This document shows positions 1-64,000 of a stretch of 64,000 nt of DNA, piece after piece. The stretch is from Rhodospirillaceae bacterium. GTDB lineage: Bacteria; Pseudomonadota; Alphaproteobacteria; SHVZ01. How positions within the stretch are numbered: position 1 is the stretch's first letter; every line of letters begins with the position of its first letter. Location of the stretch: NCBI GenBank assembly GCA_016792585.1, contig JAEULB010000118.1:1-64000 (forward strand). The letters run 5' to 3'. A model generated the notes under the pieces. It ran no database searches. It was not told the origin of the DNA and worked only from the letters and a program-made list of their open reading frames with translations. A program made the position numbers and the translations under genes.

Positions 1-2
1 GC

Positions 3-1397
3 CTCGACGAGCCGAGCCGCGCGCTGCTGCTGCCGGGCAACCGCTTCGAGGCGCTCGAGTGCCGGGCGGCGATCGAGGCGGTCGAGCATGGCGAGCTCGA
101 CGGCGATCCGCCGAAGGTGGGCGGCCTCGACGTGCTGGCGCAGCACCTGGTCGGGCTCGCGTGCTCGCAGCCCTTCGCGCCCGACGACGTCTACGAGGAA
201 GTCACCGGTGCGGCGCCCTATGCGAAGCTGACGCGCCAGGATTTCGATGCGGTCCTCGACTTCGTCGCGACCGGCGGCTACGCGCTCAAGGCCTATGAGC
301 GCTACAAGCGGCTTCGCCGCATGCCCGACGGCCGCTGGCGCATCGGCAACCCGACCTTGGCCCAGCGATACCGCATGAACATCGGCACGATCGTCGAGGC
401 GATCACGATCAAGGTGAAGCTGAGAGGCGGGCCGGTTCTCGGCGAGGTCGAGGAGTATTTCGTCAACCTGCTGACGCCGGGCGACACCTTCATCTTCGGC
501 GGGCGGCTCCTCTGCTTCGAAGGCATCCGCGAGACCTGGGCCGAGGCGACGCCGGCCTCGGGCGGCGAGCCGATGATCCCCGCCTACGAGGGCGGCCGCT
601 TGCCGCTGACCACGCATCTCGCCGAGCGCGTGCGCGCGATGCTGGAAGATTCGAACGTCTGGCCGACCCTGCCGAAGGCCGTCGAGGACTGGCTCGACCT
701 GCAGCGCTGGCGTTCGGTGCTTCCCCGGCGCGGCGAGCTGCTGGTGGAGTCCTTCCCGCGCGGCAACAAGGAGTTCTTCGTCGCCTATGCCTTCGAGGGC
801 CGCAACGCGCACCAGACCCTCGGCATGCTGGTGACGCGGCGGATGGAGCGGATGGGCCTGAAGCCTCTCGGCTTCGTCGCCTCCGACTACGTGCTCGCGG
901 TCTGGAGCCTGAAGGCGGCCCCGGACATGGACGCGCTGCTCGACAAGGACATGCTCGGCGACGACCTAGAATCCTGGCTCGCCGAGTCGAGCCTGATGAA
1001 GCGCACCTTCCGCAACGTCGCGGTGATCGCGGGCCTGGTCGAGCGGCGATATCCGGGCAAGGAGAAGTCCGGCCGGCAGGTCACCGTGAACACGGATCTC
1101 ATCTACGACGTGCTCCGCCGCCACGACCCGCAGCACATCCTCTTGCGCGCGACCCGGGCCGATGCCGCAACCGGACTCCTCGACGTCCGCCGCCTCGCCG
1201 ACTTCCTGGTGCGCATCGAGGGCAAGATCAGGCACCGCCTGCTCGACCGCGTCTCGCCGCTGGCGGTGCCGGCGATGCTCGACATCGGCCGCGAGCGCGT
1301 CGATGGCGCCGGCATCGACGATCTCTGGGACGAGGCGGCGGAAGCGCTGATCGCCGAAGTGATGGACCCCCGGCCGCAGGGAAAATTGCCGCTCTAG
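3..1397 (+). CDS. Ligase-associated DEXH-box helicase (Lhr-like), C-terminal part
   Basis: This reading frame is open from the window edge, so only the last 464 residues are present and the helicase core with its Walker motifs lies outside. The visible part carries the C-terminal accessory region of the Lhr-type helicase found beside bacterial ATP-dependent DNA ligases: the segment around residues 120-165 (LRGGPVLGEVEEYFV, then GDTFIFGGRLLCFEG) and the later LLVESFPRGNKEFF are characteristic. Such proteins are thought to unwind DNA in a repair pathway with a ligase, an exonuclease and PdeM. PdeM is found 1.35 kb downstream on the same strand, which supports the call. The stop codon overlaps the stop of the convergent dadA gene by 3 nt. 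Confidence 0.85.
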   Translation, partial: LDEPSRALLLPGNRFEALECRAAIEAVEHGELDGDPPKVGGLDVLAQHLVGLACSQPFAPDDVYEEVTGAAPYAKLTRQDFDAVLDFVATGGYALKAYERYKRLRRMPDGRWRIGNPTLAQRYRMNIGTIVEAITIKVKLRGGPVLGEVEEYFVNLLTPGDTFIFGGRLLCFEGIRETWAEATPASGGEPMIPAYEGGRLPLTTHLAERVRAMLEDSNVWPTLPKAVEDWLDLQRWRSVLPRRGELLVESFPRGNKEFFVAYAFEGRNAHQTLGMLVTRRMERMGLKPLGFVASDYVLAVWSLKAAPDMDALLDKDMLGDDLESWLAESSLMKRTFRNVAVIAGLVERRYPGKEKSGRQVTVNTDLIYDVLRRHDPQHILLRATRADAATGLLDVRRLADFLVRIEGKIRHRLLDRVSPLAVPAMLDIGRERVDGAGIDDLWDEAAEALIAEVMDPRPQGKLPL

Positions 1398-2650
1398 AGC
1401 TCTCTTCCCTCGAGCCTCACGCCTTCGAGGTCGATCCCCGGATCTCTCCCGAAGACCATGTTGGCGATCGCGCGGCCGGAGCCGCAGGCGAGCGTCCAGC
1501 CGACATGGCCGTGCCCGGTGTTGAGATAGAGGTTCCTGTGCTTGGCCGTGCCCATGATCGGCGGGCCGTCGGCGGTCATCGGACGCAGGCACGCCCAATA
1601 AGTAGGCTGCGTCTCGTCGACGCCGTCGGGGAAGAGGTCGCGGGCGACCTTCTTCATGCCGCCGAACATCTCCGGCACGATCTTCGTGTCGTATCCCGTG
1701 AAGACGGCTTTGCCGGCGAAGCGCACGCGGTCGCCGAGGCGCGCGATGCCGACGAGGTTGTTCTCGTCGACCATCGCCATCTTCGGGACCGCGCCGCCGG
1801 GCTTGATCGGCAAGGTCATGCTGTAGCCCTTGACCGGGTAGATCGGGAGGTGGACGCCGAGCGGATCCATCAGCCTCGGGCTCTCGGCGCCGAGGCAGAG
1901 CACATAGGCGTCCGCCTCGATCCTTCCCGATGATGTCGCGACGCCGGAGATCCGGTCGGCGTCCTCCTCGATCCGCTCGATCGTGCTGCCGTAGCGGAAG
2001 ACGACGCCCTTGGCAGCGGCGCGTTCGGCAAGCGCGCGGGTGAAGGCGCCGCAGTCGCCGCTGCCGTCGACCGGCGAGTAGAGCGCACCGACGAGCCTGT
2101 CCTTGACCGGCGCCAGGCCCGGATCGATGCGCGCCGCACCGTCGGCATCGAGCACCTCGAGCTTGAGCCCGTGCGCGGCCATCGCCGCGGCGCCTTTCGC
2201 TTCCTTCTCGAAGCGGGCGCGGTCGCGATGCAGGAAGAGTGCGCCGTTGTCGTTGTTGTCGTAGCGAAGGCCGAGCCTATCGCGGAGATCGCGCGTCGCC
2301 TGGGTCGAATCCAGGCAGAGGCGAAGCTTGATCAGGCTGTTGCGCATGTAGCGCTCGTCGGTGCACTCGCGCAGGAAGGCGATGCCCCAGCGCATCAGGC
2401 CCGGCAGCGCATGCGGCAGGAGGCGCAGTGCCGCGTCGGGATTCACCAACGAGCGAAGCAGGATTCCCGGTGCGCGCGGGCTGGCCCAGGCGCCGCAATG
2501 GCCGGGCGCGAGTTGCCCGGTCGGCGCGAAGCTGCATTCGGATGCCGCCTCATCGTTGCGCTCGACCACCGTCACCTCGGCACCGGCCTCGGCCAGATAC
2601 CAGGCCGCCGCGACGCCGACCACGCCGCCCCCGAGCACCGCAACCCGCAT
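1394..2650 (-). CDS. dadA: D-amino acid dehydrogenase, FAD-dependent (DadA family)
   Basis: A 418-residue DAO-family flavoprotein that would oxidise D-amino acids to 2-oxo acids, passing electrons to the respiratory chain at the inner membrane. The N terminus has the FAD-binding Rossmann motif GGGVVGVAAAWYLAEAG directly after the start, followed by VVERN; the C-terminal part has RPMTADGPPIMG and NTGHGHVGWTLACGSG, the second FAD-contact region of DadA proteins. Length matches the family (about 410-435). The ATG at 2650 is preceded by GGGGGAAATC, a good ribosome binding site. It lies antisense between the helicase and pdeM genes and looks like an independent insertion into that pair. Substrate range cannot be read from sequence. 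Confidence 0.88.
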   Translation of the reverse strand: MRVAVLGGGVVGVAAAWYLAEAGAEVTVVERNDEAASECSFAPTGQLAPGHCGAWASPRAPGILLRSLVNPDAALRLLPHALPGLMRWGIAFLRECTDERYMRNSLIKLRLCLDSTQATRDLRDRLGLRYDNNDNGALFLHRDRARFEKEAKGAAAMAAHGLKLEVLDADGAARIDPGLAPVKDRLVGALYSPVDGSGDCGAFTRALAERAAAKGVVFRYGSTIERIEEDADRISGVATSSGRIEADAYVLCLGAESPRLMDPLGVHLPIYPVKGYSMTLPIKPGGAVPKMAMVDENNLVGIARLGDRVRFAGKAVFTGYDTKIVPEMFGGMKKVARDLFPDGVDETQPTYWACLRPMTADGPPIMGTAKHRNLYLNTGHGHVGWTLACGSGRAIANMVFGRDPGIDLEGVRLEGREL

Positions 2651-2746
2651 GATTTCCCCCGACCAGCCTGGGGTCAGCTTGGAGAGCGGGTTTCGCCGGT
2701 TCAACCATCTTCCCAATCCGGCGGAAGTATGCGAACCGTCGCGAGA

Positions 2747-3391
2747 ATGTCGCAGCTCACCGTCAATGGCGTGGACCTCGTCGCCGATCATGCCGGCGCG
2801 CTCTGGTGGCCGGAGCGTCGCGTACTGGTCGTCGCCGATCTGCACCTGGAGAAGGGCTCGGCGCTGGGCCTGCCGCCCTATGACAGCCGCGAGACGGTCG
2901 AGCGCCTGGAGCGCCTGATGGAGCGGCTGGCGCCGGCCCAGGTGATCGCGCTCGGCGACAGTTTCCACGACCGCACCGCCGAAGGGCGGATCGGCGAGGA
3001 AGACGGTATCCGGCTGCGGCGGCTCACCGCCGCCTGCGACTGGGTATGGACCGAAGGCAACCACGATCCGGCGCCGTCGGCGATGTGGGGCGGGCGGGTC
3101 GAGAGCGAGATCGTGCTGAGCCCGCTGATCTTCCGCCACCAGGCCGAGCATGGCCGTGCCGACGGCGAGATCAGCGGCCACTACCATCCGAAGCTTTCGG
3201 TTGCGGTCCGCGGCCGGGTGGTGACCGGACGGTGCTTCCTTTCCGACGGGATCCGCCTGGTGCTGCCGGCTTTCGGCGCCTTCACCGGCGGCCTCGATGC
3301 CCGCGACCCGGCCCTCAGGCGCCTGTTCGGCCAAGGGCTTGCGGCCCATGTCCTCGGCGTGTCCCGGGTGGTCCGTGTCCCGCTGGGGTGA
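2747..3391 (+). CDS. pdeM: Ligase-associated DNA damage response endonuclease PdeM
   Basis: A 214-residue calcineurin-like metallophosphoesterase. Metal-binding motifs are in family order: VVADLHLEKG (DxH), IALGDSFHD (GDxxxD-like), WTEGNHDP (GNHD) and ISGHYHPKLS (GHxH). PdeM proteins usually sit directly after the ligase-associated helicase and take part in the same poorly defined repair pathway; here they are separated by dadA. I chose the ATG at 2747, which begins the conserved MSQLTVNG segment; an in-frame ATG at 2729 would add six residues, but its possible Shine-Dalgarno (GGAAG) is too close. The TGA stop also forms the first bases of a candidate promoter for the next operon. Confidence 0.88.
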   Translation: MSQLTVNGVDLVADHAGALWWPERRVLVVADLHLEKGSALGLPPYDSRETVERLERLMERLAPAQVIALGDSFHDRTAEGRIGEEDGIRLRRLTAACDWVWTEGNHDPAPSAMWGGRVESEIVLSPLIFRHQAEHGRADGEISGHYHPKLSVAVRGRVVTGRCFLSDGIRLVLPAFGAFTGGLDARDPALRRLFGQGLAAHVLGVSRVVRVPLG

Positions 3392-3418
3392 TCCGCCGGC
3401 GGCCGCCGGGCGTATCGG
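3389..3418 (+). promoter_or_regulatory. Candidate ECF-sigma (RpoE/ChrR-type) promoter of the photolyase operon
   Basis: TGATCC at 3389-3394, an 18-nt spacer and TATCGG at 3413-3418, 28 nt before the photolyase start codon. TGATCC is the -35 element I recall for the singlet-oxygen sigma factor RpoE of Rhodobacter, whose regulon includes photolyase and the same FAD oxidoreductase/CFA genes. The first three bases are the pdeM stop codon. TGATCC is frequent in GC-rich coding DNA, so the match is suggestive only, and no rpoE/chrR pair is in the window. Confidence 0.4.
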
Positions 3419-3445
3419 ACGCATGCCGCGCTTAGGGTCCCGCCA

Positions 3446-4843
3446 TTGACCACTCTCGTCTGGTTCCGCCAGGACCTCCGGCTCGCCGACAATCCAGCCT
3501 TCGCCGCCGCCGCCGCGAGCGGCCGGCCGGTTCTTCCGGTCTATATCCTCGATGAAAGCCTGCCCTGGTCGCCGGGTGCCGCCAGCCGCTGGTGGCTGGG
3601 GCGCAGCCTCGCAGGCCTGAAGAGCGACCTCGCGAAGCGCGGCCTAAAGCTGATCCTCCGTCGCGGCAGGGCGGCCGAGGCGATCGACGATCTGGTCGCG
3701 ACCGCCGGCATTGCCGCCGTCGTCTGGAACCGCGTCTACGAGCCCGCCGCCGTCGCGCGCGACACGGCGATCAAGGCGCGGCTCAGGTCGAAGGGCATCG
3801 CGGTCGAGAGCTTCAACGCGGCATCGCTGATCGAGCCCTGGGATCTCGGCAAGGCCTACCAGGTCTTCACGCCGTTCTGGCGCGCGCTTCAGGGTTGGGG
3901 AGGTCCGCCGCGGCCGGTGCCGGCACCTGTGAAACCGGTGCCGGCCGCGGCGTCGACCGCGTCCGACGATCTCGCCTCGTGGAATCTCGAGCCGGCGTCG
4001 CCGGATTGGGCCGGCGGGCTTCGCGAGACCTGGGTGCCCGGCGAGAAGGGCGCTGCCGAGAGGCTCGAAGCCTTCTTCGACGTCGTCGGCGACTACAAGC
4101 TCGGTCGCGACCGGCCCGATCGCGAAGCGACATCGCGGCTCTCGCCGCATCTGCATTTCGGCGAGATCGGCCCGCGCCAGGTCTGGCATGCGATGCAATC
4201 GCGCGCGCCGGAGTCGGAGTCGTTCCTCCGCGAGCTCGCCTGGCGCGAATTCTCCCTGCACCTTCTCCATCGCACGTCCGACCTGCCCGAGCAGCCGCTG
4301 CGACCCGCCTTTGCCGAATTCCGGTGGCGGGACGATGCCAGCCAGCTTCGCGCGTGGCAGAAGGGCCAGACCGGCTACCCGATCGTCGATGCCGGCATGC
4401 GTCAGCTCTGGCACACCGGCTGGATGCACAACCGGGTGCGGATGGTTGCGGCCTCGTTCCTGGTGAAGCATCTGCTGCTGCCGTGGCAGGCGGGCGAGCG
4501 CTGGTTCTGGGACACGCTCGTCGATGCCGACCTCGCCAACAACGCGGCGAGCTGGCAATGGGTCGCCGGCTGCGGCGCCGACGCAGCACCCTATTTCCGC
4601 ATCTTCAACCCGATGCTCCAGGGCGAGAAGTTCGATCCCGCCGGCGACTACGTGCGCCGCTGGGTGCCGGAGCTTGCGCGGCTGCCGGCGAGGCATATCC
4701 ACGCACCCTGGCTTGCGTCCGAAACGACACTCGCCGATGCCGGCGTGCGCCTCGGCGCCACATATCCGCACCCGATCGTCGATCACGCGGCGGCCCGCGC
4801 CCGCGCGCTCGCGGCATTCCAGGAGCTGAAGGCGGCGGCATGA
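3446..4843 (+). CDS. phrB: Deoxyribodipyrimidine photolyase
   Basis: A 465-residue class I CPD photolyase/cryptochrome-family protein that would split UV-induced pyrimidine dimers using light and FADH-. Residues 1-135 form the antenna-binding Rossmann domain ([16 protein letters not shown]). The C-terminal FAD domain has [48 protein letters not shown] and the [16 protein letters not shown] signature with the electron-transfer tryptophans. The start is a TTG at 3446, giving the invariant N terminus, with AGGG about 10 nt upstream. It is the first gene of a tightly packed operon: the next gene begins in a 4-nt ATGA overlap. The context (oxidoreductase, DUF1365, CFA synthase) suggests induction by light/singlet oxygen. 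Confidence 0.95.
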
Positions 4844-6132
4844 GACGGGTCGCAATCATCGGCACCGGCATTGCCGGTCTCGGCGCCGCGCGCCGTCTGG
4901 CGTCTCATGCCGAGATCACGCTCTTCGAGAAGGACGCCTGGGTCGGCGGCCACAGCCACACGGTCGACGTCGCCTGGGGATCGCGCTCGATCCCGGTCGA
5001 TACCGGCTTCATCGTCTACAACGAAAAGAACTATCCGAACCTGACCCGGCTCTTTGCCGAGCTCGACGTGCCGACCAAGGCTTCGGACATGTCGTTCGGC
5101 GTCAGCCTCGACAACGGTCGCCTCGAGTACGGCACCGAGCGCTACAACGCGATTTTCGGCCAGCGCAGGAACGTGCTGAATCTTCGGTTCCTGGGGTTGC
5201 TGCTCGACATCCTCCGTTTCTTCCGCACGGCGCCGAAGGTGCTCGACGGCGGCCCCGGGAGCAGACATGACGGCGAGCCGACGCTGGGTGCCTGGCTCGA
5301 GCGGTCGAAGTTCGGCCGCGCCTTCATCGAGGACCATCTGCTGCCGATGGCGGCGGCGATCTGGTCGTGCCCGACGGCGGTGATGCTCGACTTCCCGCTG
5401 ATCAGCTTCCTTCGCTTCTTCCACAACCACGGGCTCCTGACCTACGACGACCGCCCGGCGTGGCGGACGGTCGACGGGGGCAGCCGCGAGTACGTACGGC
5501 GCCTGATCCGGTCCTTCGCCGGTCGCATCCGCACCGAGACGCCGGTGCGCGCGATCCGCCGCGACGGCGCCGGCGTGGAGGTCTCGACCGACCGGGGGGC
5601 GGAGCGCTTCGACCACGTGGTGGTCGCCACCCACGGCGACCAGGCGCTCCGGCTGCTGAGCGACGCGAGCGCCTGCGAGCGCCGGATCCTCGGCGCCTTC
5701 CGCACCCAGGAGAACAAGGGATACCTGCACTCGGACGCCGACCTGATGCCGCGGCGCCGCCGCGTCTGGTCGAGCTGGAACTATCTCGGCGACCGCGGCC
5801 AGTCCGGCGAGCGGCGGGTGTTCGTCTCCTATTGGATGAACCGGCTCCAGCGCCTCGATACGTCGCTTCCGGTCTTCCTCACGCTGAACCCGACGCGGCT
5901 GCCGCATGAGGGACTGATCCACCGCGAGCTTTCTTACGAGCACCCGGTCTTCGACAAGGAAGCACTGGCGGCGCAGGTCGATCTCGCGGCGCTGCAGGGA
6001 ACCCGCGGCACCTGGTTCTGCGGCAGCTACTGCGGCCACGGCTTCCACGAGGACGCGCTCGCCGCCGGCCTCGCCGCCGCCGACGGCGTGATCACCGCGT
6101 TCGACCAGCCGAAGCCGATGGCGGCAGACTGA
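4840..6132 (+). CDS. FAD-dependent oxidoreductase (amine-oxidase-like, CFA-cluster type)
   Basis: A 430-residue flavoprotein beginning with the dinucleotide-binding motif [14 protein letters not shown] and GGHSHTV, and ending with [17 protein letters not shown], a second FAD-contact motif. It belongs to the amine-oxidase-like family encoded beside DUF1365 and cyclopropane-fatty-acid synthase homologues in many proteobacteria. In Rhodobacter, members of this gene set act on phospholipid acyl chains in the pathway to methylated furan fatty acids, with a flavoprotein as desaturase; that role is possible here but is inferred from context, not from a residue signature. The ATG overlaps the photolyase stop (ATGA) and the TGA overlaps the next ATG, so it is translationally coupled on both sides. 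Confidence 0.85.
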
Positions 6133-6944
6133 TGCGATCCGCCCTCTACGTCGGCGAGGTGATGCACCACCGGCTCCGCCCGAAGCCGCATCGCTTCGTC
6201 TATCGCACCTTCTCGCTGCTGATCGATCTCGACGAGCTTCCTGGCCTCGACCGACGGTTCAGGCTTTTCGCGCATAACCGCGCCGGGCTTCTCTCCTTCC
6301 ACGACCGCGACCACGGCGCTGCCGACGGATCGAGCCCGCGCAGCTGGGCCGAGGCGGCCTTGCGCAAGTCAGGCCTCGCCGATGCGGCGGCGCGGATCGA
6401 GATGTTGTGCTTCCCCAGAATCCTCGGCTACGCCTTCAACCCGCTGACTCTCTACTTCTGCCATCGCGCCGACGGCGGGCTGGGCGCGGTGATCTACGCA
6501 GTGCGAAACACCTTCGGCGAGCGCCACGCCTACCTGATCGCGGTCGACCCCGCGGATGCGGCCCGCGGTGTGATCAGCCAGAGCTGTGCGAAGTCCTTCT
6601 ACGTCTCGCCGTTCATCCCGATGGAAGCCGGGTATCGCTTCCGCCTGAAGCCGCCGGCCGAGCAGTTCTCCTTGGCGATCCAGGAGACCGACGCCGAAGG
6701 CGACCTGCTGGTCGCGAGCCAAGCGGCAAGGCGCGTGTCCTTGAGCGACGCCGCGCTGGCGAAGGCCTTCGCCGGTCATCCGCTGATGGCGCTCAAGGTG
6801 ATCGGCGGCATTCATTGGGAGGCGCTGCGCCTTTGGCTAAAGGGCGCACCGTTGCAGCCGCGGCCGACGGCGCCTGAGATCCAGGTTTCGGTCCCGCCGC
6901 CGCTCGTGCTGAACCCGGTTGCGCGGAGCGCCGCTTCGGACTGA
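6132..6944 (+). CDS. DUF1365 family protein
   Basis: A 270-residue protein of the DUF1365 family. Family features are visible: SALYVGEVMHHRLRPKPHRF at the N terminus, the central CFPRILGYAFNPLTLYFCH segment, NTFGERHAYL, and KSFYVSPFIPM. No catalytic activity is firmly established for the family from what I can see here; it is nearly always encoded between an FAD oxidoreductase and a cyclopropane-fatty-acid-synthase-like enzyme and probably helps in acyl-chain modification. No signal peptide is evident. The start codon shares its A with the stop of the preceding gene (TGATG). A 58-nt gap separates it from the cfa gene. Confidence 0.88.
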   Translation: MRSALYVGEVMHHRLRPKPHRFVYRTFSLLIDLDELPGLDRRFRLFAHNRAGLLSFHDRDHGAADGSSPRSWAEAALRKSGLADAAARIEMLCFPRILGYAFNPLTLYFCHRADGGLGAVIYAVRNTFGERHAYLIAVDPADAARGVISQSCAKSFYVSPFIPMEAGYRFRLKPPAEQFSLAIQETDAEGDLLVASQAARRVSLSDAALAKAFAGHPLMALKVIGGIHWEALRLWLKGAPLQPRPTAPEIQVSVPPPLVLNPVARSAASD

Positions 6945-7002
6945 AATACCGTCGCCGGCTGAGAGGTCCGGCCAAGGCCTATCGGCCAAGACGGGGGAAA
7001 CG

Positions 7003-8199
7003 ATGACGGGGACGTCCATGGTGGCGCACGGTCATTGGACCAGAGCGCTTCTCTATCTGCTCGAACGCGCGCGCATCGGCAGCATCGAGATCATGCTGCC
7101 CGGTGGCTCGCGGCACAGCTTCGAAGGCAGCGAGCCGGGGCCCAAGGCCGAGCTCGAGCTTCGCGACGAGTCGGTCGCACGGCGGCTCCTGGTCGGCGGC
7201 GACGTCGCTTTCGCCGAAGCCTACATGGCCGGCGACTGGGAAAGCCCGAACCCGGCGGCGGTGGTCGAGTATGCGGCCCGCAATGCCGACGCGATCGATA
7301 AGCATCTTCAGGAGACGCTGTGGGGCGGGCTGCTGCGTCGCGCGCTCCACATCGTCCGCACCAACACCCGCTTCGGCAGCCGGCGCAACATCTCCTATCA
7401 CTACGATCTCGGGAACGAGTTCTACCGGCTCTGGCTCGACCCGACGATGACCTACTCATCCGCGCTGTTCGAGCGCGAGGATGCGAGCCTCGAGGATGCG
7501 CAGCGCGCCAAGTACCGGCGCCTCGCCGGACTGCTCGGCCTCCAGTCCGGGCAGTCGGTGCTGGAGATCGGCTGCGGCTGGGGCGGCTTCGCGGTCACCG
7601 CTGCCGGCGAGCGCGACTGCCGCGTCACCGGCCTCACGCTGTCGGAGCGCCAGCGCGAGTTTGCGCTGAAGCGCGCCGCCGATGCCGGCCTCGCCGACCG
7701 CATCGACATCAGGCTCGAAGACTACCGCGACACCAAAGGGCTGTTCGACCGCATCGCCTCGATCGAGATGTTCGAGGCGGTGGGCGAGCGCTACTGGCCG
7801 GTGTTCTTCGACAGCGTTCGCGAGCGCCTGACTCAGGGCGGGATCGCGGCGATGCAGATCATCACCATCGCCGAGGAGCGCTTCGAGGCCTACCGGTCGC
7901 GACCCGACTTCATCCAGCGCTACATCTTCCCCGGCGGCATGCTGCCGACGATGACGCATCTGAAGACGCTGGCGGCGGGTGCCCGCATGGACTGGGTCGG
8001 CGACCACGGCTTCGGCCAGGACTACGCCAAGACCCTTCAGCTCTGGCGCCAACGCTTCGTCGAGGCGTGGCCGGAGATCGCCAAGCTCGGCTTCGACGAG
8101 CGCTTCAAGCGGATGTGGCAGTACTACCTCGCCTATTGCGAAGGCGGCTTCCGCGCCGGCTCGATCGACGTCCGCCAGATCGTGATCCAGCGAAGCTAA
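7003..8199 (+). CDS. cfa: Cyclopropane-fatty-acyl-phospholipid synthase family methyltransferase
   Basis: A 398-residue SAM-dependent lipid methyltransferase. The N-terminal lipid-binding region contains FAEAYMAGDWESPN, then ISYHYDLGNEFYRLWLD, the SAM motif VLEIGCGWGGFAV (about residues 187-199), SIEMFEAVGERYW with the glutamate that binds bicarbonate in CFA synthases, FIQRYIFPGGMLP and AYCEGGFRAG. It would add a methyl/methylene group from SAM to the double bond of membrane phospholipid acyl chains; in this gene context a methyl transfer giving a branched or furan fatty acid precursor is also possible. The ATG at 7003 has GGGGGAAAC upstream. Same operon direction as its neighbours. Confidence 0.9.
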   Translation: MTGTSMVAHGHWTRALLYLLERARIGSIEIMLPGGSRHSFEGSEPGPKAELELRDESVARRLLVGGDVAFAEAYMAGDWESPNPAAVVEYAARNADAIDKHLQETLWGGLLRRALHIVRTNTRFGSRRNISYHYDLGNEFYRLWLDPTMTYSSALFEREDASLEDAQRAKYRRLAGLLGLQSGQSVLEIGCGWGGFAVTAAGERDCRVTGLTLSERQREFALKRAADAGLADRIDIRLEDYRDTKGLFDRIASIEMFEAVGERYWPVFFDSVRERLTQGGIAAMQIITIAEERFEAYRSRPDFIQRYIFPGGMLPTMTHLKTLAAGARMDWVGDHGFGQDYAKTLQLWRQRFVEAWPEIAKLGFDERFKRMWQYYLAYCEGGFRAGSIDVRQIVIQRS

Positions 8200-8210
8200 G
8201 ACCGGCCTCG

Positions 8211-9533
8211 ATGACACCTGGCCCGCAGGTCGATCGCGCAACCCTGCTGGCCTATTCGCTGCCGGGCCTTCCGATCGCGATGGTCGGGCTGCCGCTCTAC
8301 ATCTATCTGCCGGCCTATTACGCGGTCGATCTGGGCTTAGGCCTCGGCATCGTCGGTGCGGTGCTGCTGGCGGCGCGCCTGTGGGACATCGTCGTCGATC
8401 TCGGCATCGGCGAGCTTTCCGACCGCATCCATACCCGCTTCGGCCGCAGGCGCCCGTGGCTGGTGCTGTCGCTGCCGATCATCTGCCTTTCGGTCGAGCT
8501 GCTGTTCCGGCCGGTGGCACCGGTCTCCTGGACCTACCTGCTGGTCTGGACCATGGCGCTCTATCTCGGTTGGACGATGTTCCTGCTCCCCTACGGCGCC
8601 TGGGGGGCGGAGCTCTCGACCGACTATCACGAGCGAAGCCGCATCTCCGGCGCGCGCGAGGTTGCGTCGGTGTTGGGAACGCTGGCCGCGGTGACGCTGC
8701 CGGCGCTGATCGGCGGCGACCAGGGCGATGCGCTGAACGGCTTGGCGCTGGCGATCTTGACCTTGCTGCCGCCGGCGGTCGCGATCGCGGTCTCGACCGT
8801 GTCCGAACCCCCGCCCGGTCCGCGCCAGCACCAGAGCCTGGCCGAAGGCTATCGCGTGCTCGCGCGCAACCGGCCGTTCCGCCGGCTGATCCTGGCCTAT
8901 CTCTTCAACGGCATCGCCAACGGCCTGCCGGCGACGCTGTTCCTGATGTTCGTTCAGTATCGTCTCAAGTCGCCGGCCTGGGCCGGCGCGCTGCTGCTCG
9001 AATACTTCCTGCTCGGCATCGCCTCGGTGCCGCTCTGGGTGATGGCGAGCCGGAAGATCGGCAAGCATCGCGCCTGGGTCACGGCGATGGCGATCGCCTG
9101 CCTCGCGTTTCTCGTCGTGCCGTTCCTGCCCGAGGGCGGCGTCTTGTGGTTCGCCTTGGTCTGCGTGATCACCGGGCTCTGCCTCGGCGCCGACCTGGCG
9201 CTGCCGTCGTCGATGTGGGCCGACGTGGTCGACTGGGACACGGCCGAGATGGGCACCGAGCGCGCCGGACTCCTGTTTGCGCTCTGGGGTGTGGCGACCA
9301 AGCTGGCGCTGGCGCTCGCCGTCGGCATCTCGTTTCCGCTGCTCGAGCTGTTCGGCTTCATGCCGGGCAGTGCAACCGGCGAAAGCGACGGCCTCTTCGC
9401 GCTCGCGGTGCTCTATGCCTGGGTCCCGGTCGCCTTCAAGGCGATCGCCGCGATCCTGGTCTTCCGCTTCGAGATCGATGCCGAGACCCAGGCCGATCTC
9501 CGGCGGCGGATCGAGGCGGGGCCGGCCGGTTGA
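8211..9533 (+). CDS. MFS transporter, GPH (glycoside-pentoside-hexuronide:cation symporter) family
   Basis: A 440-residue polytopic membrane protein with about 12 hydrophobic segments. The signature of the GPH family is clear near residues 57-85: RLWDIVVDLGIGELSDRIHT followed by RFGRRRPW. A second-half counterpart includes SSMWADVVDWDTAEMGTERAG, also typical. It starts 11 nt after the cfa stop and is the last gene of the photolyase-cfa operon. GPH-type carriers recur next to DUF1365/CFA genes, where they are more likely to handle a lipid-derived or unknown substrate than a sugar; this is inference. No Shine-Dalgarno of note is present, consistent with coupling to upstream translation. Confidence 0.82.
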   Translation: MTPGPQVDRATLLAYSLPGLPIAMVGLPLYIYLPAYYAVDLGLGLGIVGAVLLAARLWDIVVDLGIGELSDRIHTRFGRRRPWLVLSLPIICLSVELLFRPVAPVSWTYLLVWTMALYLGWTMFLLPYGAWGAELSTDYHERSRISGAREVASVLGTLAAVTLPALIGGDQGDALNGLALAILTLLPPAVAIAVSTVSEPPPGPRQHQSLAEGYRVLARNRPFRRLILAYLFNGIANGLPATLFLMFVQYRLKSPAWAGALLLEYFLLGIASVPLWVMASRKIGKHRAWVTAMAIACLAFLVVPFLPEGGVLWFALVCVITGLCLGADLALPSSMWADVVDWDTAEMGTERAGLLFALWGVATKLALALAVGISFPLLELFGFMPGSATGESDGLFALAVLYAWVPVAFKAIAAILVFRFEIDAETQADLRRRIEAGPAG

Positions 9534-9540
9534 AGGGTTG

Positions 9541-9558
9541 CGGCTAACATGTTAGCCG
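9541..9558. promoter_or_regulatory. Perfect 18-bp palindromic operator upstream of dctP
   Basis: CGGCTAACATGTTAGCCG is a perfect inverted repeat ending 34 nt before the dctP start codon. The core GCTAACATG recurs at 11709 (upstream of the RraA-like gene) and at 20413 (between phyH-dctQM and the MFS-amidase genes), which makes it very likely a binding site for one transcription factor. No candidate regulator gene lies in the window; size and symmetry would suit a GntR- or LacI-family dimer. Confidence 0.75.
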
Positions 9559-9592
9559 TTGATGCAATTAGACAACCGGGAGGACTGCTCAG

Positions 9593-10576
9593 ATGAGGCT
9601 CGCTTACTCGTTGTTCGTCGGCGTCGCCGTCGCCGCACTGGCTTCGGTGCCTGGCCAAGCATGGGCGCAGCAGAAGGTGCTGCGCTTCGGCCATCTCCAC
9701 TCGGTCGACTCGCCGGTGCACAAGGGCATCGCCAAGGCCGCCGAGGAAGTCGAGAAGCAGACCCAGGGCCGCTACAAGATCAACATCTTTCCCTCGAGCC
9801 AGCTCGGCCAGGCGCGCGAGATGGTGCAGCAGGTCGTCGACGGCAATCTCGACTTCGTCTCCGAAGGTCCAGGCAGCCTGTCGGCGCTGCACCGGCCCTT
9901 GAGCGTCTTCGAGGCGCCGTTCATCGCCCGCGACTGGGATCATCTGCTGAAGATGCTCGAGTCCGACTACGCCAAGGAGCAGCTGCGGACCATGGAGACG
10001 CAGCGCAACATGGCGCATGTCGGCACGTTCTATTACGGCGTCCGGCACTTCACCACCAAGACCAAGGCGCTCAACGTCGCCGCCGACGCCAAGGGCCTGA
10101 AGATCCGCGTGCCCGAGGCGCCGCTGTTCCTGGCGATGATCCGCGCGCTGGAAGCGACGCCGACGCCGATGAGCCTGGGCGAGGTCTATCTCTCCTTGCA
10201 GACCGGCGTCGCCGAAGGCCAGGAGAACCCGCTGCCGACGATCAACAACAACAAGTTCTTCGAGGTGCAGAAGTACCTGAACCTGACCGGCCACGTGATC
10301 GTGCCGATCATGATCATGATGAACAACAAGGTGCACGCGGCGGCGACGCCGGCCGACAAGGCGGCGTTCAAGGCGGCCTTCCTCGAAGGTGCCAAGGTCA
10401 ACGACGGCCTGACCCGTGCCGACGAGGCGAGCCTGGTCGATGCGTTCAAGGCGAAGGGGATGACGGTGGTGAATTCCGACCGCGACTCCTTCCGCGCGCG
10501 CATGACCTCGGTCTATGAGCTGGGCGAGAAGGACTGGGGCGCGGGCACCTACCAGAAGCTCCAGGCGATCAAGTAG
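9593..10576 (+). CDS. dctP: TRAP transporter substrate-binding protein (DctP family)
   Basis: A 327-residue periplasmic solute receptor. Residues 1-25 are a Sec signal peptide with cleavage likely after AWA. The mature part shows DctP family blocks: LRFGHLHSVDSPVHKGIAKA, INIFPSSQLGQAREMVQQV, KGLKIRVPEAPLF with the arginine that contacts the carboxylate of the ligand, and GVAEGQENPLPTI. It captures an organic acid for a Na+-driven DctQM permease. The Shine-Dalgarno GGGAGGA lies 8-9 nt before the ATG. No dctQM follows; the only permease pair is on the other strand 7 kb away (17677-19448), whose operon carries the same operator, so the three genes probably form one transporter. Confidence 0.9.
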   Translation: MRLAYSLFVGVAVAALASVPGQAWAQQKVLRFGHLHSVDSPVHKGIAKAAEEVEKQTQGRYKINIFPSSQLGQAREMVQQVVDGNLDFVSEGPGSLSALHRPLSVFEAPFIARDWDHLLKMLESDYAKEQLRTMETQRNMAHVGTFYYGVRHFTTKTKALNVAADAKGLKIRVPEAPLFLAMIRALEATPTPMSLGEVYLSLQTGVAEGQENPLPTINNNKFFEVQKYLNLTGHVIVPIMIMMNNKVHAAATPADKAAFKAAFLEGAKVNDGLTRADEASLVDAFKAKGMTVVNSDRDSFRARMTSVYELGEKDWGAGTYQKLQAIK

Positions 10577-10609
10577 CCGCTCTGCCGATCGTCGCCGGAC
10601 AAAAAAAAT

Positions 10610-10645
10610 CGGCCCCGTCGTTCGCGGCGGGGCCGAAGTGTTTTT
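10610..10645 (+). terminator. Rho-independent terminator after dctP (possibly bidirectional)
   Basis: An 11-bp GC stem CGGCCCCGTCG / CGGCGGGGCCG with a TTCG tetraloop (10610-10635) is followed by a T run at 10641-10645 and preceded by eight A residues at 10601-10608, so it can work in both directions. Confidence 0.88.
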
Positions 10646-10734
10646 CTGGAGGAACATCGCAACGGGTTCGTTGCAATGTCACCCCATCTTGCATTGGAGC
10701 TTGGAAGCGCCGCTGTGACCCGGCGCACACAGCC

Positions 10735-10768
10735 CAAATAAAAATTCCCCGCCCTGGCAGGCGGGGAA
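10735..10768 (-). terminator. Rho-independent terminator on the minus strand
   Basis: A perfect 9-bp stem TTCCCCGCC / GGCGGGGAA (10745-10753 and 10760-10768) with a 6-nt loop. On the minus strand it is followed by TTTTTATTT. It ends transcription from the RraA-like gene, whose stop is 190 nt upstream, or of a separate small RNA inside the gap. Confidence 0.82.
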
Positions 10769-10904
10769 GGAGGGTTGGGAGCTCAAGGCCGGGGCCGGGC
10801 GGCCCTCTCAGGGAGGAGGGGGTGGGGATGTGCCTAGGAGGCATCGACCGCCCAGACCCCGACCTTGATGCGAGAATACTTTCGCATCATCGGCCCTCTC
10901 GATC

Positions 10905-10920
10905 TGTGACCTCCATCACA
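10905..10920. promoter_or_regulatory. CRP/FNR-superfamily-type palindrome TGTGA-N6-TCACA
   Basis: TGTGACCTCCATCACA matches the classical CRP consensus perfectly. It lies between two gene ends, not upstream of an annotated gene, so its target is unclear; see the findings. A chance match cannot be excluded. Confidence 0.4.
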
Positions 10921-10957
10921 CTGAAAACGGAATGTCAGCGAACGAATTGACGAGCAT

Positions 10958-11659
10958 TTAATGGATCTCGTCGGCCTCGGCGATCGCCTTCATCAGCTTG
11001 GCGGCAGTGAAGCCCTTCGATTTCGCCGCCTTCAGGATCACCGATTCCTTGCGGGTCAGCAGCTCGCAGGCGGCCGGCACCTTCTTCGCCACCTCATGCG
11101 GGATCACCACGGCGCCGTGATAGTCGGCATGCAGGAGATCGTTGGGGCGCACGATCATGCCGTTGATGCTGACCTCGAGATTGATGCCGACCAGGTGGAC
11201 ATGCGCGTGGCTGGGCATGATCGAGCCGGCCAGCGCCTGGAAGCCTGGCGCCCACATGTCGATGTCGCGGATGCAGCCATCGGTGACGACGCCGAGGCAG
11301 CCGAGTCCCTTGTGGATCGTCGACTGGACCTCGCCCCAGAAGGCGCCGAAGCCGGCGTCCGGCCCGTCGATGTCCTGAAGGACGGCGATCGAGGGGGCCG
11401 GATCGGCGGCGATCATCTGGTAGTACTCGCCGCGAAGCGCCCGCTGGGCGGCCTTGGACGCGCCGTTCGGCTCGCGCGAGCGGATCGTCGCGGTCCTGGC
11501 GTAGCCCACGATCGGCTTCAGCTTCGGAAACGGGCAGATCAGCGGCTTCCGGTTGAAGCCGTGGGCGCGACGCTCCGGCGCCACGATTTCCAACGCATTG
11601 CAGATGGTCGGGGTATCGTAGGCGGCGAGCTTCTTCAGGTCGGCGGCGGTCAGGGTCAT
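10958..11659 (-). CDS. RraA family protein (HMG/CHA aldolase-like)
   Basis: A 233-residue protein of the RraA/dimethylmenaquinone-methyltransferase-like fold, which in catabolism covers 4-hydroxy-4-methyl-2-oxoglutarate and 4-carboxy-4-hydroxy-2-oxoadipate aldolases and oxaloacetate decarboxylases. The metal/substrate motif G-x(n)-R-D is visible in GCLGVVTDGCIRDIDMW. DTPTICNALE at the N terminus also fits. It would cleave a pyruvate-containing hydroxy acid using a divalent metal. The start at 11659 is preceded by GAGGAC. The promoter region, shared with the divergent hypothetical gene, holds a version of the dctP palindrome, so the enzyme may act on the compound taken up by the TRAP system. 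The exact substrate is unknown. Confidence 0.8.
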   Translation of the reverse strand: MTLTAADLKKLAAYDTPTICNALEIVAPERRAHGFNRKPLICPFPKLKPIVGYARTATIRSREPNGASKAAQRALRGEYYQMIAADPAPSIAVLQDIDGPDAGFGAFWGEVQSTIHKGLGCLGVVTDGCIRDIDMWAPGFQALAGSIMPSHAHVHLVGINLEVSINGMIVRPNDLLHADYHGAVVIPHEVAKKVPAACELLTRKESVILKAAKSKGFTAAKLMKAIAEADEIH

Positions 11660-11707
11660 GGAGATGTCCTCGGGGCAAGCGGGGTCGGCGGCGGGGATGA
11701 GCCGCGA

Positions 11708-11723
11708 CGCTAACATGCAGCCG
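11708..11723. promoter_or_regulatory. Second copy of the GCTAACATG operator
   Basis: CGCTAACATGCAGCCG keeps the left half-site of the palindrome at 9541-9558 exactly and the outer AGCCG of the right half, with one base fewer between them. It lies 49 nt upstream of the RraA-like start and 11 nt before the divergent hypothetical gene. Confidence 0.6.
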
Positions 11724-11734
11724 GAAGGCTCGCC

Positions 11735-12523
11735 ATGATCGCCGAGGCGCTCGCGTGGCTGGCGACGCCATGCCCGCTTTACGTTCGCCGGCTCGGCCTG
11801 CTCTCCGAATCGATCGCGATCTCCGCCCGCCATCGCCGCTGCCGCGCAGCCTGGGCGCCGCATCTCGAAGAGAGTCGTGCCGCTGTGCGAAACGCGATCG
11901 CGCGGACGCCACGCCGGCGGACGGCGCTGGTGATGGGATCGGGAGCTCTTCTGGATGTACCGCTCGACGAGCTCGCGGCGGCGTTTCGCCGCGTGCTGCT
12001 GGTCGACCTCGTCCATCCGTGGCGGGCCCGCCTCCAGGCGCGTCGCTTTTCCAATGTGATACGGATCACCGCCGATATCGGCGGGATCCTTCAAGGTGTC
12101 TCCAGGGGCAAGTTGGTTCGGCCTCGGCCGTTCCCAGCGCTCGCCGACCCGGAGGTCGACTTGGCGATTTCGCTGAACGTCCTCTCGCAGCTGCCGGTGG
12201 CTCCCGTCCGCCATCTCGATGGCAAGGTCGAGGACGAGGCGCTGACGCAAGCCGCTCAGGACCTGGTGCGCCAGCACCTGGACGATCTCGACCGCTCGCG
12301 GGCGACAACGTTGCTGATCTCGGACGTCGAACGAATCCTGCTCGCCCGCGACGGCCGCGAGATCGAGCGCACCAGCCTGATCGCAGACCTGCCGGAACCG
12401 GCATCCGATCACCACTGGTGGTGGAATATCGCCCCGGCTCCCGAGGTCGACGAGGAGACGTCCGAGCGCCGACGGGTGGTCGCCCGGCTTGTTCGGGGTG
12501 CGTTCGGGCCGGAAAGTCTTTAG
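11735..12523 (+). CDS. Hypothetical protein with a methyltransferase-like Rossmann segment
   Basis: A 262-residue protein I cannot assign to a named family. Residues about 62-100 (TALVMGSGALLDVPLDEL, then VLLVDLVHPWRARLQAR) look like the first half of a class I SAM-binding fold, glycine-rich loop followed by an acidic residue at the end of the second strand, and LAISLNVLSQLP could be the motif IV strand. No signal peptide or membrane segment. The C terminus has an aromatic HHWWWNIAP stretch. It starts 11 nt from the operator region, divergent from the RraA-like gene, and is 38 nt upstream of the pentapeptide gene. A methyltransferase role is only an inference. Confidence 0.65.
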   Translation: MIAEALAWLATPCPLYVRRLGLLSESIAISARHRRCRAAWAPHLEESRAAVRNAIARTPRRRTALVMGSGALLDVPLDELAAAFRRVLLVDLVHPWRARLQARRFSNVIRITADIGGILQGVSRGKLVRPRPFPALADPEVDLAISLNVLSQLPVAPVRHLDGKVEDEALTQAAQDLVRQHLDDLDRSRATTLLISDVERILLARDGREIERTSLIADLPEPASDHHWWWNIAPAPEVDEETSERRRVVARLVRGAFGPESL

Positions 12524-12561
12524 ACTCACAGGCAAATACGGCGAAACCAGACCGAGCGCCC

Positions 12562-13911
12562 ATGTCCGAGCCCGATCAGCAAGCCGATTCCGGTCGCTTC
12601 AAGCGGCTGGATCAGGCCGAGCTCGACAAGATCCTGGAGTCGCACGCCAAGTTCGTCGGCGGCCGCTCCGGCGGCCAGCGCGCCAACCTCGGCAGCTACG
12701 ATCTTTCCTATCTCGACCTCTCGGGCAAGAACCTGTCGAACGCCGAGCTCTCCGGCTCGCGGATGGCGAACTGCAATCTGAAGGGCGCCAAGCTGATGGC
12801 GGCCAGCCTGTTCTCGGCCGACCTCAGGAAGGCCGATCTCACCGGCGCCGACCTGACGCGCGTCGACCTGCGCGGCGCCTGCCTCCGCGGCGCCAACATG
12901 ACCAACGCGCTGATGATGGAGTCCGATCTCCGCGACGGCATCCTGCTCAAGGCCGATTCGAAGGGGAATCTCACCACCATGTCCTTCGACATGACGGTGG
13001 CTGACGCCTCGGCGGCGATCCTGCGCGGCGCAAATATGAGCCAGGCGCGGATGTCGAATGCCTTCATCGTGCAGACGGACCTGACCGACGCGATCATGCG
13101 CGGCATCAAGCTCGTCCGCGCCGACCTCTCCCACTGCAACCTGACCGGCGCCAACCTCGAAGGCTCGGATCTCTCGGAAGCGAACCTCACCGGCACGATC
13201 CTGCACGGCGCGATCCTGTCGGGCGCGATCCTGTCGGGCACCAACTTCGAGGGCGCCGACCTGGTCGGCTGCGTGCTCGACTCGGCGGATGCCCGCGGCG
13301 CCGACATGTCGAAGGCGATCCTGCCGCGCTCGCTCGCATCCCTCGGCGAGGAGCTGCGCGAGGTCCTTCAGCGCCACATCGACTGGATCCGGACGGCCGG
13401 CAAGAAGGGCAAGCGCCTCGATCTCTCGCGCTTCGACCTGGGCGGCCAGAACTTCACCGGCGCCAATCTCTCGGCGGCGAACTTCGAGCACGCGCTGCTG
13501 AAGGAGGCGGTGCTGGCGAAGACCGAGCTGCTGATGAGCGACTTCGGCCAGGCCGATCTCCGCAACGCCGATCTCTCAAGCTCCGACATGCGCGGCATCA
13601 ATCTGCGCCGCGCCAACATGTCCGGCGCCAAGCTGGTCGGCGCCAAGGCGGGGCCGGTCAACCTGCTTGGCTCGACCACCCAGGTCTGGGTCTCCAACTT
13701 CGAGCGCGCCCGCCTGATGACCGCCGATCTCTCCGGCGGCAACTTCCGCAAGGCCAACATGCAAGGTGCGGACTTCACCGACGCCTCGCTTCGCGACTGC
13801 GATCTCCGCGAGGCCAACCTCCAGGACGCCGAGTTCCAGGGCGCCGATCTGCGCGGCGCCAATATCGAGAAGGCCGACCTCCGGGGGGCGAAGAACCTCA
13901 CCCGCCCGTGA
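12562..13911 (+). CDS. Pentapeptide-repeat protein with two right-handed solenoid blocks
   Basis: A 449-residue protein made almost wholly of A(D/N)LxG-type five-residue repeats, which fold as a square beta-helix. Two repeat blocks (about residues 40-252 and 285-445) are each preceded by a similar motif: ESHAKFVGGRSGGQRANL at 26-43 and QRHIDWIRTAGKKGKRLDL at 270-288. This internal symmetry suggests duplication of a whole unit. No signal peptide is seen, so it is probably cytoplasmic. The family is mostly of unknown function; a few members mimic DNA and bind gyrase, but nothing here shows that. It is followed after 10 nt by mmcB on the same strand. Confidence 0.88.
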   Translation: MSEPDQQADSGRFKRLDQAELDKILESHAKFVGGRSGGQRANLGSYDLSYLDLSGKNLSNAELSGSRMANCNLKGAKLMAASLFSADLRKADLTGADLTRVDLRGACLRGANMTNALMMESDLRDGILLKADSKGNLTTMSFDMTVADASAAILRGANMSQARMSNAFIVQTDLTDAIMRGIKLVRADLSHCNLTGANLEGSDLSEANLTGTILHGAILSGAILSGTNFEGADLVGCVLDSADARGADMSKAILPRSLASLGEELREVLQRHIDWIRTAGKKGKRLDLSRFDLGGQNFTGANLSAANFEHALLKEAVLAKTELLMSDFGQADLRNADLSSSDMRGINLRRANMSGAKLVGAKAGPVNLLGSTTQVWVSNFERARLMTADLSGGNFRKANMQGADFTDASLRDCDLREANLQDAEFQGADLRGANIEKADLRGAKNLTRP

Positions 13912-13921
13912 GCCTCGCGTC

Positions 13922-14365
13922 GTGACCGGTTCATCCGCCGAAGAAGAAAGAATCGCCCGCCAGATCGCGCTTGGCCTGGTGCGCGCCTTCGGCGAGATGG
14001 GCGAGACCGCGCTGACCGAGGTCACGCTCGCCAACGGCCGCCGCGCCGACGTGCTGGCGCTCGATGCCGCCGGACGCCTCACCATCGTCGAGATCAAGTC
14101 GAGCCGCGCCGATTTCCAGTCCGACCGCAAATGGCGCGAGTACCTGGAATTCTGCGACGCCTTCTACTTTGCGGTCGCCGAGGGCTTCCCGGTCGACCTT
14201 CTGCCCGAGGACGTGGGCCTGATGATCGCCGACCGCTGGAGCGCGCATGTCGTGCGCGAGGCGTTGCTCGAGCCGCTCTCGGCGCCACGCCGGAAGGCGA
14301 TGCTGATCCGCTTCGGCCTGCTCGCCGGAGACCGGCTCCGCAACCTGGTCGACCCGCCGCTCTAG
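13922..14365 (+). CDS. mmcB: MmcB family DNA repair protein
   Basis: A 147-residue protein of the MmcB family, first linked to mitomycin-C resistance and DNA repair in Caulobacter. The fold resembles restriction-endonuclease-like nucleases: E in LTEVTLANGRRADVLAL, D in the same strand, and TIVEIKSSRADFQSDRKW with the ExK pair, so a PD-(D/E)xK core is present. The start is a GTG at 13922, 10 nt after the pentapeptide gene; no ATG fits the conserved N terminus. Its last four bases overlap the stop of the convergent osmC gene. Confidence 0.85.
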   Translation: MTGSSAEEERIARQIALGLVRAFGEMGETALTEVTLANGRRADVLALDAAGRLTIVEIKSSRADFQSDRKWREYLEFCDAFYFAVAEGFPVDLLPEDVGLMIADRWSAHVVREALLEPLSAPRRKAMLIRFGLLAGDRLRNLVDPPL

Positions 14366-14871
14366 GAGCGGTTCACTTGGACCGAAACCGCCGGCGACAC
14401 CTTGATCGTCTGGAAGACGACGCAGTAGCGCTCTGTCAGCTGGATCAGCTTGGCGACCGCGTCCTTGTCGGCGTCGGTCGCGATGTCGAAGGCAAGCCGG
14501 ATCTCGCGGAATCCGACCGGCGCGGTCTTGTCGACGCCCAAGGTGCCGCGGAAGTCCAGATCGCCCTCGCAGCGCACCTTGCCGGACTTGAGCTCGATGC
14601 CGAGCGCGGTCGCGACCGCCCTCAAGGTGACGCCGGCGCAAGCGGCGAGCGCCTGCAGCAGCATGTCGCCGGAGCAGGCGAAGCTGCCGTCGCCGCCGGT
14701 CGCCGGATGCAGGCCCGCCTTGACCAGCGCCTTGCCGGTTTCGACCGAGCAGGCAATCTCCTGTGAGTCGAGGTCGCCCTCGGCCTTCAGCGTGATCACC
14801 GCCGCGTCCGGCGTTTCCTTGTAGCGACTCTTCAGCGGCGCCTGCATGGCGCGAAGATCTTCGGCGTTCAC
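14362..14871 (-). CDS. OsmC family protein
   Basis: A 169-residue OsmC/Ohr-fold protein. This family includes thiol peroxidases that reduce organic hydroperoxides; the region [20 protein letters not shown] holds the family cysteine in the long central helix, and [14 protein letters not shown] carries others upstream. The start is a GTG at 14871 with a strong GGAGG Shine-Dalgarno 4-8 nt upstream, and it overlaps the stop codon of the ABC ATPase gene (GTGA). It is therefore the last gene of the SAM-riboswitch-controlled ABC operon, which points to a role with a sulfur compound taken up by that transporter. Confidence 0.88.
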
Positions 14872-15638
14872 GGAACCTCCAAAACCTCTGGCTCGTAGAT
14901 GCGGCCGGACCTGGCTGCGTGCAGGGTCGAGAGAAGCTGGCGCTTCTCCTCCTGGAACGCGGCTGATGTCCGCTCCCGGGGACGGGCGAGCGCGACCGGC
15001 CGTTCGGCGAAGATGCGCCCGGGCGGGCCGGCGAGCAAGACCACGCGATCGGCCAGCACTAACGCCTCGTCGAGATCGTGTGTCACCAACACCAGGGTCG
15101 GCCGGTCCTCGCGCCAGAGATCGAGCAGGTGATCCTGCAGGTCGGTGCGGGTGAAGGCGTCGAGCGCGCTGAACGGCTCGTCGAGCAGAAGCACCTCGGG
15201 CTGTCCGACCAGCGCGCGGGCGATCGAGACACGTTGCGCCATGCCGCCGGAGAGCTCGCGCGGCAGCGTCTTCGCATAGGCGGCGAGCCCGACGCGGTCG
15301 AGCGCGCGGTTGACCCGGCGCTCGCGTTCGACGGCGTTGAGATGCGCGAGACCGAAGCCGACATTGTCGGCGACGCTGAGCCAGGGCAGCAGGCGTGGTT
15401 CCTGGAAGATGACGCCGATCTCGGGCCTGGGGCCGTCGATCTCGGCATCGTGGAAGAGCGCGCGGCCCGAGGTCGGCGCCTCGAGACCGGCCAACAGGCG
15501 GAGCAGCGTCGACTTGCCGGAGCCGCTGGCGCCGACGAGCGCGACGATCTCGCCGGATGCGACCGACAGCGAGACGTCGGCGAGCGCGTGACGGTTGCCG
15601 AAGCGCTTGGACGCGCGGTCGAGCGTGAGCAGGCTCAT
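14868..15638 (-). CDS. ABC transporter ATP-binding protein (SsuB/TauB/NrtD type)
   Basis: A 256-residue ATPase of the nitrate/sulfonate/taurine importer class. Walker A is GASGSGKST at about 36-44, the Q-loop is [10 protein letters not shown], the signature is [15 protein letters not shown] and Walker B is [12 protein letters not shown], followed by the switch histidine in VTHDLDEAL. It powers import by the membrane protein encoded just upstream, with which it overlaps by 4 nt (ATGA type). Its stop overlaps the osmC start. The paired permease and binding protein favour an aliphatic sulfonate, taurine or similar sulfur-containing substrate. Confidence 0.9.
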
Positions 15639-16468
15639 CGGCGGAACCCGTCCTGCCAGGCGACCATCGGCCGCGTCGCGGTCACGAGCAGGAAGTCGCT
15701 GAGCTTGCCGAGGATGGCGAAGAGCACGAGGCTCGCCAGGATCGCCGCCGGGCGGCCCGTCATCTGGCCATCCATCATCAGGTAGCCAAGGCCCTCGCTG
15801 GCGCCCATCAGCTCGGCGGCGACGACGAACATCCAGCCGAGGCCGAGCCCGCCGCGAAGCCCGATCACATAGGTCGGGAGCGTCGCGGGCAGCAGGATGC
15901 GACGGATCATGTCGAAAGCGGAAAGCCGCCAGACGCGGCCGACCTCGACCAGCTTGCGGTCGACGGAAGCGAAGCCCTGGGCAAGGCTCATATAGACCGG
16001 GAAGAACACGCCGACCGCGATCAGCGTGATCTTCGAGGTCTCGAAGATGCCGAGCCACAGGATGAACAGCGGGACCCAGGCGATCGACGGGATGTTGCGG
16101 AGCGCCTGCACCGACGGATCGAGCAGGCGGTGTGCTACCGGCAGGTAGCCGACCAGCGCACCGAGAACGGTGCCGGCGGCGACGCCGAAGCCGAAACCCA
16201 GCGCCATGCGCGTCAGCGTGGCGACGAGGTGATCCCAGATCTCGCCGGTCGCGAACAGCTGGACGATATGCGCCGCCACCGTGGAGGGCGGCGGCATCAG
16301 GTGCGTGGTGATGACTCCCGTGCGTGCCGCCGCTTCCCAGCCGAGCGCCAGCACCAGCGGCAGCACGAGGCCGAGCCCGACCCGTGCCAGCCGGCGGAGA
16401 CCGCCGGCTGGGCAGGGCGCCACCGCCTTTTGATCGGCGGCGGCGTAGCTGGTGACTTCCGTCGTCAC
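15635..16468 (-). CDS. ABC transporter permease (SsuC/TauC type)
   Basis: A 277-residue inner-membrane subunit with about six transmembrane segments (first at residues 29-48). The binding-protein-dependent transport motif (EAA loop) that docks on the ATPase is [27 protein letters not shown] after the first segment and [18 protein letters not shown] are typical of the SsuC/TauC family. The start is a GTG at 16468, one base after the stop of the binding-protein gene. Partner genes on both sides form one operon of receptor, permease, ATPase and osmC. Confidence 0.9.
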
Positions 16469-16469
16469 G

Positions 16470-17447
16470 TCACTTCCGGGCGACGAGGCGCTGGGCGAAG
16501 CTGTTGTCGACCAGCGACTTCACCACGGCGGCGACGTCGGTTGCAGCCGGGATGAAGTTGGCGGCCTTCAGCGCATCGCCGGCCCCGGTGATCGCCGCGA
16601 CCGGCTTCGGACCGACCTGCGACTCGGTGAAGTCGTTGCGGGTCAGTTGCAGCTTCGCGACCTCGTCGGAGATCTTGGCGTCGCGGATCAGGAGTGCCTT
16701 GAGCCCGTCCGGATTCTCCTTCGCCCACGCACGCGCCTTCTCGTAGGCCTGCAGCACGCGGACGACGAGCTCCGGATTGGCCTCGGCGAACGCCGACCGC
16801 ACGTTCAGCACGCCATAGGTGTTGGCGTCGGCGTTGCGATAGAAGAGCTTCGCGCCACGCTCGACCTCGGCCTGCGCCATGATCGGATCGAGGCCGGCCC
16901 AGGCATCGACGTCACCCTTGTCGAGCGCGACGCGGCCATCCGGATGCTGGAGGAGAACGATCTTCAGGTCCTTCTCGGTCAGGCCCTTCGACGCGAGAGC
17001 CCGCACCAGGAAGATGTGCGGGTCGGTGCCGCGGGTGACCGCGACGCGCTTGCCCTTCAACTGCTCGATCGAGGCGATGCCGGTGTCGGGCCGCGTCACC
17101 AGCGCGGTCCATTCCGGCTTCGAGTAGATGTAGACCGAGTTGATCGGGCTGCCGTTGATCTTCGCCAGCAGGGCTGCCGAGCCCGCGGTCGAGCCGAAGT
17201 CGACGCCGCGCGCGTTCAGGAACTCGATCGCCTTGTTGGATCCGAGGCTCTGCACCCAGCGCACCTGGATGCCGTCCCTGGCGAGATCGGCTTCGAGGAA
17301 GCCTTTCTCCTTCAGCACGATGCTGAGCGGGTTGTACGTCGCCCAGTCGATGCCGACGATTTTCGCCTTGTCCTCGGCGAAAGCCTGGGTCGTGAGTGTG
17401 AAGGCGGCCGCAGCCGCCAGGGTGGAAAGGAAAGTCCGTCGAAGCAT
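16470..17447 (-). CDS. ABC transporter substrate-binding protein (SsuA/TauA-like)
   Basis: A 325-residue periplasmic receptor of the NMT1/SsuA type. Residues 1-24 form a signal peptide with a likely cleavage after AFA. The mature chain has the family pattern: IDWATYNPLSIVLKEKGFLE, LNARGVDFGSTAGSAAL, LKGKRVAVTRGTDPH and the hinge LDKGDVDAWAGLDP. It is the first gene of the operon and its 166-nt leader starts with a SAM-II riboswitch, so it is expected to be made when S-adenosylmethionine is scarce. That points to a sulfur source or methionine precursor as ligand rather than nitrate or thiamine precursors. Confidence 0.88.
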   Translation of the reverse strand: MLRRTFLSTLAAAAAFTLTTQAFAEDKAKIVGIDWATYNPLSIVLKEKGFLEADLARDGIQVRWVQSLGSNKAIEFLNARGVDFGSTAGSAALLAKINGSPINSVYIYSKPEWTALVTRPDTGIASIEQLKGKRVAVTRGTDPHIFLVRALASKGLTEKDLKIVLLQHPDGRVALDKGDVDAWAGLDPIMAQAEVERGAKLFYRNADANTYGVLNVRSAFAEANPELVVRVLQAYEKARAWAKENPDGLKALLIRDAKISDEVAKLQLTRNDFTESQVGPKPVAAITGAGDALKAANFIPAATDVAAVVKSLVDNSFAQRLVARK

Positions 17448-17560
17448 GGTCCTCGCTCCCGAATAACGACGTTCAGGGATGGCGAGGTGTCGCTCAGGGG
17501 TCGGGGCAACGAGCCCCGAGCGGCATCCCGCCGCAGCAAGAGAGCTGGGCGGTAGCCCAA

Positions 17561-17612
17561 CGCTTTAGCCGCATTTCTTAAGCGCCCGCAAGCTGCTGCT
17601 CAAATCGGCGCT
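17561..17612 (-). promoter_or_regulatory. SAM-II (SAM-alpha) riboswitch
   Basis: On the minus strand the leader reads AGCGCC-GATTTG-AGCAGCA-GCTTGC-GGGCGCT-TAAGAAA-TGCGGCTAAAG. The order matches the SAM-II consensus: a P1 stem (AGCGCC with GGGCGCT), the invariant GAUUUG after its 5' strand, GCUUGC before its 3' strand, then UUAA-AA and the terminal CGGCUAAAG that forms the pseudoknot. It begins 2 nt from the start site predicted from the promoter at 17622-17649. Binding of SAM should reduce expression of the ABC-osmC operon. The start codon is about 113 nt further on, longer than usual for this class, with three small hairpins between (for example CGGGGC/GCCCCG at 17502-17518). Confidence 0.85.
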
Positions 17613-17621
17613 GTGGTGGTT

Positions 17622-17649
17622 ACGATATTCACATTTTGTGGAACGTCAA
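17622..17649 (-). promoter_or_regulatory. Sigma-70-type promoter of the SAM-II/ABC/osmC operon
   Basis: On the minus strand TTGACG (17649-17644), 16-nt spacer, TATCGT (17627-17622). The predicted start near 17614 places the riboswitch at the very 5' end of the transcript, which supports both calls. Confidence 0.7.
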
Positions 17650-17657
17650 GAGTCACA

Positions 17658-17680
17658 ATAAACATATTTCGTATGTTTAT
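17658..17680. promoter_or_regulatory. AT-rich inverted repeat upstream of the -35 element
   Basis: ATAAACATA and TATGTTTAT form a perfect 9-bp inverted repeat around TTTCG. It sits just upstream of the -35 box of the ABC operon (about -44 to -66) and includes the dctM stop codon. The position suits an activator site (LysR-type proteins bind such repeats); the AT-only stem makes a terminator less likely. Confidence 0.5.
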
Positions 17681-18951
17681 CCATAGACGAGCCGTGGCAG
17701 GAACATCGACAGGCTCGGGAAGAAGGTCAGCAGCAACAGCACCAGGATCAGTCCCGGGAGGAACGGCAGGATCTCACGCGCCAGGTCCTCGAACGGGATC
17801 CTGCCGACCTTGGCGACGGTGAACAGTGCCACGCCGAAGGGCGGCGTCAGGATGCCGATCATCAGGTTCATCGTGACGACGACGCCGAAATGCACCGGGT
17901 CGATGCCGACCTGCTGGATCACCGGCAGGAACACCGGAACCATCAGGATCATGATCGCGATGCCTTCCATGAAGCATCCGAGGACCAGCATCACGAGGTT
18001 GATGATCAGGAGGATCACATAGGGATTGGTCGAGAAGTCGAGAAAGGCTTCGGCGATCGCCTGCGGCACGCGCTCGCGCGCCAGCACCCAGCCGAACAGG
18101 CTGGCGCCGGCGACGATGAAGCCCACCACCGCCGAGGTGTTGACCGCCTCCTTGAAGATGCGCGGAAGGTCCGAGAACCTGAGGTCGCCGTAGATGAAGA
18201 GGCCGAGCGCCAGCGAGTAGATCGCCGCGACTGCTGCCGCCTCGGTCGGCGTGAAGATGCCGCCGAAGATGCCGCCCATGATGATCACCGGCGTGATCAG
18301 CGCCAGGAACGCGCGGCGGAAGGCGAGCCAGAGCTCCTTCAGCGACGCGCGCCGGTGCCGGGCCAGCTCCGGCCGCTTCTTTGCGTAGAAATAGACGTGG
18401 ACCATCAGCATCGCCGCGGTCAGCAGGCCGGGCACGACGCCGGCGAGGAACAGCGCGCCGACCGAGGTGTTGGCGATCACGCCGTAGAGCACCATCGGGA
18501 TCGAGGGCGGGATCAGCGGGCCGATGATGCACGAGGCGCAGGTGAGCGCGCCGGCGAAGGCCGGCTTGTAGCCGTCCTCCTTCATCGCCTTGACCTCGAG
18601 GATGCCGAGTCCGCCGGCGTCCGCGATCGCCGATCCCGACATGCCCGAGAAGATCACGCTGCCCATCACGTTCACATGGCCGAGCCCGCCGGTCAGATGG
18701 CCGACCAGCGCACGCGCGAAATCGTAGATGCGAACGCTGACGCCGCCGGCGTTCATCGCGATGCCGGCGAGCACGAAGCAGGGCACGGCCAGCAGCGGGA
18801 ACGAATCGATGCCGCCGATCAGGCGCTGTGCTGCCTGGGTGATCGACTGCCCTTCGAAGAACAGCCAGGCGATGCCCATGAAGGCGAGCGAGAAGGCGAC
18901 CGGCATCGCGAGCGCGATCAGCGCCAGCCAGACGCCGAAATAGCCCAGCAT
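17677..18951 (-). CDS. dctM: TRAP transporter large permease subunit (DctM)
   Basis: A 424-residue membrane protein with about 12 hydrophobic segments, of normal DctM length. Family motifs include FPLLAVPCFVLAGIAMNAGG, GSVIFSGMSGSAIADAGGLG, IIGPLIPPSIPMVLYGV, GGIFGGIFTPTEAAAVAAIYSL and NLMIGILTPPFGVALF, which form the sodium- and substrate-binding hairpins. It moves the ligand with Na+ after delivery by a DctP receptor. The start codon overlaps the dctQ stop (TGATG). No dctP is adjacent; the orphan dctP at 9593 shares the operator seen upstream of this operon. Confidence 0.93.
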   Translation of the reverse strand: MLGYFGVWLALIALAMPVAFSLAFMGIAWLFFEGQSITQAAQRLIGGIDSFPLLAVPCFVLAGIAMNAGGVSVRIYDFARALVGHLTGGLGHVNVMGSVIFSGMSGSAIADAGGLGILEVKAMKEDGYKPAFAGALTCASCIIGPLIPPSIPMVLYGVIANTSVGALFLAGVVPGLLTAAMLMVHVYFYAKKRPELARHRRASLKELWLAFRRAFLALITPVIIMGGIFGGIFTPTEAAAVAAIYSLALGLFIYGDLRFSDLPRIFKEAVNTSAVVGFIVAGASLFGWVLARERVPQAIAEAFLDFSTNPYVILLIINLVMLVLGCFMEGIAIMILMVPVFLPVIQQVGIDPVHFGVVVTMNLMIGILTPPFGVALFTVAKVGRIPFEDLAREILPFLPGLILVLLLLTFFPSLSMFLPRLVYG

Positions 18952-19448
18952 CAGATGGCTCCCGAGGTGTCGGTGCGCGCCGGCCTGCCGGCGCGGAAGT
19001 CGTCCCAGTCCTCGCGCATGACGACCAGCGTGCGGATCGTCATCAGGAGCGCGGTCAGCGGCACGATGCCGTAGACCCAGGCATAGGGGATCTCCAGCAC
19101 CATCAGCGGCACCGACCATTGCCGCATCGTCGCAACCCATCCCCACCAGATCAGGTTGCCCAGCAGGAACAGGATCAGGAGGTTGACGCCGAGCGAGACC
19201 GCCCACTGCATCGGCCTAGGCAACGCCGCGACGATGAAGCCGATCGCGACATGGCTGCGGTCGGAGACTGCGGCGCTGGCGCCGAGGAAGACGATGTAGA
19301 CGTAGAGGTAGCGGGACGCTTCCTCGGTCCAGGCGAAGGGGTCGTTGAGGACGTAGCGGGTGAAGACCTGCAGTCCGAGCGTGGTCAGCAGCGCCGCCAT
19401 GCAGAGCGCGGCAAGGTTCTCTTCGCCTCTGGCGAACCAACGTCTCAT
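18951..19448 (-). CDS. dctQ: TRAP transporter small permease subunit (DctQ)
   Basis: A 165-residue membrane protein with four predicted helices. The family blocks LGLQVFTRYVLNDPFAWTEEASRYLYVYIVFLG (split here by position: QVFTRYVLNDPFAWTEE at about 27-43) and SDRSHVAIGF are present. It associates with DctM in the inner membrane. The ATG at 19448 is preceded by GGGGGAC. A 37-nt gap separates it from the phyH gene, so phyH, dctQ and dctM are likely one transcript. Confidence 0.92.
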   Translation of the reverse strand: MRRWFARGEENLAALCMAALLTTLGLQVFTRYVLNDPFAWTEEASRYLYVYIVFLGASAAVSDRSHVAIGFIVAALPRPMQWAVSLGVNLLILFLLGNLIWWGWVATMRQWSVPLMVLEIPYAWVYGIVPLTALLMTIRTLVVMREDWDDFRAGRPARTDTSGAI

Positions 19449-19485
19449 CCGCGTCCCCCCGTACTCTTCTTTTTCTGAGGCGATC

Positions 19486-20403
19486 CTATCTGCGAAGCAG
19501 GGGCGCGCCCAAGGGCCTTGCCGATCCGAGCGCGCCATAGCCCTTGCCGCCATGGCCTTTCGGATCTGGCCCCGACCAGCGCTCATCCATCGGCTGATCG
19601 GCGACCTGCCAGCGGGTGTCGACCGAAAGCCGTACGCGGCCTGCCGGCGAGGCGTTGTCGATCGAGCCGTGCAGCGTGAACATGCCGAAGAGGCAGAGAT
19701 CTCCGGCGCGGAAGTCCGCAGTCAGCAGCCGGGCGCCGCGCTCCGTCAGAAAGGCGGAGGCGGACTCCGCGACATGGCCGGGCCTGGACGGATCGCGGTC
19801 GACATCGTGGCCGCGATAGGAAGCAATCAGGTCCTCGAAGCGATGCGAGTTCTCGACCACGGCGAGCGGACCGTCGGCAACCGCGACGTCGCCGAGCGGA
19901 ATCCAGGTCGTCACCACCCGGTCGGTGCCGCGGTTCATGTAGACGTGGTCGAAGTGCAGCGGGCTGGCGCGGCCGGCGAGCATCGCGCGAAGCCAGACGA
20001 AGTCGAAGGGCCTGACGGGCCTGTCCAGGATCTTCGCCGCCACTGCGCGCGCCCGCGCCCCGTGGACCGCGCGGCGCACCGCGGGGCCTTCGGAGACCGA
20101 ACGCCAGAAGGATCCCAGATCGGGATGCATCTCCGCCCGCCGGCTGGTGCCGGTCGGCTGCGCCGTCTCGACGGGGGCGGCGATCTCGCCGACCTCCGCC
20201 ATCCGGCGCAGCACCTCGTGGCGCGCCGCCAGCACGTCGTCGCGGTCCAGCGCGCCGCGAAGCAGGAGGTAGCCGTCCTCCGCGAAGCGCGCCCGGAGTG
20301 CTGCGTCGTCGGCGATCAGCGAGGTCGAATCTGCCATCGCCGCGACAGCCTCGGCGGGGAGCGGGCGGCCTTCCAGGACCGGGAGCGACGAAAGACCCGT
20401 CAT
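19486..20403 (-). CDS. Phytanoyl-CoA dioxygenase (PhyH) family protein
   Basis: A 305-residue Fe(II)/2-oxoglutarate-dependent oxygenase. The iron-binding triad is visible as H150-x-D152 in SPLHFDHVYMNRG and H245 in FTLHGSIDN, with R256 or R258 available for 2-oxoglutarate. These enzymes hydroxylate a wide range of small molecules, so the substrate cannot be read from sequence. It is the first gene of the TRAP permease operon and may process the imported compound. I use the ATG at 20403; a GTG at 20412 would start inside the conserved palindrome. No clear Shine-Dalgarno is present, so the message may be leaderless or nearly so. Confidence 0.85.
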   Translation of the reverse strand: MTGLSSLPVLEGRPLPAEAVAAMADSTSLIADDAALRARFAEDGYLLLRGALDRDDVLAARHEVLRRMAEVGEIAAPVETAQPTGTSRRAEMHPDLGSFWRSVSEGPAVRRAVHGARARAVAAKILDRPVRPFDFVWLRAMLAGRASPLHFDHVYMNRGTDRVVTTWIPLGDVAVADGPLAVVENSHRFEDLIASYRGHDVDRDPSRPGHVAESASAFLTERGARLLTADFRAGDLCLFGMFTLHGSIDNASPAGRVRLSVDTRWQVADQPMDERWSGPDPKGHGGKGYGALGSARPLGAPLLRR

Positions 20404-20412
20404 TGCGTGCAC

Positions 20413-20425
20413 GCTAACATGTCAG
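20413..20425. promoter_or_regulatory. Third copy of the GCTAACATG operator
   Basis: GCTAACATGTCAG differs from the dctP palindrome core GCTAACATGTTAG at one position. It lies 9 nt before the phyH start and about 113 nt before the divergent MFS gene, so one regulator could control both operons. The 11 bases ACGCTAACATG are identical to those of the site at 11707-11717. Confidence 0.65.
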
Positions 20426-20538
20426 AGAGCCGAGAGGGGAGTCGAAAGGCCGGTTTCGCCCGGTGCGCTTCGGACTTAAGGGTTGCGCCGGATGGTCCTG
20501 TACTGGCATTCGTCGTAGGTCCTCCCGAAAGACCTCCC

Positions 20539-21756
20539 GTGTCACAGACTTCCGATTCCGGCGTCGAGTCTCCGTACGCCTGGGCCCGCCTCGTCGCCTC
20601 GCTGCTGGTCGCCACGATCGGCGGCGTCGGCATGTGGTCGGTCGTGGTCGTGCTGCCGCACGTGCAGGCCGACTTCGGCATCGACCGCGCCGGTGCCTCG
20701 ATCCCCTACACCGCGACGATGATCGGCTTCGCCACCGGCGGCGTCTTCATGGGCAAGCTCGCCGACCGCTACGGCGTCGTCTTGCCGGTCCTGCTCAGCG
20801 CCTTCTCGCTCGCCGTCGGCTATATCGGCGCCGCGTATACGACCGCGATCTGGCAGTACGCGATCCTGCAGGGGGTGCTGATCGGCTTCCTCGGCTGCTC
20901 GGCGGTGTTCAGCCCGCTGATGGCCGACATCTCGCACTGGTTCGACCGCAGGCGCGGGCTCGCGGTCGGCATCAGCGCCAGCGGCAACTACGCCGCCGGG
21001 ACCGTCTGGCCGCCGATCCTGCAGGCGCTGATCGAGACGGTCGGCTGGCGCCATGCCTATGTCATCGTCGGCATCACCTGCATCACGCTGATGCTGCCGC
21101 TGACGCTGGTGCTGCGGCGGCCGTCGCCGCGCCAGCACGCGACCGCCGCCAGTGGCGGCACGCTCGGCCGGCTGCCGATCTCGACCAACGCGCTGATGAC
21201 GCTCTTGATCATCGCCGGCATCACCTGCTGCCTCGCGATGTCGATGCCGCAGGTCCACATTGTCGCCTATTGCGGCGATCTCGGTTACGGCGTCGCCCGC
21301 GGGGCCGAGATGCTGTCGCTGATGCTGGGCTTCGGCGTGATCAGCCGTCTCGCCTCCGGCTGGATCTCCGACCGCATCGGCGGCGTGCGCACGCTGCTGC
21401 TGGGCTCGACGCTGCAGATGGCGACGCTGTTCTTCTACCTGCCCTTCGACGGGCTGGTCTCGCTCTACGTCGTCTCGGCGCTGTTCGGCCTGGCGCAGGG
21501 AGGCATCGTTCCGAGCTACGCGATCATCATCCGCGAGTACATGCCGGCCTCCGAGGCCGGCACGCGGGTCGGCATCGTCATGATGGCGACGATCATCGGC
21601 ATGGCGCTCGGCGGCTGGGTCTCCGGCGTGATCTTCGATCTCACCGGCTCCTACCAGATCGCGTTCCTGAACGGCATCGCCTGGAACGTCGTCAACGCGG
21701 CGATCGCGCTCTGGCTTCTGTACAATCGGCCGCGGCCGCTTCTCGCCGCCGCCTAA
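20539..21756 (+). CDS. MFS transporter (MFS_1, monocarboxylate/OFA-like)
   Basis: A 405-residue protein with about 12 transmembrane segments. GKLADRYGVVLPVL between segments 2 and 3 is the MFS A-motif, repeated in the second half as GWISDRIGGVRTLLL. WFDRRRGLAVGISASGNYAAG is typical of the oxalate/monocarboxylate-type carriers. The start is a GTG at 20539; no ATG precedes the first membrane segment and no good Shine-Dalgarno is seen, so the exact start is uncertain. Eleven bases separate it from the amidase gene. It is divergent from phyH across the palindromic operator, suggesting uptake of a related organic acid or of an amide hydrolysed by the amidase. Confidence 0.85.
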   Translation: MSQTSDSGVESPYAWARLVASLLVATIGGVGMWSVVVVLPHVQADFGIDRAGASIPYTATMIGFATGGVFMGKLADRYGVVLPVLLSAFSLAVGYIGAAYTTAIWQYAILQGVLIGFLGCSAVFSPLMADISHWFDRRRGLAVGISASGNYAAGTVWPPILQALIETVGWRHAYVIVGITCITLMLPLTLVLRRPSPRQHATAASGGTLGRLPISTNALMTLLIIAGITCCLAMSMPQVHIVAYCGDLGYGVARGAEMLSLMLGFGVISRLASGWISDRIGGVRTLLLGSTLQMATLFFYLPFDGLVSLYVVSALFGLAQGGIVPSYAIIIREYMPASEAGTRVGIVMMATIIGMALGGWVSGVIFDLTGSYQIAFLNGIAWNVVNAAIALWLLYNRPRPLLAAA

Positions 21757-21767
21757 GGGGGACCGTC

Positions 21768-23102
21768 ATGTCCAAGCTCGATTTCGGCACCGCCCGCTTA
21801 GGTTTCCGCGCCGGCACGACGACGCCGCGCGACTTTCTCGAGAGCTGCCTGAAGCAGATCGACAAGCGCGAGCCCGTGGTCCGCGCCTTCGTCACGCTCA
21901 ACATCGAGGGTGCCCGCAAGGCCGCCGACGCTTCGACCAAACGCTGGAAGTCGAAGAAGCCGCTCTCCTCGATCGACGGCCTGCCGATCGCGATCAAGGA
22001 CATCATCGAGACCGTCGATATGCCGACCGAGTTCGGCAGCACGATCTTCAAGGGCTGGAACGGTGGCCGCGACTCTGCCTGCGCCTATGCGTTGCGCCAG
22101 GCCGGTGCCGTGATCGTCGGCAAGGCGGTGACGACCGAGTTCGCCGGCGCGCCGCCGGGACCGACGACCAATCCGCACGACAAGCGGCGCACGCCAGGCG
22201 GCTCGTCCTCGGGCTCGGCCGCGGCGGTCGCGGCCGGCATGGTGCCTGTCGCGATCGGGACCCAGGTCGGCGGCTCGGTGCTCAGGCCCGCCAGCTTCTG
22301 CGGCATCGTCGGATTCAAGCCGACGTTCGGCGCGCTCAACCGCGGCGGCATCGGCGACCAGTTCAGCCAGAACTGCATCGGCACGCTCTCGCACACGCTG
22401 GAAGACGCCTGGGCAGTCGCGCACGAGATCGCGGCCCGGGTCGGCGGCGATCCGGGCTTCCTTCCCTTCGCCGGCGGCGCCGAGCCGGCCGCCCCGCGCC
22501 GCCCCGACGTGCTCGCGGTGCTGGAGACCGACGGCTGGGCCGTCGCCGACGCCGGCGCCAAGAAGGCGCTCGCGGCTTTCCTCAAGAATCTGGAGCGGGC
22601 CGGCGTCACCCTGATCGACCGCAAGACCTCGAAGCGCGTGGCGCAGCTCGAAGAGGCGATCGCCGGTGCATCCGACCTGTCGCTCGGCATCAACGACTGG
22701 GAGAAGATCTGGCCCTTCGCCGACATGGAGCTTCGCGACGGCGAGCGTTTCAGCCCCAACTTCCGGAAGGCCGTCCTCAACGGCACCAAGATGACCGTCG
22801 ACGGCTACATCGCGCTCCTGAAGAAGCGCGACCACGCCCGCGACGTGCTGATGGGCCTCGCCGGCGACGTCGATGCCTGCATCACGCTGGGCTCGGCCGG
22901 TCCGGCGCCGATCGGTATCGAATCGACCGGCAACGCCGTCTTCAACATGCCGGCCTCGATGCTGCGCAACCCGGCGCTGTCGCTGCCGCTCCTGAAGTGC
23001 GACGGCCTGCCCTTAGGGCTCCAGCTCCTGGGCTTCCCCAACCGCGAACGCGCGCTCTCGGGCGTGGCGGCGTGGACGACGGCCTTCGGCTCGAAGAAAT
23101 AG
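21768..23102 (+). CDS. Amidase (amidase-signature family)
   Basis: A 444-residue Ser-cisSer-Lys hydrolase that would release ammonia or an amine from a carboxamide. The catalytic residues are visible: K77 in GLPIAIKDII, the cis-serine around S148 in GGSSSGSAAAVAAG, and the nucleophile S170 in GTQVGGSVLRPASFCG. The usual DxGGS motif reads QVGGS here, a tolerated variation. No signal peptide, so it acts in the cytoplasm. AGGGGGAC precedes the ATG. It is probably co-transcribed with the MFS carrier. Specificity is not predictable. Confidence 0.9.
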   Translation: MSKLDFGTARLGFRAGTTTPRDFLESCLKQIDKREPVVRAFVTLNIEGARKAADASTKRWKSKKPLSSIDGLPIAIKDIIETVDMPTEFGSTIFKGWNGGRDSACAYALRQAGAVIVGKAVTTEFAGAPPGPTTNPHDKRRTPGGSSSGSAAAVAAGMVPVAIGTQVGGSVLRPASFCGIVGFKPTFGALNRGGIGDQFSQNCIGTLSHTLEDAWAVAHEIAARVGGDPGFLPFAGGAEPAAPRRPDVLAVLETDGWAVADAGAKKALAAFLKNLERAGVTLIDRKTSKRVAQLEEAIAGASDLSLGINDWEKIWPFADMELRDGERFSPNFRKAVLNGTKMTVDGYIALLKKRDHARDVLMGLAGDVDACITLGSAGPAPIGIESTGNAVFNMPASMLRNPALSLPLLKCDGLPLGLQLLGFPNRERALSGVAAWTTAFGSKK

Positions 23103-23117
23103 CTCGCTGGCAGCAGC

Positions 23118-23144
23118 CCCCTCTCCCGCTTCCCGGGAGAGGGG
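23118..23144. terminator. GC-rich hairpin between convergent amidase and DapA-like genes
   Basis: A perfect 10-bp stem CCCCTCTCCC / GGGAGAGGGG with a 7-nt loop lies in the 56-nt gap between two convergent gene ends. There is no T run, so it may be a weak bidirectional terminator or an mRNA-end stabiliser. Confidence 0.5.
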
Positions 23145-23158
23145 ACATGAGGCGTCGC

Positions 23159-24061
23159 TCAGCGCAGCTCGTCCTCGATCTGCATCGCCTTCGCGATCAG
23201 CTCGTCGGCGATGCGCTGGTGATGCGCGTCGAAGGCGTGAACGGGATTGCGCAAGGCGGGCGTCGGATAGATGCCCTGGCGCCAGAGCAGCCGCTTGAAG
23301 AAATGGATCGAGTGCTCGAGGTGCTGGTTCGAGAAGGCGAGGATCGGCAGCAGGCGGTGGAAGAGGCTCACCGCGCCGTCGCGGTCGCCTGATGTGTAGC
23401 GCTCGAATATCGTCACATAGGCGCGGTGCAGGCCGGTCGGCATGAAGGCGTCGACCTTGCGATCCAGAGCCTCGATCAGCTGCATCACCGCCCAGCCGCC
23501 GGAGACGTGGAGCCGGCCTTCCGTCGCGAGCTTGAGCGCGGTGTATTTGGGGCCGGCGTCGAAGGTCTCGACCTTGAGATAGCGGAAGGCCGGGATCTGG
23601 GCGAAAGCATCGGCGATCGCCGCCACCGGCACGCCGGGGCCGTTGGCGTCGAAGTCCTGGATCATCAGGTCGCGCCCGGACGCTCCTGCAAGACCGCTTA
23701 TCTCTTCCGCGTACTGCTCGTCGCTCGTCCAGGCGAGGTTCGCCAGCACGATGTCGCAGCCGAGCCCGGCCAGACTCTCGGCGTTGCGCAGGCGCTCGGC
23801 CTGCGTCGGCGCCGAGGCGCCGCCGACAACCTGGGCGCGGCCCTTCGCGACATCGACGACGGTCTTCACCATGCCGCGTCGCTCGTCGGCCGTGAGCGCC
23901 AGCACCTCGGCCGCGAATCCAGGGATCAGGAATCCGACAACGCCGGCCTCGATCGCATAGGCGGCGTGGCGTTCGAGCGCGGCAAAGTCGACCGTGCCGT
24001 CCTCGCCGAACGGCGTGTTCAGTACGGTGACGATGCCGCGGAGGCTTCGGTCCGCGGCCAC
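23159..24061 (-). CDS. DapA-family aldolase/lyase (dihydrodipicolinate synthase-like)
   Basis: A 300-residue class I aldolase-fold protein. The Schiff-base lysine is K163 in FRYLKVETFD, and GFAAEVLALTADER replaces the usual GTTGE-xxTL-xxE pyruvate loop. The proton-relay tyrosine of true DapA is replaced: the strand reads LMIQDFDANG. It is therefore unlikely to be the lysine-pathway enzyme and more likely a catabolic lyase or dehydratase for a 2-oxo acid. The GTG start lies 4 nt after the stop of the aldehyde dehydrogenase gene, so the two enzymes are probably consecutive steps. It is convergent with the amidase gene. Confidence 0.8.
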   Translation of the reverse strand: MAADRSLRGIVTVLNTPFGEDGTVDFAALERHAAYAIEAGVVGFLIPGFAAEVLALTADERRGMVKTVVDVAKGRAQVVGGASAPTQAERLRNAESLAGLGCDIVLANLAWTSDEQYAEEISGLAGASGRDLMIQDFDANGPGVPVAAIADAFAQIPAFRYLKVETFDAGPKYTALKLATEGRLHVSGGWAVMQLIEALDRKVDAFMPTGLHRAYVTIFERYTSGDRDGAVSLFHRLLPILAFSNQHLEHSIHFFKRLLWRQGIYPTPALRNPVHAFDAHHQRIADELIAKAMQIEDELR

Positions 24062-24065
24062 CGCC

Positions 24066-25499
24066 TCAGATGCCGAGCTGGGTCACGAACTTGGTGTTGA
24101 GGTAGGCGTCCAGCCCCTCGATCCCGCCCTCGTGGCCGTAGCCCGACTCCTTGATGCCGCCGAAAGGCGTCTCGGGCAGCGAGATCGCGAGGTGGTTGAC
24201 GCCGACCATGCCGCTCTCGATCTCGTTGGCGACCGCGGTCGCGGTCTTGGTCGAGTTGGTGAAGGCGTAGGCGGCAAGCCCGAACGGCAGCGCGTTGGCG
24301 CGCTCGATCACCTCGTCGAAGGTCTTGAACGGCATGATCGGCGCCACCGGCCCGAACGGCTCGTCGTTCAGGACCTTCGCATCCGGCGGCACGTCGGTCA
24401 GCACGGTCGGGCGGAAGAAGTAGCCCTCGTTGCCGTGGCGCTCGCCGCCGGCGGCGATCTTCGCCCCTTTCGCCTTGGCGTCGCCGACGAAGTTCTCCAT
24501 CGCGCCGATGCGGCGCGCGTTGGCGAGCGGCCCCATCTGGGACGAGGCTTCGAGGCCGTTGCCGAGCTTCATGCCGCTCGCGATCTCGGTGAAGCGCTCG
24601 GCGAACTTCTTGTAGTTGCTCTCGTGCACGAAGAAGCGGGTCGGCGCGATGCAGACCTGGCCGGCGTTTCGGTATTTTCCGGCAGCGGCCATGTCCGCGA
24701 CTTTCACCGGGTCGACGTCGTCGAAGACGATGACCGGCGAATGGCCGCCGAGCTCCATCGTCGCCTTCTTCATGCCGTCCGCCGCCATCTTCGCCAGGTG
24801 CTTGCCGACCGGGATCGAGCCGGTAAACGAGATCTTGCGGATCGTGGGCGAGCCGATCAGGTAGGTGGAGATGTCATTAGGCACGCCGAAGACGAGGTTG
24901 AGCACGCCCGCCGGCAGGCCCGCGTCATGGAAGGCGCGGACGATCGCGATGCAGGTTCCGGGCGTCTCTTCCGAGGCCTTGATGATCAGCGAGCAGCCGG
25001 CGCCGATCGCGCCCGCGACCTTGCGGGCCGGCGTGATGCCCGGGAAGTTCCACGGCGTGAACGCGGCGCAGGCGCCGATCGGCTCCTTGATCGCCATCTG
25101 GCGCACGTTGGGCGCGCGGCCGGGGATGATGCGGCCATAGGCGCGTCGGCCTTCCTCGGCCATCCATTCGATGATGTCGGCGGTGGTGCCGACCTCGAGC
25201 CTGGCCTCGGCGATCACCTTGCCTTCCTCGAGCGTGAGGATCTGGGAGATCTGTTCCTGGCGCTGGCGGATCACGTCGGCGGCCTTCCGCATCACCTTGG
25301 CGCGTTCGTAGGCGTTGGTGTTGCGCCAGACCTTGAAGCCCTTTCGGGCGGCTTCGAGCGCGCGGTCGAGATCGGATCGCGAGGCGTGCGGCAATCGTCC
25401 GAGCGAGGCGCCGGTCGCCGGGTTCAGCACGTCCTCGGTCTTGCCCTCGCTGCCCTGGCACCACTGGCCGTCGATGTACATCGCCAAGGTTTCGTACAT
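24066..25499 (-). CDS. NAD(P)-dependent aldehyde dehydrogenase (succinate-semialdehyde dehydrogenase-like)
   Basis: A 477-residue ALDH superfamily enzyme. Catalytic residues are E249 in MELGGHSPVIVF and C283 in NAGQVCIAPTRFF; N151 in FTPWNFPG and the cofactor-binding FTGSIPVGKH are present. The closest named group by pattern is GabD/succinate-semialdehyde or 2-oxoglutarate-semialdehyde dehydrogenase, but neighbours leave the substrate open. The pairing with a DapA-like enzyme resembles sugar-acid pathways, where a DapA-family dehydratase precedes a semialdehyde dehydrogenase. AAGGAGCG precedes the ATG. Confidence 0.88.
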   Translation of the reverse strand: MYETLAMYIDGQWCQGSEGKTEDVLNPATGASLGRLPHASRSDLDRALEAARKGFKVWRNTNAYERAKVMRKAADVIRQRQEQISQILTLEEGKVIAEARLEVGTTADIIEWMAEEGRRAYGRIIPGRAPNVRQMAIKEPIGACAAFTPWNFPGITPARKVAGAIGAGCSLIIKASEETPGTCIAIVRAFHDAGLPAGVLNLVFGVPNDISTYLIGSPTIRKISFTGSIPVGKHLAKMAADGMKKATMELGGHSPVIVFDDVDPVKVADMAAAGKYRNAGQVCIAPTRFFVHESNYKKFAERFTEIASGMKLGNGLEASSQMGPLANARRIGAMENFVGDAKAKGAKIAAGGERHGNEGYFFRPTVLTDVPPDAKVLNDEPFGPVAPIMPFKTFDEVIERANALPFGLAAYAFTNSTKTATAVANEIESGMVGVNHLAISLPETPFGGIKESGYGHEGGIEGLDAYLNTKFVTQLGI

Positions 25500-25577
25500 C
25501 CGCGCGCTCCTTGAACCTAGGTGGAGCGGCGAGTGTAAGCCGGCGACGACGACGAAAGATAGGTCAGGCCCGGAGAA

Positions 25578-26801
25578 TCACGCGGGACCGAGGTTGAGGA
25601 CGCGGCAGAAGACGCGCTTGCTCTGCAGGGTCTTGCAGAGCTCGTTCGCCTTGTTGCGGTCGTCGAGCGGGCCGGCGAGCAGCCGGATGAAGACCCCGCG
25701 GCCGTCGCCGGGATCGAACTCGGCGGTCTGGTAGCCGATCGGACCCAGGATCTCGGGGTTCGACTTCGCCAGCGTGTCCCAGCCGTGCTTGGCCTCGTTG
25801 ACCGTGCGATATGAGCCGAGATGCGCGCCGAAGCGGCCGTTGCCGGCGGACGCCATCTGCGGCTTCGCGTCGGCGGCAGGTGCCGCCGCGGCCGCCGGCG
25901 TCGCGGCGGCGGCACGCGGCGTCGTCGCGCGCGGCTGGCCCGAGGCCGGTGCCGCGCCGCCGCCGTTCATGCGTTCGAGCTGGGCAACCTGGGCTTCGAG
26001 CTTCGCGATGCGCGCGGCCGTGTCGTTGGAGGCCATCGGTGCCGCCGCCATGGCGGGCGCCGCCGCGGCCGGTGCGGCCGCCGTCTGGGCCTTGTCGTCC
26101 GTCGCGTGGTCGTGTGCCATCTGGCCCGGCAGCTTGCGATCGGGCGCCTGGGCGAGATCGAAGGAGACGAGCTCTTTCCTCTCGTAGGGCGGCTGCTTGT
26201 CGCGCTCACGGGTGCGGAGCGCGTAGGTCATGATGTCGGGAACGTAGTAGATCGTCTCCAGCACCTCGCCGCGCTGACAGGCGATGCGCCAAGTCTGGAA
26301 GGTGCCGGCCTTCACCGTCATCGGCTCCTGGCCGACCGTGGTGCAGCTGTTCTCCGCCTGCCAGCCGTCGGGCAGCTTCTCGGAAACGCCGGCGACCTGG
26401 AACTTGACGGCCTTGCCCTTCTCGAGCGGCCACAGCTTGGAGGGATCGCCGAAGATCTGCTGGTTGCCCTGGCCCAAGCGCGGGTCGCCGGACCACGAGA
26501 TGGGCGGAGAAATCACGTCGGCCGCCTGAACCCAGGAGACGTTGCGGTCGTTCTGCCAGATCGCGCGCGGGCCGGTGAAGCCGGTCACCTGCTCCTTCAC
26601 CTGGACGCCGTTGTCCTCGAAGGTGAAGACGTCGCCCATCGCCAGCTGCGGGGGCATCGGGGCATCCATCGGCTTGGGCGCCGAGGAGGCGGAGGAGGAC
26701 GAGCCACCGCCGAACCCGAGGCGTCCGCACCCGGTCAGGGCCAGAAGAGCGAGCCCGAATCCGGCCCAGCTTCCGATCGATCGCCGCCGCATCCGACCCA
26801 T
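25578..26801 (-). CDS. SPOR-domain lipoprotein, hypothetical
   Basis: A 407-residue predicted lipoprotein: residues 1-24 form a signal peptide with the lipobox LTGC, lipidated cysteine C25. A folded domain (about 60-250) of unknown type follows, then an alanine/proline-rich linker with a short heptad-like stretch (AARIAKLEAQVAQLERM, about 282-298) and a C-terminal SPOR-like domain (about 330-405) beginning RFGAHLGSYRTVNEAK and including FIRLLAGPLDDRNKANELC. SPOR domains bind denuded peptidoglycan at division sites. GGGAGACG precedes the chosen ATG; a second ATG at 26792 is possible. It is divergent from the next gene. Confidence 0.8.
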   Translation of the reverse strand: MGRMRRRSIGSWAGFGLALLALTGCGRLGFGGGSSSSASSAPKPMDAPMPPQLAMGDVFTFEDNGVQVKEQVTGFTGPRAIWQNDRNVSWVQAADVISPPISWSGDPRLGQGNQQIFGDPSKLWPLEKGKAVKFQVAGVSEKLPDGWQAENSCTTVGQEPMTVKAGTFQTWRIACQRGEVLETIYYVPDIMTYALRTRERDKQPPYERKELVSFDLAQAPDRKLPGQMAHDHATDDKAQTAAAPAAAAPAMAAAPMASNDTAARIAKLEAQVAQLERMNGGGAAPASGQPRATTPRAAAATPAAAAAPAADAKPQMASAGNGRFGAHLGSYRTVNEAKHGWDTLAKSNPEILGPIGYQTAEFDPGDGRGVFIRLLAGPLDDRNKANELCKTLQSKRVFCRVLNLGPA

Positions 26802-26899
26802 GGGCGTCTCCCGTACGTTCTTGAGCAAACCCCTTGCCGGAAAGTCCCCGCAAGCGGCACATCTGTCAAGAAAGCGCTCAGCCACGAGGAGCAACCCAT

Positions 26900-27853
26900 A
26901 TGACCCAGCGCCTGACCGAGCGGGCCAGCGGCGTCTACACGATCTCCGCCACGCCCTTCGCCGAGGACGGCGCGCTCGATCTCGAATCGACCGACCGGCT
27001 GATGGACTTCTATCTCGGCCATGGCGTCCACGGGATCACGCTGCTCGGCATCATGGGCGAGGCGCCGAAGCTGACCGAGGCCGAGAGCCTGGCTTTCGTC
27101 GGCCGCGCGCTGAAGCGGCTGGATGGCCGGATTCCCGCGGTGATCGGGGTTTCCCAAGCCGGCCTCGCGCCGCTCGGGCAGCTCGCGCGCAAGGTCATGG
27201 ACCTGGGAGCGGCCGGCGTGATGGTGGCCCCGACGCCCGGCCTCAAGGGCGACAAGGGCGTCTACGATTACTACGCCCAGGTGTTCCGCGAGCTCGGTCC
27301 TGACGTGCCGGTGGTGCTCCAGGACTACCCGCAGGCTAACGGCGTCTTCCTCGACGTCGAGGTCTTCCATCGCCTCGTCGAGGCCTTCCCGCAGCTGGTC
27401 ATGCTGAAGCACGAGGATGCCCCCGGCCTCTCGAAATTAAGTCGAGTTCGAGCCGAATCGGCTGCCGCCGGACGGCGGCGGGTCTCTATCCTGATCGGCA
27501 ATGGCGGGCTTTACTACATGCAGGAGCTGCAGCGCGGCGCCGATGGCGCGATGACCGGATACGCCTATCCCGAGATGCTGGTGGAGGTTCACCGTCGCTT
27601 CGTCGCCGGCGACCTGGACGGCGCCGAGGATCTCTACGACGCGCACCTGCCGCTGCTGAAGCACGAGCAGGTGCCCGGATTCGGCCTCCTGGTCCGCAAG
27701 GAGATCCTCCGCCGGCGGGGCGCGATCGCCTCGGCCAAGGTCCGGCCGCCGGGTGGACAGATGGTCGCAGCCGACTTGGCCGAGCTCGACCGGCTGATCC
27801 GCCGTCTCGAACGCCGGCTCGCTGAACCCAAGTCAATCAAGGCTGTGGCATAG
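26900..27853 (+). CDS. DapA-family aldolase/lyase (second paralogue)
   Basis: A 317-residue dihydrodipicolinate-synthase-family protein. The Schiff-base lysine is K170 in LVMLKHEDAPG and the pyruvate loop is GIMGEAPKLTEAE. As in the paralogue at 23159, the relay tyrosine is replaced: the strand reads VVLQDYPQANG. It therefore probably cleaves or dehydrates another 2-oxo acid. The ATG has GAGGAG about 8 nt upstream. It is divergent from the SPOR lipoprotein gene and is followed by a 180-nt regulatory gap, so it appears monocistronic. Confidence 0.82.
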   Translation: MTQRLTERASGVYTISATPFAEDGALDLESTDRLMDFYLGHGVHGITLLGIMGEAPKLTEAESLAFVGRALKRLDGRIPAVIGVSQAGLAPLGQLARKVMDLGAAGVMVAPTPGLKGDKGVYDYYAQVFRELGPDVPVVLQDYPQANGVFLDVEVFHRLVEAFPQLVMLKHEDAPGLSKLSRVRAESAAAGRRRVSILIGNGGLYYMQELQRGADGAMTGYAYPEMLVEVHRRFVAGDLDGAEDLYDAHLPLLKHEQVPGFGLLVRKEILRRRGAIASAKVRPPGGQMVAADLAELDRLIRRLERRLAEPKSIKAVA

Positions 27854-27969
27854 CTGCATCTCAGGCCCGGAAACATCCCGTGTAACAGGAAAATCCCTTG
27901 GCCAAATCGCCTGAATACTTGATTTTCAAGGCGGATTAGCGCTGGGGAAAGACTCCTTGGCTCGATTCG

Positions 27970-27978
27970 TGGTATGAT
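27970..27978 (+). promoter_or_regulatory. Extended -10 promoter of the OmpA-like gene
   Basis: TGGTATGAT is an extended -10 element (TGn then TATGAT) 57 nt before the ATG; no good -35 lies at 17 nt, as expected for extended -10 promoters. A strong GGAGGAGGA Shine-Dalgarno follows at 28021-28029, consistent with an abundant outer-membrane protein. Confidence 0.55.
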
Positions 27979-28035
27979 AATGCCGCCGACAAGAAAGTTG
28001 GCCGGCTCCGCTTACTCACTGGAGGAGGACTACAA

Positions 28036-29103
28036 ATGAAGCGTTTGTCTCTGGCCTTGGCCGTGGCGACGCTCGGCTTGAGCAACGCCGCGATGGCCCA
28101 GGGTTACAACGGCTGGTACCTCGGTGCGCGCGCCGGCGTGGCATGGCTTGAGGACTATTCGCATCCGGTCACCGGCACGAACACGACGTTCGAGTTCGAC
28201 CGCGGCTGGGGTCTCGGCGGCAGCGTCGGCTATCAGTTCGGCGGTCCGTTCCGCCTCGAGCTCGAAGTCGCGTATCGCACCAACGAGATCGACGCCATCT
28301 CCCAGGGCGGCGCGCGCCTCGCCGGCGCGACCGGTGAGATGAACTCGCTGGCGTTGATGCTGAACGGCTTCTACGACATCCAGACCGGCACGGCGTTCAC
28401 GCCGTATGTCGGTCTCGGTCTCGGCTATGCCCGCGTCTCGGCCGACGGCATCACGACTTCCGGCGGTGCCGTCACCAACAGCGACGATGACAACAAGTTC
28501 GCCTACCAGGCGATCGCGGGAGTCGCCTACCAGCTGTCGTCGGCCGTCTCGCTGACTGCCGACTACCGCTACTTCGCGACGCAGGATCCGAGCTTCCGGC
28601 TCTCGAACGGCGCCTCGGTCGAGGGCGAGTACAAGACCCACAACGTGATGCTGGGACTGATGCTCCGCTTCCCGGAGCCGCCGCCGCCGCCGCGGGCCCA
28701 GCCGGCTGCAGCGCCGCCTCCGCCGCCTCCGCCGGCCGCGGCTCCCCCGCCGCCCGCTCCGGCGCCGGCCGTGCCGAAGACCTATCTCGTGTTCTTCGAC
28801 TTCGACAAGTCGGACATCACGCCTGAGGCCGCCCGCATCATCAAGCAGGCCGCCGACGACGCGAAGCGCGGCAATGTCCGCCTGATTGTCGCCACGGGCC
28901 ATGCCGACCGCTCGGGGTCGACCCAGTACAACCAGCGTCTGTCCGAGCGCCGCGCCGCGGCGGTCAAGGCGGCGTTGGTGCGCGAAGGCATCGCCGAAGG
29001 CACGATTCAGACCGCCGGCCGCGGCGAGAACGAGAACCTCGTTCCGACGGCCGACGGCGTCCGCGAGCCGCGGAATCGCCGGGTTGAGATCGTCTTCCGC
29101 TAA
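28036..29103 (+). CDS. OmpA family outer-membrane protein
   Basis: A 355-residue protein with a signal peptide (cleavage likely after MAQ or AMA, residues 20-22), an N-terminal eight-stranded beta-barrel (about 23-212, starting YNGWYLGARAGVAW and ending in aromatic VMLGLMLRF), a proline/alanine-rich linker (about 214-250) and a C-terminal OmpA domain that binds peptidoglycan (FFDFDKSDITPEA, TGHADRSGSTQYNQRLSERR, GRGENENLVPT, EPRNRRVEIVF). It anchors the outer membrane to the cell wall. It has its own promoter and a strong terminator, so it is monocistronic. Length and layout are normal for alphaproteobacterial OmpA-like porins. Confidence 0.94.
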   Translation: MKRLSLALAVATLGLSNAAMAQGYNGWYLGARAGVAWLEDYSHPVTGTNTTFEFDRGWGLGGSVGYQFGGPFRLELEVAYRTNEIDAISQGGARLAGATGEMNSLALMLNGFYDIQTGTAFTPYVGLGLGYARVSADGITTSGGAVTNSDDDNKFAYQAIAGVAYQLSSAVSLTADYRYFATQDPSFRLSNGASVEGEYKTHNVMLGLMLRFPEPPPPPRAQPAAAPPPPPPPAAAPPPPAPAPAVPKTYLVFFDFDKSDITPEAARIIKQAADDAKRGNVRLIVATGHADRSGSTQYNQRLSERRAAAVKAALVREGIAEGTIQTAGRGENENLVPTADGVREPRNRRVEIVFR

Positions 29104-29143
29104 GCCTAATCGTTTAGCCGCTACTCAGTAGCCTCGTCAGAAG

Positions 29144-29174
29144 CGGGCCGCCGGACTCTCCGGCGGCCCGTTTT
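29144..29174 (+). terminator. Rho-independent terminator after the OmpA-like gene
   Basis: A perfect 12-bp stem CGGGCCGCCGGA / TCCGGCGGCCCG with a CTC loop, followed by TTTTCTTT, 41 nt after the stop codon. Confidence 0.93.
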
Positions 29175-29297
29175 CTTTCGTGAAATCAAGGGCCTTGAAG
29201 TCCTCTTCAGGGCAACCGAAAAAGTAACACAGATAAATCTGGACAAACTTTAGGCTTCTTTGACGATTGTGGGCCCAAGTCGTCCCGGGGGGGCGGA

Positions 29298-31214
29298 GTG
29301 GCGGAACGAAACGAGGAAGCGCGGCTGCGCGCGGTTGTCGAGACGGCGGTCGACGGGGTGATCCTGATCGACGCTATCGGCACGGTCCTGATGTTCAACC
29401 CGGCCTGCGAGAGCCTCTTCGGATATCTGGCGTCAGACGTCGTCGGGCGGAACGTCCGCATGCTGATGCCCGAGCCCTACCAGGGCGAGCACGACGGCTA
29501 CCTCGCGAGCTATCGCCGCACCGGCGAGCGCAAGATCATCGGCATCGGACGCGAGGTCACGGGCCGCCGAAAGGACGGCTCGACCTTTCCGATGGATCTC
29601 TCCGTCGGCGAAGCGCGCGAAGGCGAGTCCTCGATCTTCGTCGGCATCATCCACGACCTGACGGAACGCAAGCGCGGCGAGCAGGCCCTTCGCGAAAGTG
29701 CGGAGCGGCTCAGGGCGGTCGTCGACACGGCGGTCGACGGCGTGATCCTGATCGATACCCGCGGCACCGTCACCGCCTTCAATCCAGCCTGCGAGAAGCT
29801 GTTCGGCTACAAGTCCGCCGAGGTGGTCGGACAGAACGTCAAGATGCTGATGCCCGAGCCTTATCGCGCCGAACATGACGGGTATCTCCGCAACTACATA
29901 AGTACCGGCGAGGCCAAGATCATCGGCATCGGCCGCGAGGTCACGGGCCGCCGAAAGGACGGATCGACCTTCCCTATGGATCTCTCGGTCGGCGAGGCGA
30001 AGCAGGACGGCGAGTCGACGTTCGTCGGCATCATCCACGACCTGAGCGACCGCAAGCGGACCGAGGAGCAGCTGGTCCAGGCACAGAAGATGGAGGCAGT
30101 CGGCCAGCTTTCGGGCGGCATCGCACACGACTTCAACAACCTGCTGACCGCGATCGTCGGTTGCGCCGACACATTGTCTGAGACGCTGAAGGCCAGACCC
30201 GACCTCAAGAAGCTCGCCGACACGATCATTGCCGCAAGCGAGCGCGGTTCCGAGCTGACGCGGCGCCTGCTTGCCTTCAGCCGCCGCCAGCGGCTCGAGC
30301 CGGTTGAAACCGATTGCAACAAGCTCGTCCGCTCGATGAACGAGCTGCTGCACCGGACTCTTCGCGAAGACATCCGGATCCAAACCTCGTTCGAGGAAGA
30401 CCTGGCAGCGGCTTTCGCCGATCCGGGCCAGCTCGAATCCGCGATTCTCAACCTGGCGCTCAACGCCCAGGACGCGATGCCGGCCGGCGGCGAGCTGACG
30501 ATCACGACCGCCTTCATGCCGCTCGACGAGCGCTATCGCGACCGCTATCCCGAGGTGCCGCACGGCAATTACGTGATGGTTTCGGTCACCGACGACGGCG
30601 AGGGCATGCCGCCCGAGGTGCTGGAGCGCGTTTTCGAACCCTTCTTCACGACCAAGGAAGTCGGCAAGGGCAGCGGGCTCGGGCTCAGCATGGTCTATGG
30701 CTTTGCCAAGCAGTCGAACGGCCATGTCTCGATCTACAGCGAGCCAGGCCTCGGCACGACCGTCCGCATCTATCTGCCGGCGGCTGGTGAACCGTCCGCG
30801 CCGACCTTCGCTCCGGCGCCACAGGCCTCGGCAATGCCGACGGGCGCCCGCGAGACGTTGCTTCTCGCCGAGGACGATGCCTTCGTCCGCGCCTACGCGA
30901 TCTCGTGCCTGGAGAGCCTCGGATATCGCGTCATCGCCGCGGTCGACGGCTCGGAAGCGCTGGCGCGCATCGCCCAGGGCGAGAAGCCCGACATCCTGTT
31001 CACCGACATCGTGATGCCCGGCGGGATCAGCGGATGGGAGCTGGTCGATCGAGCGCAACGGATGCTGCCTCGGCTCAAGGTGCTGATGACGTCGGGTTAC
31101 GCGGTCGAGACCCTGGCCGATCGCGGACGCCTGCGTCCGGACCTCAAGGTCCTGGACAAGCCTTACCGCAAGGCCGAGCTGGCTCGTCGTCTGCGCGAAG
31201 CGCTGGACACGTAG
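29298..31214 (+). CDS. Soluble hybrid histidine kinase with two FixL-type haem PAS domains
   Basis: A 638-residue protein with no membrane segment. Two PAS domains (about 5-125 and 133-253) are followed by HisKA (H277 in [11 protein letters not shown]), HATPase (N389 region, [14 protein letters not shown] at 457-463) and a C-terminal receiver with phosphoacceptor D570 in [10 protein letters not shown]. Each PAS domain has the FixL signature LMPEPY-xxxHDGYL and [11 protein letters not shown]65/R85 and H193/R213 correspond by spacing to the haem ligand H200 and oxygen-contacting R220 of Bradyrhizobium FixL. It may therefore sense O2, NO or redox. The start is a GTG at 29298 after GGGGGCGGA. No cognate regulator gene is next to it; the kinase can phosphorylate its own receiver. 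Its 3' end overlaps the convergent permease gene by 52 nt. Confidence 0.9.
29532..30000 (+). repeat. Near-identical DNA blocks in the two PAS-coding segments
   Basis: Bases 29532-29616 and 29916-30000 are about 90% identical (offset 384 nt, exactly 128 codons), both encoding [20 protein letters not shown]. The flanking PAS regions diverge more, which suggests recent duplication or ongoing gene conversion inside the kinase gene. Confidence 0.8.
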
Positions 31215-32113
31215 CGGCCCAAAAGCGCGAGCGGCCTGCCGTCGATCGTCCCGAGACCGAGCGCGATCACGGTGAAGCCGATGAAGTGGTGGGCTGACAA
31301 CATTTCATCCAGGAACAGCGCTCCCAGCAGGATAGCGCTGGGCGGGATCAGCAGCGTCACCAGCAGGATGTTGGTGGCGCCGGCACGCGCGAGGATGCGG
31401 AAGTAGATCGCATAGCCCAGGGCCGTCGACAGCAGCGCCAGGCCCAGCAGCGCCCCCAGCGTGTTCGCATCCGGCAGCGGCAGCGTCCAAGGGCGGTCGA
31501 CCAGGAAGATCAGCGGCAGCGCCATCAGCGACGAGGCGGTGAGCTGGCCGGCGGCGGCGGCTAGCGGCGCCACGCCCTTGAGCCGCCTGCGGGCAAAGAT
31601 CCCGGCGAAGGCGTAGGAGACCGCGGCCGCAAGGCATGCGGCCTGCGGCAGGACCGAGGCGCCGAGACCGTCGAGCGCCTCGAGGCCGACGAGCACCGAG
31701 ACGCCGGCGATGCCGAGGGCGACGCCGGCGACCTTGGCCACCGTCAGCTTTTCGTCCTTCGTCAGCGCATGCGCAAGAACCGCCGTGATCAGCGGCGTCG
31801 TCGCGTTCAGGATCGAGGCGAGCCCGCTGGCGATCTCTGTCTGCGCCCAGAAGATCAGCGCGAAAGGCAGCACGTTGTTGATCGCGCCCATGCCGAGGAA
31901 GTCGCGCCAGCGATCCAGCGGCAGGGCCCCGCCGGCGAGGCGGCAGACGACCAGCAGCACCGCCGCCGCCAGCAGCACCCGGACGCCCACGACCGTCAGC
32001 GGCGGCAGCGTGCCGACCGCGACCTTCGAGAAGAAATAGGAGGCGCCCCAGAGAAGCGAGAGCGCCAGCAGGAGCGCCCAGTCCTGGGCGGTGAGGCGGG
32101 GGGAGGAGGACAT
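31163..32113 (-). CDS. EamA/DMT-family permease
   Basis: A 316-residue inner-membrane protein with ten predicted helices in two EamA repeats (first beginning ALLLALSLLWGASYFFSKVAVG, second about residue 160). DMT carriers export metabolites such as amino acids or nucleobases; the substrate is unknown. The start ATG at 32113 is preceded by little Shine-Dalgarno signal. The last 52 nt overlap the 3' end of the convergent kinase gene, in a different frame; the C-terminal basic tail [10 protein letters not shown] is encoded by that overlap. Confidence 0.85.
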   Translation of the reverse strand: MSSSPRLTAQDWALLLALSLLWGASYFFSKVAVGTLPPLTVVGVRVLLAAAVLLVVCRLAGGALPLDRWRDFLGMGAINNVLPFALIFWAQTEIASGLASILNATTPLITAVLAHALTKDEKLTVAKVAGVALGIAGVSVLVGLEALDGLGASVLPQAACLAAAVSYAFAGIFARRRLKGVAPLAAAAGQLTASSLMALPLIFLVDRPWTLPLPDANTLGALLGLALLSTALGYAIYFRILARAGATNILLVTLLIPPSAILLGALFLDEMLSAHHFIGFTVIALGLGTIDGRPLALLGRYVSSASRRRRASSALR

Positions 32114-32164
32114 TGGCGCCAGGATCGCCGGGTCGACGATCCGAATCCATCCGACCCTTGCGAT

Positions 32165-33052
32165 CTAAATCGGGCTCTCCGGCCAGCGCCGATGCAGCCA
32201 GAGCCATTGCCCCGGCCGGTCGCGGACCCAGGTCTCGATCAGCGCGTTCACCCGGGTCATGCCGGCGGCGAGGTCGGCGTGGCGATCTGGCCCGGCCTCG
32301 AAGTACATCGGCGGCAGCAGCGTGATGCGGAACCGTGCGCCCTTCAGGCGCTCGATCTTCGCCGGGAAGACCGGCGCCTGGTACTTGCGCGCGAAGTCGA
32401 TGAGCGAGGTCGCGGTCATCGCCGTGCGGCCGAAGAACGGCACCGGGATGCCGTCGTTCAGCTTCTGGTCGGCCAGCATCGCGAGCGGCTTTCCGCGCTT
32501 CAGCACGTCGATCGCCGTGCGTGCACCGCGCGCTCCCTTGGCCAGCATCTCGCCGTGCCGCGTACTCTGGATGAACTTCTCCATGTAGGGGTTGTTGGCC
32601 GCGCGGTAGATGACCTCGAGGCCGAGGCCGTAGCGGTGTGCCGCCACCGCCATCACTTCCCAGTTGGCGAGATGAGCCGAGATGACGATCGCCGCACCGG
32701 CCTTCCTGATTTCCTCGACATGCTCCATGCCGACGATCTCGACACGGCCCGATCCGTCCCTGGGGTCGAGATGCGGCGCATGGGGCACCTCGCCGCCGAG
32801 GCGGCCGAGATTGTCCCACATCTCGACGACGATCCGCTCGACCGCGGCGTCGTCGAGCTCCGGCATCGCCAGCCTGATGTTGAAGCGTGCGCGCTTCGTC
32901 ATGGGGAGCCAGGGGCCGATCGTGCGGCCGAGGAAGCCGCCGACGGCGGAGGCCCAGTCGATCGGCATCGCCCAGAAGAATCCGTAGACGACGAGTACGC
33001 CGGAGACCTCGGCGAGATAACGGATATGGCGACCGAGCGGGATTCTACGCAC
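32165..33052 (-). CDS. lpxL: Lipid A biosynthesis acyltransferase (LpxL/HtrB family)
   Basis: A 295-residue membrane-anchored acyltransferase that adds a secondary acyl chain to the Kdo2-lipid A precursor. The catalytic H-x4-E motif is ISAHLANWE, with YRAANNPYM and ADQKLNDGIPVPFFGR downstream, all usual in the family. One hydrophobic segment near residues 16-30 anchors it to the inner membrane. The GTG start overlaps the lpxK stop by 8 nt; it is the last gene of the LPS operon that runs from msbA. Confidence 0.88.
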   Translation of the reverse strand: MRRIPLGRHIRYLAEVSGVLVVYGFFWAMPIDWASAVGGFLGRTIGPWLPMTKRARFNIRLAMPELDDAAVERIVVEMWDNLGRLGGEVPHAPHLDPRDGSGRVEIVGMEHVEEIRKAGAAIVISAHLANWEVMAVAAHRYGLGLEVIYRAANNPYMEKFIQSTRHGEMLAKGARGARTAIDVLKRGKPLAMLADQKLNDGIPVPFFGRTAMTATSLIDFARKYQAPVFPAKIERLKGARFRITLLPPMYFEAGPDRHADLAAGMTRVNALIETWVRDRPGQWLWLHRRWPESPI

Positions 33053-34007
33053 AGCTGAGTTCCCTGAGGCGGCGCATCACCGCGTCCTCGTCGGCGAACA
33101 CCAGATCGACGTCCACGACCTCGACCATCGGCCTCGCTGATGCCGGCAGCCGGACCCAATCCTTGCGTGTCGTCACCGGTTCGGCCCGGAGAATGGCGGC
33201 TTCCTCGACCAGGCCTGCGACATCGTTCTCGTCATAGGCATGATGATCGGGGAAACCGTGCGCCGCGACAACCTCCGCGCCGATCTCGCGAAGAGTCGCG
33301 AACATCTTTTCCGGCCGGCCGATGCCGGCAAAGGCCAGGGCCCTCCGGCCGCGAAAGCGCAGCGAGGACTCGGTCGGCACGAGGCGGGCCCGCAGCAACG
33401 GCCGGTCGGTCGCGACGGCACCGTTCCCGGGGCCGTCGCCGACCACGACGACCGCGTCGGCGCGTGCGAGGCCGTCGGCGACCGGCTCGCGCAAGGGTCC
33501 CGCCGGCAGCACGCGGCCATTGCCGAAGCCGGCGGCGCCGTCGACGACGACGAGGGCGAGGTCATGGGCAAGGCGCGGATCCTGGAAGCCGTCGTCGAGC
33601 ACGATCACGTCGCCGAGGTCGAGCGCGGCGCGTACGCCGGCGAGCCGGTCCTTGGCGACGATCGTCGGCGCCGCTTCCGCCAGCAGCAGCGGCTCGTCGC
33701 CGACATCAGCCGCCGAATGCGCGCTGGGGTCGACGCGCACCGGGCCTTCCAGGTGTCCGCGATAGCCGCGCGAGACGATCACCGGCCTCCGTCCCGCCAC
33801 CACGAGCCGCCGGGCGATCGCGATTGCGGTCGGCGTCTTGCCGGTGCCGCCGACGGTCAGGTTGCCGATGCAGACGACCGGGACGGGCGCCCGCCAGGGC
33901 GTCGCCGCCCGCCGCCGCCAGCGTCCGCCGATCGTGTAGAGAAGCCCAAGCGGCGCCAGCAGATGGGCGAACGTGCCGCCCTCGGTCCAGAACGCCGGTG
34001 CCCTCAC
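33045..34007 (-). CDS. lpxK: Tetraacyldisaccharide 4'-kinase
   Basis: A 320-residue kinase that phosphorylates the 4' position of lipid A disaccharide, the sixth step of lipid A synthesis. The P-loop is GNLTVGGTGKTPTAIAIA (about 48-65) and the catalytic segment VIVLDDGFQDPRLAHD follows; SRGYRG is the conserved substrate loop. The N-terminal hydrophobic helix attaches it to the inner membrane. The GTG start overlaps the waaA stop (GTGA). Normal length. Confidence 0.94.
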   Translation of the reverse strand: MRAPAFWTEGGTFAHLLAPLGLLYTIGGRWRRRAATPWRAPVPVVCIGNLTVGGTGKTPTAIAIARRLVVAGRRPVIVSRGYRGHLEGPVRVDPSAHSAADVGDEPLLLAEAAPTIVAKDRLAGVRAALDLGDVIVLDDGFQDPRLAHDLALVVVDGAAGFGNGRVLPAGPLREPVADGLARADAVVVVGDGPGNGAVATDRPLLRARLVPTESSLRFRGRRALAFAGIGRPEKMFATLREIGAEVVAAHGFPDHHAYDENDVAGLVEEAAILRAEPVTTRKDWVRLPASARPMVEVVDVDLVFADEDAVMRRLRELSCA

Positions 34008-35272
34008 GGCGAGATCCGGTCGAGGGTCGGCTGGAGGCGGGCGAGGATCGCGTCGAGCACGCCTTCGTGCTGGGCGACGACGCCCAGCGCGTTCGCCGCC
34101 AGGCGGTCGCGGCGCGCCGGATCGGCGAGGAGCTTCGCAAGTGCTGCGGACAGCGACGGCGGATCGCCGACCTCGATCGCGGCATCGGCCTCGACCAGCG
34201 CCTTCGCCGCAGCGGCGTTGTTGCGGCGATCCGGGCCGATCAGGATCGCCGTGTCGAAATGCGCCGCCTCGAGTGGATTGTGACCGCCGACCGGCACGAA
34301 GGAGCCGGCGATGAATGATTGGCGCGCAACCGAATAGAACAGACCCATCTCGCCCAAGGTATCGGCGAGATAGACCTCGGTCGAGCGATCCGGCAGCTCG
34401 CCCCGCGATCGCCGGGCGACCGGCAGGCTGCGCGAGCGCGCGAGCGCCTCGATCGCGTCGCCGCGGTTCGGGTGTCGCGGCGCCACGATCGTCAGCAGGT
34501 CGCGCCGGCCCTGGCCGATATGCGTCTCGAAGGCGATGGCTTCCTCGCCGTCATGGGTGTTGGCGGCGAGCCAGCGCGGCCGATCGCCGATCGCGCCGGC
34601 GAGCGCGGCATGTGCTTCGGCATCGACCGGCAGTGGCCGCGCGGCGAATTTGAGGTTTCCGACGTGGTCGGCGTCGGGAGCGCCAAGCGTTCGCAGCCGA
34701 TCGGCATCCGCCGGGGACTGCGCGAGCCTTACGTCGAAGGCGGCCAGCGTCGGGCGGATCAGGTTCGGGAAGCGCTGCCAGCCGGCGACCGAGCGTTCGG
34801 AGAGCCGCGCGTTGATCAGCGCCATCGGAATCCCGCGCGCCTTGGTCGCGTGGATCAGGTTCGGCCACAGCTCGCTCTCGATCCATAGCGCCAGGTCCGG
34901 CCGCCAGTGATCGAGGAATCGGTCGACCCAGGCGCCGCGATCGACCGGCACGTATTGATGGAATGCCCCGGCAGGAAGGCGACGCGCCATCAGCTCGGCC
35001 GAGGTCGTGGTGCCCGTCGTGATCAGGATCGAGACATGCGGCCGGTCGGCACGAAGCCGTTCGATCAGCGCCAGGGCAGACGTCGCCTCGCCGACCGAGG
35101 CGGCGTGCATCCAGACGAGTGCGCCGGGCGGCCGGTCGCGTCCGGCGATGCCGCGTCTCTCGCCGGCGCGTGCCGGATCTTCCTTGCCGCGCCGACGGCG
35201 AAGATGAAGGGCCAGCAGGATCGCCGGCGTCGCCGCCGCGGTCAGCCCGCGATAGAGGGAGGGCGTCAGCAT
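34004..35272 (-). CDS. waaA: 3-deoxy-D-manno-octulosonic acid transferase
   Basis: A 422-residue glycosyltransferase (GT30) that adds Kdo to lipid A. Family motifs: WMHAASVGE with the catalytic glutamate, ILITTGTTTSAELMARRLP, ALWIESELWPNL, SERSVAGWQRFP, and the CMP-Kdo site SFVPVGGHNPLEAAHF. An N-terminal hydrophobic helix anchors it. Its ATG shares a base with the stop of the upstream acyltransferase gene (TGATG) and its stop overlaps lpxK, so translation is coupled along the operon. Confidence 0.94.
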   Translation of the reverse strand: MLTPSLYRGLTAAATPAILLALHLRRRRGKEDPARAGERRGIAGRDRPPGALVWMHAASVGEATSALALIERLRADRPHVSILITTGTTTSAELMARRLPAGAFHQYVPVDRGAWVDRFLDHWRPDLALWIESELWPNLIHATKARGIPMALINARLSERSVAGWQRFPNLIRPTLAAFDVRLAQSPADADRLRTLGAPDADHVGNLKFAARPLPVDAEAHAALAGAIGDRPRWLAANTHDGEEAIAFETHIGQGRRDLLTIVAPRHPNRGDAIEALARSRSLPVARRSRGELPDRSTEVYLADTLGEMGLFYSVARQSFIAGSFVPVGGHNPLEAAHFDTAILIGPDRRNNAAAAKALVEADAAIEVGDPPSLSAALAKLLADPARRDRLAANALGVVAQHEGVLDAILARLQPTLDRISP

Positions 35273-35964
35273 CAGGCGGGCTCGACCGGCGTATGGCCCA
35301 TCAGCCGGTCGGCCTCGGCGCTGACGCGGTTGAGCTCGCTTTCGAGCGCCAGGCGCACGGCTTCCATCTCGGCGTCGCCGGCGTCCGCGGGCACGTCGAT
35401 CGGATTGCCCCAGACGAAGACGCCTCGGGCGAAGGGCAGAGCCAGAAGGAAGCGGTCCCACGAGCGCAGCACCTTGCGCCGGCTGGTGGCGAGCGAGACC
35501 GGGATCAGCGGCGCGCCGGCGAGCCTGGCCGCATGGACGGCGCCGGCGGCGGCGTGCATGCGTGGGCCGCGCGGCCCGTCCGGCGTGACCGCGACCGAGA
35601 CGCCGGACTTCAGCGTCGAGATCATCGTGCGGAGCGCGTCGGCGCCGCCGCGGCTGCTCGAGCCGGCGATCGTGTCGATGCCGAGGCGGCCGATGATGTC
35701 GGAGATCAGGCGCCCGTCGCCGTGATGGGATATCAGCATCGAGATCGGCCGGCCTTGCGGCCAGATGAACGGCATCAGCAGCATGCGGTTGTGCCAAAAG
35801 CAGCCGAGCATGGCCCTGCCTTCGGCCCAGTACTTCTCCGGCGTCTCGCCCCGGACATGGGTCCAGCGCGTCGTGGCGTGGACGAACCGCACGTAGCCGG
35901 CGCCGATCGCCGACAGCACCCGCCGGCCGGCATGGGAGCGGACGATCCGTTTGAGAAGGCTCAT
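35272..35964 (-). CDS. DUF374 lysophospholipid acyltransferase family protein
   Basis: A 230-residue protein of the DUF374 family, related to PlsC-type acyltransferases. Motifs include MLGCFWHNRMLLMPF, SMLISHHGDGRLIS, GSSSRGGADALRTM and VAVTPDGPRGPRM. In alphaproteobacteria this gene is regularly found between msbA and waaA, and the protein probably acts on lipid A or another membrane lipid; the exact acceptor is not known from sequence. It overlaps msbA by 4 nt and waaA by 1 nt. Confidence 0.87.
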   Translation of the reverse strand: MSLLKRIVRSHAGRRVLSAIGAGYVRFVHATTRWTHVRGETPEKYWAEGRAMLGCFWHNRMLLMPFIWPQGRPISMLISHHGDGRLISDIIGRLGIDTIAGSSSRGGADALRTMISTLKSGVSVAVTPDGPRGPRMHAAAGAVHAARLAGAPLIPVSLATSRRKVLRSWDRFLLALPFARGVFVWGNPIDVPADAGDAEMEAVRLALESELNRVSAEADRLMGHTPVEPA

Positions 35965-37763
35965 CCCGCGGCGGCGGTGACCGGGCCGTCGAGGATCGCG
36001 TCCTCGGCGAGCGCGTTGCGGTAGAGGCGCGCATAGGCGCCGCCCGCCTGCAGCAGCTCGCCGTGGCGTCCGGACTCGACGACGCGGCCGCCGTCGATCA
36101 CATAGATCCGGTCGGCGTCGATCACGGTCGAGAGGCGGTGGGCGATCAGCAGCGTCGTGCGGCCCTGCATCAGGTCCTTGAGCGCCGCCTGGACCAGGCG
36201 CTCGCTTTCGGTGTCGAGCGCCGATGTCGCTTCGTCGAGCAAAAGGATCGGTGCGTTCTTCAGCATCGCGCGGGCGATCGCGATCCGCTGGCGCTGGCCG
36301 CCAGAGAGCTTGACGCCATGCTCGCCGATCCGCGTCCAGTAGCCTTCCGGCAGGCTCGAGATGAACTCATGCGCCTGGGCAGCCTTGGCTGCGGCAACGA
36401 TCTCGTCCTCGCTCGCCGACTGGCGGCCATAGGCAATGTTGGCGCCGATCGTGTCGTCGAAGAGGCTGACTTCCTGGCTGACCAGCGCGACGGAGTCGCG
36501 GAGGGAGGCCAGCGTCACGTCGCGCACGTCCTGGCCGTCGACGGCGACGGCCCCTGAGTCCGCATCGAAGAAGCGCGGGATCAGGTTCAGGATCGTCGAC
36601 TTGCCGCCGCCGGACGGACCCACCAGCGCAACGGTCTTGCCCGCCGGAATGTCGAGCGTGACGCCGTCGAGCGCCGGCTTGTCGGGGCGGTAGGCGAAGC
36701 GCACGTCCTCGAAGCGGATCGCGCCGCCGCTGATCGAAAGGGGCTTCGCGCCCGGCCGGTCGACGATCTTCGGCGGCTCGTCCAGCACCTGGTAGACGCG
36801 CTCGGCGGCAGCGAGGCCTTCCTGCAGCCCGGCGTTGAGCTGGGTCAGCCGCTTCATCGGCTCGTAGGCGAGCAGAAGCGCGGTGACGAAGGAGAAGAAG
36901 GCACCGGTGGTGCGCGCGCCCTCGATCACCTGCCAGCCGCCATAGAGGATCACCGCGACGATCGCGATGCCGCCCAAGGTCTCCATGATCGGATGGCCGG
37001 CGGAGCGGATCCGCGCCGCCTTCATCATCAGCTCGCTGACGCGGTCGACGAGGCGGGCGGCGCGCGCGGTCTCGTAGGCCTCCATGCCGTAGGCCTTCAC
37101 ATGGCGGGCCCCCTGGAACGTCTGCGAAAGCAGCGTGGTCAGCTCCGCCATCTCGGCCTGGGTGTTGGCCGAGACCTTCCGCGTCCGCCGCCCGATCCGG
37201 AGGATCGGCCAGATCGCGGTCGGGAAGGCGAAGAACGCGATCAGCGCCAGCTTCCAGTCCTGCCAGAACATCAGCCCGACCAGGAAAATGAGAGTCAGCA
37301 GGTCCTTGCCGAAGCCGGTCAGCACGCTGCCGACGATGCCGCGCAGCATCGAGGTGTCGTAGAGGACGCGGCTGACCAGCGTGCCGGTCGGGGTGTCGTG
37401 GAAGTAGGCCAGGTCGAGGCGGATCGCATGGTCGACGACGCGGGTCTGCAAGCGCGCGACGATGCGAAGCCCCACCCGGCTCATCAGCACCGCCTGGGCG
37501 TATGTCGCCAAGCCTTTGACGACGAAGACCGCGAGGACAGAAAGCGCGACCTCCAGCAGCCGGCTGCGGTCGCGCTGGGTGAAGACCTGGTCGAGCACCG
37601 GCTCCATCAGCTTGGCCAGCGCCGCGGTCGACAGCGCCACCAGCACCATGAACAGGAAGGCGAGCGCCAGCCAGCCGACCTCCGGACGCACGTTCTCGCT
37701 GAGGAGGCGCCGGAAGAGCGGCCAGCTCTCGCGCCCGAGCCGTTTCCGACTGGTGTCGCTCAT
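35961..37763 (-). CDS. msbA: Lipid A/LPS flippase, ABC exporter (MsbA-like)
   Basis: A 600-residue half-transporter with an N-terminal six-helix exporter domain (about 25-330) and a C-terminal ATPase: Walker A GPSGGGKST, Q-loop LVSQEVSLFDDT, signature LSGGQRQRIAIARAM, Walker B LLLDEATSALD and switch AHRLSTV. As first gene of the LPS operon it most likely flips lipid A-core across the inner membrane. GTRs for substrate specificity cannot be read. The ATG lies 123 nt from the divergent livK start. Confidence 0.9.
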   Translation of the reverse strand: MSDTSRKRLGRESWPLFRRLLSENVRPEVGWLALAFLFMVLVALSTAALAKLMEPVLDQVFTQRDRSRLLEVALSVLAVFVVKGLATYAQAVLMSRVGLRIVARLQTRVVDHAIRLDLAYFHDTPTGTLVSRVLYDTSMLRGIVGSVLTGFGKDLLTLIFLVGLMFWQDWKLALIAFFAFPTAIWPILRIGRRTRKVSANTQAEMAELTTLLSQTFQGARHVKAYGMEAYETARAARLVDRVSELMMKAARIRSAGHPIMETLGGIAIVAVILYGGWQVIEGARTTGAFFSFVTALLLAYEPMKRLTQLNAGLQEGLAAAERVYQVLDEPPKIVDRPGAKPLSISGGAIRFEDVRFAYRPDKPALDGVTLDIPAGKTVALVGPSGGGKSTILNLIPRFFDADSGAVAVDGQDVRDVTLASLRDSVALVSQEVSLFDDTIGANIAYGRQSASEDEIVAAAKAAQAHEFISSLPEGYWTRIGEHGVKLSGGQRQRIAIARAMLKNAPILLLDEATSALDTESERLVQAALKDLMQGRTTLLIAHRLSTVIDADRIYVIDGGRVVESGRHGELLQAGGAYARLYRNALAEDAILDGPVTAAAG

Positions 37764-37811
37764 GCCGGGCTACATACCCCATTTGCCGGGCAAACCATAC
37801 AGCCCAGCCGC

Positions 37812-37840
37812 TTGTGGCCGGCGCTGCCGCCGACTAGACT
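37812..37840 (+). promoter_or_regulatory. Promoter of the liv operon
   Basis: TTGTGG (37812-37817), 17-nt spacer and TAGACT (37835-37840), 46 nt upstream of the livK start. The same TAGACT -10 is seen before the malonyl-CoA decarboxylase gene. Confidence 0.55.
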
Positions 37841-37886
37841 TGGCGCCAATTTCACCCCGATTTCAGACACTTGAGAGGAGTCCCCA

Positions 37887-39125
37887 ATGACCGACCGCCT
37901 CCGCCCGAGCCGCCGCACGCTGATCCAGGGCGCCGCCGCCGCCGGCCTTGCCGCGGCCCTGCCGCTCCGGGCCCGCGCCCAGGCGCCGGCCCTCAAGATC
38001 GGCGTGATCCTGCCGAGATCGGGCTATCTCGCGCCGGCCGGCCAGTCCTGCCAGCGCGGCGTCGACATCGCGCCGCAGGTGCTTTCCGATCTCGGCCACC
38101 GGGTCGAGGTGGTGTCGGTCGACTTCGAATCCAACGTCGACCTCGCCCGCACCCAGGCCGAGAAGCTGATCGCCGACGGCGCCCAGGTGCTGGTCGGCGC
38201 CTTCGATTCGGGCGGCACCAGCGCCATCGCCCAGGTCTGCGAGCAGAAGGCGGTGCCGCTGGTGATCAACGTCGCCGCCGCGCCGCAGATCACCGAGCAG
38301 GGCTTCAAGTACGTGTTCCGCAACTTCCCGACCAGCGTGATGCTGGTCCGGAACGGGCTCGCGCTGATGAAGGAGATGTTCAAGGCGACCAACGTCACGC
38401 CGAAGAGCGGCATCTTCATCCATGCCAACGACACCTTCGGCCAGGCCAACCGCCAGGCGATCGACCGGCTGTTCCCGACGCTCGACATGCCGTTCAAGCT
38501 GACGGATGCGATCGCCTACGACCCGCGCGCCCAGGACCTCTCGGTCGAGGTCGCGAAGTGCAAGGCGTCGGGCGCCGACTTCGTGATCGTGACGACGCGC
38601 GCCGGCGACGCGATCCGGCTGATCCGCGAGATGGTCAAGCAGCGCTACGAGCCGAAGGGCATCGTCAGCCCGGGCAGCCCCGGCATGTACGACCAGGAGT
38701 TCTACGACGGGCTCGGCGGCTATTCGGACTACACGATCACCAACCTGCCCTGGCCCAACTTCAATGCGCCCATCACCAAGCGGCTCGGCGACGCCTTCGC
38801 CAAGCGGTTCCCGCAGAACCGCTTCGGCGTCGACGCGTTCAACGTGGGCTTCACCTTCGAGGCGATGCTGGTCGCCGCCGACGCCTCCAAGCGCGCCGGC
38901 TCGCGCGATCCGCGGGCGATCGCCGAAGCGCTGCGCTCGACCGACATCGCCGACCACGTGATGACCGGCGGCACGATCTCCTTCGATGCCAAGGGCCAGA
39001 ACAACAACATCGGCTCGGCAACGGTGCAGAACCTGAAGAAGACGCCGACCGTGGTGCTGCCGCGCGAAGCGGCGACCGCGAAGCCGGTCTTCCCGATGCC
39101 GGGTTGGCGCGGCCGGCAGGCTTGA
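37887..39125 (+). CDS. livK: Branched-chain amino acid-type ABC transporter substrate-binding protein
   Basis: A 412-residue periplasmic receptor of the LivK/amide-binding family. The N terminus has a twin-arginine-like signal (SRRTLIQGAAAAGLAAALPL, cleavage near RAQA at about residue 32), so export may use Tat. The mature part starts LKIGVILPRSGYLAPAG and includes VDFESNVDLARTQAEKLI, ANDTFGQANRQAID and GVDAFNVGFTFEAM. It precedes two permease and two ATPase genes; ligands of this family range from branched-chain amino acids to urea, amides and aromatic acids. GAGAGGAG lies 7-14 nt before the ATG. Confidence 0.9.
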   Translation: MTDRLRPSRRTLIQGAAAAGLAAALPLRARAQAPALKIGVILPRSGYLAPAGQSCQRGVDIAPQVLSDLGHRVEVVSVDFESNVDLARTQAEKLIADGAQVLVGAFDSGGTSAIAQVCEQKAVPLVINVAAAPQITEQGFKYVFRNFPTSVMLVRNGLALMKEMFKATNVTPKSGIFIHANDTFGQANRQAIDRLFPTLDMPFKLTDAIAYDPRAQDLSVEVAKCKASGADFVIVTTRAGDAIRLIREMVKQRYEPKGIVSPGSPGMYDQEFYDGLGGYSDYTITNLPWPNFNAPITKRLGDAFAKRFPQNRFGVDAFNVGFTFEAMLVAADASKRAGSRDPRAIAEALRSTDIADHVMTGGTISFDAKGQNNNIGSATVQNLKKTPTVVLPREAATAKPVFPMPGWRGRQA

Positions 39126-39140
39126 ACCAGGGATCCAAGA

Positions 39141-39228
39141 CCCCCCACCCCATCCCTCCCCCACAGAGGGGGGAGGGGGCACAAAGGAAAGCCCTCCCCC
39201 TTGATGGGGGAGGGTTGGGTGGGGGTGG
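39141..39228. repeat. C/G-homopolymer inverted-repeat element
   Basis: The gap between livK and livH holds nested inverted repeats made of C-rich then G-rich tracts (CCCCACCCCATCCCTCCCCC near 39144 and TGGGGGAGGGTTGGGTGGGG at 39205-39224, with an inner CCTCCCCC/GGGGGAGG pair). Elements like this are scattered between genes in many GC-rich proteobacteria. It may attenuate expression of livHMGF relative to livK. Confidence 0.7.
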
Positions 39229-39263
39229 AGTCAAGAACTCCATCCTTTGTCGCTAGAGCTTCC

Positions 39264-40127
39264 GTGGAAGTCTATCTCGACATCGTCGCCTCCGGCGTCC
39301 TGACGGGCCTCGTCTACGGGCTGATGGCGCTCGGGCTCTCGGTGATCTTCGGCGTGGTGCGCGTCGTCAACTTCGCTCATGGCGAGCTGACGGTTGCGGC
39401 GATGTACATGGCCTGGGTGATGGCGGGATCGCTCGGCGCAGATCCGCTGCTCACCTTGCCGGTGATCGCCGCCGCGCTGTTCGCCGTGGGCTACCTGCTG
39501 CAGCGACACCTGGTCGAGCGGTTCATCGGCCGGCCGGAGCATGAGCAGTTCATGCTGCTGCTGGCGGTCTCGATCATCATCTTGAACGGCCTGCTGCTGG
39601 TCTACGGCCCCGACGCGCGCCATGTGCAGGTCGAGTATGCCTACGACTCCTTCGAGCTCGGGCCGATGCTGCTCGACACGGTGCGCGTCTACGCCGCCGG
39701 CGCGGCCGTGGCGCTGGCGCTCGGCCTCTATCTCTTCTTCCGCTTCACCGATCTCGGCACCGCGATCCGTGCGTGCGCCGACAATCTTCTCGGCGCCCAG
39801 GTCGTCGGCCTCGACGTCCGCCGGCTCTACGCGCTGACCTTCGGCATCGGCTGCGCCGTCGTCGGCGCTTCCGGCACGCTGATGGTGCTGATGCGGGACG
39901 CGACGCCGCAGCTCGCGGTCCAGCTGACCCTTCTCGCCTTCATCGTCGTGATCATCGGCGGCCTCGGCAGCATGGCCGGCGCCTTGGTCGGCGGCGTGCT
40001 GATCGGCGTCTCCGAGGCGCTGGCCGGGTTCCTTCTGACGCCGTCGCTGAAGAGCCTGTTCAGCTACGGGCTCCTGATCCTGGTGCTGCTGCTCCGGCCC
40101 GAAGGCCTGATGGGGAAGCGCACGTGA
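39264..40127 (+). CDS. livH: ABC transporter permease (LivH type)
   Basis: A 287-residue inner-membrane protein with about eight hydrophobic helices. LivH blocks are present: SGVLTGLVYGLMALGLSVIF, VRVVNFAHGELTVAAMY, ADNLLGAQVVGLDVRRLYAL and the C-terminal IVVIIGGLGSMAGALVGG. It pairs with LivM to form the transport pore. The start is a GTG at 39264, just before the first helix; the Shine-Dalgarno (AGAG) is weak. Its stop overlaps the livM start (GTGA). Confidence 0.92.
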   Translation: MEVYLDIVASGVLTGLVYGLMALGLSVIFGVVRVVNFAHGELTVAAMYMAWVMAGSLGADPLLTLPVIAAALFAVGYLLQRHLVERFIGRPEHEQFMLLLAVSIIILNGLLLVYGPDARHVQVEYAYDSFELGPMLLDTVRVYAAGAAVALALGLYLFFRFTDLGTAIRACADNLLGAQVVGLDVRRLYALTFGIGCAVVGASGTLMVLMRDATPQLAVQLTLLAFIVVIIGGLGSMAGALVGGVLIGVSEALAGFLLTPSLKSLFSYGLLILVLLLRPEGLMGKRT

Positions 40128-41092
40128 AGGCCCGCGCGCTTCTCGGCGTCCTCTTCGCGCTGCTGCTGATCGCGCCGGCCGCGATCGGCGCCTATCCGTT
40201 GGCCGTGCTCATCCTGATCCTGCACTACGCCTATCTCGGCATCGCCTGGAACGTGATGATGGGATTCGCCGGGATTCTTTCTCTCGGTCACGCCTTGTAT
40301 GTCGGCCTCGGCGCCTATGTTGCCGCGGCGCTCTACGCCTCGTTCGGCCTGCCGGCGCTCCTGGGCGCTGTCCCTGCCGCCGTCGTCGCGACGCTCGCCG
40401 GGCTCGGCATCGGGGCGCTCGGATTCCGCTTCCGCGTGAACGGCGTCTACTTCGCGCTGCTGACGATCGCCTTCGCCGAGTTCACCCGGATCCTGTTCGA
40501 CCATATGGGCTGGACCGGCGGCTCCAGCGGCTTCTTCCTGCCGGTCGAGCACGGTCACACCAACCTGATCGCGCTGCGCGGCCCGCCGATCCTCTTCTAT
40601 TACGTGGCGCTGGGGATGACGGCCGCGGCCTTCGTCGCTTCGCATGCGCTGATGCGCACGCGCCTGGGATATGCGTGGCTCGCGATCCGCGAGGACGCGG
40701 ACTCGGCCGCGGCCTCGGGCGTCGACGTGTTCAGGGCGCGGATGGCGGCGGTCGCGGTGTCGAGCGCGCTGACCTCGCTCGGCGGCGTGTTCTACGCCTT
40801 CTACTACAACAACATGTATCCCGAGCAGATCTTCTCGATGGCACGCTCGATCGAGATCATCCTGGCGCCGATCATCGGCGGGCTCGGCACGCTGTTCGGC
40901 CCGGTGCTCGGATCCTTCGTGCTCACCTTGCTCGGCGAGGGCACCACGAGCCTGCTGGAACACTTCGGGCTCGCGGCACCCGGCGCCAAGCAGGTGATCT
41001 ACGGCCTGGCCCTCCTCGTCATCGTCATGGTGCGGCCGGCCGGCCTCTGGCCCTGGCTGGCGCGACGCCTGGGGGTCGGCCGCGATGGCTGA
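40124..41092 (+). CDS. livM: ABC transporter permease (LivM type)
   Basis: A 322-residue inner-membrane protein. Family blocks: AYLGIAWNVMMGFAGILSLG, NGVYFALLTIAFAEFTRI, REDADSAAASGVDVFRAR (the ATPase-contacting loop) and IEIILAPIIGGLGTLFGPVLG. It forms the second half of the pore with LivH. The GTG start overlaps the livH stop by 4 nt and the livG ATG lies 8 nt before its own stop. Confidence 0.92.
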   Translation: MKARALLGVLFALLLIAPAAIGAYPLAVLILILHYAYLGIAWNVMMGFAGILSLGHALYVGLGAYVAAALYASFGLPALLGAVPAAVVATLAGLGIGALGFRFRVNGVYFALLTIAFAEFTRILFDHMGWTGGSSGFFLPVEHGHTNLIALRGPPILFYYVALGMTAAAFVASHALMRTRLGYAWLAIREDADSAAASGVDVFRARMAAVAVSSALTSLGGVFYAFYYNNMYPEQIFSMARSIEIILAPIIGGLGTLFGPVLGSFVLTLLGEGTTSLLEHFGLAAPGAKQVIYGLALLVIVMVRPAGLWPWLARRLGVGRDG

Positions 41093-41809
41093 TGTTTTGC
41101 TCGCCGCTCGAGGCCTGTCGAAGAGCTTCCGCGGGCTGAAGGCGGTCAACGACGTCTCCTTCGTCGTGAACAAGGGCGAGGTGCTGGCGCTGATCGGGCC
41201 CAACGGTGCCGGCAAGACCACCTGCTTCAACCTGCTCGCCGGCGCGATGCCGCCCGATCACGGCGCGGTCATCCTCGAAGGCCGGGACATCACGGGCTTT
41301 CGCGCCGACCAGGCCTGCCGCGCCGGCATCGGCCGCACCTTCCAGGTGGTGAAGCCGTTCGCCGGCCTCTCGGTGCTCGACAATGTCGCGGTCGGCGCCC
41401 TCAACGCGGCGAAGCATGTGGGCGAGGCGAAGGAACGCGCCCGCGCCGTGCTCGACCTGCTCGATCTCGGGCACAAGGTCGACGAGCCGGCCTCGTCGCT
41501 GACGCTTCCCGACCGCAAGCGTCTCGAAGTCGCGCGCGCCCTCGCAACGGGACCGAAGCTGCTCCTGCTCGATGAAGTGATGGCGGGCCTGCGCCCGACC
41601 GAATGCGACCGGCTGGTCGAGATCCTCGCCGGCCTCAACCGGCGCGACGGGCTGACGATCCTGCTGATCGAGCATGTGATGCGCGCGGTGATGAAGCTGG
41701 CCCAGCGGATCGTCGTGCTTCATCACGGCGAGAAGATCGCGGAGGGCGCGCCGGAGGCCGTGGTGCGCGACCCGGCGGTCCTCGACTGCTATCTCGGCGA
41801 GGCCGAGCT

Positions 41810-41813
<4 letters not shown>
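41085..41813 (+). CDS. livG: ABC transporter ATP-binding protein (LivG type)
   Basis: A 242-residue ATPase. Walker A is GPNGAGKTT, the Q-loop GRTFQVVKPF and Walker B LLLLDEVMAGL, with IEHVMRAVM as switch. The signature helix reads LTLPDRKRLEVARAL instead of the canonical LSGGQ; this form recurs in one LivG subfamily and is compatible with function when paired with a canonical LivF. It starts inside the last codons of livM and its stop overlaps the livF ATG. Confidence 0.92.
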
Positions 41814-42520
<707 letters not shown>

Positions 42521-42543
42521 GGAACGCTCAGCGCCGTAGTGCA

Positions 42544-42573
42544 TTGAGCCTGTCACCGTCCCGCCGCTAGACT
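42544..42573 (+). promoter_or_regulatory. Promoter of the malonyl-CoA decarboxylase gene (leaderless mRNA likely)
   Basis: TTGAGC (42544-42549), 18-nt spacer and TAGACT (42568-42573). The ATG at 42580 is only 6 nt after the -10 box, so transcription probably begins at or near the start codon. No Shine-Dalgarno is present. Confidence 0.55.
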
Positions 42574-42579
42574 TTCCTC

Positions 42580-43992
42580 ATGGCGACCACCTTCCTCGAC
42601 CGCACGCTGGCGACCCTGACCTCGGCCTGGCGCGATCTCGCGGAACGCGCGGGCCTCGCCGAGCGCACGCTGCGCGATCCGGACATCGCCGGCGACGAGG
42701 CCGAGGTTCTGCGCGCGCAGTTCCGCGACTGCCTGGAAGCGAAAGGCGGCGAGGTCTCGGCGCGAGCGCGGGCGGCATCGCTGGGCCGCACCTTCCTGAC
42801 GCTTTCGCCCGAAGGCACCAAGCGGTTCCTCAAGATCCTGGCTTCCGACTTCGCGCTCGACGCCGAGGCGCTGGTCAAGGCGGCCGGCGACTACCGGGTC
42901 GCCGTCGGCACGCCCGGCGTGGTCAAGGCCGAGCGGAAGCTGAGAGCCGCGACCGTGTCACCCCGCGCCAGGCTGCTGACCCAGTTCACGAGCTTGCCCG
43001 ACGGCGTGAAGTTCCTGGTCGACATGCGCGCCAGGCTGCTGGAGATCGCCGGCGACGATCCCGACCTCGCGAGCCTGGACGAAGACATGCGCCAGATGCT
43101 GGCGGCCTGGTTCGACGTGGGCTTTCTGGCGCTCAGGCGCATCACCTGGGACTCGCCGGCCTCGCTTCTGGAGAAGCTCGCCGAGTACGAGGCGGTACAT
43201 CGGGTCCGCTCCTGGGCCGACCTCAAGAACCGGCTCGACGCGGACCGCCGCTGCTACGCCTTCTTCCATCCGCAGATGCCGACCGAGCCGCTGATCTTCG
43301 TCGAGGTCGCCCTGGTCAAGGGCATCGCCGACAACGTCCAGCGACTGCTCGATCCGTCGGCGCCGCAGGAAGATCCGCGCGACGCCGACACCGCGATCTT
43401 CTACTCGATCTCGAACACGCAGGAAGGGCTCCGCGGCATCGGCTTCGGCAACTTCCTGATCAAGCAGGTGGTCGACGACCTTGCGACGCAGTTCCCGAGG
43501 CTCGCCGCCTTCTCGACCCTGTCGCCGATCCCCGGATTCCGACGCTGGCTCGCCCGCCTGAAGAAGGATGAGCTCGATGCCCTGCTGCCGGAGGACGAGC
43601 GGGCGCCGCTCGATGCGCGCGGCGACTGGCGCCTCGCGCTCGAGCAGCCCTGGATGAGCGATCCGGAGCTCGCGCCTGCCTTGAAGCCGGCGCTGTTGCG
43701 GTTGGGCGCGGTCTACCTCTTTGCCGAGAAGCGCGACGGCAAGCCGGTCGATCCCGTTGCCCGCTTCCACCTCGGCAACGGCGCGCGCATCGAGCGGATC
43801 AACTGGCTCGGCGACACCTCGGCCAAGGGCATGAAGGAAGCCGCAGGCCTGATGGTGAACTACCTCTACCGCCTCGACGACATCGAGGCGAACCACGAGG
43901 CCTTCGCCTCGGGCGGCCCGATCGCGGCGTCGAACCAGGTGAAGAAGCTGGCTGGCGGCAGTCCGGCGGTGAAGGCGCGAGGCGCGGCCTAG
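42580..43992 (+). CDS. Malonyl-CoA decarboxylase
   Basis: A 470-residue enzyme converting malonyl-CoA to acetyl-CoA and CO2. The N-terminal helical domain covers about 1-190; the C-terminal acyltransferase-like domain has [45 protein letters not shown], the serine in [12 protein letters not shown] and the histidine in [17 protein letters not shown], matching the catalytic Ser/His of the human enzyme. No signal is seen, so it acts in the cytoplasm. In rhizobia similar genes serve malonate use; here no malonate transporter is adjacent other than the preceding Liv importer. The stop overlaps hemB, which is convergent, by 4 nt. Confidence 0.93.
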
Positions 43993-44963
43993 AGGCCGAG
44001 GTAGCCCTTCACGTCCTTGGCGAAGTAGGTCAGCACGAAGTCGGCGCCGGCGCGCTTGAACGCGGTCAGCGCTTCCAGCACCACGGTCTTCTCGTCGATG
44101 GCGCCGGCCTTGGCCGCGAACTTGATCATCGCGTACTCGCCGCTCACCTGGTAGGCGCCGATCGGCAGCAGGGTCTGCGCGCGAAGCCGCTGGATCACGT
44201 CGAGATAGAAAAGGCCGGGCTTCACCATCAGCGCGTCCGCGCCCTCCGCCTCGTCGAGCGCGGATTCGAGCAATGCCGCGCGCGCGTTCGCCGGATCGGC
44301 TTGGTAGGTCTTGCGATCGCCGTTGAGGCGGACACCCGAGGCCTCGCGGAACGGGCCGTAGAGGCCGGAAGCGAACTTCGACGAATAGGAGAGGATCGGC
44401 ACGTGGGCGAACCCGGCGGCATCGACCGCCTCGCGCATCGCCGCGACCATGCCGTCCATCATCGCCGACGGCGCCAGCACGTCGACGCCGGCCCGGCACG
44501 CGGTCACCGACTGCTTCGCTAGGTTCTCCAGCGTCAGGTCGTTGTGGACGTGGCCGTCCTCGTGCAGCACGCCGCAATGGCCGTGGTCGGTGTATTCGCA
44601 GAAGCAGATGTCGGCCATGATCGTCATGTCCGGCGCGTGCTTCTTCGCCTTCGCGACCATGCGGTAGACGAGGCCCTTCTCGGCCCAGGCGTCGCTGCCG
44701 GTCGGGTCCTTGTGGCGCGAGACGCCGAACAGGATCACCGACTTGATGCCGGCGGCGCGCGCCGCGTCCAGCTCCCGCTCGAAGCTCGCTTCCGGATGGC
44801 GGTCGACGCCCGGCATCGCCGCGATCGGCATCTTCTTGTCCAGCTCCTCCTCGATGAAGATCGGATAGATCAGGTCGTCGAGATGGAGGCGGGTCTCGCG
44901 CATCAGGTCGCGGAGCGCCGGCGTGTTGCGGAGCCGGCGCAGGCGGCGGGTGGGCTGGATCAT
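43989..44963 (-). CDS. hemB: Porphobilinogen synthase (delta-aminolevulinic acid dehydratase)
   Basis: A 324-residue enzyme that condenses two 5-aminolevulinate molecules to porphobilinogen in haem synthesis. The Schiff-base lysines are K196 in [14 protein letters not shown] and K248 in [13 protein letters not shown]120, C122 and C130 in [15 protein letters not shown] form the zinc-binding set, so this is the zinc-dependent type rather than the magnesium-only type known from some alphaproteobacteria. Given the zinc-homeostasis genes 1 kb away, this zinc need is of interest. Length is normal. Confidence 0.96.
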
Positions 44964-44988
44964 CGAACGGAAACTCCGACGGGGACGG

Positions 44989-45843
44989 TCAGATGACTTG
45001 CCTCAGCTTGGCACGATCGCCGTCTATCGGTACATGCGGCGGAATGTGCAGCGGCTGGCCGGTGAGGCTGACCTGCAGGAACGCGTCGCCGACCCGCCGC
45101 ATCAGCCAGTACCCGCCATAGGCGGAGACCTGGCCGAAACCTTCGGCGACGGCGACGGTGACGCCGGGGTGGTAGCCCTGGCCGGACTTGGGATCGACCA
45201 GCCAGTCGGCCGTGGTCTGGGCGCGGGCGAAGTCGCCGTCGACCTCGTGCAGCTGGTGCTCGAGGTCGTCGCCGGAGACGATGCCGCCGCGGCGGACCAG
45301 GCGCTTGGCTTCGGCGACGTCGCGGCGGACCGCCCCCATGCGGTGGTCGCCGTCGATGTAGACGAGATCGAAGGACTCCGAGGCGAGGCCGGTCAGCACC
45401 CGGCCGGAATCGCCCTTGATCCGGATCACCCGCCCGTTGCCGCCGGCGCGGGCGACGTTGTAGTCGAACAGCGCCTCCGCGACGCCGGCCTTTGCGGCGA
45501 CATCCATCGCCAGGCCGACGTCCTCGGCCGGCAGGACGCCAGAGGCGTGGACCGCGCGCTCCGGCGTGACCTCCAGATAGGGCTCCCAGAGATCGCAGCA
45601 CCAGACCTCGCCCTTGCCTTCGGCGTAGCGGTCGAGCGCGTCCAGCCAGGTCAGCGCCGAGGCGCCGACCCAGGAGCCGATCTCGAGGATGCGGAGCGGC
45701 TGGCCGCGGCGGATCTGGGTGAGCAGATGCACGGTCGCCTGCATGTAGATGTAGCGCTCGGCCGAGCTCTGGATGCCGAACAGGCCGGGCGGGAAGTACG
45801 GCTTGCCTCCGGCCAGCGCATGCAGGACGCGATCGAGCGACAT
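44989..45843 (-). CDS. Class I SAM-dependent methyltransferase
   Basis: A 284-residue protein with a methyltransferase fold of the Methyltransf_24 type. Motif I is [18 protein letters not shown] (about 70-87); [19 protein letters not shown] and [13 protein letters not shown] are the next conserved segments and resemble O-methyltransferases and cephalosporin-hydroxylase-like proteins. The substrate is unknown. I chose the ATG at 45843 because upstream sequence in the same frame is low-complexity arginine-rich; the Shine-Dalgarno is weak. It lies 7 nt downstream of the cobW-family gene on the same strand and may be co-transcribed with zur-cobW. Confidence 0.8.
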
Positions 45844-45850
45844 GCCGGCG

Positions 45851-46969
45851 TCAGGCCGCCGACGCCTGGGACTTGAACAACGCGTCGAGCGCCTTCTCGA
45901 CATACTCCTTGTCGAGGTCGCGGGTGATGAACACCAGCCTGGAGCGCTTGTCGTCGCCCGGCGGCCAGGCCTGGAGGGTCGCCGGCGGATGGAAAAGATG
46001 CTGGACGCCGTGGACGACGATCGGTTTCTCGGACTCGTTCACGTTGAGGATGCCCTTCACCCGCAGCAGGTTCGGCCCGTGCGTCTGGGCGAAGAGGTCG
46101 AGGGCCTCGGCGATCTCGGCCCAGGCGAAGGGCCGATCGAAGGATAGGCAGAAGGCACGGATGCGGTCGTCGTGCCGATTCACGTCGAGCTTGGCGTGAT
46201 CATGATCGTGATCGTGATCATGATCATGGTCGTGATGGTCGTGATCGTGATGATGATCGTGGCCGTGCTCGGCGGCGTAGGCTTCCTCGTTCAGCCACTT
46301 GGCGACGTCGGCGGTCTTGGTCTTCGGGTCGTAGAGGCCGCAATCCATCAGCTGGCGCGGGTCGATCTGGCCCAGGGTCGCGCGCACGATCGGCGCCGCC
46401 GGGTTCAGGCGATGGAGCCGTTCCAGCAGGGCTTCGACCGCCTTCGGCTCGGCAATGTCGGTCTTGGTCAGCACGATGCGGTCGGCGACCGCCGCCTGCT
46501 TGACCGGCTCAGGCTGCGCGTCGAGCTGGCTCGTGCCGTGGACCGCGTCCACCGTCGTCACCACGCCGTCGAGGCGGAAGCGCGCGGCGACCAGCGGGTC
46601 GCTCATCAGGGTGTGCAGGATCGGCGCCGGGTCGGCAAGGCCCGTGGTCTCGATCACCACGCGGTCGAACTCCGGCACCTCGCCCCGCACGCGTTTCAGG
46701 AACAGGTTGCGCATCGTGTCGATCAGGTCGCCGCGGACGGTGCAGCAGAGGCAGCCCGAGTTCAGCAGCACCACACCCTCGGAGCTGGATTCGATCAGCG
46801 TGTGGTCGAGGCCGATCTCGCCGAACTCGTTGACGATCACCGCGACCTTGTCGAGGCCCGGCTGGGTCAGCAGGTGCTTCAAGAGGGTGGTCTTGCCCGA
46901 TCCTAAGAAGCCGGTCAGCACGCTCACCGGCAGGCGTTCGGTCGTCCGGATCTCCGGCGCTTCGCTCAT
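45851..46969 (-). CDS. CobW/COG0523-family GTP-binding zinc metallochaperone
   Basis: A 372-residue G3E GTPase. P-loop GFLGSGKTT (20-28), NEFGEIGLD, the metal-binding CxCC at residues 73-76 (GCLCC), ETTGLADP, and TKTD are present. A histidine/aspartate-rich stretch (about 234-258) precedes the CobW C-terminal domain. Zur-regulated members insert zinc into client enzymes under zinc limitation. It lies 18 nt downstream of zur on the same strand, making zinc the likely metal; zinc-dependent HemB encoded nearby is a possible client, by inference only. Confidence 0.9.
   Translation of the reverse strand: MSEAPEIRTTERLPVSVLTGFLGSGKTTLLKHLLTQPGLDKVAVIVNEFGEIGLDHTLIESSSEGVVLLNSGCLCCTVRGDLIDTMRNLFLKRVRGEVPEFDRVVIETTGLADPAPILHTLMSDPLVAARFRLDGVVTTVDAVHGTSQLDAQPEPVKQAAVADRIVLTKTDIAEPKAVEALLERLHRLNPAAPIVRATLGQIDPRQLMDCGLYDPKTKTADVAKWLNEEAYAAEHGHDHHHDHDHHDHDHDHDHDHDHAKLDVNRHDDRIRAFCLSFDRPFAWAEIAEALDLFAQTHGPNLLRVKGILNVNESEKPIVVHGVQHLFHPPATLQAWPPGDDKRSRLVFITRDLDKEYVEKALDALFKSQASAA
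46197..46263. repeat. GATCRT hexanucleotide repeats encoding the His/Asp tract
   Basis: An imperfect run of GATCAT/GATCGT units within the cobW-family gene, encoding alternating His and Asp. Slippage could change the number of His-Asp pairs in frame. Confidence 0.75.
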
Positions 46970-46987
46970 GGTCGTCGTCCTTGGATG

Positions 46988-47494
46988 CTAGTGGGCGTGG
47001 GCGTGCGGCTCGGCCGCCGCCCCGCCGGCGCAGCGCCGGCAGAGGCCCTTGACCTCGATGGTGACATGCCCCGGTCGGAAGCCGGCGAGGCCGGCTGCCT
47101 TGACCAGTGCCGCCTGGATGCCGGCATCCGCGATCTCGGTCGCGGTGCCGCAGGCGGTGCAGAGCAGGAATTGCCCGGAATGCGGTGCCTTCGGGCTGGC
47201 GCAGCCGATGAAGGCGTTCAGGCTTTCGATCCGGTGGACCAGACCTTGCTCCAGCAGGAACTCGAGCGCCCGGTAGACCGTCGGGGGCGCTGCCCGTCTT
47301 CCGTCGCCGCCGAGGCGCGAGAGGATGTCGTAGGCGCCGACCGGCTCGTGGCTGGTCCAGACCAGCTCCAGGACCCGCCGGCGGAGCTCGGTCAGCCGCG
47401 CCCCGCGCTCGGCGCAGATCGTCTCGGCCTCGGCCAAGGCGTCTTCGATGCAGGTGGCGTGGTCGTGATCGTCGGCCGATCGGCGATCGGGCAT
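46988..47494 (-). CDS. zur: Fur-family zinc uptake regulator
   Basis: A 168-residue Fur-family repressor. The winged helix covers about 25-95 (LTELRRRVLELVWTSHEPVGAYDIL, then PPTVYRALEFLLEQGLVHRIES). The structural zinc site is formed by CTACG and CRRC; the sensory site includes H105 region residues around SPKAPHSGQFLLC. His-rich ends (DDHDHATC at the start, EPHAHAH at the end) are common in Zur. It should repress zinc-acquisition genes when zinc is sufficient. GGAGAAGGAC precedes the ATG. It is divergent from the ZnuA-like gene across a candidate Zur box and is followed by the metallochaperone gene. Confidence 0.92.
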   Translation of the reverse strand: MPDRRSADDHDHATCIEDALAEAETICAERGARLTELRRRVLELVWTSHEPVGAYDILSRLGGDGRRAAPPTVYRALEFLLEQGLVHRIESLNAFIGCASPKAPHSGQFLLCTACGTATEIADAGIQAALVKAAGLAGFRPGHVTIEVKGLCRRCAGGAAAEPHAHAH

Positions 47495-47517
47495 GTCCTT
47501 CTCCGCCCAACCGGGCT

Positions 47518-47539
47518 GATACGCTACAATATAGCGATC
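47518..47539. promoter_or_regulatory. Candidate Zur box between zur and the ZnuA-like gene
   Basis: GAT-A-CGCTA-CAATA-TAGCG-ATC is an inverted repeat with an AT-rich centre in the 79-nt divergent promoter region. Position and symmetry fit a Zur operator controlling both directions, although it does not match the classical TATAACATT-type consensus well. Confidence 0.55.
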
Positions 47540-47573
47540 GAGGGCGGCGGGTGCACGCCCGGGCGAGGGGGAA

Positions 47574-48512
47574 TTGAGGCGGTTCTGTCTCCTCTTGGCG
47601 TTGATTTTCGCGGCTGAAGCCGCGCGGGCGGCCGAGCCGCCTCGGGTCGTCGTCACGCTCAAGCCGGTCCAGGCCCTGGCCGCGGCGGTGATGGCCGGGG
47701 TGGGCAGGCCGGAACTCCTGGTCCGCGGGAACGCCGCGCCGTCGTCGTTCTCCCTCCGCCCCGCCGAGGTCCGGCTGATGAACACGGCGACCATCGTGGT
47801 CTTCGTCTCGGAGTCCCTGGAGACCTTCGTCGTCCGGGCGCTCGAGAACCTGCCGCAGGACGCGCGGGTGGTCGAGCTGATGGCCGCCGACGGGCTCAAG
47901 CTGCTGCCGCAGAGGCTCGGGCCCAACTGGGTGGAGGACGACGCGCCCAAGGCGAGCCCACGGCCGTTGGGCACCGATCCGGGCGAGGAGCTCGACACCG
48001 ACCCGCATATCTGGCTCGACACCGACAACGCCCGCGCGATCGCCCAGGCGATCGCCGACGAGCTCAGCGACGCCGATCCCGGCCGCGCCCAGACCTATGC
48101 CCGGAACCTCCAGGCGCTCGGCCAGCGCCTGGAGCAGCTCGACCAGGAGATCGCCAAGACGATGTCCGGGGTGAAGGCCTCGCCGTTCCTGGTGCTGCAC
48201 GACAGCTTCCAGTACTTCGAGAAGCGCTATGGGCTGACGGCGGCCGGGGCGATCACCCGGCGCCCGGATCTTCGCCCGTCGCCCAGGCGCGTGAGCCAGG
48301 CCAAGGCCCGGATCACCGAGGCCGGCGCGGCCTGCGTCTTCGCCGAGCCGCAATACCCCGACACCCACGCCAAGATGGTCAGCGACGGCACGCCGGCGAA
48401 GCTCGGGCGGATCGATGCGCTGGGGGCGACCTTGCCGGAAACCGCCGAGGCGTACCCGGCGTTGCTCAAGAGCGTGGCCGAAGGATTCAGGGCCTGCCTG
48501 GGCACGAAGTGA
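47574..48512 (+). CDS. ZnuA-like zinc ABC transporter substrate-binding protein, atypical
   Basis: A 312-residue periplasmic protein with a signal peptide (cleavage near ARA, residue 19). It aligns along its length with ZnuA: SFSLRPAEVRLMNTATIVVFV, DPHIWLDTDNARAIA, FLVLHDSFQYFEKRYGLT and ACVFAEPQYP. Two zinc-binding histidines (in DPHIWL and VLHDSF) remain, but the first one, in the usual PHxYSLRP motif, is replaced by serine (APSSFSLRP), and the His-rich loop is absent. No znuB or znuC is adjacent. The start is a TTG at 47574 after GAGGGGGA. It may be a low-affinity or modified receptor, or a zinc chaperone serving a transporter elsewhere. Confidence 0.85.
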   Translation: MRRFCLLLALIFAAEAARAAEPPRVVVTLKPVQALAAAVMAGVGRPELLVRGNAAPSSFSLRPAEVRLMNTATIVVFVSESLETFVVRALENLPQDARVVELMAADGLKLLPQRLGPNWVEDDAPKASPRPLGTDPGEELDTDPHIWLDTDNARAIAQAIADELSDADPGRAQTYARNLQALGQRLEQLDQEIAKTMSGVKASPFLVLHDSFQYFEKRYGLTAAGAITRRPDLRPSPRRVSQAKARITEAGAACVFAEPQYPDTHAKMVSDGTPAKLGRIDALGATLPETAEAYPALLKSVAEGFRACLGTK

Positions 48513-49180
48513 TCCGATCGCCTCTGCTTGCGTACATGACTCGTATGAGCCGCGCCGTTCCGCTCGCGTTGTGCCTCGTCCTGCTTCCCGGCTGGGCGGA
48601 AGCGGAGACGCGACGCTTCGACTTCGAGGTCAAGCGCAATGGCCGCCCGATCGGGAGCCATGTCGTGACGGTCGAGAAGAATGGGGAGGAGACGCAGGTG
48701 CAGGTCGCCCTCGATCTCGCGGTCACCTTCGGCCCGTTCACGCTCTACCGCTACACCCACCGCTCGGCGGAACGCTGGTTGCGCGACCGGCTGCAATCGG
48801 TCGAGGCGACGACCGACGACGACGGAACCAAGTACGCCCTTCGGGCGTGGGCCGCAGGCGGCAAGGTCGATCTCGACGGGCCGGAAGGTCGGCAGACGGG
48901 AACCGCCGACACGATGCCATCGAGCTACTGGAACCCGCGTCTTCGACACGCGGCGACCTGGATCGAGACGCATTGGGGCGTGCTCCAGCCGATCAGGATC
49001 GCCAAGGGCGAGCCCGTGACCCTCAATCTCCCCGGCCGCACGGTCAAGGCGATCCCGCACACGATCACCAGCGAGAAGGCCGAGGTGACGCCCCTCTACA
49101 CCGAGGACGGCGAGTGGGTCGGCATGACCTTCGAGCTCTGGGGCGCCAACTTCGAATACGCGATGCGGACCGCACCGTGA
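48509..49180 (+). CDS. Secreted DUF6134-like protein
   Basis: A 223-residue protein with a signal peptide ending AEA-E (about 33 residues from the GTG). The mature part starts RRFDFEVKRNGRPIGSHVV and is rich in beta strands; it looks like the DUF6134 family of periplasmic proteins of unknown role. The GTG at 48509 overlaps the previous stop (GTGA), but ATGs at 48536 and 48545 would give a more ordinary signal peptide, and a candidate promoter overlaps the first codons. It is followed in overlap by the SDR gene, so it belongs to the SDR/NTF2 operon. Confidence 0.72.
   Translation: MIRSPLLAYMTRMSRAVPLALCLVLLPGWAEAETRRFDFEVKRNGRPIGSHVVTVEKNGEETQVQVALDLAVTFGPFTLYRYTHRSAERWLRDRLQSVEATTDDDGTKYALRAWAAGGKVDLDGPEGRQTGTADTMPSSYWNPRLRHAATWIETHWGVLQPIRIAKGEPVTLNLPGRTVKAIPHTITSEKAEVTPLYTEDGEWVGMTFELWGANFEYAMRTAP
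48510..48538 (+). promoter_or_regulatory. Second candidate ECF-sigma promoter (TGATCC type)
   Basis: TGATCC (48510-48515), 17-nt spacer and TACATG (48533-48538). It resembles the candidate at 3389-3418 and precedes the SDR/NTF2 genes that belong to the same stress module in other genomes. If used, translation would start at ATG 48545. Weak evidence taken alone. Confidence 0.3.
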
Positions 49181-49926
49181 CGGGCAAGCTTGCCTGGATC
49201 ACCGGCGCCTCGACCGGCATCGGCCGGGCGCTGGCGCTCAGGCTGGTCCGCGACGGCTGGCGGGTCGCCGCCTCGGCGCGCGGATCCGATGCGCTGACCG
49301 GGCTCGCGAACGAGAGCGGCGGCGCGATCCGCGCCTTTCCGCTCGACGTCACCGATGCCGGCGCGACCCTGCGCGTCGCCGCCGAAATCGAGCGCGAGCT
49401 CGGTGCCGTCGATCTCGCAGTCGTCAATGCCGGCACCGATGCGCGCACGCCGGCGACCGACTTCGATGCGGCGGTCGTGCGCCGCGTGATCGAGGTCAAC
49501 CTGATCGGAGCATCCAACACGCTGGCGGCGGCGATGCCGGAGATGATCCGCCGGCGCGCCGGGCAGATCGCGGTCGTCGCCTCGGTCGCAGGATATCGCG
49601 GCCTGCCACGCGCCGCGGCCTATTCGGCGAGCAAGGCCGGCCTGATCGCGCTCGCCGAGGGGCTCAAGTTCGATCTCGACAAGCACGGCGTGAAGATCCA
49701 GGTGATCTGCCCGGGCTTCGTGCGCACGCCGCTCACCGACAGGAACGACTTCGCCATGCCGTTCCTGATGGACGCCGACGAAGCCGCCGGGCGCATCGCG
49801 CGCGGCCTGGAGGGGTCGGCCTTCGAGATCGCCTTCCCGCGCCGCTTCGCCTGGATGCTGAAGCTGCTCGGCTGCCTGCCGGACCGGCTCTACTTCCCGC
49901 TGGTGGCGAAGGCGACCGGAGCGTGA
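49177..49926 (+). CDS. Short-chain dehydrogenase/reductase
   Basis: A 249-residue NAD(P)-dependent oxidoreductase. Cofactor motif GASTGIGRA, VNAGT (NAG), the catalytic serine in VASVAGYRG and Y-x3-K in AAYSASKAGL are all present; PGFVRTPLT follows. The GTG start overlaps the previous stop (GTGA). With the NTF2-like gene downstream it forms the SDR-NTF2 pair that in other proteobacteria adjoins the FAD oxidoreductase/DUF1365/CFA genes, here found 40 kb away. The substrate may be a modified lipid-derived molecule, by context only. Confidence 0.88.
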   Translation: MTGKLAWITGASTGIGRALALRLVRDGWRVAASARGSDALTGLANESGGAIRAFPLDVTDAGATLRVAAEIERELGAVDLAVVNAGTDARTPATDFDAAVVRRVIEVNLIGASNTLAAAMPEMIRRRAGQIAVVASVAGYRGLPRAAAYSASKAGLIALAEGLKFDLDKHGVKIQVICPGFVRTPLTDRNDFAMPFLMDADEAAGRIARGLEGSAFEIAFPRRFAWMLKLLGCLPDRLYFPLVAKATGA

Positions 49927-50366
49927 GCAACCGTTGGCTGGAGCCGGCCCGTGCCTATGCGCGCGCCTTCGAGGCGCTGACACCGCAGACCCTGCCCGAT
50001 CTCGTGAAGCTGTGGACCGAGGACGTGGTCTTCGTCGACCCGTTCAACAAAGTACGCGGCCACTCCGCCTCGCTCGCGGTCTACCGGCACATGTATCTCA
50101 CCACCGACGAGCCGCGCTTTCACGTCCTCGACGTGACGGCTTCGGACACCGCGGCCTATCTCAAGTGGCGGATGACCTTCCGCCCGAAGGGGAAGCCCGA
50201 GACCTGGACGATCGAGGGCATGAGCGACCTCGCCTTCGCCGAGGACGGCCGGGTGCGCTCGCATGTCGACCATTGGGACGCGGCGAGCCAGCTCTACGAG
50301 AAGGTGACCGGACTCGGCTGGTTGATGCGGTTCCTCAAGAGCCGGCTCAAAGCGCCCATCGCCTAA
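49923..50366 (+). CDS. NTF2-like (SnoaL-fold) protein
   Basis: A 147-residue single-domain protein with the cone-shaped alpha+beta barrel pattern of nuclear transport factor 2-like proteins: YARAFEALTPQTLPDLVKLW, VVFVDPFNKVRG, then three beta strands ending VRSHVDHWDAASQLYEKV. No catalytic role can be assigned. The GTG start overlaps the SDR stop. Its last 20 nt overlap the convergent nucleotide-sugar dehydrogenase gene. Confidence 0.82.
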   Translation: MSNRWLEPARAYARAFEALTPQTLPDLVKLWTEDVVFVDPFNKVRGHSASLAVYRHMYLTTDEPRFHVLDVTASDTAAYLKWRMTFRPKGKPETWTIEGMSDLAFAEDGRVRSHVDHWDAASQLYEKVTGLGWLMRFLKSRLKAPIA

Positions 50367-51615
50367 GGCCGCCCGGCAGCACACGGCTGCGCCAGATTCC
50401 CTTGATGTCGGCGACCAGGCCCCGCGAGGTCAGCAGCCGCATGAAGTCGGCATCGACGAAGCCGCGATAGGCGTCGTGTGCGACGGCGCCCACGATGGCG
50501 TCCATACCGGCGAAGCCCTGGAGGTCGCGGGCGAGTGCGAGGCCGTAGTGCTCGTCGGCCTCGCCGGGATCGCCGAGCGGGTCGTGCACCGAGACCTCGG
50601 CGCCCAGGGTCTCCAGCCGGCGCACCAGGTCGACGACCTTGCTGTTGCGGAGGTCGGGCACGTTTTCCTTGAAGGTCAGGCCCAGCACCAGCACGCGCGC
50701 ACCCTGGCGCGACCCCAGTGCTTCCCAGATCCGGTCGGCGAAGAAAGCGCCCATGCCGTCGTTGATGCGCCTCCCGGCGAGGATGACCTGCGGATCGAGC
50801 CCACTCTCTGTCGCTGCATGCGCCAGGTAGTAGGGGTCGACACCGATGCAATGCCCGCCGACCAGCCCCGGTGTGTATCGGTGGAAGTTCCACTTGGTGC
50901 CGGCCGCTTCCAGCACGTCGTGCACCGAGAGCCCGAGGCGCTCGAAGATCATCGAGACCTCGTTGATGAAGGCGATGTTGATGTCGCGCTGGGCGTTCTC
51001 GATCACCTTTGCCGCTTCGGCCGTGCGGATGTCCTTGGCGACGAAGATGCTGGCGGCGACGGTGCCGTAGATGCGCTCCAGCAGGGCTGCAACTTCCGGC
51101 GTCTGTCCGGCGACCACTTTCGGGATCCTGGAGAGCCCGTGCAGCGGATCGCCGACATTGATGCGTTCGGGCGAGTATCCGAGGAAAAAGTCGCGTCCCA
51201 CCTTCAGGCCCGAGGTCTTCTCCAGGATCGGGCCGGCGACGTCCTCGGTCACGCCGGGATAGACCGTGCTCTCGAACACGACCACGGCGCCTTTGCCGAC
51301 GTGGCGGCCGACCGTCTCGGCGGCACCGCGGACGGCGGCGAGGTCTGGCCGGTTCTCGTGGTCGACAGGGGTCGGCGCGGTCACGATGTAGACGTCGCGG
51401 CCATCCAGCACCTTGGGATCGGCCGAGGCCTCGATCGTGGCGATCGCCGCGCGGTCGACCTCGCGGGTGCGGTCATGGCCCCGCTTCAGCTCGTCGATCC
51501 TGCTCTCGTCGATGTCGTATCCGACGGTCGGGAACGAGCGGGCCAGCGCAACGGCGAGCGGCAGGCCGACATAGCCCAGGCCGACGACGGCGATCTTAGG
51601 TGTGGCTTCCTGCAT
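50347..51615 (-). CDS. UDP-N-acetylhexosamine/UDP-sugar 6-dehydrogenase (nucleotide sugar dehydrogenase)
   Basis: A 422-residue NAD-dependent four-electron dehydrogenase. N-terminal NAD motif VVGLGYVGLPL, VESTVYPG-like FESTVYPGVTE, GYSPERINVGD, K203/N207 in AAKVIENAQRD, and the catalytic C256 in GGHCIGVDPYYL; GLTFKENVPDLRNSK in the C-terminal domain. The GYSPERINPG-like pattern groups it with WbpA/TviB/VipA enzymes acting on UDP-GlcNAc or UDP-GalNAc rather than UDP-glucose. The product feeds O-antigen or capsule synthesis; no other polysaccharide genes are adjacent. It is divergent from mmsA. Confidence 0.88.
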   Translation of the reverse strand: MQEATPKIAVVGLGYVGLPLAVALARSFPTVGYDIDESRIDELKRGHDRTREVDRAAIATIEASADPKVLDGRDVYIVTAPTPVDHENRPDLAAVRGAAETVGRHVGKGAVVVFESTVYPGVTEDVAGPILEKTSGLKVGRDFFLGYSPERINVGDPLHGLSRIPKVVAGQTPEVAALLERIYGTVAASIFVAKDIRTAEAAKVIENAQRDINIAFINEVSMIFERLGLSVHDVLEAAGTKWNFHRYTPGLVGGHCIGVDPYYLAHAATESGLDPQVILAGRRINDGMGAFFADRIWEALGSRQGARVLVLGLTFKENVPDLRNSKVVDLVRRLETLGAEVSVHDPLGDPGEADEHYGLALARDLQGFAGMDAIVGAVAHDAYRGFVDADFMRLLTSRGLVADIKGIWRSRVLPGGLRRWAL

Positions 51616-51680
51616 GGACGACGGCTCGGGCCCCGTGGTTTGATCGGCGCATATAACCGTTTCTTGAAGGGCGAGGAAAC

Positions 51681-53177
<1,497 letters not shown>

Positions 53178-53181
53178 TGCC

Positions 53182-53208
53182 GGCGGACCGGATCAGTACC
53201 GGTCCGCC
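53182..53208. terminator. Hairpin between convergent mmsA and ppk2
   Basis: A perfect 10-bp stem GGCGGACCGG / CCGGTCCGCC with a 7-nt loop spans the 15-nt gap and the last ppk2 codons. There is no T run in either direction; it may act as a weak bidirectional terminator. Confidence 0.5.
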
Positions 53209-54023
53209 ACGTACATCTCCTTCGGGATCGGTCGACGTGCATAGTCGGGCGCGCGCTCGCGCCCGGGCAGACGCACCGGTTCGCGCCGCACGTCCTGGTA
53301 AGGAATCTGCTCGAGCAGGTGGCGGATGCAGTTGAGCCGCGCCTTCTTCTTGTCGACCGCCTCGACCACGTACCACGGCGCCTCGGGAATGTGGGTGCGC
53401 TGGAGCATCTCCTCCTTGGCGCGGGTATAGCGCTCCCAGCACCACCGCGACTCCAGGTCCATCGGGCTCAGCTTCCTGTCGGAGCGGATCAGCATCTTCT
53501 CGAACTCGGGCACGGTCCGGAAGAACTCGTCGACCTCGGCTTCGGTGCAGAAGCCCATCACCCGCTCGACGCCGGCGCGGTCGTACCAGCTTCGATCGAA
53601 CAGCACGATCTCGCCGCCGGCCGGCAGATGCGCGACATAGCGCTCGAAGTACCACTGGCTGCGCTCGCGCTCGCTCGGCGCCGGCAGCGCTGCGACGCGG
53701 CAGACGCGCGGGCTCAGTCGCTGGGTGATCCGCTTGATCACCCCGCCCTTGCCGGCGGCGTCTCGCCCTTCGAAGATCACGACCACCTTCTGCCTGGTCG
53801 CGACTACCCAGTCCTGGAGCTTTACCAGCTCGGTCTGCAGACGAGACAGCTCCTTGAAGTAGAAGCGGCGATCCATCCCGAAGCCGTCGCGCTCGACCTC
53901 GGACTCGTCTAGCGGCTTCTCCAGCCGCGCATCGTCGATTTCCATCTCCAGCTCCTCGTCGAAGCGGTCGGCCATCTCGGCCTCGATCCGGCGCGCGAGC
54001 GTATCCTTGCCGTTCTTGGCCAT
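53193..54023 (-). CDS. ppk2: Polyphosphate kinase 2 with an internal in-frame deletion
   Basis: A 276-residue PPK2-family protein (usually about 300-310). It would transfer phosphate between polyphosphate and nucleoside diphosphates. Walker A is FEGRDAAGKGGVIKRI and Walker B IVLFDRSWYDRAGVERVMGF; the C-terminal PMDLESR, EEMLQRTHIPEAPWYVVEA and KKKARLNCIRHLL segments are intact. Between EFEKMLIRS and RKLSPMDLESR, however, about 31 residues that family members carry (the strand-helix with IILLKYWFS and the following basic lid segment) are missing, replaced by a direct join. The frame is preserved. Activity is therefore doubtful. ATG at 54023 begins the usual MAKNG-like N terminus. Confidence 0.88.
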   Translation of the reverse strand: MAKNGKDTLARRIEAEMADRFDEELEMEIDDARLEKPLDESEVERDGFGMDRRFYFKELSRLQTELVKLQDWVVATRQKVVVIFEGRDAAGKGGVIKRITQRLSPRVCRVAALPAPSERERSQWYFERYVAHLPAGGEIVLFDRSWYDRAGVERVMGFCTEAEVDEFFRTVPEFEKMLIRSDRKLSPMDLESRWCWERYTRAKEEMLQRTHIPEAPWYVVEAVDKKKARLNCIRHLLEQIPYQDVRREPVRLPGRERAPDYARRPIPKEMYVADRY

Positions 54024-54210
54024 CGTCGGTCTCCAAATCCTGGGCCGGGGATGGCGGACGAATGACAGCGCTTCGCCGCGACCTACGGCCAACACGTGGG
54101 GCGGAAGAAGGCTTCCGTTACCAGAGGCCGCGTTAACCATTCTTCAACCTTCCCTTTACATAGTCGCACTGACGCAATCCTCGCCCCGCCCGGGCGAGCC
54201 GGGAGTGCCG

Positions 54211-56916
54211 ATGGGGTTGGGAAGCCTGTGGATGAATGTCGGAATCGCTGCCGGTTGGCTGGCGATCGCCGCCATTGCCATCATCGGCCTCCACTTCGCC
54301 CGCGACCTCCCTCGGATCCGCACGCCGCTGGTGCTCGTGCTGGTCGCGGCGCTGCTGCTGACCGCGATATCGGTCGACGAACTCAGGGCGCTGTTCACGG
54401 GATGGATCGAGCCGCTCGCGGTCGAGCTCGGCGCGGTGGCGCTGATCGTCGTGGCGTTTTCTTTCCTGCCGGGTCACTGGCAAAGGACCAGCGAGGCGGT
54501 CCGCAACCTCGACAACGAGGAATCAAGCTATCGATCGCTGTTCGAGCACTCCGACGACGGGCTCTACCAGACCACGGCCGACGGCCGCGTGCTCCGGGCC
54601 AACGTCGCCTTCGCACGCCTGCTGGGGTTCGACTCCGCCGACGAGATGACGGCAGCCGATCTCAACGTCGGCGCCGGTCTCTACGTCGTCGAGCACAGGC
54701 GCCGCGAGTTCATGGAAGCGGTCGCCGCCAACGGCAAGGTCGAGCACTTCGAGAGCCAGATCCTGCGCCGCGACGGTACGGTCATCTGGGTCTCGGAAAG
54801 CGCGCATGCGGTGAGGGACCGGCAGGGCTGGCTCGTCTACTTCGAAGGCAAGGTGACCGACATCACCTCCCGCAAGCGCGCCGAGGAACAGCGCGACCGG
54901 GTGTTCCACCTCGCCAACGACATGCTTTGCATCGCCGGCCGCGACGGGCGGATCGAGCGGGTCAATTCCGCCTTCGAGCGCGTGCTGGGATACGGCGAGA
55001 CAGAGCTGGTCGGGCGGCCCCTCTTCGACCTCTTCCATCCGGAGGACGCACTTGCCGGGACGGTCGAGTTCACCAAGCTCGGCCAGGGCCTCCCGATGGT
55101 CGATTTCGCCGCGCGCTGCCGGATCAAGGACGGCGGCTATCGCTCCCTCTCATGGACCCTGATGCCGGTCGGCGACCGCGCCCAGGCGGTCGCGCGCGAC
55201 CTGACCGAGCGCCGCTCCGTCGAAGAGCAGCTCAGGCTCGCCTCGACCGTGTTCGAGACGGCGGGCGAGGCGATCATCGTCACCGACGCCAATCAACGCA
55301 TCCAGAAGGTCAACCACGCCTTCACAATCATCACCGGCTTCCGCGAGGAGGACGTCGTCGGCCAGACGCCGCGCATCCTCTCCTCCGGCCGCCATGAGCC
55401 CGGCTTCTACGAGGCGATGGCGGCGATGCTCTCGACCACCGGCCATTGGCAGGGCGAAGTCTGGAACCGCCGCAAGAACGGCGAGCTCTATGTCGAGTGG
55501 CTCAACTTCGCCGCGGTTCGCGACTCCGCCGGCGACATCGTCAACTTCGTCGGCGTGTTCAGCGACATCACTCGGCGCAAGCAGGACGAGGAGCGCATCC
55601 GCCACCAGGCCAACTACGACGCGCTGACCCAGCTTCCGAACCGATGGCTGTTCCAGGCGCGCCTGGCCCAGGCGATCGAACGCTGCCGGCTCTCGGGCAA
55701 CAAGCTGGCGCTGCTCTCGGTCAATGTGAACCAGTTCAAGTTCGTCAACGACAGCCTCGGCCATCGCGCCGGCGACGAGCTGCTGAAGGAGCTGGCCCGC
55801 CGCCTGCTCGGCGTGGTCCGCCACGGCGACACGGTGGCCAGGCTCGGCGGCGACGAGTTCGCCATGATCGTCGAGGACTTCCGCGACGACGAGCCGATCG
55901 AGATCCTGCCCGAGCGACTGCTGCGCTCGGTCGCCGAGCCGTTCAGGCTGGAGAGCGGCGAGCTCGTGGTCGGTGCCTCGGTCGGTGCCGCGCTTTATCC
56001 CGGTGACGGCACCGACGTCGAGACTCTCACTCGCAACGCCGCGACCGCGATGCGTCACGCCAAGGAGCAGCGCTCCGCGGCCTTCCGCTTCTTCGACGGC
56101 GGCATGGAGACGCGGGCGCTGGAACGGCTGAAGCTCGAGACTAGGCTCCGCCGCGCGCTGGAGAAGGGCGAGTTCGAGGTCCACTACCAGCCCCAGATCG
56201 ACATCTCCTCGCGCGGGTTGATCGGGGCCGAGGCGCTTATCCGCTGGACCGATCCGGAGCTGGGGCCGGTATCGCCCGGCATCTTCATCCCGGTCGCCGA
56301 AGCCTCGGGCCTCATCGTCGGCATCGGCCAGTGGGTCCTGCGCGAGGTCTGTCGCCAGATCCTGGTCTGGCAGGCCGCCGGTCACCTGGTGCCGCGGATA
56401 GCGGTCAACCTGTCGTTCCTGCAGTTCCGCCGCCCCGACTTCCTCGACACCGTGAAGGCGATCCTCCACGAGGCCGACGTCAAGGGCGACCAGCTCGAGT
56501 TCGAGCTGACCGAGAGCGTCGTCATGCACGATGCCGAGCAGGCGATCTCGACCCTGACGCAGCTCCGCGAGCTCGGCATCGAGCTTGCGATCGACGACTT
56601 CGGCACCGGCTACTCATCGCTCAACCGGCTCAAGCGGATGCCGATCCAGACGCTCAAGATCGACCGCTGCTTCATCAACGACGTGACGAAGAACGCCGAC
56701 GACGCCACCATCGTGCAGGCGATCCTCTCGATGGCGCACAGCCTCAACCTCAAGGTCGTGGCCGAAGGCGTCGAGACCGAGGCGCAGCTGGCGTTCCTCG
56801 CCGGCAAGCGCTGCGATTCCGCCCAGGGCTTCCTGCTGTCGCGGCCGCTTGCCGCCGACAGGTTCGCCACCTTCATGAGCGAATGGGAGTCTGGTCGCAT
56901 CGCCGCGGCCGACTGA
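54211..56916 (+). CDS. Membrane PAS-PAS-PAS-GGDEF-EAL cyclic-di-GMP protein
   Basis: A 901-residue signalling protein. Three membrane helices (about 8-26, 38-54, 67-87) precede three PAS domains (about 105-222, 229-333, 344-455), a GGDEF domain (466-630) and an EAL domain (645-895). EAL catalytic residues are present: E674 (AEALIRW), N733, E765, D795/D796 (DDFGTGYSS), K816 and E852 (EGVET), so phosphodiesterase activity is likely. The GGDEF keeps GGDEF (546-550) and the RxxD inhibitory site (537-540), but the usual LDLDxFK metal motif reads VNVNQFK, with N505 in place of the metal aspartate, so cyclase activity is doubtful. GGGAG precedes the ATG at 54211; sequence upstream in frame is not protein-like. 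Confidence 0.93.
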   Translation: MGLGSLWMNVGIAAGWLAIAAIAIIGLHFARDLPRIRTPLVLVLVAALLLTAISVDELRALFTGWIEPLAVELGAVALIVVAFSFLPGHWQRTSEAVRNLDNEESSYRSLFEHSDDGLYQTTADGRVLRANVAFARLLGFDSADEMTAADLNVGAGLYVVEHRRREFMEAVAANGKVEHFESQILRRDGTVIWVSESAHAVRDRQGWLVYFEGKVTDITSRKRAEEQRDRVFHLANDMLCIAGRDGRIERVNSAFERVLGYGETELVGRPLFDLFHPEDALAGTVEFTKLGQGLPMVDFAARCRIKDGGYRSLSWTLMPVGDRAQAVARDLTERRSVEEQLRLASTVFETAGEAIIVTDANQRIQKVNHAFTIITGFREEDVVGQTPRILSSGRHEPGFYEAMAAMLSTTGHWQGEVWNRRKNGELYVEWLNFAAVRDSAGDIVNFVGVFSDITRRKQDEERIRHQANYDALTQLPNRWLFQARLAQAIERCRLSGNKLALLSVNVNQFKFVNDSLGHRAGDELLKELARRLLGVVRHGDTVARLGGDEFAMIVEDFRDDEPIEILPERLLRSVAEPFRLESGELVVGASVGAALYPGDGTDVETLTRNAATAMRHAKEQRSAAFRFFDGGMETRALERLKLETRLRRALEKGEFEVHYQPQIDISSRGLIGAEALIRWTDPELGPVSPGIFIPVAEASGLIVGIGQWVLREVCRQILVWQAAGHLVPRIAVNLSFLQFRRPDFLDTVKAILHEADVKGDQLEFELTESVVMHDAEQAISTLTQLRELGIELAIDDFGTGYSSLNRLKRMPIQTLKIDRCFINDVTKNADDATIVQAILSMAHSLNLKVVAEGVETEAQLAFLAGKRCDSAQGFLLSRPLAADRFATFMSEWESGRIAAAD

Positions 56917-56919
56917 TTC

Positions 56920-57603
56920 CTAGCCGCCGCGGCGCCGGCTGCGCAGTCCGTCGAGCATCGCGGTGAAGAGCAGGTCAGCGCCGTTGTCCGCCGGCAGTTC
57001 CGCGAGAAGGGGCCTCAGGCGGTTGTCAATCAGCAGCATCGAGAAGCCGTGCGCCAGCGACCAGGACACCGCGATCTCGGCCAGCTGGGCGAGGGTGGGG
57101 TTGACCGCCATTTTCTCGCCGCGGCGGGCGCCGACCGCCTCGGAGAGAAGGCGCAGGGAGCCGGCGGCGGCGGTCCGCAGCGCCGGGCGGCTCATATCCA
57201 GCCGTTCGCTTCGGAACATCAGCAGGAACAGGTCCGGATGAGCGCGTGCGAACGCGACGTAGCCGCGGCCGAGGGCGGCGAGCCGTCGATCGGGCGCGTC
57301 CTCCGCTTGCAAGCTTCGTCCCATCGTCGCGGCGAACCGCTCGAAGCCGCGGGCGGCGAGCTCGCTCATGAGGCCGGCGACGTCGCCGAAGTGATTCTTC
57401 GGTGCCGCATGCGACACGCCGGCCTCGCGGGCGGCGGCGCGCAGGGACAGGCCGCCGATGCCGTCACGCCTAAGGATGCGCTCGGCCGCCTCGAGCAAGG
57501 CTTCCCGTAATGCGCCGTGATGGTAGCGGCCGGCATTCCCTTCCGCCCGTTTCCGTGATCCTGCCGTCCGGGAAGTCCGGCGGATGGGAGCGCTCCTGGT
57601 CAT
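56920..57603 (-). CDS. TetR/AcrR family transcriptional regulator
   Basis: A 227-residue repressor-type protein. The N-terminal helix-turn-helix covers about 28-75: ALREALLEAAERILRRDGIGGLSL, AAREAGVSHAAPKNHFGD. The C-terminal ligand domain resembles TetR_C_33 types (PDLFLLMFRSERLD). It is divergent from the DUF2306 gene and the shared promoter has a matching inverted repeat, so it probably controls both. The ligand is unknown. It ends 4 nt from the convergent EAL gene. Confidence 0.9.
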   Translation of the reverse strand: MTRSAPIRRTSRTAGSRKRAEGNAGRYHHGALREALLEAAERILRRDGIGGLSLRAAAREAGVSHAAPKNHFGDVAGLMSELAARGFERFAATMGRSLQAEDAPDRRLAALGRGYVAFARAHPDLFLLMFRSERLDMSRPALRTAAAGSLRLLSEAVGARRGEKMAVNPTLAQLAEIAVSWSLAHGFSMLLIDNRLRPLLAELPADNGADLLFTAMLDGLRSRRRGG

Positions 57604-57624
57604 GGGCACTTCTTCTTGACAAAT

Positions 57625-57663
57625 ATTTACGGTGTCAATATGAATAATGTTGTCATCGTCAAT
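57625..57663. promoter_or_regulatory. Candidate TetR operator in the divergent promoter
   Basis: ATTTACGGTGTCAATAT (57625-57641) and ATGTTGTCATCGTCAAT (57647-57663) form an imperfect inverted repeat (13 of 17 positions) around GAATA. The stretch is clearly more AT-rich than its surroundings, and TTGACA at 57615-57620 could be the -35 of the DUF2306 gene. Confidence 0.55.
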
Positions 57664-57713
57664 ATTGGGTCCGAGGCGACTTGCCCGTCGGACAGGCCTG
57701 TCGGAGGAAGGGA

Positions 57714-58112
57714 ATGTCGCTCGATCCGCTTCTCGCCGCGTCGCCGGTCGTGCAGGTCCATGCTTTCGCGGCGATGGCCGCCTTCGTGCTCGGGCTGATC
57801 CAGTTCGCGGGTCCGAAGGGCACGATGCCGCACCGGGTGCTCGGCTATGCCTGGGTCGGCCTGATGCTGCTGATCGCGGGCAGCTCGTTCTCGATCCGCG
57901 GGATCGCGAATGGCGGCGAGATGAGTGCGATTCACATCCTGTCGGCCGTCGTCCTTGTACTCGTGCCATTGGCGGCGCTCGCCGCGCATCGCCACAAGGT
58001 CCGTCGCCACAGGATCGCGATGGTCTCGCTGTTCGCCGGCGCGCTCGTCATCGCCGGGGCGTTCACGCTGGCTCCAGGCCGGATCATGCACGGCGTCGTG
58101 TTCGGCGGCTGA
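57714..58112 (+). CDS. DUF2306-type small membrane protein
   Basis: A 132-residue protein with four hydrophobic helices (about 18-34, 46-66, 73-89, 103-121) and histidines at helix ends (VQVHAFAAM, MPHRVLGYAW, AIHILSA, RHRIAMV) that resemble haem- or quinone-linked membrane proteins of the DUF2306 kind. GGAGGAAGGG is a strong Shine-Dalgarno. It is divergent from a TetR gene and probably induced by that regulator's ligand. No function is known to me. Confidence 0.8.
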   Translation: MSLDPLLAASPVVQVHAFAAMAAFVLGLIQFAGPKGTMPHRVLGYAWVGLMLLIAGSSFSIRGIANGGEMSAIHILSAVVLVLVPLAALAAHRHKVRRHRIAMVSLFAGALVIAGAFTLAPGRIMHGVVFGG

Positions 58113-58113
58113 C

Positions 58114-59127
58114 CTATTCCCGGGCGCGCCGGCCGGTGCAGAGCGTCTCGACCGCATCAGCGACCAGCCGGTACTTGACCCGGGTCGTCGAGAGGTCGCG
58201 GAAGTAGTTGACGAGGTCCCGCCACGGATCGTTGAGGCGCCCGATCGAGGAGATGAAGGCGACGACGGTGCCTACCTCGACCTTGCCGTCGATCACCAGC
58301 CAGCCGCCGAGCAGCAAGGCCGCGGCGATCTGCAGGTGGTGGGTCAGGTTCATGATGAAGCTCATCGAGAACTTCAGCTTGAAGATGCCCATGTTCAGCA
58401 GGAACACCTTCTGGATCAGCCCGCGCCCGTTGCGCGCCAGCTCGCCGTCCTTGGTGCCGGCGGCGACGATGCCGGCGCTGACCTCGCGCAGCACCTCCAC
58501 CCGCTTATGCGTGCGGCGGTTGATCACGCGCTGGATCAGCGGAACGACGAAGACATGCGGCAGGAAGATCGCGAAGGTGACCGCACCGAGCCACGGCTCG
58601 AGATAAACCATGTAGCCGACGACGGTAACGAGGATGCCGAGCTGCAGCAGCGGCTCGGAAACCGAGGCGCCGACGAATCCGCCGATCGGCTCGACCTCCG
58701 CCACCACCATCGAGACCTGGACGCCGCTCTCCTCGGGCAGCGCCTCCTTGCCGACCGGTGTGCCGCACAGCGAGTGCGCGCGTCGCCTGAGGTCGCGGGT
58801 GGCGCTCTCGCCGACCCAGCTCCGATAGACGTTGAGGCCGAGCTTGATCAGGCCGTGGAACAGCGCCGTGCCGGCATAGGCGGCGGCAAGCAGCAGGACC
58901 AGGTTCCAGTCGCGCTTCTCGGCCAGGTCGTTGACGACGCGGCGCTGGATCTCGAGCGGCACCAGCTCGAGCAGGAAGACGACGACCGTCAGGATGAACA
59001 GGAAGACCTGATGGCGCCCGGTGGTCTTGAGGATGAACGCGAATAGATTGGGCGGCAACGCCGTCCGCTCGCTGGCCGACGACGGAACGTCGAGACCAAC
59101 CGCCTCCTGCGTATCGACAGCTGCCAT
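58114..59127 (-). CDS. ABC-exporter-type membrane domain without ATPase domain
   Basis: A 337-residue protein that resembles the six-helix membrane half of type IV ABC exporters: FLFILTVVVFLLELVPLEIQRRVVND, helices at about 68-90, 160-200 and 265-300, and a final linker helix LSTTRVKYRLVADAVETL. It stops where a nucleotide-binding domain would begin, and no ATPase gene follows. It could be a natural stand-alone membrane protein, could use an ATPase encoded elsewhere, or could be the remnant of a full exporter. It ends 1 nt from the convergent DUF2306 gene. Confidence 0.78.
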   Translation of the reverse strand: MAAVDTQEAVGLDVPSSASERTALPPNLFAFILKTTGRHQVFLFILTVVVFLLELVPLEIQRRVVNDLAEKRDWNLVLLLAAAYAGTALFHGLIKLGLNVYRSWVGESATRDLRRRAHSLCGTPVGKEALPEESGVQVSMVVAEVEPIGGFVGASVSEPLLQLGILVTVVGYMVYLEPWLGAVTFAIFLPHVFVVPLIQRVINRRTHKRVEVLREVSAGIVAAGTKDGELARNGRGLIQKVFLLNMGIFKLKFSMSFIMNLTHHLQIAAALLLGGWLVIDGKVEVGTVVAFISSIGRLNDPWRDLVNYFRDLSTTRVKYRLVADAVETLCTGRRARE

Positions 59128-59205
59128 CGGGGACCTCGACGAAGCCGGGGACGCGAGCCGCCCGGATTAGACGAGGTATTTCAAGCGCTCCGGCCGACTA
59201 ACAGT

Positions 59206-61962
59206 TCAATGCGCCTCGGCCCAAGTGGTTCCCACGCCGGCATCCGCGATCAGCGGCACGCCGAGCGTCACGGCCGGGGCGCAGGCCCCTTCCATCACCT
59301 TGCGGACCAAGGCCTTGGTCGCCTCGACCTCGGCGTCGGGAACCTCGAACAAAAGCTCGTCGTGAACCTGCAGCAGCATGCGGGCCTTCAGGCCCTCGGC
59401 CTTCAGCGCCGGCAGCACGCGGATCATCGCGCGCTTGATGATGTCGGCGGCGGTTCCCTGGATCGGCGCGTTGATCGCCTGGCGCTCGGCGAAGCTGCGC
59501 ATCGCCGGGTTCTTGTCGGCGATCGTCTTCACATGGCAGCGCCGGCCGAACAGCGTCGTCACGTAGCCCAGCTTGCGCGCCGTCTCCTTGGCCTTGTCCA
59601 TGTAGGCGCGGATGCCGGGATAGCGCTCGAAATAGGCCTTGATGAAGGCCGAGGCCTCTCCCTGCGGGACGCCGATCTGCTTGGCGAGGCCGAAGGCCGA
59701 CATGCCGTAGATGATGCCGAAGTTGATCGCCTTGGCGTTGCGGCGGGTCAGCGGATCCATCTTCGCCAGCGGCACGCCGAACACCTGGGACGCGGTCAGC
59801 GCATGGATGTCGATGCCCTCGCGGAACGCCTGTTTCAGCGGTTCGACCTCGGCCATCTCGGCGACCAGCCTGAGTTCGATCTGCGAATAGTCGACCGACA
59901 GAAGCTTGTGTCCCTTCTCGGCGATGAAGGCGGCGCGAATCCGCCGGCCCTCCTCGGAGCGGACCGGGATGTTCTGAAGGTTCGGATCGTTCGACGACAG
60001 CCGCCCGGTCGCCGCGCCCGCCATGTCGTATGACGTGTGGATGCGCCCGGTATCCGGGTTGATCTGGTCGATCAACGTGTCGGCATAGGTCGACTTCAGC
60101 TTCTGCACGCGCCGCCAGTCGAGGATCTTCTGCGGCAGCGGATGCTGGTCGGCGAGCTCCTCGAGAATGTCGGAATGCGTCGAATAGGCGCCGGTCTTGC
60201 CCTTCTTGCCGCCGGGAAGCTTCAGCTCGTCGAACAGGATCTCGCCCAGCTGCTTGGGCGATCCGACGTTGAACTCCCGGCCGGCGTGCTTGTGGATCTC
60301 GCCTTCGAGCGTCGCCATCGTGCGCCCGAACTCCTGGCTGAGAAGGCGCAGCGCATCCGGATCGACCTTGATCCCGGCCGTCTCCATCGCCGCCAACACC
60401 GGCACCAGCGGCCGGTCCATGGTCTCGTAGACAGTGGTCACGTGGTCCTGGATCAGCCGCGGCTTCAGCGCGCAATGCAGCCGCCAGGTGACGTCGGCGT
60501 CCTCGGCGGCGTAGGTCAGCGCCTTGTCGAGCGCGACCTCGGCGAAGGCGAGGCGGGTCTTGCCGGTGCCGGTGACCTCGTCGGTGGCGATCGTCTTGTG
60601 CTCGAGATGGCGGACCGACAGCTCGTCGGTCGAGTGCCCGTGCGAGCCGGCGTCGAGCACGAAGGAGATCAGCCGCGTGTCGTCGATCGCGGTCAACGCG
60701 ACGCCGTAGCGCTGCATCACCAGCGCGTCGATCTTGATGTCGTGGCCGATCTTGAGGACCGCCGGACTCTCCAGCATCGGCTTGAGCGCCGCGATCGCAT
60801 CCGGGATCGGAATCTGGGGCGGCCTCTCGGCGAGCAGGTCGCCGCCGGCCGTGCGGTGGCCGAGCGGCAGGTAGCAGGCATCGCCGGGCTTGAGCGCGAG
60901 CGCGATGCCGACGAGCTCGGCCTGGGTCGGTACCAGCTCTGTCGTCTCGACATCGATCGAGACGACGCCGGCCTCGGTCGCACGGGCGACCCAGTGATTC
61001 AGGCGGTCGAGCGACTGCACCAGTTCGTATTTGAGCTCCGGCTTGCCGGGCGCGGCGATGGAGGCCGAGGCCGCCGGCGCGCTGGCCGCCGGCCTGCCCG
61101 CGTCCGGCGCGCCGTCGAGCTTGGCGATCAGCCGGGTGAAGCCCATGCGCACGAAGAATTCGCGGAGCACCTTGCGCTCCGGCGCCTTGACCGTGAAGCC
61201 GTCGATCGGTTCGGGCAGCGGCGCGTCGGCATCGAGCTGGACCAGGCGGCGCGAGATCAGCGCCTTCTCCTTGTTCTCGATCAGCGTCTCGCGCCGCTTC
61301 GGCTGCTTGATCTCGCCGGCACGCGCCAGAAGCGTGTCGAGGTCGCCGTACTCGGTGATCAGCTGGGAGGCGGTCTTGACGCCGATGCCGGGCACCCCCG
61401 GCACGTTGTCGGTCGGATCGCCGGTCAGCGCCTGGACGTCGACCACCTTCTCCGGCTGCACGCCAAACTTCTCGACGACCTCGTCGCGGCCGATGCGCTT
61501 CAGCTTTATCGGGTCGTACATCTCGACGCGATCGCCGACCAGCTGCATCAGGTCCTTGTCGGAGGAGACGATGGTGACCTTGTGGCCGGCGGCGACGGCC
61601 GCCTTCGCATAGGCGGCGATCAGGTCGTCGGCCTCGTAGCCGGCGAGTTCGATCGAGGGCAGGTTGAAGGCGCGGGTCGCGTCCCGGATCAGCGCGAATT
61701 GCGGGATCAGCTCCGGCGGCGGCTCCGGTCGGTGCGCCTTGTAGTCGGCATAGAAGTCGTTGCGGAAGCTCTTGCGGCCGGCATCGAAGATCACCGCCAG
61801 GTGCTGGGCGTGCACGTCCTGTGTGAGCCTGGACAGCATCTGGCAGAAGCCGAAGACCGCGTTCGACGGCGTGCCGTCCGGCGCGTTCAGCGGCGGCAGC
61901 GCATGGAAAGCCCGGAAGATGAACCCGGAGCCGTCGACCAGATAGAGATGCGAATCGGCCAA
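59206..61962 (-). CDS. polA: DNA polymerase I
   Basis: A 918-residue protein with all three Pol I parts. The 5'-3' exonuclease (1-290) has LVDGSGFIFRAFHA, GYEADDLIAAYA and VSSDKDLMQLV. The 3'-5' exonuclease (about 320-510) appears active: D and E of SIDVETTELV, D of GHDIKID, and YAAEDAD. The polymerase domain has DPNLQNIPVRSEEGRRIRAAF (split: DPNLQNIPVR), SVDYSQIELRLVAEM, RRNAKAINFGIIYGMS and LQVHDELLFEVP. It removes RNA primers and fills repair gaps. The start is a TTG at 61962, immediately before ADSHLYLVDG; no better start exists. It is 4 nt downstream of a 59-residue zf-CHCC gene. Confidence 0.97.
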   Translation of the reverse strand: MADSHLYLVDGSGFIFRAFHALPPLNAPDGTPSNAVFGFCQMLSRLTQDVHAQHLAVIFDAGRKSFRNDFYADYKAHRPEPPPELIPQFALIRDATRAFNLPSIELAGYEADDLIAAYAKAAVAAGHKVTIVSSDKDLMQLVGDRVEMYDPIKLKRIGRDEVVEKFGVQPEKVVDVQALTGDPTDNVPGVPGIGVKTASQLITEYGDLDTLLARAGEIKQPKRRETLIENKEKALISRRLVQLDADAPLPEPIDGFTVKAPERKVLREFFVRMGFTRLIAKLDGAPDAGRPAASAPAASASIAAPGKPELKYELVQSLDRLNHWVARATEAGVVSIDVETTELVPTQAELVGIALALKPGDACYLPLGHRTAGGDLLAERPPQIPIPDAIAALKPMLESPAVLKIGHDIKIDALVMQRYGVALTAIDDTRLISFVLDAGSHGHSTDELSVRHLEHKTIATDEVTGTGKTRLAFAEVALDKALTYAAEDADVTWRLHCALKPRLIQDHVTTVYETMDRPLVPVLAAMETAGIKVDPDALRLLSQEFGRTMATLEGEIHKHAGREFNVGSPKQLGEILFDELKLPGGKKGKTGAYSTHSDILEELADQHPLPQKILDWRRVQKLKSTYADTLIDQINPDTGRIHTSYDMAGAATGRLSSNDPNLQNIPVRSEEGRRIRAAFIAEKGHKLLSVDYSQIELRLVAEMAEVEPLKQAFREGIDIHALTASQVFGVPLAKMDPLTRRNAKAINFGIIYGMSAFGLAKQIGVPQGEASAFIKAYFERYPGIRAYMDKAKETARKLGYVTTLFGRRCHVKTIADKNPAMRSFAERQAINAPIQGTAADIIKRAMIRVLPALKAEGLKARMLLQVHDELLFEVPDAEVEATKALVRKVMEGACAPAVTLGVPLIADAGVGTTWAEAH

Positions 61963-61966
61963 AACG

Positions 61967-62146
61967 TCAGTGCGCGGCGTGAGCGACCGCGCCTTCCTTC
62001 AGCACGTAGTGCCGGCCGCAATAGGGGCAGTCGATCGCGCGCTTGTCGCCCATGTTGAGGAACACGCGGGGATGGCCGAGCGGACCGTTGCCGCCGTCGC
62101 AGGCGACGACCGGTTCCTCGACGGCGATGGTTTCGAGCGGCTGCAT
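61967..62146 (-). CDS. Small zf-CHCC zinc-finger protein (NDUFS6-like)
   Basis: A 59-residue protein, easily missed because of its size. It starts MQPLETIAVEEPVVACDGG and contains the CHCC zinc set: C16, H25 in GHPRVFL, C40 and C43 in CPYCGRHYVL. This matches the short zinc-finger proteins related to the mitochondrial complex I subunit NDUFS6, common in alphaproteobacteria. Function in bacteria is not settled. It lies directly upstream of polA (4-nt gap) and divergent from an ABC ATPase gene. Confidence 0.87.
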   Translation of the reverse strand: MQPLETIAVEEPVVACDGGNGPLGHPRVFLNMGDKRAIDCPYCGRHYVLKEGAVAHAAH

Positions 62147-62243
62147 GTTCGACCCTTGGTGAGCCCGGCGACCGTTTGACCGGGGCGGCGGCGGATGATA
62201 GCCGAAGGCGCGCCCCAGGCAACCCTGCGAAGCTCTTGCCCGA

Positions 62244-63194
62244 ATGTCCGTACCTCAGCACGCCGTCGCCGTCTCCGGCCTCACCAAGACCTACCCGGCT
62301 TCCGGCAAGCGCGGGCCGAAGCAGGCGCTCCAGGGCGTCGACCTGGCGATACCGCGCGGCAGCCTGTTCGGGCTGCTCGGTCCCAACGGCGCCGGCAAGT
62401 CGACCCTGATCAACATCCTCGCCGGCCTGGTGCTCAAGACCTCGGGCCATGCCGAAGTCTGGGGCATCGACATCGACAAGGACCCGAGGCGGGCCCGCGG
62501 CGCCATCGGCATCGTGCCGCAGGAGCTCAACCTCGATCCCTTCTTCACGCCGCGCCAGCTTCTCGATCTCCATGCCGGGCTCTACGGCGTGCCGAAATCG
62601 GAGCGGCGCACCGCCGAGATCCTGGAGGCGGTGGGCCTGACGCCGCAGGCCGACTCCTACGCGCGCGCCATGTCCGGCGGCATGCGCCGGCGGCTCCTGG
62701 TCGCCAAGGCGATGGTGCATGCGCCGCCGGTGCTCGTCCTGGACGAGCCGACCGCAGGCGTCGACGTGGAACTCCGCCGCCAGCTCTGGACCTATGTACG
62801 TCGGCTGAACCAGGAAGGCGTGACCATCCTGCTCACCACGCACTACCTGGAGGAGGCGGAGGAGCTCTGCGACCAGATCGCGATCATCAACCACGGCAAG
62901 CTGGTCGCGAACGACACGACCGCGGCGCTGATCTCGCGTCTCGACACCAAGACGGTCGAGCTGATGATGGAGCGCGACCTTGCTTCGGTGCCGCCGGCGC
63001 TGCTCCGCCTCGGCGCGACCCTGGCGAGCCCGCGCCGGATCGCGGTCCACTACCGCCCGAGCCAGACGCCGGTCGCGCGCATCCTCGCGGCAGCGGCGGA
63101 GGACGGGCTTACCATCCACGACCTGAGCACGGTCGAGTCCGATCTGGAGGACATCTTCCTTCAGCTCACCCGCAAGCCGGACGCCGCCGACTGA
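62244..63194 (+). CDS. ABC transporter ATP-binding protein (ABC-2/CcmA type)
   Basis: A 316-residue ATPase of the DrrA/NodI/CcmA class. Walker A is GPNGAGKST, Q-loop VPQELNLDPFFT, signature MSGGMRRRLLVAKAM, Walker B VLVLDEPTAGVD and switch TTHYLEEAEEL; a C-terminal extension (about 230-316) is typical of ABC-2 exporters. The membrane partner is not in the window: the next gene is a lipoprotein hydrolase, overlapping by 4 nt. The substrate is unknown. Confidence 0.9.
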   Translation: MSVPQHAVAVSGLTKTYPASGKRGPKQALQGVDLAIPRGSLFGLLGPNGAGKSTLINILAGLVLKTSGHAEVWGIDIDKDPRRARGAIGIVPQELNLDPFFTPRQLLDLHAGLYGVPKSERRTAEILEAVGLTPQADSYARAMSGGMRRRLLVAKAMVHAPPVLVLDEPTAGVDVELRRQLWTYVRRLNQEGVTILLTTHYLEEAEELCDQIAIINHGKLVANDTTAALISRLDTKTVELMMERDLASVPPALLRLGATLASPRRIAVHYRPSQTPVARILAAAAEDGLTIHDLSTVESDLEDIFLQLTRKPDAAD

Positions 63195-64000
63195 CGCGCG
63201 CGGCGTTCCTTCTGGCGCTGCTGCTTGCGGCCTGCGCGCCGGTCGTCGTCGCCCCGCCGGCGGGCCTAAGAGGCGAGCCGAAGCTCGAAGATCATCGCAT
63301 CGTCGCGGCCGATGGCACCGAGCTGCCGCTTCGCCTGTGGCAGCCGGCGTCGGGTAAGCCCTGGGCCGCCGCCGTGGCGCTTCACGGCTTCAACGACTAC
63401 CGGATGGCCTTCTCCGAAGTCGGAAGCGAGCTCGCCGAGCGCGGCGTCGCCGTCTACGCCTACGACCAGCGGGGATTCGGCGCGACCAGCGCGCGCAAGT
63501 ACTGGCACGGCAGCGCCGCGATGATCGACGACTACCGGACGGCGGTCGCGCTCGTCCGCGCGCGCCATCCGGGCCTCCCGGTCTTCGCGATCGGCGAGAG
63601 CATGGGCGGTGCGGTCGTGCTCGCCGCGCATGCGCAGGCGTCGAAGCCGAGCGTCGACGGCGTGGTGCTGATCGCGCCGGCGGTCTGGGGTGCGTCCACG
63701 ATGCCGCTCTGGCAGACGGGGCCCCTCTGGCTGTTCTCCAACACGATCCCCTGGTGGCCGCTCTCCGGCGCCGGCCTGCCGATCCAGCCGTCGGACAACA
63801 ACGCGATGCTGCGCCGTCTCTCCGCCGATCCGCTGATCATCAAGGAGACGCGGGTGGATGCGATCCTGGGCCTGGTGCGGCTGATGGACGAGGGGCTCGC
63901 GGCGGCGCCGAATCTCACCGGGCCGGCGATCATCCTCTACGGTGATGCCGACGACGTCGTGCCGAAGCGGCCGACCTGCCAGATGATCCGGAGCCTGCCA
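63191..64000 (+). CDS. Alpha/beta-hydrolase lipoprotein (monoacylglycerol-lipase-like), 3' end outside window
   Basis: The reading frame is open to the window end (270 residues seen). It has a lipoprotein signal peptide, TRAAFLLALLLAAC, with lipobox LAAC, followed by a serine hydrolase of the Hydrolase_4 type: ALHGFNDYRMAF (oxyanion), YDQRGFG, nucleophile elbow GESMGGAVVL and LYGDADDVVP with the aspartate. The catalytic histidine would lie beyond the edge. No ATG, GTG or TTG precedes the signal peptide in frame; the only plausible initiator is CTG at 63191, which overlaps the ATPase stop as CTGA. It may act on lipids at the cell envelope. Confidence 0.82.
   Translation, partial: MTRAAFLLALLLAACAPVVVAPPAGLRGEPKLEDHRIVAADGTELPLRLWQPASGKPWAAAVALHGFNDYRMAFSEVGSELAERGVAVYAYDQRGFGATSARKYWHGSAAMIDDYRTAVALVRARHPGLPVFAIGESMGGAVVLAAHAQASKPSVDGVVLIAPAVWGASTMPLWQTGPLWLFSNTIPWWPLSGAGLPIQPSDNNAMLRRLSADPLIIKETRVDAILGLVRLMDEGLAAAPNLTGPAIILYGDADDVVPKRPTCQMIRSLP

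Follow-up and report, generated by a model that had tools for sequence, protein, structure and literature searches.

SAM-II riboswitches have so far been described as switches for methionine-synthesis genes. Members of this class (Rfam RF00521, SAM_alpha) are built from a P1 stem and an H-type pseudoknot, carry a pocket composed of the elements GAUUUG, UUGC and GCUAAA, and lie a few nucleotides behind a promoter and upstream of sulfur or methionine genes. Thirteen nucleotides of the SAM pocket are completely conserved, namely U10-12, U20, U21, G22, C23, G42, C43, U44 and A45-47 (PMC3764141). In alphaproteobacteria, SAM-II elements are mostly coupled to transcription terminators (PMC2258182, PMC1273637), and the published regulons comprise metY, metA and metX-type targets (Leyn 2014, PMC4239095). 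No report of SAM-II with sulfonate or ssuA targets was found in the open-access literature. A pocket architecture of the SAM-II kind is also present in SAM-V (RF01826), which lacks the final 3' pairing (PMC2704228). Here, we analyzed a 64,000-nucleotide stretch of contig JAEULB010000118.1 from a Rhodospirillaceae bacterium (the window), for which an initial annotation made from the sequence had proposed that a SAM-II aptamer precedes an SsuA-type ABC transporter operon.

The minus strand carries the SAM-II elements in the order given by that annotation, i.e. P1 (AGCGCC/GGCGCT), GATTTG, GCTTGC, TTAA and GGCTAAAG. An Rfam scan of the whole window at gathering thresholds yielded no match. In a permissive scan of the leader, RF00521 aligned end to end with positions 17621-17545 at 32.4 bits (E 9e-6, or 3.4e-5 over the whole 5.1-Mb genome). 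The match to SAM_alpha is significant, but the high score that had been expected was not obtained, as 32.4 bits fall below the RF00521 gathering score of 36 bits, a curated threshold for reporting that does not describe any structural feature. The only stronger RF00521 copy in the genome is a normal SAM-II (67.6 bits) preceding an O-succinylhomoserine sulfhydrylase (metZ) gene. Model R2, derived from 19 relatives with the window and its sister species left out, scored the window aptamer at 83.2 bits (E 1.2e-20 genome-wide); the runner-up in the genome was the metZ copy with 35.9 bits, and the best other site within the window reached 9 bits. The SAM-V model RF01826 did not match the leader up to E 10. 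Together with the pocket and the covarying helices described below, these scores bear out the proposed identity: minus-strand positions 17612-17558 are a real SAM-II riboswitch, of a subtype that we term type B, and do not represent a new class.

In this aptamer, the P1 helix joins 17612-17607 to 17586-17581 and L1 (UUU) occupies 17604-17602. The P2 core is formed by U20 U21 G22 C23 (17591-17588) with G42 C43 U44 A45 A46 A47 (17569-17564), and reading the sequence shows that all four possible pairs form in the P2b extension (17598-17595/17561-17558). Covariation was assessed in a set of 97 type B sequences. Over the P1 and P2 pairs, 93.7% of the cells were paired, with 82 double-change cells as compared to 28 upon shuffling (0/500), and pairing dropped to 31-54% when P1 and P2 were slid out of register. 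P1 was paired in 98.8% of the cells with double changes at five of its six pairs, the outermost occurring as A-U, C-G and G-C, and the P2 core was 100% paired. P2b is short in type B and consists of a near-invariant C-G followed by two pairs that are present in 63/88 and 50/88 distinct loops (shuffle expectation 43 and 37.5, respectively). Thus, P1 and the pseudoknot P2 covary. The window contains all 13 of the conserved pocket nucleotides, and the pocket is complete in 91 of the 97 relatives. Since the pocket is the same as in ordinary SAM-II even though the scaffold differs, SAM is the expected ligand of type B RNA.

When the loci of SsuA protein relatives were scanned, a near-identical leader was found before ssuA in many alphaproteobacteria. 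This leader reads AGCGCC-GATTTGAGC-N2-4-CAGCTTGCG-GGCGCT and continues with NNNANAAATGC(A/G)GCTAAAGCG. Type B has the stem, pseudoknot, pocket elements, promoter position and kind of downstream gene in common with RF00521, but it differs from typical members by a near-invariant P1 (GCGCC/GGCGC), a P2b of 3-4 bp and an A-rich AAAUGC before GCUAAA. The final 3' pairing distinguishes it from SAM-V. About 100 relatives sharing the common core mostly score 25-44 bits with RF00521, the top relative of the same type reaching 44.4 bits, and the low score of the window aptamer is therefore a consequence of its subtype. Most of 16 genomes with this leader harbor one strong SAM-II copy (58-81 bits) and at least one weak copy (25-44 bits), type B included; intermediate forms score 45-52 bits, such that the border between type B and ordinary SAM-II is imperfectly sharp. 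When a sample of 385 genomes of the class was searched with a model made from 25 members, at least 60 were found to harbor type B. Among 80 loci of SsuA homologues there were 19 full matches, every one of them just upstream of ssuA. Within the genus, the transporter is confined to the window genome and one further genome (G290), and so is type B, indicating that switch and operon travel together. The initial annotation had overlooked this large sub-threshold subtype, which has its own regulon. Two loci contain two type B copies each, with osmC behind one copy and ssuA behind the other (L156, 420-481 and 1125-1187; L161, 443-504 and 1155-1217).

A second SAM-II subtype was encountered 60-170 nt behind type B, mostly before metY (L145, 411-702; L147, 479-677; L168, 443-640; L096, 3539-3365; and about a dozen others). 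Its sequence is CCCGCGG-GATTTGAGG..GGCAGCTTGC..CCGCG-TCACCAA..GCTAAAGCGCC. It also occurs alone (L087, L090, L092) and reaches only 25-30 bits with RF00521. Where a type B element and its terminator are succeeded by this second SAM-II ahead of metY, the arrangement corresponds to the mixed-platform tandem SAM-II described in PMC9481103, which does not separate subtypes in the available sections. The window differs from these tandems in having a single aptamer.

First genes behind type B were called with composition scoring and annotated with NCBIfam and Pfam. The most common were metY/metZ (32), ssuA (31, a number inflated because part of the set had been found through SsuA), osmC (7) and metN (7). 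Further first genes were cysG for siroheme synthase as well as its N-terminal form, cysH, metQ, NirA/sulfite-reductase-like genes, metH, metF, sfnG for dimethylsulfone monooxygenase, and others. The gene sets preceded by type B include ssuACB-osmC and metNIQ. The regulon of type B thus covers sulfur acquisition and methionine synthesis, and with its transporter and cys genes it differs from the targets published for SAM-II (Leyn 2014, PMC4239095). Some less familiar genes were also observed. A RimK-like ATP-grasp protein is encoded directly behind type B (L164, 633-1610; L186) and is a candidate new enzyme of sulfur metabolism. Another protein, of 1159 residues and resembling PRK06567 (putative glutamate synthase-like), is encoded behind type B after a siroheme synthase domain (L146, 1394-4870; L144). 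In two loci that are unrelated to each other, pentapeptide-repeat genes were seen in the vicinity of a type B operon (window, 11755-13911; L205, 2254-3525), which may be a coincidence.

In the window, the riboswitch is newly recognized as a probable regulator of an ssuACB-osmC operon on the minus strand, and the sulfur regulon of its subtype is broader. The first gene encodes an SsuA-type substrate-binding protein (16470-17447; TIGR01728, 218.1 bits with a cut-off of 163.5). It is followed by genes for an SsuC-type permease (15635-16468; PF00528, with SsuC as the best NCBIfam match at 171.8 bits, below the equivalog cut-off), an SsuB-type ATPase (14868-15638; PF00005, 130 bits) and, at the end of the operon, an OsmC-family protein (14362-14871; PF02566, 68 bits). 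An OsmC-family gene is located downstream of ssuACB in many type B operons. In other phyla, the same transporter family is preceded by SAM-I (S-box, RF00162). This element resides 246 nt upstream of an Acidimicrobiia homologue and upstream of the gene cluster of the homologue in four Hymenobacter loci, and in L050, the one in which gene order was checked, the cluster behind SAM-I reads metY-metX-ssuA-C-B-hom. SAM-I was located before SsuA-type transporters at L053 4659-4755, L050 1101-1217, L069 1014-1130, L081 1957-2070 and L084 1676-1793. The aptamer fold of SAM-I is unrelated to that of SAM-II, so that control of this family is convergent, and its presence before the same family in other phyla points independently to a sulfur substrate. 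The earlier prediction of a sulfur or methionine-related substrate is therefore backed by SAM-I in other phyla and by some 100 type B relatives before sulfur genes. No SsuD is encoded in the genome (G000), and the substrate may thus not be a classic alkanesulfonate; the 15 TauD-family dioxygenases encoded there make a sulfonate or a related oxidized sulfur compound possible. This genome accordingly has an oxygenase-rich desulfonation potential.

Just before the aptamer there is a predicted sigma-70-like promoter, TTGACG-N16-TATCGT (17649-17622, minus strand), with a 9/12 match in a consensus scan (0.1 expected by chance), in agreement with the initial annotation. The distance from the aptamer to the ATG (17560 to 17447) is 113 nt, and three hairpins lie downstream of the aptamer, both as previously noted; the distance had been called unusual, but it is similar in relatives. 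Immediately upstream of the -35 element we found the palindrome AAACAT-N7-ATGTTT (17660-17678), which occurs as a single copy in the 5.1-Mb genome when up to one mismatch is allowed. Matches of at least 7/10 at -66 to -58 from the aptamer were present in 57% of the ssuA-type leaders as compared to 3% of dinucleotide shuffles, and 9% of the metY/Z leaders had a match of at least 7/10. The palindrome also occurs in leaders of other sulfur-uptake genes (cysH, metQ and a gene for a sulfate-binding-like protein). This distribution suggests a putative binding site for a second regulator, for which the position would make a sulfur regulator of the LysR type a candidate. A possible upstream open reading frame that would start at the leader ATG at 17526 was rejected, as by eye neither its frame nor its stop is kept in the sister species.

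The leader was then considered as an expression platform. SAM-II had been said to hide the ribosome site normally. This is incorrect, since terminators dominate in the literature (PMC2258182, PMC1273637) and of 107 type B leaders subjected to a simple scan, about 83 showed a hairpin with a U-run, in a few cases far downstream. In the window, an antiterminator-type hairpin GUUGGGC-UACC-GCCCAGC (17561-17544, minus strand, -11.0 kcal/mol) can be read from the sequence. Its 5' strand opens with exactly the four bases of P2b (GUUG, 17561-17558), and its 3' strand sits inside a terminator-type stem, CCGCCCAGC/GCUGCGGCGG (17552-17528, minus strand, stem -16.2 kcal/mol). No U-run follows this stem in the window or in its sister, and intrinsic termination is therefore not predicted for the window leader. 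What is unusual about the leader is that the terminator stem is preserved but the U-run behind it is missing. Between window and sister, identity is 19/19 in the stem and 59/62 in the aptamer, as compared to 88/106 for the remaining leader and 30/41 upstream of the -35 element. The leader RNA thus looks selected, because stem and aptamer are kept while the flanks differ, suggesting continued selection on both. A hairpin CCUCGC...GCGAGG (17487-17451, minus strand, arms starting at 17487 and 17456, -15.8 kcal/mol) pairs the ribosome-binding region, which was sequestered in this separate hairpin in every fold tried. Leader folding gave no support for a simple ribosome-site switch, as the accessibility of this region was unchanged whether the antiterminator strand was left free or taken out, and the computed folds showed no change at the start codon that would depend on SAM.

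We propose, with a probability of roughly three in four, that this type B SAM-II lowers expression of ssuACB-osmC when SAM is plentiful and that it does so through the exchange between P2b, antiterminator and terminator stem. Binding of SAM in the pseudoknot pocket would stabilize P2 and trap its 3' strand (17561-17558), which would break the antiterminator hairpin and allow the overlapping terminator-type hairpin (17552-17528) to form. In most relatives, the U-run behind this hairpin would then stop transcription. In the genus of the window, where the stem is kept and the U-run lost, the OFF step probably either proceeds by Rho-dependent or weak termination or affects translation by way of the folded leader together with the ribosome-site hairpin.

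A rival explanation is a resemblance by chance or an unrelated conserved leader hairpin, as the score under the Rfam gathering threshold might imply. We give this explanation virtually no weight, as it is refuted by the E value of 1e-20 with the independent model, by covariation and by the recurrence before sulfur genes across the class. Another explanation is that the ligand of type B is a different sulfur metabolite, for example SAH or a precursor of SAM, and that tandems with the second subtype act as two-signal gates. The score mode apart from ordinary SAM-II within the same genomes, the regulon centered on sulfur acquisition and the frequency of such B-then-C tandems would be in line with a shifted ligand. 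However, all 13 pocket nucleotides are unchanged, and tandem SAM-II with a terminator first and a ribosome-site switch second are already known as systems with the same ligand (PMC9481103), so that this reading is largely rejected and appears highly improbable.

A third explanation accepts SAM binding and disputes its consequence: the aptamer would no longer regulate after loss of the U-run in the genus, and the operon would be controlled by a regulator binding the upstream palindrome. This would agree with the lack of a terminator in window and sister, and with a palindrome that is unique in the genome and fixed in position in sulfur-uptake leaders. The near-identity of aptamer and stem to the sister species next to diverged flanks suggests continued selection, and we regard a switch without function as unlikely. 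Beyond the control of ssuACB-osmC by SAM that we favor, type B as a separate SAM-II branch might act together with a palindrome-binding transcription factor, so that sulfur acquisition throughout the alphaproteobacteria would be under the control of two inputs; in the genus of the window, type B would work without the intrinsic terminator and use another output step. We offer this wider model tentatively and consider it rather improbable.

Type B, a widespread and poorly annotated subtype that scores mostly near or below the Rfam cut-off, extends SAM-II to genes for the uptake of sulfonate, methionine and sulfate and for reduction, which would make SAM a signal of sulfur sufficiency in general in many alphaproteobacteria. 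The SAM-I elements before the same family in other phyla provide a substrate prediction for a badly annotated group of 'sulfonate/nitrate' transporters, and the stem kept without its U-run is a natural test of a terminator switch that changes its output.
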